Shown: positions 1 through 31,076 of the stretch, piece after piece | Position numbering within the stretch: the stretch's first letter is position 1 | Layout: the number at the start of each line of letters is the position of its first letter | IMG/VR virus record: IMGVR_UViG_3300009130_000092 | Location: 1-31,076 of that record | Source of the DNA: a virus | Reading direction: 5' to 3' (one strand) | Length of the DNA: 31,076 bases | The notes under the pieces: generated by a model | Database searches by the model: none | What the model was told of the DNA's origin: nothing | The model's input: the letters and a program-made list of their open reading frames with translations, nothing else | Translations under genes and position numbers: made by a program

Positions 1-347
1 TAAACCTCGGGTGCAAGTGCTGTGAAGTCGAGGAAGAAGATCAACCCAGACGGAAGGCTCATCGGCTGAACGGAGACAAGCTCCTGTGCAACCAGCGAAC
101 CGAACACGCGACGGACGATCGGGAAAGCGACGGCGGCGAAACCTTCTACGTCACCCGCAGCCATCGTTGTCGTCTCCTTAAGAAGCTCTTTAGCCTGGTT
201 CTCAAGAAGAACGGACATGGAATTACGGCTATAGTCATCAAGACCCTCAAGAAGACCAGTCTGTTCCCACTTATTAATGAGAGCAGCGCCGTCCTTCGAG
301 AGATCGCGATTGACGATACCCTCTGTTAACTTATTTAAAATACTCAT
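1..347 (-). CDS. 23: Major capsid protein, gp23-like (partial, N-terminal 115 residues)
   Basis: This is the N-terminal part of the T4 gp23-type shell protein; the rest lies beyond the left edge. The visible chain starts MSILNKLTEGIV and contains GDVEGFAAVAFPIVRR (about 65-80) and SVQPMSLPSGLIFFLDF (about 92-108). These match the T4 gp23 region with MVRRAIP and GVQPMNSPTG. The start is an ATG preceded by AGGAG at a normal distance. In T4 the prohead protease removes about 65 N-terminal residues after an (L/I)-x-E site; here LKE at 56-58 sits just before the conserved block and is a plausible equivalent, which is inference. The gene follows the scaffold gene with a 29-base gap, the T4 order 22-23. 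The family assignment is very secure. Confidence 0.95.
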   Translation of the reverse strand, partial: MSILNKLTEGIVNRDLSKDGAALINKWEQTGLLEGLDDYSRNSMSVLLENQAKELLKETTTMAAGDVEGFAAVAFPIVRRVFGSLVAQELVSVQPMSLPSGLIFFLDFTALAPEV

Positions 348-376
348 TTTATTTTACTCCTGAATAATGTTTTATA

Positions 377-1534
377 TCAATCTTTTTTTATCCCTGCTAA
401 CTTTTGCATCTTTTCCATCAGCATCTTATTAGCGGGGGGCTTAGACTCGGGTCGGCGTGGTAAGAATGGGGAAACACGATTATTCATCGCCTCGCTCAGT
501 GAATTAGGAACACGTTGCGCTTGCTTCGTCTCCATCACCGCGCTTTGAAGCGTCTCATAAATCGTCTTAGCCTCTTCTACCGAACCTGCCTTGGATATAG
601 CTTCAACAATTGTATTCTTTTGTCGCTCATTCAGGGAGTTGCTACCAAGAACTCGGTTTGTATAGAGCAGTCTAGCATTTGTGAGGTTGACCTCGGCTAG
701 ACGCTCGCCAATTCGAGTAATAATTTCTTTTTGTTTTTGGCTCTTGTTATAGAAAGCCTGGGCAGCTTGCTTATACTTGGACGCCTTGTCTGATGACTCT
801 TCGAGCCTCTCAGTCAGGTCCTTGACTGCCTCTTTTTCTTTTTCCAGCTCTTCGGCTGTTTCTGTGTCGCGCATTGCTGCAAATTGCATATCTCGGGCAT
901 GTGAAAGTTCGGGCTGAGATGCTCCAAGCCACCCATCCGAAACAGGCCACATATCCACTTTCAATTCTTCTTGAATCTCTTCTTCCACCATGGATGCCAG
1001 ACGCTCGATGTGCTCTTCTGAGATGTTGATCTCTTCGTCGTCTTCTTCGGTCATTACCATCTGGTCGATGTCAGTGATTTCCCCTTGATCAATTGCCTCT
1101 TCTTCTTGCTCATCTTCTTCTTCTTGTTCCTCATATGAAACTTCGGCAAGAGGAATTTCAAGTTCTTCTTCTGCATCTAGTTCAATAGCTCCAGCGGATG
1201 GGAGGGATAATTCCCCTGCCTCTTCCTCTGCGTCCATGGCTTGTCGCAGTTGAGCAAAATCAATTACGATTTCTTCCTCTTCATCAGGGCAACCGCACAA
1301 CTCTTCTCCATCGGCAAACGCATCGGGAACTTCTAATTCAAGACCAGGAGTTTCGTCTCCCATGATCTCGTCACCCAAGGACATTTCCTCGTCTTCGGGG
1401 GCTTCTAGAAGCGTTGTGACAGCCTCTCGTACCTCTTCCGAATATTTCTCAAGAATTGCAGTCTCCGCATTCTTAATGGCAACCTCTTTAAGAGCCTTTG
1501 CATCAATGATAGCCTGTTCAAGCAAACTAGACAT
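377..1534 (-). CDS. 22: Prohead core scaffolding protein, gp22-like
   Basis: A 385-aa protein that probably forms the internal core on which the capsid protein assembles and that the prohead protease then degrades. The frame stays open 37 codons further upstream, but the ATG at 1534 (MSSLLEQAIIDAKAL) has AGAGGAG about 9 bases before it, and the upstream ATG has no ribosome site. Residues about 45-195 are extremely acidic (runs of E and D). About 230-300 is predicted coiled coil, and the C-terminus is basic, ending KLAGIKKD. Many L/I-x-E triplets in the acidic part fit the cleavage rule known for T4 gp21. It is longer than T4 gp22 (about 270 aa) because of the acidic region. Its place immediately before the capsid gene supports the call. 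Confidence 0.87.
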   Translation of the reverse strand: MSSLLEQAIIDAKALKEVAIKNAETAILEKYSEEVREAVTTLLEAPEDEEMSLGDEIMGDETPGLELEVPDAFADGEELCGCPDEEEEIVIDFAQLRQAMDAEEEAGELSLPSAGAIELDAEEELEIPLAEVSYEEQEEEDEQEEEAIDQGEITDIDQMVMTEEDDEEINISEEHIERLASMVEEEIQEELKVDMWPVSDGWLGASQPELSHARDMQFAAMRDTETAEELEKEKEAVKDLTERLEESSDKASKYKQAAQAFYNKSQKQKEIITRIGERLAEVNLTNARLLYTNRVLGSNSLNERQKNTIVEAISKAGSVEEAKTIYETLQSAVMETKQAQRVPNSLSEAMNNRVSPFLPRRPESKPPANKMLMEKMQKLAGIKKD

Positions 1535-1632
1535 AAACTTTTTCTCCTCTACTCTCATCCCACAATTACAAAATAAATGAGAATCAACAAACATAAATAG
1601 TATAAAGAAGCTGAAAACGCTAAATTGAGCAT

Positions 1633-1640
1633 AATTTATA
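1633..1640 (-). promoter_or_regulatory. Candidate late promoter upstream of scaffold and capsid genes
   Basis: The minus strand reads TATAAATT within TATAAATTAT, one base from the T4 late-promoter octamer TATAAATA. It lies about 100 bases before the scaffold start and downstream of the strong terminator at 1691-1722, so it could give the scaffold-capsid pair its own late transcript. The same 10-mer occurs at 1739-1746 and 14997-15004 and I found it nowhere else on this strand. The gp55/gp33-type factors that would use it are not in the window, so the function is inferred. Confidence 0.45.
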
Positions 1641-1690
1641 ATCATATGAACATAAGCGGTTTATTGGGGATTTTAGGTCCATAAAATTAA

Positions 1691-1722
1691 ATAAAAATGG
1701 TGGCAGGGTTTCCCCTGCCACC
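1691..1722 (-). terminator. Rho-independent terminator after the 761-aa repeat protein
   Basis: On the minus strand a perfect 10-bp stem, GGTGGCAGGG paired with CCCTGCCACC, closes a GAAA tetraloop and is followed by ATTTTTATTTAATTTTA. This is a textbook intrinsic terminator. It sits about 40 bases past the stop of the repeat protein and ends the fibre-cassette transcript before the scaffold-capsid pair. Confidence 0.9.
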
Positions 1723-1738
1723 GTGTCACCATAAATAT

Positions 1739-1746
1739 AATTTATA
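1739..1746 (-). promoter_or_regulatory. Second copy of the TATAAATTAT motif
   Basis: This is an identical octamer (TATAAATT, extended to TATAAATTATA) on the minus strand, between the stop of the repeat protein and the terminator. A transcript started here would meet the terminator within about 30 bases, so as a promoter it would need read-through. It is listed because of the exact match to the other two copies; chance in AT-rich spacer DNA is possible. Confidence 0.25.
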
Positions 1747-1763
1747 GCTTAAGGGTGTGAGAA

Positions 1764-4049
1764 TCAGCCAACCGAGAAGAAGCGTACAAGAACTGTTCCA
1801 ACATTCTGAAGGGCGTCGCCCTGGAGTGTAACAGTTACTTTGTTGGCGTCGTCAAAAGTGACAGGAGCCATCTGCATCTCACCACCGACCATGACCTGAA
1901 CGAAAGGTGCAGAGTCACCAAGATTGTGGGTCAACTGGACGGAGTAAGCGCCGGAGGCGTCATACTGACCACCATTGGCGGTGTCAGTAGCCATACGAGC
2001 GTTGATGGCAGTGATAGCCGTAGCGTTAGCAGCCTCGGCAGCACCAGCACGAGCAACCTCAGCAGCAAGAGCAGCGTCGTTGCTTGTCTCGTAAGAGCTA
2101 AGGTCCGAAGCGACAGCCGCAATAGCAGCATCGGCATCGGACTCGTTGGTGTCAACGTCAGCCTGAACCGCATTGATAATAGCCAAGAGAGCGGCATCTT
2201 CAGCAGCAAACTCAGTGCGGATGGTGGCGCGATCGGTTGTCGCGGCGCTGTGAGCAGCGTCGGAATCCGACTCGTTCTGATCAACGTCAGCCTGAATTGC
2301 AGCCTCAGCAGCCGAAGCGCGAGCGATTTCAGCAGCAAGAGCCGCGTCGTTGCTTGTCTCGTAAGAGCTAAGGTCCGAAGCGACAGCAGCGATAGCAGCA
2401 TCGGCGTCCGACTCATTCTGGTCAACGTCAGCCTGAACAGCAGCGATGCTGGAGTTCAAGCTTGTGATAGCAGCAGCAAGAGCGTTGTCGTTGGTCAAAT
2501 CAACGGAGTTGATGAGTGCAACGATTTCAGCAAAGCTGTCCTTGTCCGCATCAGCAGCGAGAAGGATCGCGTCAACGCGAGCAGTCTCAACCGCAAGAGC
2601 CGCATCGTTGCTTGTCTCGTAAGAGGCAAGGTTGGAAGCGACAGAGCTGATGGAGTTGCTCAAGCTAGTGTCAACAGCAGCGAACTCGCTGCGGATGGCA
2701 GCGCGGTCGGTTGTTGCAGCGGCGTGGGCAGCGTCGGAGTCAGCCTCATTCTGATCAACGTCAGCCTGAAGAGCAGCCTCAGCAGCGGAAGCGCGAGCAA
2801 CCTCAGCAGCAAGAGCCGCATCGTTGCTTGTCTCGTAAGAGGCAAGGTTGGAAGCGATTGTGGACTCCGCATTGGTGGCACGGGAAACCTCACTAAGAAG
2901 TCCTGTGTCAAGGTCAACAAGGTCTTCGGTCAGACTTGAGTTGTTATCGATGTAAGCACCACCGCCAAGTTGGAATGGAACATAAGCACCGGCACCGGAC
3001 ATGAGGGAACCCATGGCAGCTTGAGTGGCGTCGAGTTCTGTCTGAAGCGCACCTTCGGCGGCAACAGCGCGGGCGGCTTCGGCGGCGATAGCAGCGTCAG
3101 CATCAGCCTCGTTCTGATCAACATCAGCCTGAAGAGCCGCAATAGCAGCATCGGCATCAGACTCATTCTGATCAACGTCAGCCTGAAGGGCGGCGAGAGC
3201 AGCGTCGGCATCAGCCTCGTTCTGGTCGACATCAGCCTGAAGAGCAGCCTCAGCAGCCGAAGCGCGGGCAATTTCAGCAGCAAGAGCCGCATCGTTGCTT
3301 GTCTCATACGAGCTAAGGTCGGAAGCGACAGCAGCGATAGCAGCGTCGGCATCAGACTCATTCTGGTCGACATCAGCCTGAACAGCAGCGATGCTGGAGT
3401 TCAAGCTTGTGATGGCGGCAGCAAGAGCGTTATCGTTTGTAAGATCGACAGAGTTGATAAGGGCAACGATTTCAGCAAAGCTGTCCTTGTCTGCGTCAGC
3501 AGCGAGAAGGATCGCGTCAACGCGAGCAGTCTCAACCGCAAGAGCGGCGTCGTTGCTTGTCTCGTAAGAGGCAAGGTTGGAAGCGACGGTGGCGATGTCA
3601 CTGCTTAGAGCTGTGTCAACAGCAGCGAACTCGCTGCGGATGGCAGCGCGGTCGGTTGTTGCGGAACTGTCAGCAGCGGCAAACTCAGTGCGGATAGCCG
3701 CACGGTCGGTTGTCGCAGCACTGTGGGCAGCGTCGGAGTCAGCCTCATTCTGATCAACGTCAGCCTGAAGAGCAGCCTCAGCAGCCGAAGCGCGAGCAGT
3801 TTCAGCAGCAAGAGCAGCGTCGTTGCTGGTCATGTAAGCCGAAAGGGATGAAGAAAGGCTGGTGATATCAGCGTTATCACCAACAACAGCGGGGGAGCCA
3901 GCAACCATCATCATGAGCTTGCCAGTCGCACTGTTAAACCACATCGACCCGTTGGGAGCCGATACGGCGTCATAAGCTGGATCGCTGGGAAGCGAACCGA
4001 GGAGCACCTGCCCCTCTAGCTTAATATTATGCATTGTTAATTTAGCCAT
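1764..4049 (-). CDS. Alanine-rich repeat fibre-like virion protein (761 aa)
   Basis: Probably an elongated virion fibre or decoration protein; this is inferred from composition. Residues 1-70 form a non-repetitive head (MAKLTMHNIKLEGQVLLGSL, then an FNSATGKLMMM strip). About 70-690 are built from repeats such as SYETSNDAALAAE, ARASAAEAALQADVDQNEAD and TTDRAAIRSEFAA, all helix-prone and likely coiled coil. A short island near 340-375 (GAYVPFQLGGGAYIDNN) breaks the pattern. The last 70 residues are a beta-type tip (VQLTHNLGDSAPFVQVMVGGE, ending VRFFSVG) that resembles the tip of the neighbouring 204-aa protein. The ribosome site AGGAGG lies before the ATG. Long open frames on the opposite strand here are by-products of the repeats. 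The exact role on the particle (tail fibre or head fibre) cannot be decided. Confidence 0.85.
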   Translation of the reverse strand: MAKLTMHNIKLEGQVLLGSLPSDPAYDAVSAPNGSMWFNSATGKLMMMVAGSPAVVGDNADITSLSSSLSAYMTSNDAALAAETARASAAEAALQADVDQNEADSDAAHSAATTDRAAIRTEFAAADSSATTDRAAIRSEFAAVDTALSSDIATVASNLASYETSNDAALAVETARVDAILLAADADKDSFAEIVALINSVDLTNDNALAAAITSLNSSIAAVQADVDQNESDADAAIAAVASDLSSYETSNDAALAAEIARASAAEAALQADVDQNEADADAALAALQADVDQNESDADAAIAALQADVDQNEADADAAIAAEAARAVAAEGALQTELDATQAAMGSLMSGAGAYVPFQLGGGAYIDNNSSLTEDLVDLDTGLLSEVSRATNAESTIASNLASYETSNDAALAAEVARASAAEAALQADVDQNEADSDAAHAAATTDRAAIRSEFAAVDTSLSNSISSVASNLASYETSNDAALAVETARVDAILLAADADKDSFAEIVALINSVDLTNDNALAAAITSLNSSIAAVQADVDQNESDADAAIAAVASDLSSYETSNDAALAAEIARASAAEAAIQADVDQNESDSDAAHSAATTDRATIRTEFAAEDAALLAIINAVQADVDTNESDADAAIAAVASDLSSYETSNDAALAAEVARAGAAEAANATAITAINARMATDTANGGQYDASGAYSVQLTHNLGDSAPFVQVMVGGEMQMAPVTFDDANKVTVTLQGDALQNVGTVLVRFFSVG
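2354..2642. repeat. Direct repeat, copy B (945 bases from copy A)
   Basis: This segment of the 761-aa gene nearly duplicates 3299-3587, at an offset of 945 bases, or 315 codons. Both encode SYETSNDAALAVETARVDAI, an AADADKDSFAEIVALINS block and AVQADVDQNESDADAAIAAV. Differences are mostly synonymous, so the protein is conserved while the DNA has drifted. Confidence 0.85.
3081..3242. repeat. Three tandem 54-base units (18-residue repeat)
   Basis: Three head-to-tail 54-base units encode LQADVDQNEADADAALAA with small changes (A/S before DAD, L/I near the end), residues about 270-323 of the repeat protein. Single copies of the same unit recur elsewhere in the gene. The 18-residue period does not equal a whole number of heptads, which suggests a stuttered coiled coil. 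Confidence 0.85.
3299..3587. repeat. Direct repeat, copy A (945 bases from copy B)
   Basis: Partner of 2354-2642 in the same reading frame. See that entry for the encoded block. The pair shows that the long repeat protein grew by duplication of a segment of at least about 290 bases as well as by the small 54-base units. Confidence 0.85.
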
Positions 4050-4182
4050 TTTTTATTTTCCTCCTAAAGAAATATTATGATAAAAATGTTATACCCAGCG
4101 TAGTACATACTGCACATACGCGAGTGTAGATAATTAGGAGTGTTGCATTTGAAGAGAGCCCTCAAAATTGCTTAAAATCAAC

Positions 4183-4797
4183 TTACCCAATGACTGTTAT
4201 TTTATATTCGTTCAATGCCGGTGGTTCAGCGAAAGTTACCTGCACTGAATTCTCATGAAACACGATAGGGACGTTTACTGCCGCGTTTTCTGCGCCAGTT
4301 TCACGGACCTGAACAGTGACGTCGCGAGTGCCAAAATCATGTGTAACCACGAACTGTGAGTCAACGCCATTACCAATTGTAGTACTGTATTTCTCAATAC
4401 TCAAAGCAGAAATTGTTGCAATAGCACTGGTGAGTGTGGCGATCTCCGCTTTTAAATCTTTAATGACTTTTGTTTTATCAGCATCGGCAACATATGCCTT
4501 CGCCTGGTAAATGTCGCCTGAGATGTGGGTTTCTTCTAGAACTAGAAATTTAGTACCAGGAGCGTCAGTTACATCTTCCTCAAAATAAACTTGGTTTTCC
4601 CCAGCGACCGGAGGAGTCTTTCGAAAAAATAGATTCAAAAAACCATTAACAAGAAAATCCCCAATCCTTAAGTGTTCAACAGAGTGGGGAGGGGTTGCAC
4701 CTATTAAAGAGCTACCATCTCGGGCAACGTACTGGTTGCCGGGAAGTTCGCCGGGCTTAGTTCGGGGCTGGCTGATTCCTGTAAATTTCCAAGTCAC
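4183..4797 (-). CDS. Putative short fibre or adhesin protein (204 aa, GTG start)
   Basis: The chain begins (GTG) TWKFTGISQPRTKPGELPG. An in-frame stop lies three codons upstream, so GTG is the only usual start; GGAGG lies 11 bases before it. WKFTGI matches WRFTGL at the N-terminus of the 265-aa fibre protein at 6710-7507, suggesting a shared attachment segment. The middle has a short helix (residues about 108-130). The C-terminal 60 residues (VVTHDFGTRDVTVQVRET, ending NEYKITVIG) form a beta tip of a kind common in phage fibre proteins and similar in layout to the end of the 761-aa protein. It is probably a modular virion surface protein; ligand and location are unknown. Confidence 0.78.
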   Translation of the reverse strand: MTWKFTGISQPRTKPGELPGNQYVARDGSSLIGATPPHSVEHLRIGDFLVNGFLNLFFRKTPPVAGENQVYFEEDVTDAPGTKFLVLEETHISGDIYQAKAYVADADKTKVIKDLKAEIATLTSAIATISALSIEKYSTTIGNGVDSQFVVTHDFGTRDVTVQVRETGAENAAVNVPIVFHENSVQVTFAEPPALNEYKITVIG

Positions 4798-4820
4798 TAT
4801 CCATCAAACCTCCAGGCACC

Positions 4821-5456
4821 TCAGCCAATGCCGGTGTTGGCTCCAAAGGTGAACAGGTCTGTAGTATAACCATTCTCGATAGTCCGTTCGAAAGGCGGCA
4901 CAAGGCTAGGAACAGGGTTCGTTGAAGTGGCACCATCGGGCAGTGAAGCGATCACGAGAATTTCAATAATCTCATCCGTTGAGGGAGTGGTAGGAGCGGC
5001 AGGACATGCCGCGGGGGGAAGCGTAGCAAAAGTCGTGTTCACTACTTGAATCCAAATGCGGTTGGCGGCTGTGGCAAAAGCTACCGCACCACCGGGGTCC
5101 GAGCCCGTTTCACCAAGCTGAACGTAAGCACTTGTACCGATAGGGTTGGCAATCGTGCCGCCTGCACCCTCGTGACCAGGAGCAGACCATAAAATTCTTA
5201 CGGCTAGATTTTGAGGTGCCGTACCAGTAACGCTCTGAACTGAAATCTGAACGCTTGCAGCAGTAGATGGGAAGACTACCTCTGTTAGTTCACCCCCATA
5301 GTTAATTCCATTGAGAGTAGTACAGGCATTAAAGTCTGCGGCTCCTGCTTGAGCTAAGGTAAGTGTATTAAGATAAGGAATACCAGGAATAAGGTGCCTG
5401 GTACCTTGTGTGAAAATTGGGATACTTGTTGAAGTGATTCCTACGCCTGCTGCCAT
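4821..5456 (-). CDS. Putative virion surface protein (211 aa), unknown
   Basis: I do not recognise a family. The start ATG has AGGAG about 8 bases upstream. The chain (MAAGVGITSTSIPIFTQGTR) is rich in small, polar and beta-forming residues with few charges and no membrane segment or signal peptide, typical of phage surface beta-proteins. Residues about 55-130 look like one beta-sandwich domain, followed by a proline-rich stretch (PPAACPAAPTTPSTDE) and a C-terminal beta part. It follows a possible sigma-70 promoter and a terminator, so it may begin its own transcript with the 204-aa and 761-aa genes. Membership of the fibre cassette is inferred from position. Confidence 0.72.
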   Translation of the reverse strand: MAAGVGITSTSIPIFTQGTRHLIPGIPYLNTLTLAQAGAADFNACTTLNGINYGGELTEVVFPSTAASVQISVQSVTGTAPQNLAVRILWSAPGHEGAGGTIANPIGTSAYVQLGETGSDPGGAVAFATAANRIWIQVVNTTFATLPPAACPAAPTTPSTDEIIEILVIASLPDGATSTNPVPSLVPPFERTIENGYTTDLFTFGANTGIG

Positions 5457-5492
5457 TTTAAATTTCTCCTAGAGATTTTTTGCTAGTATTAA

Positions 5493-5521
5493 ATAGTAAT
5501 TGCTTTTCTTAAAGGGGTCAA
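5493..5521 (-). promoter_or_regulatory. Possible sigma-70 type promoter before the 211-aa gene
   Basis: The minus strand has TTGACC (5521-5516), exactly 17 bases, then TACTAT (5498-5493). That is 5 of 6 and 4 of 6 matches to the bacterial -35 and -10 boxes at the best spacing. It lies directly after a terminator and gives a short leader before the ribosome site. The logic of a stop followed by a restart supports it. Confidence 0.5.
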
Positions 5522-5528
5522 GTGTTAT

Positions 5529-5555
5529 AAAAAAAACGTAAGACCAAAACCTACG
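5529..5555 (-). terminator. Weak intrinsic terminator overlapping the 88-aa gene stop
   Basis: On the minus strand CGTAGG pairs with TCTTACG (six pairs including one G-T) around a seven-base loop, followed by eight T. The hairpin overlaps the stop codon of the 88-aa gene. The stem is short, so termination may be partial. Confidence 0.55.
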
Positions 5556-5817
5556 ATGGGGACGATGAGGCTGTAAAGAAGCCTAGCTCTTCCATTTCTG
5601 CCGGGGTAATTACAGTGCCCGTGAATTCAATATCCTCAGAGATGTGGGCGATCACAGTATTGTTTTCAGGATGCATCACTGGCTCCACATATTTCGTAGT
5701 GTATGCCCCTTCGACTGGTACGCCATTCTGAGTCAGTTGATACGGAATGCCTTTTTCTGTTTTGATCTGCTCGTGCCACTCATTAAAGGCTTCGATATTT
5801 TCGAACAACGCAATCAT
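5551..5817 (-). CDS. Small conserved-looking protein of the fibre cassette (88 aa)
   Basis: No family recognised. The ATG at 5817 is preferred over one four codons upstream because it forms an ATGA overlap with the stop of the lectin-like gene and has GGAG six bases before it. The protein starts MIALFENIEAFNEWHEQIK, is slightly acidic, and looks globular with no membrane segment. Small proteins encoded immediately after an adhesin are sometimes fibre-assembly chaperones; that would fit the tight coupling but is only a guess. The end of the gene overlaps a weak terminator. Confidence 0.72.
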   Translation of the reverse strand: MIALFENIEAFNEWHEQIKTEKGIPYQLTQNGVPVEGAYTTKYVEPVMHPENNTVIAHISEDIEFTGTVITPAEMEELGFFTASSSPS

Positions 5818-6710
5818 GGGGTACTCCACTTAGTCTTAAGATAGTTCTCGATCAAGGCGCGGTCAGGGGCGGAAACTTCATTGTCATAAATAATTACTTC
5901 TCCAACTTTACCCCACCAGCCACCAGCAGCACCGGAGCCGTTCCAACCCATTCCAAGAAACACCTCGTCCGACCATCCTGTTCCACCCCCAGGGTTGTCA
6001 TATCCTCGGCGCGAGCTTACTGTACCTACAAGCCCCTGATTCATCCAATAACTCATTGGATTAACGAGCCCTGCGCCCGAGCCTGGATCTGTAAAACTCA
6101 TGGTTGATTGGAATGTTTGACCTGCTGTGTTGCCAGCCAGTTCGACGTACTTATCAGCCGATCCTGCATCATACATATACGCCCTCATCCAAAAAGGATT
6201 ACCTACTACCCAACCATCGCTGTGAAAGCCCCAATAGCCAGACGCAGACACAATGCCAGGGTTGTTGTAGGTCGCAGCGAATCCGGCAGAGGTGTTGGGA
6301 ATTCCAAACTCTCCAACCAAAAATAAACTAAATGAAAACGAGCTACCCAAATTAGATTTGAGAGAGATATTGCTCCCTCCGGTGATCGCATCCATAATTG
6401 TAAGATATTGGACAGGGAGAGACCCGGCTACCTGTGTGAATTCGCACGCCTGGAGTCCTCCGATGCCGGAACCCCCAGTGACAAGAGCAGGTTCGCGGGT
6501 TGCCGTGCCGTTTGTTGTCCACCAAGCAGCAGAAGTCACTTTGTCGCGAATTGCTGCAATATCCGCAGCGGTCGCGCCGGTAGTGATGTTTCCAGCAGCG
6601 GTGTCGCTGAAATCAAACCAGCGAACGCATCCAGTGATCGTTGTCGGATCAAAAGGGGCGGAAGAGCTAGAAGCAAAGTTTGTAACAGGTATGGGAAAAG
6701 GAGGAGACAT
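5814..6710 (-). CDS. LamG/concanavalin-like lectin domain protein (298 aa)
   Basis: Likely a carbohydrate-binding adhesin on the virion. The chain reads CVRWFDFSDTAAGN near residue 28, then DKVTSAAWWTTNG, a glycine- and aromatic-rich beta body, and ends with KVGEVIIYDNEVS and RALIENYLKTKWSTP. The pattern of an early W-x-D-x-S-D, a late 'G-E-I-I-Y' strand and a terminal helix with K-W is typical of LamG or laminin-G-like domains fused to viral and bacterial surface proteins. There is no signal peptide. The ATG overlaps the upstream stop as TAATG, so translation is coupled to the 265-aa fibre gene. Receptor binding is inferred; the sugar specificity cannot be read. Confidence 0.78.
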   Translation of the reverse strand: MSPPFPIPVTNFASSSSAPFDPTTITGCVRWFDFSDTAAGNITTGATAADIAAIRDKVTSAAWWTTNGTATREPALVTGGSGIGGLQACEFTQVAGSLPVQYLTIMDAITGGSNISLKSNLGSSFSFSLFLVGEFGIPNTSAGFAATYNNPGIVSASGYWGFHSDGWVVGNPFWMRAYMYDAGSADKYVELAGNTAGQTFQSTMSFTDPGSGAGLVNPMSYWMNQGLVGTVSSRRGYDNPGGGTGWSDEVFLGMGWNGSGAAGGWWGKVGEVIIYDNEVSAPDRALIENYLKTKWSTP

Positions 6711-7507
6711 TATGCGAAATCCGTACTAAATGTAGCCCACAATATGCCGCCATTTGCAACCGCGCTGACAACTATATTTGAACCTACAGCAGCCGTCATG
6801 GTCGGCGCGGTTCCGCCGGGCCAAGCGAAGTTTGCGCCGAATGTGACAGTGCCAGCACCAGCGCCACCAGCTTGTTCGATAAACCACATATAAGTCGCGC
6901 CGCTCTCTACGTTAGTAGGGTTAGAAATCACGTTAGCTACCGAGGCGGTGAGCTGGGCATAGAACACGTTACCGGTGTCACAATCTGTGGCAAAGGTGGT
7001 GGGTGGACCAGCTACTCCCGATAGGGTGACCATGGGGGTATAAAGTTGCTTTTGTCCGACCACTGCACCTGCACGATTGACCAAGTGCCCGTCTGTCGGG
7101 ATGGCTCCATAGGCTAGTGAGGTGGGACCAGAAGTTTCAGTAAGACCGGCGCAGGCAGGGTTAGGGTAAGTTCCAGAAAGGTTCCCACCGGCACTTGTAG
7201 CAGCAGTAACAATCGCATTACCACCTGCCGTTGCCACGGTCGGATTGGGGTAAGTGCCCGACAGGTCGCCCCCGGCTGCTCCAGTGGGAGGACCGCCGCC
7301 GCCTCCTGCAACGCTGGTAATTGTTGCGCCTGTTCGAATAAGAGTTTCGCCATCAACGATAGTCCCAATCGTGAGCTGGGTGGGACCACTAGTCTCTGTG
7401 ATAGCAGCCACTCGTGGGGCGGGGTATTTCCCTGCTAGATCACCCTTCGCAGGAGCCCCTACGAATTGATCCATTAAACCTGTAAATCTCCAAAAACCAG
7501 TAGCCAC
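6710..7507 (-). CDS. Tail-fibre-like protein with SGTYPNP repeats (265 aa, GTG start)
   Basis: Probable fibre protein. The GTG start has AGGAGG eight bases upstream and gives ATGFWRFTGLMDQFVGAP after the first residue, similar to the N-terminus of the 204-aa protein. Three collagen-like or fibre motifs follow: KGDLAGKYPAPRV, GGDLSGTYPNPTV and GGNLSGTYPNPAC, the first and third continuing with a matching block TETSGPT-x-L-x-x-G-x-I. Such SGTYPNP motifs are well known in phage tail fibres. The C-terminal 100 residues form a glycine-rich beta domain ending WATFSTDFA. It is translationally coupled to the lectin gene downstream. The opposite-strand reading frames here are shadows. Confidence 0.82.
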   Translation of the reverse strand: MATGFWRFTGLMDQFVGAPAKGDLAGKYPAPRVAAITETSGPTQLTIGTIVDGETLIRTGATITSVAGGGGGPPTGAAGGDLSGTYPNPTVATAGGNAIVTAATSAGGNLSGTYPNPACAGLTETSGPTSLAYGAIPTDGHLVNRAGAVVGQKQLYTPMVTLSGVAGPPTTFATDCDTGNVFYAQLTASVANVISNPTNVESGATYMWFIEQAGGAGAGTVTFGANFAWPGGTAPTMTAAVGSNIVVSAVANGGILWATFSTDFA

Positions 7508-7555
7508 CTTATTTTCCTCCTAAGACACAATAAATAGCGAAGACCCGATTACGAG

Positions 7556-7780
7556 TCATCTTTTTCGCCGTCTTTCTTCTTTAGCTCTTCGTTGCTCACT
7601 CTTTTTCCTTTTCAGTCGCTTTTCCACTGAGGGCTTTTTATAAGTGCTAAATTTTTTAGATTCACGAAGGAGTTGGTGGACACCTTGCTTTTTGCACGCT
7701 CGCGAAAAGCGACGAATAAGAGAAGCCGTCGTCTCTCCAGGGCGCAATTCCACTCCTGCGTGTGTAGCCCGTTCCTTCAT
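7556..7780 (-). CDS. rpsU: Phage-encoded ribosomal protein bS21
   Basis: A 74-aa very basic protein resembling bacterial small-subunit protein bS21. Bacterial bS21 has the layout E-x-x-D-x-A-L-R-R-F-x-R-x-x-E-K-x-G, then an arginine-rich tail; here residues 11-34 read ELRPGETTASLIRRFSRACK and KQGV, followed by YKKPSVEKRLKRKKSEQRR and a K/R tail. Length matches the family (about 65-75 aa). bS21 is added late to the 30S subunit near the anti-Shine-Dalgarno end of 16S rRNA and affects initiation. Viral copies are known from aquatic phages. The start forms TAATG with the preceding gene's stop, so it is made with the late head genes. A virion role is not excluded. Confidence 0.92.
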   Translation of the reverse strand: MKERATHAGVELRPGETTASLIRRFSRACKKQGVHQLLRESKKFSTYKKPSVEKRLKRKKSEQRRAKEERRRKR

Positions 7781-8205
7781 TATTTCTTCCCCTCATTGAG
7801 ACGTTTCCAGATACTACCAGCATTTCCTGCTAAAGAAGAAATATCAACACCAGGGTCATCAGATGCAACCCCACTCAAGGGTCCGCCTGCGCCGCCAGAT
7901 TTAGAGGGGGTGCCTCGGTCACTCAAGGGAGCGGTGCCCGCAAATACATCCACATCCCCTCCAATGGACTTGAGGAGGCGTTTCTTTGCTTCTTCTAATT
8001 GCTGCTTTGCGGCAGAATTGTCAGGGACGGACGGGGGGGTAGGAGCAGCCTGCTCCTTAGAAACCTCGGTTGCCGATGCGGTTGAGGAAGTTCCTTTTAC
8101 AACCTCTTTGATAAGAACGGATATTACCCCTTCTTCTAACAAAGCCTCTTGAATACATTCCTTGACAATTGGCTTGAGGATTTTCTTTAACTCTGATTTC
8201 TTCAT
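7780..8205 (-). CDS. Small head-region protein, unknown (141 aa)
   Basis: No named family. The N-terminal 38 residues (MKKSELKKILKPIVKECIQE to VVKG) form a charged amphipathic helix pair. The rest is low-complexity, rich in A, S, P, G, with a short helix (QQLEEAKKRLLKS) and a closing WKRLNEGKK. The ATG overlaps the protease stop as ATGA, preceded by GAGGAG. The helix-plus-disordered build and the place after the protease suggest a prohead-internal or core protein, in the spirit of T4 gp67/gp68, but the sequence does not prove this. Confidence 0.75.
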   Translation of the reverse strand: MKKSELKKILKPIVKECIQEALLEEGVISVLIKEVVKGTSSTASATEVSKEQAAPTPPSVPDNSAAKQQLEEAKKRLLKSIGGDVDVFAGTAPLSDRGTPSKSGGAGGPLSGVASDDPGVDISSLAGNAGSIWKRLNEGKK

Positions 8206-8819
8206 CGCTCCTCTTTCACATCTGCTACGATATCATTAATAAGCCTGTTGATTTTATCGGCTTTCGTGATGATGTTCGGCTCTAAATTCTTAGCCTCTTT
8301 TACCATAAAGGCTCCCGTAGTTGAAGGTTCTGAAACAAAATCAAAGCAAATGAGCTGGAAGTCATCTTCTACTACAATGCCGGTTGCCCCTTCTCGAACC
8401 GAGCCGAGACCTCGTGAAGAAATGCCAAGCTTGACACCAGACTCTACAAGAGAGCGCAAGATCTTACCGGAGGGGGTTTCAAGGAGCTTGACTTTACCAA
8501 GCACATCTTTGCCGTCCCACCAAATCTCAGTAACAAGGTGTGAAGCGTTCTTTAGATTCACTACTGAATCGTCGGGGTGATCAAGCTCACCAAGGGCGCG
8601 GCGCTCTTTAACGAGCTTTTTATAATTATTTACTTCGCGCTCTAAGATGTGTTGGGGATATACTCTCCCGTTGCCATTTTTAGCTTCGGCTCGTTGCATT
8701 ATGCCAGATAAATACATGGCACCGTTTGCTACTTCGCGCTTTTCTTCCTCTGTCAAAAGATCTTGACAGACACCACCTTCGCACAATTCATAATATTCTC
8801 GTAAAAGCTTTTTAGACAT
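8202..8819 (-). CDS. 21: Prohead maturation protease, gp21-like (205 aa)
   Basis: Serine protease of the T4 gp21 type (herpesvirus-assemblin fold) that degrades the scaffold and trims the capsid protein during head maturation. Visible family blocks are GRVYPQHILEREV (51-63), ALGELDHP with the probable catalytic His81, NLKNASHLVTEIWW (88-101), KLLETPSGKILRSLVESG, GISSRGLGSV with the probable catalytic Ser134 or Ser135, and FDFVSEPSTTGA with Asp160. Length is close to T4 gp21 (212 aa). The ATG has GAGG upstream and overlaps the end of a 46-codon microgene by eight bases. Its substrates, scaffold and capsid, are encoded about 6.5 kb downstream instead of next door as in T4. Confidence 0.95.
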   Translation of the reverse strand: MSKKLLREYYELCEGGVCQDLLTEEEKREVANGAMYLSGIMQRAEAKNGNGRVYPQHILEREVNNYKKLVKERRALGELDHPDDSVVNLKNASHLVTEIWWDGKDVLGKVKLLETPSGKILRSLVESGVKLGISSRGLGSVREGATGIVVEDDFQLICFDFVSEPSTTGAFMVKEAKNLEPNIITKADKINRLINDIVADVKEER

Positions 8820-8952
8820 TTGTTATCATCCTCGTAAAAGCGGGCGCGACCCGCGTGGTTATGCTACCCTTGCAGCAGCGCCGGACTGGCTGGAGTGCCC
8901 ACTTTGTCATCTTCGTTCGCGTCTCAACTGTCTTCATGCTAACCTGCCTCAT
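8812..8952 (-). CDS. Putative 46-aa basic microprotein between membrane protein and protease
   Basis: This ORF fills an otherwise unexplained 132-base gap. Its ATG forms TAATG with the stop of the 95-aa membrane protein, the same junction seen at 6710, 7780 and 30424. Its stop overlaps the protease start by eight bases. The chain reads MRQVSMKTVETRTKMTKWAL, then PVRRCCKGSITTRVAPAF and RMITNV; it is strongly basic with one CC pair. T4 has small core proteins (67, 68) between portal and protease, so a prohead-core role is possible. No ribosome site is obvious, so it would depend on coupling. The alternative is a GC-richer spacer; homologue search would decide. Confidence 0.5.
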   Translation of the reverse strand: MRQVSMKTVETRTKMTKWALQPVRRCCKGSITTRVAPAFTRMITNV

Positions 8953-9239
8953 TAGTTGTTTTTAATATTAAGCCCAGTATCTCCAAATAGCATGTTCAGA
9001 ATATATGAAGTCCCTGAACTCAAGCACCCTAAAAGGAGAGCGTTGGCAAAATTATAATCAAAACTAAATAGTTCTGTAGAACCGTTTATACTAAACAAAA
9101 AAAGACCTACCCAGAAGCCCACACACATGGGGCAAGAAAAAAAATAATGGGAAGGTCTAATGCGATCCAGTATTTTAGCATAACACAAAATTTGTGTTAA
9201 ACCATATGAACAAAGAATAAAGTATATGAGACCAAGCAC
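8952..9239 (-). CDS. Small membrane protein with CPMC motif (95 aa, GTG start)
   Basis: A hydrophobic protein with about three membrane segments (residues about 2-20, 40-52, 64-84). Between the first two lies FFSCPMCVGFWVG; this C-x-x-C-x-G-F-W motif resembles the DUF1360 type of small phage and bacterial membrane proteins of unknown function. The start is GTG with GGAG seven bases upstream; no ATG is available early in the frame. It lies inside the head-assembly run, between the portal group and the protease. T4 proheads start on the inner membrane with the help of the membrane protein gp40, so an anchoring role is an attractive but unproven idea. Lysis functions are less likely by position. 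Confidence 0.78.
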   Translation of the reverse strand: MLGLIYFILCSYGLTQILCYAKILDRIRPSHYFFSCPMCVGFWVGLFLFSINGSTELFSFDYNFANALLLGCLSSGTSYILNMLFGDTGLNIKNN

Positions 9240-9260
9240 AGCCTCGCTCCTTTCGTTATA

Positions 9261-9824
9261 TTACTTTTTGTTTTCGGCAACACCACGCACATACGGTGAC
9301 GGATAGCCACCGGGAGGGATACTTCCCTTGATAGGCTCCTCAGGAACCTTTCCAAGTGCGGTAGTTTCAGATGAAGGTGGGTCAGTCAGTTGATTATCGC
9401 CATACTGGTCGTAAGCTTTTTCCCACTCATAGTACGGCATTTCTTCTTCCATAAACCGTCCAATGGTGAATAGCGCAATCTCTACTGCATCCCTGCCATC
9501 TTCGAGAAGCGGATAAGCAGCTTCTAAAGAAGCATATACATTTCCGCCTTGAATACTGTCAGGATAAATTACACCCTTGTCTCGTAAATAATCAAAAAGA
9601 CGACTTTGGGCTTCGTAAACGCTGTCTGACATAGACTCCTTTGATAAGGCTAAAATTTTATTAGCTTTGGGGATAATGATGATATCGATTTCCGAATGAT
9701 CTCGTATCAGCAACTCTCCCGCCAGTGTCTTCCTCACATTGATCTCTAAAGAGATCTGAGGTACTTTTTCTGCCTTCAGTGTTGATGGTGCTTGAGGGGC
9801 ACCTACTGCAACTTTGATACTCAT
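9261..9824 (-). CDS. Conserved-type head-region protein, unknown (187 aa)
   Basis: Not recognised. The start forms ATGA with the stop of the 278-aa gene and has GAGG nine bases before it. Residues about 20-60 are beta-rich (PQISLEINVRKTLAGELLIR, then DIIIIPKANKILAL), about 65-135 are helical (YEAQSRLFDYLRDKGVIY, then AVEIALFTIGRFMEEEMPYY), and the last 40 are proline- and glycine-rich and probably flexible. It has no membrane segment. Position between portal and protease suggests a role in prohead assembly. The function is open. Confidence 0.75.
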   Translation of the reverse strand: MSIKVAVGAPQAPSTLKAEKVPQISLEINVRKTLAGELLIRDHSEIDIIIIPKANKILALSKESMSDSVYEAQSRLFDYLRDKGVIYPDSIQGGNVYASLEAAYPLLEDGRDAVEIALFTIGRFMEEEMPYYEWEKAYDQYGDNQLTDPPSSETTALGKVPEEPIKGSIPPGGYPSPYVRGVAENKK

Positions 9825-10657
9825 GACTTCACAACCTCGTCAGCCAAAGCCTGTACCTTTAGTACGCGACGCAAAGCCTCTTCGTCTAGTTGCTTTTCCT
9901 TTATAGAATCAAGGCACTCTAAAACTACTTTTAACTTCTCGCGCATTTCCCCATCATTCGTAATTTCTTCCATATTCGATGCTTCAGAGAGTACGGTGCG
10001 GAGACGACCGACCTCCTCGTTGATGAAAGCCTTTAAAGATAGGGCGTTATCTGCAAAAGAAGAAATATAGCGAGACAACAACTCCTTCTGCTCCGCAAGA
10101 AGCCCGTGTTCATACTTTTCATTAAACTTCTGGACAAAAGAGGTGTAAACCAAATTGTCGACATGCTCAATACGCTGTTCCGTCACTTCATCCTTTGCCG
10201 TGATAAAAGATGCGATCTTTTCCTGTAGCAGTGAGCGTTCCTGTACTGTAACAGTTGGGCTAAAAAGTTGAGCAATTGTTGCAAGGCTCTTATAATGGGG
10301 GACGAAATTAGAATAAATAGAAGGTCCAAGATTCTTATTTATTCTCTTGATAAGATCAGTCTGCTCATTAAATATTTTTGTTGAATTCAAGCGACGCTGT
10401 GAATCACACACATTGAAGATTAGGGTGCGTGCCGTGTCCTCGGAAGATTGTTTTTCTTCGTACAAGGCTTTATATAACACCAACTCTTGGTAAAGGCTTG
10501 TGCTTTTAGAAAAGCATTCCTTAATTAGCGAAATTGCTGCCTCTTTCCGGTCCTCATCCTGATTCACGATCGACTTTGTCGCTTCCATGACTAGGGCTTC
10601 GAACAGAAAAGCGGTATTTCTTTTCTTATTATGACGAAACTTTGTCTTTTTGGTCAT
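9821..10657 (-). CDS. Helical prohead-core candidate (278 aa)
   Basis: Unknown family. The N-terminus is basic (MTKKTKFRHNKKRNTAFLFEALVMEATK) and the rest is almost entirely helical, with charged heptad-like stretches, ending VLKVQALADEVVKS. The start has GAGAGG and lies 29 bases inside the end of the portal gene, so the two are co-translated. In T4 the gene after the portal encodes core protein gp67. This protein is much longer than that, but the all-helical charged make-up suits a core or scaffold helper. I cannot show homology to gp67 or gp68 by eye. Confidence 0.75.
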   Translation of the reverse strand: MTKKTKFRHNKKRNTAFLFEALVMEATKSIVNQDEDRKEAAISLIKECFSKSTSLYQELVLYKALYEEKQSSEDTARTLIFNVCDSQRRLNSTKIFNEQTDLIKRINKNLGPSIYSNFVPHYKSLATIAQLFSPTVTVQERSLLQEKIASFITAKDEVTEQRIEHVDNLVYTSFVQKFNEKYEHGLLAEQKELLSRYISSFADNALSLKAFINEEVGRLRTVLSEASNMEEITNDGEMREKLKVVLECLDSIKEKQLDEEALRRVLKVQALADEVVKS

Positions 10658-12575
10658 TATTTTTCCTCTCTAAGTTTGAAATCAACTGCTCTACTTCTCG
10701 ACTGACTTCAAAAATTCTTTTTTCGTTCTTATCTTCACGGTTCTGAGTTTCTTCCGTGATGCCTTTCCCTAACGAGTTGAGGGAATCCAAGCCCTTGAAG
10801 ATGTTACGCGATGCCGAACTTGCAACCTCGCGCCCATATTGCGCCTTCATATTACGCTGGCGGGCTCCCATGTCTCTCTTGTCAGTTGTAACTGGAGTAT
10901 ACATCTTCCCCTTGGCACCAGGAGTTGTATAAGGTTCTCTCTTCGCAGGAGCGGCGAGTAATGTTTCATCATCATCTTCTACCGGCTCATCAATATCAAG
11001 ATCCAAATCATCTTCCCCCACGTCCAAGTCTAGATCATCGCCACCCATGTCTTCGGCGGAACCGCCACCGGCTGAGTCAAGCCCAAAACTTCCTTCACCT
11101 ATACCACCGCCAGCACCTTCTGAGATGTCGTCCTCTATCTTGCCCAGAGTGGCATTAAATTTACGATCATAAAACATTTCTCTCTCGTTACGAAGAATTT
11201 CTTCATCCGACAGCGAGAAGATATTTTGTGCAACCCATCGACGGCTAAAATAACCCTCAGTCGCGCTGGAAGCTACATCAAACTTGGTGCGGAGCTGTTC
11301 CAGGTGTTGCATCTCCGCAATTTGAGAAGGATTATTTAGTTTCAAATGAAAGTTAAGTAAATCTTCGCCGCGGAATCCCAAAGTGTAAAGATGGACAATA
11401 CCCACCTTTTCCAATTCAGAAACCACAGAACGCTGCAATCGCTGAATGGTGCGGGCAAAACGAATATCCTTCTGCGCTAAAGTAGTCTTATCCTCATCTG
11501 CCCCTTCTCCGCGAGACAAGTAAGATTGTGGAACCTTCAGTGCAGAAAAAAGCTTGTCGCGTAAATATTTTACATCATCAATAGAGCCCTGGTTGTTCCC
11601 TCCTGCCAGCGTTTCAATCCGAGTAGAACTGCCTTGTCCTCGTACCGGCAAGTAATAGTCTTCGTCAACCGACATAGGGTTGTAGCGGAGATCAACTCTG
11701 CCGGTATTGGGATCGACAACTTGGTTGCGCTTCATTTGAGTCATCGCCTTTTGCATATATTGCTCAACATCGTCAGGGGCAATATTACCTACATCAAGGT
11801 AAAAAACGCGGCGCTCAGGGGCGCGAACAATTCTATAGCTCATCATCGCGTCTTCTAGCAAAGTAAGCTGACGCCAGATTCGGCGGGCAGGCTCTAGAAC
11901 CGAAGAGCCATAAGGGGCATATTTATCATGCCCTAAAATACGAAAGTGGGCAACCTGCCAATTCTCGAAAGTCAAGCCAGCCGCATTCCACTGGTATTGT
12001 ACATAATTGGGATTTGTAGGGTCTTCCCCTTCTAGGCGCTCAATCTCAGAACTAGGAAGCCCGATAGCATTACGCACACCTGCGGTATCATCAATATCAA
12101 GATAGAGAAAAAAGTCGCCATACTTGCACATGGTTCGACTCCATCCAAATAAATTAAAATCAATATTGAGCACCTGATGGTACAAGGTCATGAGTACTGA
12201 TTTGATCTCTTCGTTAGGACAGTCAATGGTGAGCAAAGGCTGCAACTGATTAGAAGTGGTCATTTCGTCGGCGTAAATATCCAAAGCGGAAGCAATTTCG
12301 GGCGTAAACTCCATTTGCTGAAAATCTACATATCTCTCTGCACGCATTTGGTTAAGCATATACCCGCTATTGAGAGAGTCAAACGGGTTATACGCCGTCT
12401 TCTTAAATTGTTGACCGCTGGGTGTTGTGAACCGGCTTCCGTAATTGGAGTAATAACGCTTTCGCCCTCGAACGATGTCTTGACGCCGGTAATTTACGAT
12501 AGGACCAGAAAAAAGCCGAGTAAGCCTCTTGAAGAGAGTAGAATCAGAGTTCTTGGGGTTGTCATTGTTATCCAT
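10629..12575 (-). CDS. 20: Portal vertex protein, gp20-like (648 aa)
   Basis: Forms the dodecameric ring at the tail vertex through which DNA is packaged and to which the terminase docks. T4 gp20 landmarks are visible: IASALDIYADEMTT (94-107), NLFGWSRTMCKYGDFFLYLD (141-160), APERRVFYLDVGNI (252-265), DEDYYLPVRGQGSSTRIETL (304-323) and IDDVKYLRDKLFSALKVPQS (332-351). T4 gp20 has 524 residues; here about 120 extra follow residue 480: a glycine-rich linker, a run of Asp/Glu (509-537, twice DDLDLD) and a basic, partly helical tail. The start ATG is six bases after the terminase stop, with only a weak GGG-rich site. The gene order terminase-portal without sheath and tube genes differs from T4. Confidence 0.95.
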   Translation of the reverse strand: MDNNDNPKNSDSTLFKRLTRLFSGPIVNYRRQDIVRGRKRYYSNYGSRFTTPSGQQFKKTAYNPFDSLNSGYMLNQMRAERYVDFQQMEFTPEIASALDIYADEMTTSNQLQPLLTIDCPNEEIKSVLMTLYHQVLNIDFNLFGWSRTMCKYGDFFLYLDIDDTAGVRNAIGLPSSEIERLEGEDPTNPNYVQYQWNAAGLTFENWQVAHFRILGHDKYAPYGSSVLEPARRIWRQLTLLEDAMMSYRIVRAPERRVFYLDVGNIAPDDVEQYMQKAMTQMKRNQVVDPNTGRVDLRYNPMSVDEDYYLPVRGQGSSTRIETLAGGNNQGSIDDVKYLRDKLFSALKVPQSYLSRGEGADEDKTTLAQKDIRFARTIQRLQRSVVSELEKVGIVHLYTLGFRGEDLLNFHLKLNNPSQIAEMQHLEQLRTKFDVASSATEGYFSRRWVAQNIFSLSDEEILRNEREMFYDRKFNATLGKIEDDISEGAGGGIGEGSFGLDSAGGGSAEDMGGDDLDLDVGEDDLDLDIDEPVEDDDETLLAAPAKREPYTTPGAKGKMYTPVTTDKRDMGARQRNMKAQYGREVASSASRNIFKGLDSLNSLGKGITEETQNREDKNEKRIFEVSREVEQLISNLERKNNDQKDKVSS

Positions 12576-12581
12576 ATTTTT

Positions 12582-14165
12582 TTACCCTTTATAAAGCCAC
12601 CTAAATTCTTGCATTTCTTGGAATTGAGGAGAATGTTTGACGTCAGCAGACGATGGCTTATATCCTACCATACCTTTGACTGAAGTGTTAAGAGATCTTC
12701 GCGAAGAAGTAATACCCCCTAACAATGCTTTAGTGTATTCCGCGTCACGATGGTTGTTGGTCAAAACAGTTTCACGGACCCAACACGCAATTGAGGCAGC
12801 GAGTACCAAGTCATCGTTATACCCCTTCATCGCTTCTGGCTTCCCGTTGTTCCATACAAATGTTTTGATCTCGTTCAAAAGCCTTAAAGACTTGATGTTA
12901 ATTAGTCCATTTCTGATGAATTCCTCTAACTTGGCAATAATAAGAGGTCGGGTCTTCATTGATGTGGTAAAACCGGGCACGCTATTGCTTGCATAAGAAG
13001 CGTCTACGGGCGACAAGTATTCGTGGGTTCCTTTAACAGAATAATAAATATTAGGATATTCCATCTCTTGTAATTTACTCAAGACCGCATAACCTATGTT
13101 ATTATTCTCAACAACCAGCATACAGTCCCCATATTCTTTTCCAACATTATATAAGACTGTAGCAAACATATCAGGCTCGATACGACCTTGATACTCTGCC
13201 ACCTGCGACATTGTTGTGGTGTCGAAAATATGAAACGCTGAAAAGTCTTTTCCGTCGCCGCGGGCGACATCAGCCACAAGAAGATAAGCCCCCTCGGGCT
13301 GGTACTCTTCCCATATATGCAAATTTCTGTCAAACCCGGTGCGGTACTTAGGCTCGCACAGGATAGTTTGAAGCTTTTCAATACTTTCGGGATGAATGAC
13401 TGTTTCACCAGACATATTAAAGTTGCATTCCAACTCTTGAGCAATTTGACGACGAGACATATTCTTTGTTTCTCGCTCGAACCATTCTTCGTCACGATCG
13501 GGATGCGCTTGCCAGGGCAATCTAAAAGATTCAAAATCGTTTGTTCCCTCTTCTGCCCCCACATAAGTTTGATGAAACCAGTTCCCTACGCCATTCGGAG
13601 TGCTTAGGGCAATACATCGCCCTCCAGTGCTGAGGGTGGGGTATAAACCAGTCCACAGCTCATCTAAGCCTTGAATGTGTGCAGCCTCGTCAAGAACCAG
13701 AAGCGATAGTGCTTCGGAACGACCGGCGTCGAAACTTGTTGAAGAGGCTTTGATTTGAGAACCGTTAGAAAGCTCGAATGAAGTGCGGTTATCAATAGAA
13801 ATCGTTGCAATTTGCATCCATGAAGGAGTGCTCTTAACCAAACTTTTGACCTTCTTTACTAGATTGGCGGCTGTTTGAAACTTAGTAGCCATCACGATGA
13901 TATTTTTATCTCGATGAAAAAGCATCATCCAGGCAACATACCCAGCAACCACAGTAGAGATACCTAATTGCCGCGCCTTTAATATAACACTAAAGCGGTT
14001 CTCATTAAAACTGTTCAACAGATCCGTTTGATAATCATACGTCTTAAAAGGAACAGTCCCCTGCATAGGGTGTGAAATCTTCACATAGGTGTTCAGAAAA
14101 TAAGCGGGGTCTTTACCTGCTTTTATAATTTCCTTCAGAATATCTTGCTTGCTCATCTGCGACAT
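12582..14165 (-). CDS. 17: Terminase large subunit, gp17-like (527 aa)
   Basis: ATP-driven DNA packaging motor and headful nuclease. The ATPase half shows a variant Walker A, KARQLGIST (63-71), a Walker B, LLVLDE (155-160) with catalytic Glu160, and a coupling motif ALSTPNG (186-192). The nuclease half has the RNase H-like acids Asp299 (LVADVARGDG), Glu353 (VVENNNIG) and Asp451/Asp452 (GYNDDLVLAAS). T4 gp17 is 610 aa; this is on the short side but complete. Either the ATG at 14165 or the one three codons later could be used; no strong ribosome site separates them. The small subunit is not evident, although two small genes precede it. Confidence 0.97.
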   Translation of the reverse strand: MSQMSKQDILKEIIKAGKDPAYFLNTYVKISHPMQGTVPFKTYDYQTDLLNSFNENRFSVILKARQLGISTVVAGYVAWMMLFHRDKNIIVMATKFQTAANLVKKVKSLVKSTPSWMQIATISIDNRTSFELSNGSQIKASSTSFDAGRSEALSLLVLDEAAHIQGLDELWTGLYPTLSTGGRCIALSTPNGVGNWFHQTYVGAEEGTNDFESFRLPWQAHPDRDEEWFERETKNMSRRQIAQELECNFNMSGETVIHPESIEKLQTILCEPKYRTGFDRNLHIWEEYQPEGAYLLVADVARGDGKDFSAFHIFDTTTMSQVAEYQGRIEPDMFATVLYNVGKEYGDCMLVVENNNIGYAVLSKLQEMEYPNIYYSVKGTHEYLSPVDASYASNSVPGFTTSMKTRPLIIAKLEEFIRNGLINIKSLRLLNEIKTFVWNNGKPEAMKGYNDDLVLAASIACWVRETVLTNNHRDAEYTKALLGGITSSRRSLNTSVKGMVGYKPSSADVKHSPQFQEMQEFRWLYKG

Positions 14166-14175
14166 TCATGCTTCT

Positions 14176-14439
14176 CTACTCTTCCGTTGATTTGTTTTCA
14201 CGGAGCAAGCGCAAGATGTTCGCTAAGGTGTCTCGGGCGATGTCCTGAGGGAGCATCTGAACCACAGCCTCACCGGCATGTTGATAGTCACCACCATAGG
14301 CAGCAACGACCTCATCAAACATAGCGAATGTCTCGTCTGAAGGATCTTCGGCAAGAAGGGGGACCGAGGCTGAGTGGCTCTTGTGGCGTGCTACCTCTTC
14401 CTTGATAATTTGTTTAAGGCGTGCCTTTGTAATTCTCAT
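14176..14439 (-). CDS. Small protein before terminase, unknown (87 aa)
   Basis: Starts MRITKARLKQIIKEEVARHK, a basic amphipathic helix of a type often seen at the start of small phage proteins (compare KKSELKKILKPIVKE at 7780-8205). The middle is acidic (LLAEDPSDETFAMFDEVV) and the C-terminal half helical (DIARDTLANILRLLRE). The start overlaps the preceding stop as ATGA. It is in the position of a small terminase subunit but is shorter than T4 gp16 (164 aa) and has no clear helix-turn-helix, so the function is left open. Confidence 0.72.
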   Translation of the reverse strand: MRITKARLKQIIKEEVARHKSHSASVPLLAEDPSDETFAMFDEVVAAYGGDYQHAGEAVVQMLPQDIARDTLANILRLLRENKSTEE

Positions 14440-14930
14440 TTGTTGCCCCCTAAATCCAAAAACTTTTGTACATCGGCGCGAGCTTCGCGAGTGTTCACAG
14501 CCGCAGAGGCATCAGTAACACCTTCAATCCGATAAGCGCATGTAGCCTGAACCCAGGAGCGGAGGCGGCTGATTGTCTGAACGCGGACGTCGGACTCACC
14601 AACCTTTTCCAAGCGGAGTTCTTCGCCGGTCGATGCCTTATATTCCTTGGCGATGAACATCGCTACATCAGCAATAATTTGGGAAATATCGGTTTCAAAA
14701 TCCTTCTCGTGAACTTCCTTAAGGCGGACCTCACTATGATAGTTGATCTTCAAACGATCGCCATTGAACTGGATACCAAACCCATCCATAATTCCTCGTT
14801 GTGTAATGGGGGTAGGCTCTTCGCGGCGAAGACCTATTTTAACTAACTCGCCGTCGGCGTTAGTGGCTCCGTCGCGAGTATTCGCTACAATCTGTGAAAT
14901 CTCTCTCACTATATCATTTATTGTTGCCAT
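14436..14930 (-). CDS. Conserved-type structural or packaging protein, unknown (164 aa)
   Basis: MATINDIVREISQIVANTRD opens the chain, followed by a beta-rich core (VKIGLRREEP, then DGFGIQFNGDRLKINYHSEV), a helical stretch (DISQIIADVAMFIAKEYKAS), and a final RLRSWVQATCAYRIEG. The layout recalls a group of conserved hypothetical proteins in large myoviruses, from memory only. The ATG has AGAGGAA upstream and overlaps the zinc-cysteine gene by 17 bases. Its length equals that of T4 gp16 and it lies two genes before the terminase, but the beta-rich make-up does not match a small terminase, so I do not call it that. Confidence 0.75.
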   Translation of the reverse strand: MATINDIVREISQIVANTRDGATNADGELVKIGLRREEPTPITQRGIMDGFGIQFNGDRLKINYHSEVRLKEVHEKDFETDISQIIADVAMFIAKEYKASTGEELRLEKVGESDVRVQTISRLRSWVQATCAYRIEGVTDASAAVNTREARADVQKFLDLGGNK

Positions 14931-15321
14931 CGTTTTTTTCCTCTTGTAAGTTGGGTCTCCAACCTGATTCCCATCGAGCTTCTCGATCTTCTATATAATT
15001 TATATAACACTCAAAGCAGCAGCCAAACTTTCTCATATACACATCGTCTTTACTGTCAAATGAATAAGTGGCACAAACAGGACAGCTTCGCGCATCTTTC
15101 TCTTTGGTAAATAGTCTTTTAGAGACTAAAACCCCATTATGTTCAGACTTTTCAATATGGACTTTCTGATGGCGAAGCGAAAGAGCTTTTGACTGCTCAA
15201 TATATTCTTTCTCTTTTTCATCATCCCAGCCCTGCTTTGGGTTGACGATAGCCTCTTTGCCATACTTTTTAGAAATTTCACGCTCTAAAGACGCAATATA
15301 GTTCAAGTCCTTTTCCTTCAT
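14914..15321 (-). CDS. Cysteine-rich putative zinc protein (135 aa)
   Basis: The frame is open for 27 codons further upstream, but the ATG at 15321 forms an ATGA overlap with the preceding stop, the junction used throughout this genome, so it is taken as the start. The N-terminal 70 residues are charged and helical. Residues 80-105 hold CPVC, then 17 residues, then CCFEC, a plausible zinc site, followed by YINYIEDREARWESGWRP. Such small zinc modules act as nucleic-acid or protein adaptors; no function is known to me. The gene also contains one copy of the putative late promoter motif, ahead of the packaging genes. Confidence 0.75.
   Translation of the reverse strand: MKEKDLNYIASLEREISKKYGKEAIVNPKQGWDDEKEKEYIEQSKALSLRHQKVHIEKSEHNGVLVSKRLFTKEKDARSCPVCATYSFDSKDDVYMRKFGCCFECYINYIEDREARWESGWRPNLQEEKNDGNNK
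14997..15004 (-). promoter_or_regulatory. Candidate late promoter before the packaging and head genes
   Basis: TATAAATT within TATATAAATTATATAG on the minus strand, inside the zinc-cysteine gene and about 67 bases before the ATG at 14930. The 10-mer TATAAATTAT is identical to that upstream of the scaffold gene. A start about 10 bases downstream would give a leader for the run from the 164-aa gene through terminase and portal. Being inside a coding region weakens the case; the exact recurrence strengthens it. Confidence 0.4.
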
Positions 15322-15782
15322 TGGTTCACCGCATAAGTAATAGCAACTGCCGTTGCAGCTCCAATAAGGAATCCTCCTAAAATAGCTACTGGCACAACCC
15401 AACTTGGGCGGCGGTCTAGTGCCGTATCCTCAAGACGTGTGATATAATTGTCACGATTTTCTAGTCTTTCAGTAAGTGATAAAATCTGAGATGCATTTTG
15501 TTCTCGTGTCATCTCAAGCTCAAGTTCAAGCGTTCGTCGGACTAATTCAGTATCATTCTCCAAAAGGCGCAATTCTAAAGTATGATCAAACCTGATCTTG
15601 TTCAACGAATCTGAAGTCATCAAAATTCCCGAAAATGGGGCGCGGGTGCCGGACTCTAAATAAGTCAGACGCAAGTCTAGTTCAATCTCATCCCCAGATG
15701 TTGAGCCTGTAGATTGCGCCAGAGCGAAGTTTGGGGTGGCGAGCATTGTCGCCACAATCATCATTATTTTCAAGTAACTCAT
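15318..15782 (-). CDS. Exported membrane-anchored protein, possible spanin-like lysis protein (154 aa)
   Basis: Residues 1-23 are a signal peptide (YLKIMMIVATMLATPNFALA, cleavage near A22 or Q23). After it come a short extended part with GTRAPFSGILM (45-55), a charged coiled coil (about 60-122) and a C-terminal membrane helix (WVVPVAILGGFLIGAATAVA, 128-147, to about 151). This predicts a protein crossing into the periplasm and anchored by its C-terminus. Its partner genes upstream encode a protein with an N-terminal anchor plus coiled coil, and a holin-like protein, so a role in disrupting the host envelope at lysis is likely. No lipobox is present, so it is not a classical o-spanin. The upstream ribosome site is weak. 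Confidence 0.75.
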   Translation of the reverse strand: MSYLKIMMIVATMLATPNFALAQSTGSTSGDEIELDLRLTYLESGTRAPFSGILMTSDSLNKIRFDHTLELRLLENDTELVRRTLELELEMTREQNASQILSLTERLENRDNYITRLEDTALDRRPSWVVPVAILGGFLIGAATAVAITYAVNQ

Positions 15783-15785
15783 TTT

Positions 15786-16151
15786 TTATTCTACAAAGTC
15801 TAGACCATATAGTGCTGCCATGCGGCGGGCAAAAGCTTTAGGGTCTTCCTGTGACTTTTTTGCCTCTTCCAGAAGTTCTTGTCTTGTGGTTTCTTCAATT
15901 TCTGCTTCAGCGGTTTTATGTTGTTTTGCCACCTCTTGTAAAAGACGGGCGTAGCGTTGTGCAATCTCCCGCTCGCGCTCAAGAGAGCTGTTGAGGATCT
16001 TCTCCTCTTCTTTGGCAAATTCACTCTTGGCTTCAAAGACTTCCCGAGCTTGTTCTGCCCCACGAATACCAAAAATATAACCTATAAGGAGCGCAACAAA
16101 TCCAAGTGCTGCCCACCAATACTCTTTAACGCATTTAAGAAATTTGGACAT
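15786..16151 (-). CDS. Rz-like putative i-spanin (121 aa)
   Basis: A short cytoplasmic N-terminus, one membrane helix (YWWAALGFVALLIGYIFGIR, 11-30) and a long charged coiled coil (about 35-100: AEQAREVFEAKSEFAKEEEK onward), ending RMAALYGLDFVE. This is the topology of an inner-membrane spanin such as lambda Rz. The start codon lies one base after the stop of the holin-like gene (TGATATG), without a ribosome site of its own, so coupled translation is likely. The assignment rests on topology and neighbourhood, not on sequence identity. Confidence 0.75.
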   Translation of the reverse strand: MSKFLKCVKEYWWAALGFVALLIGYIFGIRGAEQAREVFEAKSEFAKEEEKILNSSLEREREIAQRYARLLQEVAKQHKTAEAEIEETTRQELLEEAKKSQEDPKAFARRMAALYGLDFVE

Positions 16152-16152
16152 A

Positions 16153-16347
16153 TCAAGCTGATTTCATGGCAACAACCGTATCAATAGCTGCTTGTGTTCC
16201 CAAATAAGCAATTGTAACCCAGACCCAATGTTCTGAGTCTAAAACTCCGTGCAAAGCAAGACCAGTGGCGACTAACCACGCTAAAAACTTTCTTGAAATA
16301 AACTTCTCGACATACCTGTCAGCAAATGCTTTAATCTTCTGTACCAT
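16153..16347 (-). CDS. Holin-like small membrane protein (64 aa)
   Basis: A basic, amphipathic N-terminus (MVQKIKAFADRYVEKFISRK) precedes a hydrophobic region with two possible membrane helices (FLAWLVATGLALHG, 21-34; WVWVTIAYLGTQAAIDTVVA, 41-60). Small size, position before two spanin-like genes and build are those of a phage holin, which would time lysis. Two ATGs lie side by side: GGAGG is two bases before the first (16350) and five before the second (16347), so the second is favoured; a dual start is also seen in real holins. A hairpin lies just upstream of the ribosome site. No endolysin gene is nearby. Confidence 0.7.
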   Translation of the reverse strand: MVQKIKAFADRYVEKFISRKFLAWLVATGLALHGVLDSEHWVWVTIAYLGTQAAIDTVVAMKSA

Positions 16348-16356
16348 CATAACCTC

Positions 16357-16380
16357 CAATCACTTTTTTAGAAGTGGTTG
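16357..16380 (-). promoter_or_regulatory. Hairpin abutting the holin-like gene's ribosome site
   Basis: On the minus strand CAACCACTT pairs with AAGTGATTG (nine pairs including one G-T) around the loop CTAAAA, and the stem ends directly against GAGG of the Shine-Dalgarno sequence. The spacer upstream is the AT-rich TATATTATATA. The hairpin could mask the ribosome site or protect a transcript end; neither is shown. Confidence 0.45.
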
Positions 16381-16403
16381 TATATAATATATAGTCTGCA
16401 ACA

Positions 16404-19400
16404 CTATTGTTTTACATATGCGTACTTGCCCTTTTTCTCGATCGAGATCTGAGTATCAACACAGTCTTTAAGGGTGTCAAGGTGTGAAATTAGCAAGACT
16501 GTCTTATAATAAGACTTTACAAGATCTAGAATCCTGATAAAACCTTCCATGTTTTCCTCGTCCAAAGCAGAGCCCGGTTCGTCAAGAATAAAAATATTAC
16601 CTTTCGGCATAGAAGAAACATTAAGTAGTGCCATTCGAATTCCCATAGAGGCAATAGTCTTCTCTGCGCCCGAGCCCATCTCTAGAGGACGAGCTTCATA
16701 CTTGGGGTGTTTGATGTGTATGTTCAGGTTTTTATCATCACACTCCATAAGAACCTCAAAATCAACAACATTTGCCAAAACTTTTGCAATCTCTTCATTG
16801 ATGACGGGAAGACTCTTACGCACAATGTCTAGTGCGATCCCGTTACTGTGCATACACCTCATATAAAGATCGTATGCAGAATATTCAAACCGAAGCTTAT
16901 TCAATTCTGCTTCTTGCCCCTTTATAGTTTCTATGTTTTGTTCAACTCCTCCGATAGCCCGGTTCAGCCCCATCACCTCTTCACTGCAAGTTACGAGGCG
17001 CGATTCACACTGGGCTTTCTCTTGAGCAAGATTCTTCTGCTGTGTAAGAAGCTTTTCTAAGTTCTCAATCGATTCCTTGTTATCGTCATATTCCTTAATG
17101 CGAGCTTGTAGTTCCTTGACCTCCACTTCTCTTATAAGAAGAGTGCGGCGGGCTGTCTCAGCAGCAAGATGCTCTGCATTCTTAGATGTTTTGATGGTTG
17201 CCAGCTTTTCTACAACCTGTTGATATTTGGATAAAAAGCTCTCAACCTGTTCGGGATTAAGATGCATAATTTCCTTTGATGTCTCTTTCTCTTCAGCAAG
17301 TATCCCCTGGAGTGCGGTGCTAACTGTTTTATATTCTTTCTTGGAGGCGTGAGCATCTTTAATAAACTGACAATGAGAATATTCCGCTCCGCAAGGAACT
17401 TCATCCAGAAGAGATAATTTCTTCTTGTGCTGTTGAGACATGCTCTCGTGTAACGCAAGCTCGCTATGAATACGATTCAGTTCATCCTTTTTTGCCTTGA
17501 TGATGTTCTGTGTGTTTTTCAACCCCTCCAAGTCAAAGTCACTAATGAACTTCTCAAATTTGTCAATCTCTTCCCCGTACTTCTTTACTTTCTTGTCACT
17601 ATCACGAATTTTGGTCCGTGTTTGAGTTGTCTGTTTCTTCGCAACACTTAGCTTTTCTTTCTCTGCGTCGTAATCAATAATTTCTACCGGAATAGAATCA
17701 ATCTTAGCTTGTATTTCCTCAAGGGATTTGTGGGCAGATTCAATCTTATTCTGCAAAACACTGCATTCTTGCTTCTGGTTATCCAAAACCTGGATGCTGT
17801 CCTGTAGTTTGTTTGTCTCTTCGGTTAATTCAGAGTGGAAATCTCTTCCTTCAAACTTCTTAATCAATGCCTTATGATCAGAACTGTCTTCCTTGGCAAG
17901 CTTGAATTTCTTATCGAAAACCTCAAGATCCAAAAACTTAGCTAAAATTTCTTTTCTCTTCGTTGAGCCCTCGCCAATAAATGAAAGGGAATCAAGCTGA
18001 GAAGACATGGATGTCAAAAGAAAGTCTTCGAGCGTGCCAAAGAACTTTCGTATGTTCTTATCAGTATGATTTCGTGTCATCCCGTTCAGTGAAAGATTAT
18101 CCTCCGTGACGGGATCAACAATGTTGAAGTCAAGGTTGGTTTTTGCCTCAATGGTCTCATCGCCCTTTAGCTTTTTTACATACTTGTCTGATCGTCGACT
18201 AATTGTCAGCTCTTTGCCATCAGCCTCTAGAACCACTTCAGCTTCACAATAGTCTTTATTTTGATTGATGACGTTTAAGGTTTTGCGATTATTCTTAGAA
18301 GTGGAGTTGAAGATTCCCCACAAAAGGCTATCAATGATACTGGATTTTCCAGAGAAATTTTTACCAAAAATCCCAACTACTCCAGAAAGATTATTGAAGT
18401 CTATGGTATTCCCCTCTCCATAATTGAAAAGGTTATCCCATTTAAGTGATTTAAGGTTCCACTTGATGTTTCGCTTGACCAATTCTTCTTCTTCTACGAG
18501 CGTAGAATAATGCTTGTTTAGTTCTAACACCTTCTTGAGAGTGTCCTCATCTGGTTCATAGTCCTTTATATATTCTTTTATGAGTCGCGCCTGGACAGCT
18601 AGGTCTCGAAGGTCTTCGTTGTTGAGTTTACCAACTACGTCTGGACCGCTTCTTGAACCACAAGCCCTATTAAGAAAGGTGATTGATTCAGGAGAGAATC
18701 GACGCTTCGCTACATCAACTGCTTTCTTTAGGCTGTTGATCGTAAGATTATTGTTGGTAACAATGCGAATGCGAGCCCCTATAGGGACCTTAGTGCCTTT
18801 GGGTATTCTGCCCTTAGGAGTAAGCTCAATTGTGACGAAAGGCTTGGGGTTTTCTATGCTCACATGCTCGCAAGTGAAGCCCTCCTTCCCGTTGATATCC
18901 CATAGGAGAAAACCTTTGTCATTGCTCTCTCCGTGGTTCTGCTGAACGGTGGAGCCGGGATATCGAACGCGACCTTCGGGGTCGAGACTCTGATTGGTTT
19001 TGTGAATGTCTCCTAAGAAAGCAAAATCATGATGTTCGAAGATATCAATATCGTGATCACCGTGGTCCATAACATACCCGGTGTCAGTCACTACTCCGCG
19101 AACTGAGCCGTGGTAGAGGGCGATATTAACACGAGAGGGGTCGGATGGTTTGACCCATTCATCCTCATCGAAGACCGACAAAACATTTAAAGAATAAGTG
19201 TCATCAAGATGAACCTCTCCCGCCACCTTGAGTAGATGAAGGTTAGGCAAATTCAAAGCATCGACAATCGGTGTCAGTGCATCTTGCCGACTGCGGTTCT
19301 TCAAATTGCCATCATGGTTCCCAAGGATAATATAAGTGGGAGCAATAGATGATAGCTCACGAAAAAAATCAGAAGCCATCTGAACAAACTCTGGCGATAT

Positions 19401-19553
19401 TTGTGTTTTTGTGTGGGCGATATCACCACAATGGATGATATAATCTACCTTTTCTTCGCGTAGACGCTCGTACATTTTCTTAAAAACTTCACGATATTCA
19501 TAATGATACTTGAGGTTTCTAATATGGGTATCTGCAATATGTGCAAATTTCAT
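16404..19553 (-). CDS. Fused recombination endonuclease gp47-gp46 (SbcD-SbcC/Mre11-Rad50 type, 1049 aa)
   Basis: One chain joins the two subunits of the T4 gp46/gp47 complex, which resects DNA ends for recombination-dependent replication. The nuclease part (1 to about 230) has the Mre11 metal-site motifs ADTHIR (Asp8, His10), CGDIAH (Asp44), LGNHDG (Asn79, His80), YHGS (His148) and LGDIHK (His184). A capping region follows. The ATPase part has Walker A GIFGKNFSGKSS (394-405), a long coiled coil, a hook-like point with Cys721 and Cys728, signature MGSGAEKT (959-966), Walker B IFILDEP (987-993) and H-loop His1024. The usual zinc hook is C-x-x-C; here the spacing is C-x6-C. In T4 these are two genes. 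AGGAGG lies four bases before the ATG. No frameshift is seen. Confidence 0.95.
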   Translation of the reverse strand: MKFAHIADTHIRNLKYHYEYREVFKKMYERLREEKVDYIIHCGDIAHTKTQISPEFVQMASDFFRELSSIAPTYIILGNHDGNLKNRSRQDALTPIVDALNLPNLHLLKVAGEVHLDDTYSLNVLSVFDEDEWVKPSDPSRVNIALYHGSVRGVVTDTGYVMDHGDHDIDIFEHHDFAFLGDIHKTNQSLDPEGRVRYPGSTVQQNHGESNDKGFLLWDINGKEGFTCEHVSIENPKPFVTIELTPKGRIPKGTKVPIGARIRIVTNNNLTINSLKKAVDVAKRRFSPESITFLNRACGSRSGPDVVGKLNNEDLRDLAVQARLIKEYIKDYEPDEDTLKKVLELNKHYSTLVEEEELVKRNIKWNLKSLKWDNLFNYGEGNTIDFNNLSGVVGIFGKNFSGKSSIIDSLLWGIFNSTSKNNRKTLNVINQNKDYCEAEVVLEADGKELTISRRSDKYVKKLKGDETIEAKTNLDFNIVDPVTEDNLSLNGMTRNHTDKNIRKFFGTLEDFLLTSMSSQLDSLSFIGEGSTKRKEILAKFLDLEVFDKKFKLAKEDSSDHKALIKKFEGRDFHSELTEETNKLQDSIQVLDNQKQECSVLQNKIESAHKSLEEIQAKIDSIPVEIIDYDAEKEKLSVAKKQTTQTRTKIRDSDKKVKKYGEEIDKFEKFISDFDLEGLKNTQNIIKAKKDELNRIHSELALHESMSQQHKKKLSLLDEVPCGAEYSHCQFIKDAHASKKEYKTVSTALQGILAEEKETSKEIMHLNPEQVESFLSKYQQVVEKLATIKTSKNAEHLAAETARRTLLIREVEVKELQARIKEYDDNKESIENLEKLLTQQKNLAQEKAQCESRLVTCSEEVMGLNRAIGGVEQNIETIKGQEAELNKLRFEYSAYDLYMRCMHSNGIALDIVRKSLPVINEEIAKVLANVVDFEVLMECDDKNLNIHIKHPKYEARPLEMGSGAEKTIASMGIRMALLNVSSMPKGNIFILDEPGSALDEENMEGFIRILDLVKSYYKTVLLISHLDTLKDCVDTQISIEKKGKYAYVKQ

Positions 19554-19561
19554 GCTGCCTC

Positions 19562-20515
19562 CTAAATTGATGCAATCGCTGCACTAAGATTTTCTGAAAA
19601 CCTTATCAGCTTTGCGTCACTTTTTCTTTTCTCAAACTCTTGCTTTGTCATTTCCCCAACATCTGCATAAGGAGAAATATCTATTTTATAAGCTTTGACT
19701 CCGTACTTAGAAAGGTTACTAATAAGCCGAGAAGCCTTTTTCTCTGCGTCGGAATCAAGTGCCAAATAAACAGAAACACGACTCTTCACCAGGCGAGAAA
19801 ATAATTTAGAACCCTCTTGTAATGTGGTCCCAAGAATTGGAATTGCGTTTCCAGCTTTGATCGCATCAAACGCCCCCTCAACTATGACCACATCATCACT
19901 CCAGTCTATGTATAATTCATTGAAAATGATGTTCTTGCTCACTGGAGGGTTCATGTATTTCTGGTAGTGTCCATTGTAACTGCGTGCCACAAAATAGTTA
20001 ACGGCACCGGAATCATTAAAAGAAGGGATGATTATACGCCCACCATATTCCCCCCGAGGGCAGTGACCGATTTTCCACCGGACTATATCACTTTGATTGA
20101 TCCCGCGCCTCTGTAGAAACCCGAGGGGTACTCTCTCTGTAAGCGAGCCAGTTGGATTTACTAAGGATACGAATTCTTTTGGTAGGTTGATCTCCTGTGC
20201 AAGAGAGGAGGGGGTTTGACTTGAAGCGGGCTGAAGACTGAACAGGATCTCTTCGAAACTAACTAATTCCGGTCCCTCTTTAGAAAAAGACTCCCAAGCT
20301 TTCAAGTCGGGGAAACGTCCTGTTTGCCGCACCAACTGTTTGATTGAATTGCCGCGATAATCACAAATCCAACACTTGAACTTATCCTTGTGTAGATTAA
20401 TTGATAGTTTCTTTTTATGGTGATCACACTTTGGACAAAAGAAAAGGTGCTCATCACCGGATCGGTGAAACGAGCCAAGAAATGATTTAAGGATTTCTAG
20501 TTTCTGTTTTTCCAT
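19562..20515 (-). CDS. DNA primase, gp61/DnaG-like (317 aa)
   Basis: Makes RNA primers for lagging-strand synthesis. The ATG at 20515 is chosen; the frame extends ten codons upstream only to a TTG. The zinc ribbon has Cys27/Cys30 and Cys48/Cys51 (FFCPKC ... FKCWICDYRG). The TOPRIM fold follows, with Glu213 in VVIVEGAFDAIKAG, Asp254 and Asp256 in LALDSDAE, and a third acidic site near DVGEM. T4 gp61 is 342 aa, so the length fits. It overlaps the resolvase gene by 29 bases and ends two codons before the fused nuclease-ATPase start, forming one replication-recombination group. The matching helicase (gp41 type) is not in the window. Confidence 0.9.
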   Translation of the reverse strand: MEKQKLEILKSFLGSFHRSGDEHLFFCPKCDHHKKKLSINLHKDKFKCWICDYRGNSIKQLVRQTGRFPDLKAWESFSKEGPELVSFEEILFSLQPASSQTPSSLAQEINLPKEFVSLVNPTGSLTERVPLGFLQRRGINQSDIVRWKIGHCPRGEYGGRIIIPSFNDSGAVNYFVARSYNGHYQKYMNPPVSKNIIFNELYIDWSDDVVIVEGAFDAIKAGNAIPILGTTLQEGSKLFSRLVKSRVSVYLALDSDAEKKASRLISNLSKYGVKAYKIDISPYADVGEMTKQEFEKRKSDAKLIRFSENLSAAIASI

Positions 20516-21035
20516 CAACGCTCTGTAAAAAGCCCGCCGTAGCAATCACCCAGCTATCTGCGCGATCATAGGACCCTGCGACGGGATTTCCATGTTTTGT
20601 ATAGTCTACACTAAAAGAGGGTACGTTGTCAAGTAAAAAGTGCAATACTTTTTCTTTAGAGTTTTCTCCTCGCTGTATGTGTATCCCGCAAGCCTTTCGG
20701 GCGGAAGAGGCGCTCAAAAATTCAGGAACAGTTTCGTATATCTGAACGCACGACCAGGATACCATACCATTAAACTTAGCCAATGTTAAGAGAGTTTTGG
20801 CTGAGGAGAAACCGGGGCGGAATCGAGATAGAGATTGTTCGACATAAACCCTATCAATCCCGAACCTGTCGTCTAATTCCCACAGCTTGTCTTTAACAAA
20901 CTGGGCTTTAGAAAACAGATGAGGGAACTTTTTTTTGTTTCGTGTGTCCCACGCTTCACAATATACCGCTTTGCCAGAGCTGTCTAAAACGGTTGCGCCT
21001 GTGATCGATGTGGAAATATCCAATCCTAGAATCAT
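20487..21035 (-). CDS. RuvC-like Holliday junction resolvase (182 aa)
   Basis: RNase H-fold nuclease, probably resolving branched DNA before or during packaging. The start is ATG at 21035, coupled as TGATG to the preceding stop; an in-frame TTG one codon upstream is less likely. Active-site acids appear in order: Asp6 in ILGLDISTSITG, Glu66 in RVYVEQSLS, and Asp157/Asp160 in YDRADSWVIA. Length is close to bacterial RuvC (about 173 aa). T4 itself uses an unrelated resolvase, endonuclease VII (gp49), so this would be a functional replacement. It opens the run resolvase-primase-nuclease/ATPase. A different RNase H-like nuclease function remains possible. Confidence 0.88.
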   Translation of the reverse strand: MILGLDISTSITGATVLDSSGKAVYCEAWDTRNKKKFPHLFSKAQFVKDKLWELDDRFGIDRVYVEQSLSRFRPGFSSAKTLLTLAKFNGMVSWSCVQIYETVPEFLSASSARKACGIHIQRGENSKEKVLHFLLDNVPSFSVDYTKHGNPVAGSYDRADSWVIATAGFLQSVDGKTETRNP

Positions 21036-22216
21036 CAAATATCCATTTTTATTTTAAAAGTAAACTCACGCTGTTCCGTCTTGCGAACTGGATTTGCTAA
21101 ATTAGCGATAGCAATAAGGTTGTTATCCTCATCATAGATACCTATTTTAGTGATGTAGGTTTCTTTGGCAAAGCTACCAGTAGGATCGGGATACGGTGTC
21201 TTTACAATATTTTTTATAGGCGTAGTTTCATTTTCCACATATTCCGAACCAGCACTTACTACCGGGTTTCCGGTATAACTAAGGTCTAAATAAGTGGGGT
21301 TATTGGAGTGGTTCAACTCGCCCTTCGGAGCGTGTGCTAGCATAGTAACAGTGGGCAGATAATTTGTCCCGTTATAACTCAAAGACCAGCTTGAGGAAAG
21401 GGGAACAGTAGGGCAAGCTAGATAATGTCCCCAGTAATTCCACTGAGGGTTTACTGGTACGCCGCAAGTAACATATTCTTCTGTGTGAGCATCAATTGCC
21501 CAACTGCCCGTAAGGGCAATTATACCTTCATTGTAAAGCACAACACCAGCTACATCCCCTGCGTGTGGACCCGCCGGTAGCACTTGTCGCAACTCTCCAT
21601 TTTTTTGTGTATCCTGTAATTGCCCCACTAGAGAACCTGTCACATAAAAGCGTAAATCAACGGTACCCTTCTCAATTGAGCTGCCATAAAAGATAGATGG
21701 AATGCTAACTAAATTAATCTCTTGTTCTCCTTTGTCGCCCAAAGAAGAAGAAAAGGCATAGTGGTCGCTGAGTGTTTTGTAGTAATTAAAGGTATTCTTC
21801 AAAGCAAAAATATGACGACGGTTTGCCAGCCCAGAAAGAGCTGCTTGATAGTCTTGAGTAATCGACGCAGACATGGGATAGCTGCCAGTCATTATTGTGC
21901 CATACGGAATAGTATTGAACTCTTCCGTGGAAATTGTTTTAAAAGCCGTGAGAGAGCCCTGTTTTGTCACAAAAGGATAGATAAGATCTCCTGCGGGATC
22001 TCGATCTACGTTCATTTCATATAGAGATAAAAATCCCGAGGGCACCATATCAACATTGGTAGCAGGCGCATGAGTGTTAGTAAGAGGCAACACTTTATCA
22101 TACGCGGTCACCACACTCGTAGAAGTTTGGTTATAATACCGCAAAAAGTGAAACGTCGGATGTGTCTCCAGCCGATTTGTGAAAATGTCGTTTGGACCGA
22201 ACTCGTAAAGAGGCAC
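21035..22216 (-). CDS. Putative tail or baseplate structural protein (393 aa, GTG start)
   Basis: The GTG start has AGGAGG eight bases upstream. The protein begins PLYEFGPNDIFTNRLETHPT, is rich in beta-strand and aromatic residues, and has no membrane segment. Its last third matches the next upstream gene: GIIALTG, NHSNNPTYLDL, and YITKIGIYDEDNNLIAIANL compared with YITTVGLYSADNELLAVAKL, both ending in a short beta strand (FKIKMDI, LRVRLDY). The two are therefore paralogues. Phage structural function is inferred from composition and neighbours; which part of the tail is unknown. The stop overlaps the resolvase start. Confidence 0.8.
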   Translation of the reverse strand: MPLYEFGPNDIFTNRLETHPTFHFLRYYNQTSTSVVTAYDKVLPLTNTHAPATNVDMVPSGFLSLYEMNVDRDPAGDLIYPFVTKQGSLTAFKTISTEEFNTIPYGTIMTGSYPMSASITQDYQAALSGLANRRHIFALKNTFNYYKTLSDHYAFSSSLGDKGEQEINLVSIPSIFYGSSIEKGTVDLRFYVTGSLVGQLQDTQKNGELRQVLPAGPHAGDVAGVVLYNEGIIALTGSWAIDAHTEEYVTCGVPVNPQWNYWGHYLACPTVPLSSSWSLSYNGTNYLPTVTMLAHAPKGELNHSNNPTYLDLSYTGNPVVSAGSEYVENETTPIKNIVKTPYPDPTGSFAKETYITKIGIYDEDNNLIAIANLANPVRKTEQREFTFKIKMDI

Positions 22217-22233
22217 TTCCGATACCTCCTATT

Positions 22234-23394
22234 CTAGTAGTCTAGCCTGACTCGTAATGTAATGTCGTTGGTGGGGTCCTTGCGGAGCGTCTCTGACAAT
22301 TTTGCCACCGCCAACAGTTCATTATCCGCGGAATATAGCCCAACGGTTGTGATATAAGAAATAGGAGCATCTGTAGACTTAGACTTGACCTGAATCTTAC
22401 TATCACTGGTGTAAGTAGGATTAGAACTATAATTGAAGTCGTTATGGTTGATGCGGCAAAAATAGATTGTCGAGTTCAATTCAGTTGTATTGTTAAAACA
22501 CACCTTGTGCATCCTATTTCTAAAAGCAGTAGAAAGAGCATCAATTGTCCCAGTATCCAAAACGGTGTCGATGATCTCAGGAACAGCGTTCATCTGACTA
22601 TCCGCGCCCGAATCATGAATCTTACCCGGTCCACCAGCGCCATTATATCTAATAAAGATATCTTTAGTAAGGGCGATCACGCCCGCCTGATAAAAGATAA
22701 GACCACAGCGGGGCTCCCAGAGGGGCTGAGCGAGGAGATATGTGGATTGGTCGATGTACGCACCACCACCAACATCCGTTAGCTGCTCCACACTCAAAAT
22801 TCCATACTCTCCTGCTGGCGAGTTGACTCGGTAATCGTTCTCTGCGCCCGTATCTCCAATCACCAATTGTGTATTAGTTGGAGCGGGGTTGTTGTAAGGC
22901 CAGGGTCCTGCGCCATTATAGGCTTGAACAGTATCAACGATGATTTGAAAGGTGCCTTTCTTAATCTCATCCTTACCCAAAAGCCTGGCAAAATTAATAA
23001 AGATAAGGTCATCGTATTTTGTGCCACCAGAAATCAAATCACCATCTTGGTCAAAACGCTGAATTGTTCCGGCTGCATCATATCCCACGAGCACCTGCGC
23101 CATCTGATTATAGATGTTTCTCTTTTTGTTCTGCTGGGTAGTGGGGGTGATGGCTGAACTAGCGCCGACACCAACAGTAAGATCGAAGATGTGGTTAGCC
23201 GAAGAACTGAGGTATGGGTAATCGTAAGCAGACTGAAACATTCCATGAGTATACTGCTTAATGTTACTCCCCGCCAGTGTTGGCTCAGGATAGGTACCCC
23301 AGGTCACACTACCAGTGATAGGAATTGCCTCGTGCAAAAGCGTTCGCGATGTAACCACATCGTCATTCAAAAAAGTCTTAAAAGTTGTAGCCAT
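22234..23394 (-). CDS. Putative tail or baseplate structural protein, paralogue (386 aa)
   Basis: Paralogue of the 393-aa protein encoded just downstream, sharing the layout KKGT-x-x-x-x-x-V in the middle, GVIALTKDIF, NDFNYSSNPTYTSDS and the C-terminal YITTVGLYSADNELLAVAKL block. The N-terminus (MATTFKTFLNDDVVTSRTLL) differs, so the proteins probably share a body and differ in their attachment. The ATG has GAGG in front. It is beta-rich with no catalytic motif. Two such copies in a row suggest two related parts of one structure, for instance successive tail or baseplate subunits. Confidence 0.8.
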   Translation of the reverse strand: MATTFKTFLNDDVVTSRTLLHEAIPITGSVTWGTYPEPTLAGSNIKQYTHGMFQSAYDYPYLSSSANHIFDLTVGVGASSAITPTTQQNKKRNIYNQMAQVLVGYDAAGTIQRFDQDGDLISGGTKYDDLIFINFARLLGKDEIKKGTFQIIVDTVQAYNGAGPWPYNNPAPTNTQLVIGDTGAENDYRVNSPAGEYGILSVEQLTDVGGGAYIDQSTYLLAQPLWEPRCGLIFYQAGVIALTKDIFIRYNGAGGPGKIHDSGADSQMNAVPEIIDTVLDTGTIDALSTAFRNRMHKVCFNNTTELNSTIYFCRINHNDFNYSSNPTYTSDSKIQVKSKSTDAPISYITTVGLYSADNELLAVAKLSETLRKDPTNDITLRVRLDY

Positions 23395-23414
23395 GGTTCT
23401 GTTTTCCTCTTACT

Positions 23415-24353
23415 CTATACCTTCTTAGCAAATCGAACTGGAGCGTCGAGAGCATATCCAGTAGTGGCTCCGGTAACCCTGATCGTAGAATCAATAAACT
23501 TATAGTTATTGGCATCGATAGTCATCAAGGTGCCTCCTCCAATTTGATCAAACAAATAAACGCTCGTGTTCAATTCAAGAGAAGCGCGAAGCTTGAATTG
23601 AATAAATGTTCCACGGGGTCCATCAATTACCTCTGTGGTCAGGGTGTCCGTTTCACTGTTCTCATGAACATACTCCGTGTCGGTTCCCATGGAAAGGTAA
23701 TAGCTGGCGATGTTGTCATCATCCACGAATGATACGGATGCCAGTTCCCCGTCTTTATCGCAAAGCTGAGCGAAACGATTGTCCATTCGGACGATATATT
23801 GCGTCTCTACTAGATCGGCGTCTAAAGTAAAGGCGGGGGAAATTTCTGTAGTGTCGAGCCCTTGGTCGGCACGCACATACCCGCCGCCGGAAGCAGGTCG
23901 CTCGCCTTTCATTAAGCCAGCGGTGTTGTTTACAAATGTAGCACCGGCAAACATAGCGTCTTCAGTATCCTTATCGACACATACCAAGAAAACCCCGGTA
24001 GGGGCAGGACCAGGGGCTTGAACAGTAGAAGTTGCTGTTCCTTCAAAAGTCTGATTCAATAGGATAACAGGCAAATAAAGCAAGTTGGTTCGTGGCAACG
24101 AAATCAAACGATGCTTTAGAATTGAGGTGTTGTTAGTGAACGCCTCTAAGATAGGGGTTTGCATAATTTCTAAATCATAATATGCGCTGCCGCTTGCGTG
24201 AGTTTTGTTGTATAAACCATAGTCAATCTCGTCATCGCCAAGCGCAAACTTAACAACCTTGAAGCTCCCATCGCCTTTTGCTAAGCGTGCTCGTCCTGCG
24301 TCGGTCAAAACCGCGTCTAAAATAATATCACCTGAATTGTCTAAGAAAGCCAT
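23415..24353 (-). CDS. Putative virion structural protein (312 aa)
   Basis: The N-terminus MAFLDNSGDIILDAVLTDAG, followed by RLAKGDGSFKVVKFALGDDE and IDYGLYN, is a compact, probably well-conserved module of marine myophage structural proteins, from memory. The rest is beta-rich and ends VRFAKKV. It has AGGAG before the ATG. No enzyme or membrane motif is seen. It lies between the large structural proteins and the paralogous pair in the same transcript direction, so a tail or baseplate component is likely. Confidence 0.8.
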   Translation of the reverse strand: MAFLDNSGDIILDAVLTDAGRARLAKGDGSFKVVKFALGDDEIDYGLYNKTHASGSAYYDLEIMQTPILEAFTNNTSILKHRLISLPRTNLLYLPVILLNQTFEGTATSTVQAPGPAPTGVFLVCVDKDTEDAMFAGATFVNNTAGLMKGERPASGGGYVRADQGLDTTEISPAFTLDADLVETQYIVRMDNRFAQLCDKDGELASVSFVDDDNIASYYLSMGTDTEYVHENSETDTLTTEVIDGPRGTFIQFKLRASLELNTSVYLFDQIGGGTLMTIDANNYKFIDSTIRVTGATTGYALDAPVRFAKKV

Positions 24354-24420
24354 TCCGCTTGTCTCCTATAGTTGAAAGTAGTGCCCTAACTTTACTAGAT
24401 AAATAGTTATCGGCACCTTT

Positions 24421-27072
24421 TTAACATCCCATTTTTTTTGGTACATGAGTGAACTCTACATTGAAATCTAATTTACGTCCTGTATTTTTAGAAGTAAGTC
24501 GGATTTTGAATTTACGAGTCCAAATTCCCCCACTGTCAGGACCGAGGGTGAGACGATTTAAATCTGCCTCAGAAAATTTTGAAGAACCCATTTTTCGATC
24601 ATTGACCTCCACTTGTGAGATTGAGGGCTCTATCTTAATATACCGCTTAATGTTCTTTTTGTTAACTTTTGTTTTAGTGTCCTCAAGTAAATCTACAATA
24701 TTATGAATAAGGAACACCATGTTCTCTTCTTGGACCATCTCAATTTCATGTATTTCAGACGGGTATGAAGGGTTCTCATGCACATCAACTGATCTGAACA
24801 TATAGTAGTATTTCTTGTTAGGCGATATTCGATCATCATAAGACATGGAGGACGCCGTTATAGTGTTGGGGCGACAAGTAGGACCAGACGACAGAGTGGT
24901 GTGGATGCGTGCAATTTTATTTTTAGCAAAATCACTATACGAATAAGGATGAGTGTCTAGGCGGTATACTTCATAATATGCCGGGGGGTCGTCAGTACTG
25001 AATAACATGGGATTTCCCAAAACAGTGCCTTGAGATTCTGCAATGCCAGAATATGCAAGAGCGTCGCCGCTATCAATGATTACAGGCACTTTTTTATAAG
25101 AATCCATGGGGTTTGTCATAATAAAGCGAACACGATCCGAGACCCCTTTAAAGGGCACAGTTAGAATACCGGGAGCAACCGGAGGAGTATCATTGATTCG
25201 CGAAGTCTCTGAGTAAATTGGTATTTCAATCAACCGCAAAGATGGGGTCTGTTTTACTGTTACCGCAAGCAAAGAAGTGTCGTCGCGAGACGGCTTGACA
25301 TTCTCGTAGCGATAAGCAGTGCCCACAACTAACTGATAGGCGTATATGGTATATGAATAATTCTTATTGTATTTGACCTGGGTGTCGATAAACTTATGAA
25401 CATTTGAATCGCTAGAGTTCATCAAGTAAAAATTTTGTAATGCCTTGTTGGAACGCCCTGTTCGTTTTTCTATTCTATAAAACATTGTCTCAGAGTGTGC
25501 AGGCTTGCCAGCCATTAGTTCAGTGAAGGTTCGAAAATGATTTTTTACTAAGCTCTTGATCTTGTCGGATAGGACTGCACCCATCAAGCTCCTGAAAAAG
25601 CCAAATTCTGCATCGTCTGAGGGGCGTCGACCATTTGGATAGGTTCCTAAGAAAATAGACCTTTCTGTATCATAACCGTGAGTGGTCGTAAGAGAGGGTC
25701 TCGCCGGGGGGCGTTGACTGTTTATCAAATCATTGAACCAGTTTGTAATATCAAAAGTTCGTCGTGATTTTATCCCCTCTTCTATTTGATAGGATGCGAG
25801 ATTATACGCATCAGAATCTACGCTGGACGTTTGAATCCGAGTTTGGCGGCTTTCAAACACGGGAGTTTTTGATCCACCATGCGACTCCATGGAATCCACA
25901 ATGGACGCCTGAAACTTTTCTCCTAGTTCGGTCTTTTTTAAAGCGTCAGCAAACTGTGCGGTGGGATCTGTGCTAAAATCAATTTCAACGTACATCGGAA
26001 ACATGTGCTTCTTTTCACTTATCTCATTTAGCCGGTCGACTTCAGATGGCGAAAACAACATGTTGGAAGCCTTAGCATTTATCTCTCGGCGCATAGGAGT
26101 GACTTTATTGGACCAATAATTTGAAGCATACAGTTCAAAATATTTAGATAAAGAAGAGGATGGTACGGTTTTTTGTTGTTTAGTGGTAAAATTTGACTCT
26201 ACAAGAGGGTTCTCAAAAACCTTATATTCTGAAGGGTTGATCGCGCCTCCGAGACTTAGAAAATTTCGATAACTATCATTCTTCACCATGGTACGAGAAT
26301 CCATATACACCACATATAAATTCGGTAGAGACTTTTCAGAGACACGAGTCTGAGACATAAAATTTTCATACTGTTCGATATAAAAATTATAAACCCCTTT
26401 GATATCGACATAAGCAGGGGCAAAACCTGTCTGATAGTGGTCGATCTCTTCTTTATCAAGGGGCAGCGCCATCTTGGAAGTATGGTCGTAGTATACTTGC
26501 GATGTGCCTCGAAAGCCCGTCGTCGGGTTCATAGCGGCAGCAGTGTAGCCACTGTATACCCCATCAAAAATGCTCCAAAACGCTCGTTCATCAAAGCGCC
26601 ATCCATCAAAATCAATCTTATAAAGATTCGTATTTCCCTTTAGCCCGATAATCTCAACGGTCTCAAACATATTCCCAGAAGTCCCTGGGGTTTCCATTAC
26701 TGACGCAGCGGGGAGAAATTCCACCGGAATGTGAGGTTGTGCTGTGCTGATGTCACTAGCTAAGCGGCGGCTGGAAGTATTTGAGTCTGTGGTCCAGAAA
26801 TTTCCACACTTTGCACGAATACGGTCTATTACATTAGGATTTTCGTCTTTTAGTCTCTCTAAATCAAAAGACATGTCTACATTGTTCGGGTCAGTGATAA
26901 ATAAATCTCGCCCAATAGCTTGAACGCTAGCGCCTGAAACTAAAACCGCCTGTCTGGTTTGAGTCTTGTCGTTACTTTGAGCAACTATGTCACCTAGAGC
27001 AACATCAAGGGTAGGGAGCTTTATTGCCTCAGCAATAGAGGAAAGGTCTTTGATTTTTATCTTCTTAGGCAT
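24421..27072 (-). CDS. Large virion structural protein, unknown (883 aa)
   Basis: Not assigned to a named family. It begins MPKKIKIKDLSSIAEAIKLP and ends EFTHVPKKMGC. It has many aromatic and polar residues and alternating beta and helical parts. Near 735-775 the text SPNKKYYYMFRSVDVHENPS, then SEIHEIEMV, resembles a fibronectin type III strand pattern. No enzyme motif or signal peptide was found. The start lies one base after the previous stop (TAAGATG) with no ribosome site, so it is probably translated by coupling with the 1116-aa protein, with which it may form one tail or baseplate assembly. Confidence 0.8.
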   Translation of the reverse strand: MPKKIKIKDLSSIAEAIKLPTLDVALGDIVAQSNDKTQTRQAVLVSGASVQAIGRDLFITDPNNVDMSFDLERLKDENPNVIDRIRAKCGNFWTTDSNTSSRRLASDISTAQPHIPVEFLPAASVMETPGTSGNMFETVEIIGLKGNTNLYKIDFDGWRFDERAFWSIFDGVYSGYTAAAMNPTTGFRGTSQVYYDHTSKMALPLDKEEIDHYQTGFAPAYVDIKGVYNFYIEQYENFMSQTRVSEKSLPNLYVVYMDSRTMVKNDSYRNFLSLGGAINPSEYKVFENPLVESNFTTKQQKTVPSSSLSKYFELYASNYWSNKVTPMRREINAKASNMLFSPSEVDRLNEISEKKHMFPMYVEIDFSTDPTAQFADALKKTELGEKFQASIVDSMESHGGSKTPVFESRQTRIQTSSVDSDAYNLASYQIEEGIKSRRTFDITNWFNDLINSQRPPARPSLTTTHGYDTERSIFLGTYPNGRRPSDDAEFGFFRSLMGAVLSDKIKSLVKNHFRTFTELMAGKPAHSETMFYRIEKRTGRSNKALQNFYLMNSSDSNVHKFIDTQVKYNKNYSYTIYAYQLVVGTAYRYENVKPSRDDTSLLAVTVKQTPSLRLIEIPIYSETSRINDTPPVAPGILTVPFKGVSDRVRFIMTNPMDSYKKVPVIIDSGDALAYSGIAESQGTVLGNPMLFSTDDPPAYYEVYRLDTHPYSYSDFAKNKIARIHTTLSSGPTCRPNTITASSMSYDDRISPNKKYYYMFRSVDVHENPSYPSEIHEIEMVQEENMVFLIHNIVDLLEDTKTKVNKKNIKRYIKIEPSISQVEVNDRKMGSSKFSEADLNRLTLGPDSGGIWTRKFKIRLTSKNTGRKLDFNVEFTHVPKKMGC

Positions 27073-27073
27073 C

Positions 27074-30000
27074 TTATGTAATTATGTTTGAGGTCATATA
27101 TTCACCTCTTATTAGCGAGATTGATGACCACATCTCTTGAAGAACTCCTTCAGTGAGTGCTCTTATATTTTGTGGACGGCGTAGTCCTTGACGAGAAGAA
27201 CGAATAAAGAAATACTCGTCATACGATGGGAGGTCGATACCAATAGGACGTGTGAGCCCTAGAATAGAAGAGTTATACCCGCGCATCCTGCACAATAATA
27301 AGTCTCCTTTGCTTTGCAGATAATCTTCACGAGTAAGAGGTTTCCAAGATGAACGACTAATTGATAATTTTTTAAGAGGCTTATTAGAACTTTGAAGCAT
27401 GTCCTCCTCAAAACCATCAAAATATTCGACAGAGTTCAACAGCCCTATATTGAGATCATACACGGCTGAATACTTGGGATCTCGAACAAAATCCCCATCG
27501 ATATTAAAGAAGTTGTGCAAAGGCAGTGAACCATTGACTGATGGAGCGGCGAGGGAAATTACCTGATTAGGTAACCGTTCCCCTTGAATAAGGGCGGCAC
27601 GCACAGTACTTGTTTGAACATTCAAATCATAATCATAAACTGTCTGTGTGATTGGATGGGGCACACGACTTGGAGCTTTCTGAAATCTTACAAAAGGACC
27701 CACGAAATCACGCAGAAAGACATTAGCAACTGTGTTGTTTTGGTCGGCTGACGGCACTGGTCCAGCAACAGGCGCACCAGCCAAGACTTCGCCTTGGTGG
27801 CACTTGTCGGGCACCACAATTTCAACCTCGGGGTCTACCGTATCTAAAAGAGAAATTGTATTTCCAATCGATAGAGCAGGGTCCTGGGGGGAGAGGTACA
27901 CTAGAGGCTGTGAGAGGTTTGCACCGGGACTCTGAAGTGTGGCTCCAAATGAAGCTAAAGAATCAACAAGGCGATCCTCATAATTCATGTTTTTATTATC
28001 TGGTGGGCTTGCGGTCACGCGGGAAGCTTCGGTGCTCGTATAACTGTATAGGGTAGCAACCACGTTGGAAGCCTTTTCGTAATCTACTACTTTAAGATCA
28101 TTATAGAAAATGTCCTCTTCAGATCCCAAAAACACCATCGAGGGTGAAAGGAACATAAAATCATTTTGTAATACTGGTTGGTTTTCGACAAAAGCCATAT
28201 TACCGGCAACTAAACTTATAGTAGAAGTAGGGTCCGAAAACCATTTTGCATTCTCATAAGATACGCGCTGGGACCATCGTTCTGCTTCTAATAGCTTCAA
28301 GCCGTCAGAATTGTAGTTATCATTAGCACCACCATCGCGGGTGGTGAAGGCAATAGAAGACAGATAATCATAGCCGAAATATTTTCTAACATTGGAATCA
28401 AAAAAATCGGTCTCAAACCATTTGCTAATCTGGAAGGTTTTGTCGGCGGGGTTTGCAGGAACAAACTGCTTTGAAGAAGAATGGTGGCTTGCACTTTCTT
28501 CCGCACCAACTAAAGATTCTAAACGTCGTACTAATGTCTCACATAAAGAAATAAAATGAATTAGCCCTGGGATGCTGCCGGTAGTAGGGTTGATCATTGA
28601 GAAAAACCCTTTAGCAATAGGTGTCGTTTTCTTTGCCCCAAACATTTTTAGAACATAGATGAAATCTGTAATTGATTTGTTCCAGGGTTGCTCCGTAAAA
28701 AGAGGGTACTTTTCATTCATCTGGTCGGTAAAATTGGAAGTAAACCTTCCACTAATCAAAGAAAAGTTACCCCGCGATAAACCCGTTTGAACTGCGCTTG
28801 CCTCCCCTGCGTGATCAATATGTGGGTTAGCAGTCAAAACGCCTTTAGTCATACCAGGAGACGACGCAATTGTTTTATATTCTTGAAGGGAGGCAATATT
28901 AGCTTTCAAGTCGGCAATTGTGGAGAGTAAAAAGGTTTTTACCCCGTCTTTAATTTGAAAATCTACCCCGTATGTATAGATACCGTCAGTCTTCGCGGAG
29001 ACTGTCTTGTCCATGCCGGTGAAGTAACGAACTTCAGATGTGCTAGGGTTTGCCGCCACTGTCGCAAGCTCCACTTCTTTGAGAGAAGCCGAAGTCGTTT
29101 CACTGTTGATTCCATTCCCCGAAGCAGATATTAACACTTCCTCAGGGTCTATGTTGGCATCAAAAACAATAGTCGAGGGACTGACCGCGCCGAGTGTGTT
29201 TGCAGTTTGCGTTTTTCTCACTCTTTTACGAGACAAGCGTGCAGATACAATATCTGAGCCTGCGATTATTTCTCGCTGAGTTTCTTCATCCAAGTGCTGC
29301 AAAATTCTTCCAAACAAGGAATTGTTCTCCAGGGCTCGCATAAAGTTTACACCAAACAAGAGTCTAGATGAACCACCAGGGTCGCGAGAAATCAACAGCT
29401 CCGAAAAATAATTATCTTTCTCAGATAACGACATAACAGTCATACTATTTCCTGTTGTCGCAGGCGGATTTAATAATCGCAAAATCTCATCATTCGTAGT
29501 ACCAAATAAATCCATGTCTACTAATTTAGTGGCACGAGAAATGCGGAAGTCATGCACTTTAGCATTGGGTACCAAATGTTTAGAAAGGAGCATCGGGGAT
29601 CTATTAGATGCCGTACCCGAAAGCCAGGTATTATCAATTCCTCGATGAACCGGACCAGCCCAGATATCCCCCTCAACTGTTTTGAACACAGAAGCAGTAG
29701 AAACAATTCTATAATTATCAATGACGATCTCTGAGGATACTTTGCCGTTTTGTTCTTTAGCAGAAGTCACATCCACGGAGAGGTTGTAGTCTGCTTGAAC
29801 AGCGGCTAAATCTATGTAAGATAGGGCAAAATATGCAAGATGCTGCGGGTCTTCATTAGGAACCGTAAATCGGGTGCGAAAACTAAAGTTATAAACCCGA
29901 GAACCTGAGTCGGTTAGATCTACGGAAGAGCGAAAAAGCCTTACTGATTCTTTGTTTGACATCGCCGCAGCAATACTAATCTCTTGTCGTTGAGTGGCGG

Positions 30001-30424
30001 ATCTTAGTTGAGCCATCAGGCTTCTTCGGGCGGCAGCGGATACATACCCCATCTCCCCTAACAGCGGAGACTGCAAATAATTATTGTCATCAGAAACCAG
30101 ACGAATAGCGTTTTGGTTTCGGGAGAGAATGCTCGTAATCTCAGGATCGGTACTTTGAATAATTTTTATTTTTAAGTACTTCTGAAATTCTGCCTCTTGA
30201 AGCCAGGAGCCGATCATATCATTTCCCAACATTTCTTTAAGAGAAATATCAATGGAAATAGTAAGAGATTCAGAAGCGGTGAAAGCACGACCGTTATCAA
30301 TCTCTTTAATGTGTGGATTGTCTTGATCGTGGGAATTGCCCGCAGTCTCCAAAGACACAGACTCGATGAAGACATCAGGGGTAAGCGACCCTAAAAGACT
30401 TTCTTGGTTTAAGGGAAGGGGCAT
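27074..30424 (-). CDS. Very large virion structural protein, unknown (1116 aa)
   Basis: The ATG at 30424 overlaps the preceding stop as TAATG; a GTG two codons upstream, nearer to GGAG, is the alternative. The chain opens MPLPLNQESLLGSLTPDVFI and the N-terminal 250 residues are beta-rich, with a helical segment (SAAARRSLMAQLRSATQRQE). The centre is mixed and the C-terminus runs to TSNIIT. No membrane segment, protease or lysozyme motif was recognised. Size and neighbours suggest a baseplate, hub or tail-associated protein. The family is unknown to me. Confidence 0.8.
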   Translation of the reverse strand: MPLPLNQESLLGSLTPDVFIESVSLETAGNSHDQDNPHIKEIDNGRAFTASESLTISIDISLKEMLGNDMIGSWLQEAEFQKYLKIKIIQSTDPEITSILSRNQNAIRLVSDDNNYLQSPLLGEMGYVSAAARRSLMAQLRSATQRQEISIAAAMSNKESVRLFRSSVDLTDSGSRVYNFSFRTRFTVPNEDPQHLAYFALSYIDLAAVQADYNLSVDVTSAKEQNGKVSSEIVIDNYRIVSTASVFKTVEGDIWAGPVHRGIDNTWLSGTASNRSPMLLSKHLVPNAKVHDFRISRATKLVDMDLFGTTNDEILRLLNPPATTGNSMTVMSLSEKDNYFSELLISRDPGGSSRLLFGVNFMRALENNSLFGRILQHLDEETQREIIAGSDIVSARLSRKRVRKTQTANTLGAVSPSTIVFDANIDPEEVLISASGNGINSETTSASLKEVELATVAANPSTSEVRYFTGMDKTVSAKTDGIYTYGVDFQIKDGVKTFLLSTIADLKANIASLQEYKTIASSPGMTKGVLTANPHIDHAGEASAVQTGLSRGNFSLISGRFTSNFTDQMNEKYPLFTEQPWNKSITDFIYVLKMFGAKKTTPIAKGFFSMINPTTGSIPGLIHFISLCETLVRRLESLVGAEESASHHSSSKQFVPANPADKTFQISKWFETDFFDSNVRKYFGYDYLSSIAFTTRDGGANDNYNSDGLKLLEAERWSQRVSYENAKWFSDPTSTISLVAGNMAFVENQPVLQNDFMFLSPSMVFLGSEEDIFYNDLKVVDYEKASNVVATLYSYTSTEASRVTASPPDNKNMNYEDRLVDSLASFGATLQSPGANLSQPLVYLSPQDPALSIGNTISLLDTVDPEVEIVVPDKCHQGEVLAGAPVAGPVPSADQNNTVANVFLRDFVGPFVRFQKAPSRVPHPITQTVYDYDLNVQTSTVRAALIQGERLPNQVISLAAPSVNGSLPLHNFFNIDGDFVRDPKYSAVYDLNIGLLNSVEYFDGFEEDMLQSSNKPLKKLSISRSSWKPLTREDYLQSKGDLLLCRMRGYNSSILGLTRPIGIDLPSYDEYFFIRSSRQGLRRPQNIRALTEGVLQEMWSSISLIRGEYMTSNIIT

Positions 30425-31076
30425 TAGCACTCATCTCCAGGGAGGGGGGGATCATCATCATAAACATCGCGAGAGATGGTGGTGCCACCTTCTTTACAGT
30501 GAAGCTCGTCGTTTACATAATATTCGTCTCGTGGGCGTAAGTTGTTTCGCAATTTACAAAGAAGATCTTCGCTAATTTCGCTATCCACTGATATCTTGAA
30601 AAAATAATCGACACACGTCATATCAATTTCAGCGGGAGGGATTTTTTCTATTTCACTTTCATCAAGTAAAATGCCATTCTTTATCAACTCGGGGGAGCGA
30701 ATGAAAGATAAGGGTTTGAGTTTTTCCACTTGGTGGCGCTCAGCGGTCGGAAGCCCAGGTGTGTCAATATTGGCAATAGTCACTGTCTCTACCTCAAAAA
30801 TTTCCATCTCAAAGTTTTCATTATAAAAGGGTGTGTTTTCTTCTTCAATCTGCAAAACAAGAGCACTGCCTGAAACACGAATTATCTGGTCTCCTATCAA
30901 AGAGTCTTGGGCGGTGGCGCAGGGAGAAGAGCTATGCTCATGGGCAGCTTCATCGACATCTGTGATGTGGGAATGTGCTGGTCGGTGGACGTCTGGATAA
31001 ACATGCAAAAATGTTTCATACTGACTGTCGATCTGTAATTGGGGAATTTTTTGAGTAGGAAGAGAACCCGTCTCAT
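30424..31076 (-). CDS. Structural-region protein, C-terminal part (partial)
   Basis: The frame is open from the right edge to a TAA at 30424, so the true start lies outside the window. The visible 216 residues include LPTQKIPQLQIDSQYETFLH, a His-rich patch (VHRPAHSHITDVDEAAHEH), a beta-type middle (EMEIFEVETVTIANIDTPGL) and an acidic, proline-ending tail (DDDPPLPGDEC). The stop is joined to the 1116-aa gene as TAATG. The His patch could bind metal, a guess. No family recognised. Confidence 0.75.
   Translation of the reverse strand, partial: ETGSLPTQKIPQLQIDSQYETFLHVYPDVHRPAHSHITDVDEAAHEHSSSPCATAQDSLIGDQIIRVSGSALVLQIEEENTPFYNENFEMEIFEVETVTIANIDTPGLPTAERHQVEKLKPLSFIRSPELIKNGILLDESEIEKIPPAEIDMTCVDYFFKISVDSEISEDLLCKLRNNLRPRDEYYVNDELHCKEGGTTISRDVYDDDPPLPGDEC

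Follow-up and report, generated by a model that had tools for sequence, protein, structure and literature searches.

The open reading frame (ORF) at positions 7556-7780 of the window, by which we mean the whole 31,076-base linear virus record analysed here, was confirmed by sequence comparison to encode a homologue of ribosomal protein bS21, and bS21 was found to be a fixed head-module gene in two clades of related phages, termed W (window-like) and M (like Microcystis phage Mel-JY01). We put the chances at about even that the gene of the window is a stable head-module gene whose product would act as a late-made replacement, matched to the ribosome type of the host, that keeps initiation on late messages going. 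In such a scheme phage bS21 would be made together with the late head genes, would enter the host 30S subunit in place of, or besides, the host bS21, and would maintain initiation on late messages when the supply of the host protein drops; the match would be to the host ribosome type, without selection of Shine-Dalgarno (SD) strength. The relevant features of the window, given in their order along the minus strand, are as follows.

12582-14165, minus strand: terminase large subunit, TerL (PF03237, 1.6e-11; phrog_2, 5.6e-49)
10629-12575, minus strand: portal, gp20 type (PF07230, 2.7e-82)
8202-8819, minus strand: prohead core serine protease, gp21 type, S77 (PF03420, 4.3e-33)
7780-8205, minus strand: 141-aa ORF upstream of bS21 (homologues in window-type relatives)
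7778-7794, minus strand: initiation site of bS21, with GAGGGG at 7794-7789 and a TAATG overlap at 7782-7778 (SD pairing -8.5 kcal/mol)
7556-7780, minus strand: bS21 (rpsU) homologue, 74 aa (PF01165, 31.6 bits, cut-off 27)
6710-7507, minus strand: fibre-like ORF directly 3' of bS21 (phrog_9017 tail fiber, 6.2e-4)
5814-6710, minus strand: second ORF downstream of bS21, overlapping the first by one base (weak PHROG matches)
377-1645, minus strand: ORF in the scaffold (gp22) position, between the fibre-like ORFs and the capsid gene (position, homologues in relatives)
3-347, minus strand: N-terminal part of the major capsid protein gp23, the gene being cut by the window end (PF07068, 6.7e-9; phrog_138, 6.5e-14)

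The first-pass annotation had called the protein a clear bS21 homologue and left the decision to a profile search, which places it inside the bS21 family at 4.6 bits above the Pfam cut-off (E = 1.4e-7); a six-frame search of the window gave a PF01165 match at 31.2 bits. PHROG 21469, 'ribosomal protein S21', also matches (E = 8.8e-5), and among 25 PDB sequence matches at E up to 1, 23 are named bS21 or 30S S21 (best 8.7e-5), the remaining two being pyruvate formate-lyase activating enzyme at E 0.2-0.6. The match is beyond chance, since every one of the 27 proteins in an alignment of the window copy and 26 relatives hits PF01165 at E <= 0.01. The predicted model is helical (mean pLDDT 88, pTM 0.43), and the top three Foldseek matches are bS21 chains (4ybb_AU, 8rd8_NV and 5mmj_u; best E 0.045, probability 0.85), with no Foldseek match below E 0.001. 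The window copy is among the most divergent of its group, with end branches of 1.71 and 1.32 in two trees, and like many W copies it lacks several of the residues that are usual in the bacterial bS21 sampled, so this copy could be drifting or specialised. Both the narrow margin over the Pfam cut-off and the divergent residues count against the replacement model. A bS21 identical to that of the window is present in a 47.6-kb IMG/VR record. The protein is highly basic, lies in the head module and is divergent in the window, and might on these grounds be a prohead core or DNA-condensing protein working off the ribosome. We regard this as very unlikely, as the Y.KPS core is conserved in both clades (Y 0.88 in W and 0.98 in M, K 1.00, P 0.94 in W and 1.00 in M, S 1.00) and the bS21 type follows the ribosome type across clades.

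The place of the gene within a run of head genes, as claimed in the first-pass annotation, was borne out; the strand, which that annotation left unmentioned, is the minus strand. The minus-strand order is terminase, portal, three ORFs, prohead protease, 141-aa ORF, bS21, fibre-like ORFs, scaffold-position ORF (without a match in the Pfam search) and the start of gp23. The TAATG junction with the upstream gene was likewise found as described, TAA occupying 7782-7780 and ATG 7780-7778, with GAGGGG eight bases upstream, and close coupling to the upstream gene is general: with starts chosen by rule, the stop codon of the upstream gene is no more than 20 nt away from the bS21 start in 29/32 window-type loci, and precedes that start by 4-26 nt in all 41 Mel-type loci. 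The gap of about 48 nt between bS21 and the first fibre-like ORF contains AGGAGG. A scan for the late promoter found no exact match to TATAAATA in the window and made out no clear site before bS21; with one mismatch the motif is over-represented in the window (47 against 28.8 expected, with 0 of 100 shuffles as high). Scans for sigma-70 promoters and terminators gave nothing specific at the bS21 gene, and an Rfam search gave 0 matches at gathering scores.

The 141-aa partner ORF had no match in Pfam and PHROG searches, and its family was detected solely in W loci. The window-type relatives share a DPGVDIS tail and a conserved N-terminus that includes an EEG-type motif. This N-terminal stretch resembles a prohead-protease site, so the partner of bS21 may be an internal head protein; its model, of helices and loops, is of low confidence (pLDDT 69.6). 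In five W loci (L034, L052, L068, L076 and L039) about 0.4-1.5 kb of extra DNA separates the 141-aa gene from bS21, and the two are therefore not always adjacent. Elsewhere in the window, an 87-aa ORF at 14176-14439 on the minus strand, starting MRITKARLKQIIKEE and without a PHROG match, resembles the 141-aa family at its start by eye. In bS21 itself an N-terminal [LI]xE site, presumably a cleavage motif of the prohead-protease type, is not conserved (4/32 in W, 0/41 in M). This lowers the case for packaging of bS21 in the virion and its injection for action on ribosomes as soon as infection begins, which its location among prohead genes would suit and which Chen et al. proposed (PMC9723584); packaged proteins need not all have such a site, and we consider packaging unlikely.

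Relatives were gathered by portal searches in three sets, W, M and I (like Flavobacterium phage immuto), each made up of the 80 best out of over 590 candidates; adding the window and L001-L004 brought the number of sequences scanned to 245. Where a locus of these best-80 sets held the protease together with the scaffold or capsid gene, bS21 was present in 19/19 W, 32/32 M and 0/37 I loci, and with duplicates removed in 17/17, 29/29 and 0/34 complete intervals, respectively. For the distinct counts the duplicates L001, L002 and L007 and identical proteases were dropped. Left out of the interval counts were loci without a protease in the record (40 W, 35 I, 23 M) and cut intervals. In W, 16 of the cut intervals contain bS21 (among them L001, a fragment of the window) and 8 do not; in M, 9 contain it and 17 do not; and in I there are 9, all lacking it. 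The bS21 copies found in W and M sit on the head-gene strand. When 24 larger records were searched whole, 16 carried one PF01165 copy (9/10 W, 7/7 M, 0/7 I), the tenth W record, which has no bS21, being cut at the head module. The immuto head module (MW353176) is homologous to that of the window but lacks bS21 in the slot, where an unrelated 75-aa ORF follows the protease, and a PF01165 search of its whole 160-kb genome found none. Among named phages, tblastn with a W bS21 gave no matches, with the window bS21 as query it returned three faecal-phage matches, weak and unannotated (E 0.01-0.03), and an M bS21 found Mel-JY01 and two records titled 'Acinetobacter phage MD-2021a'. One record of that title, L245 (CAKLQH020000004), looks like a bacterial chromosome around rpsU.

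A second placement was found with a Flavobacterium-type bS21 query. It returned 21 loci, of which 20 (set C, all but L379) carry at least one head-module gene homologous to those of the window. Portal and protease flank bS21, which is on the opposite strand, in all 12 of the set C loci that include the three genes. No second bS21 copy was found among the 20 loci, 14 of which include protease and scaffold; the set was not thinned and contains 7 distinct bS21 proteins. The portal tree, built from subsets, recovers each of W, M, I and C as one clade, paired as M+I (support 100) and C+W (95), and without C the M+I pair has support 99; these were quick searches on subsets of 32 W, 13 I, 11 M and 10 C sequences with 3 outgroups, and gave long-branch warnings. 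By simple parsimony, two gains into one slot, in W and in M, require two steps, and a single gain followed by loss from I and from C requires three. The immuto-type absence of bS21 is a single phylogenetic event; this and the cheaper double gain count against the replacement model.

Within W and within M, bS21 is under purifying selection and is co-inherited with the portal. Distances of bS21 and portal correlate in both (W, r 0.70, n 32; M, r 0.65, n 29), neither value being reached in 2000 permutations, and dN/dS is low, with a median of 0.04 in W from 2 pairs only and 0.08 in M from 238 non-independent pairs. Host genes are often acquired by phages, and the gene might likewise be a recent, functionless capture. 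This reading is largely refuted and scarcely credible given the selection and co-inheritance, and given that in the bS21 tree W (32 rows) and M (14 rows) each form one clade not nested in the sampled bacteria; in a second tree, with C added, W as one clade requires two changes. The C proteins group with L379 and two Bacteroidia-type bS21 from the PDB (support 100). The tree of viral and bacterial bS21 by which the first-pass annotation had meant to find the host lineage failed in this, as W and M join no sampled bacterial lineage securely (62-67 columns). AU tests did not reject a W+M clade (p 0.835), M with cyanobacteria (p 0.911) or even all phage copies, W+M+C, as a single clade (p 0.398); they are compatible with more than one origin of the gene, a point against the replacement model. 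The bacterial sample behind these trees is biased, consisting of the 80 loci that best matched a single phage query, 25 cyanobacteria loci and a few records from phage and plasmid collections.

The type of bS21 was read from the position of Tyr54 of Flavobacterium johnsoniae bS21, a residue linked to blocking of the anti-SD (ASD) in Bacteroidia (PMC9976891, PMC9723584). The window has Gln there. An aromatic residue occurs in 5/32 W and 0/39 M proteins (2 further M rows stop short of the position), and the five aromatic W proteins count against the replacement model. In set C, read by residue number, the residue is Tyr in 20/20 loci (7 distinct proteins), and L379, whose bS21 lies outside a head module, has His. 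Apparently, then, the bS21 type tracks the host ribosome type, and as the phage type resembles that which the host would need, action on the host ribosome is favoured.

The use of SD sequences also divides the clades. Counted over distinct upstream sequences with starts chosen by rule, an SD precedes the scaffold and capsid genes in 31/31 cases in W, 38/43 in M and 0/63 in I (scaffold and capsid separately: 17/17 and 14/14 in W, 21/21 and 17/22 in M, 0/32 and 0/31 in I). For TerL, portal and protease the fractions are 0.15, 0.71 and 0.69 in W, 0.05, 0.15 and 0.00 in M, and 0.04, 0.00 and 0.05 in I; with SDs at these genes weak and dependent on the clade, SD use in M is patchy. We attribute the contrast between clades to the ribosome type of the host. 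The immuto host is Flavobacterium, and from the missing SDs we infer a Bacteroidia host for the rest of the I set; the strong SDs of the window genes argue against a Bacteroidetes host. Neither of the SD-free clades, I and C, has the same-strand bS21 type that follows the protease. It is possible, though we hold it at somewhat below even chances, that the T4-like head module took up bS21 at least two times, in two places and orientations, each matched to the ribosomes of the host. In W and M this would be an SD-host type, placed behind the protease and sharing its strand; in C it would be a Bacteroidia type, set between portal and protease but oriented the other way. On this proposal bS21 would be a ribosome-matching part of the head operon whose type reads out the initiation mode of the host.

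The first-pass annotation suggested that phage bS21 could tilt 30S subunits toward those phage messages whose SDs are strong. It is in keeping with this that bS21 adjoins the anti-SD (PMC9723584, PMC9976891), and that SDs are used in both clades that carry bS21 after the protease and are not used in the sister clade without bS21. However, the head region, taken as the 21-22-kb stretch around the portal, has no SD excess over the rest of the genome in two large relatives (0.65 over 17 genes against 0.63 over 136 genes, p 0.62; 0.55 over 29 genes against 0.61 over 155 genes, p 0.89). Comparison of phages with and without rpsU, suggested along with this idea, does not help it either, the T4-like phages RB43 (0.77, 13 genes) and P-SSM4 (0.56, 16 genes) being similar in SD use without bS21. 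Set C with L379 (21 loci) carries bS21, yet has an SD before just 9 of 163 other genes. The statement that many genes of the window carry AGGAGG was overstated as well: an SD tetramer precedes 16 of the 24 listed genes, and AGGAGG itself 4 of the 24. We consider a tilt toward strong SDs improbable.

Entry of a phage bS21 into host ribosomes, as required by the replacement model, has some precedent. Mizuno et al. (2019, PMC6375957) describe host bS21 as dynamic and exchangeable, and report that the bS21 of Pelagibacter phage HTVC008M, a phage protein as in the window and itself 54% identical to the protein of its SAR11 host, enters E. coli 70S ribosomes. Ribosomes of E. coli carrying the pelagiphage protein retained only about 5% activity in vitro (PMC6375957). 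We count this against the replacement model, and it would suit an initiation inhibitor, with bS21 poisoning or slowing host translation instead of helping. That role has in our view a low probability, since the assay crossed species, a site beside the capsid genes would poorly suit a blocker of all translation, and the bS21 type follows the host ribosome type. In pelagimyophages S21 is a core gene reportedly tied to no specific gene cluster (PMC7029224), in contrast to its place in the head module here.

That phage bS21 occurs near head genes was already known. The first-pass annotation held that its role in a late operon is not known, which stands as to proof; Chen et al. (2022, PMC9723584) had, however, reported for freshwater Bacteroidetes phages a bS21 close to the TerL, portal, protease and capsid genes, as in the window, its late transcription with the head genes, and a ribosome-hijack hypothesis. 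Of 900 published genomes, they list 310 in which a prohead protease lies no more than 10 genes from bS21 (PMC9723584); W-type loci may be among these. Set C, whose head-module genes are homologous to those of the window, looks like the same type as the phages of Chen et al. The bS21 of these phages is on the strand opposite to the head genes, whereas that of the window is on the same strand after the protease; the Chen and C type is aromatic as in Bacteroidia, in phages with nearly SD-free genes, and the W type is mostly non-aromatic, in phages that use SDs. In Mel-JY01 (PP395634) an annotated RpsU stands in the order protease, hypothetical, RpsU and, further on, capsid, all on the same strand as in the window. 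Its RpsU belongs to another bS21 clade than that of the window, and the ORF upstream is not matched by the profile of the window's 141-aa family. None of the papers covered by the literature search names Mel-JY01, and the four-clade bS21 pattern was not found in the titles and abstract openings that the search covered, mostly of papers free of subscription and with supplements set aside. What is added is that bS21 has a fixed place in the W/M lineage and is absent or replaced in sister phages of a different ribosome type, which makes the role of bS21 easier to test. Homologous head modules in three bS21 states (same-strand, none, and opposite-strand Bacteroidia type) offer a natural comparison, and isolates exist for two of the types: Mel-JY01, which has bS21, and immuto, which lacks it.

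Two further ORFs of the window, both on the minus strand, were noted. The 761-aa ORF at 1764-4049 contains long, near-repeated stretches rich in Ala and Asp and is fibre-like by position; it has no PHROG match, and its GC content is 0.56-0.58 as against about 0.44-0.45 on both sides. At 16404-19553, a single 1049-aa ORF joins SbcD-like and SbcC-like parts, which we take to correspond in role to T4 gp47 and gp46. This fusion recurs in two other W records, L362 and L375, at 1046 aa each.
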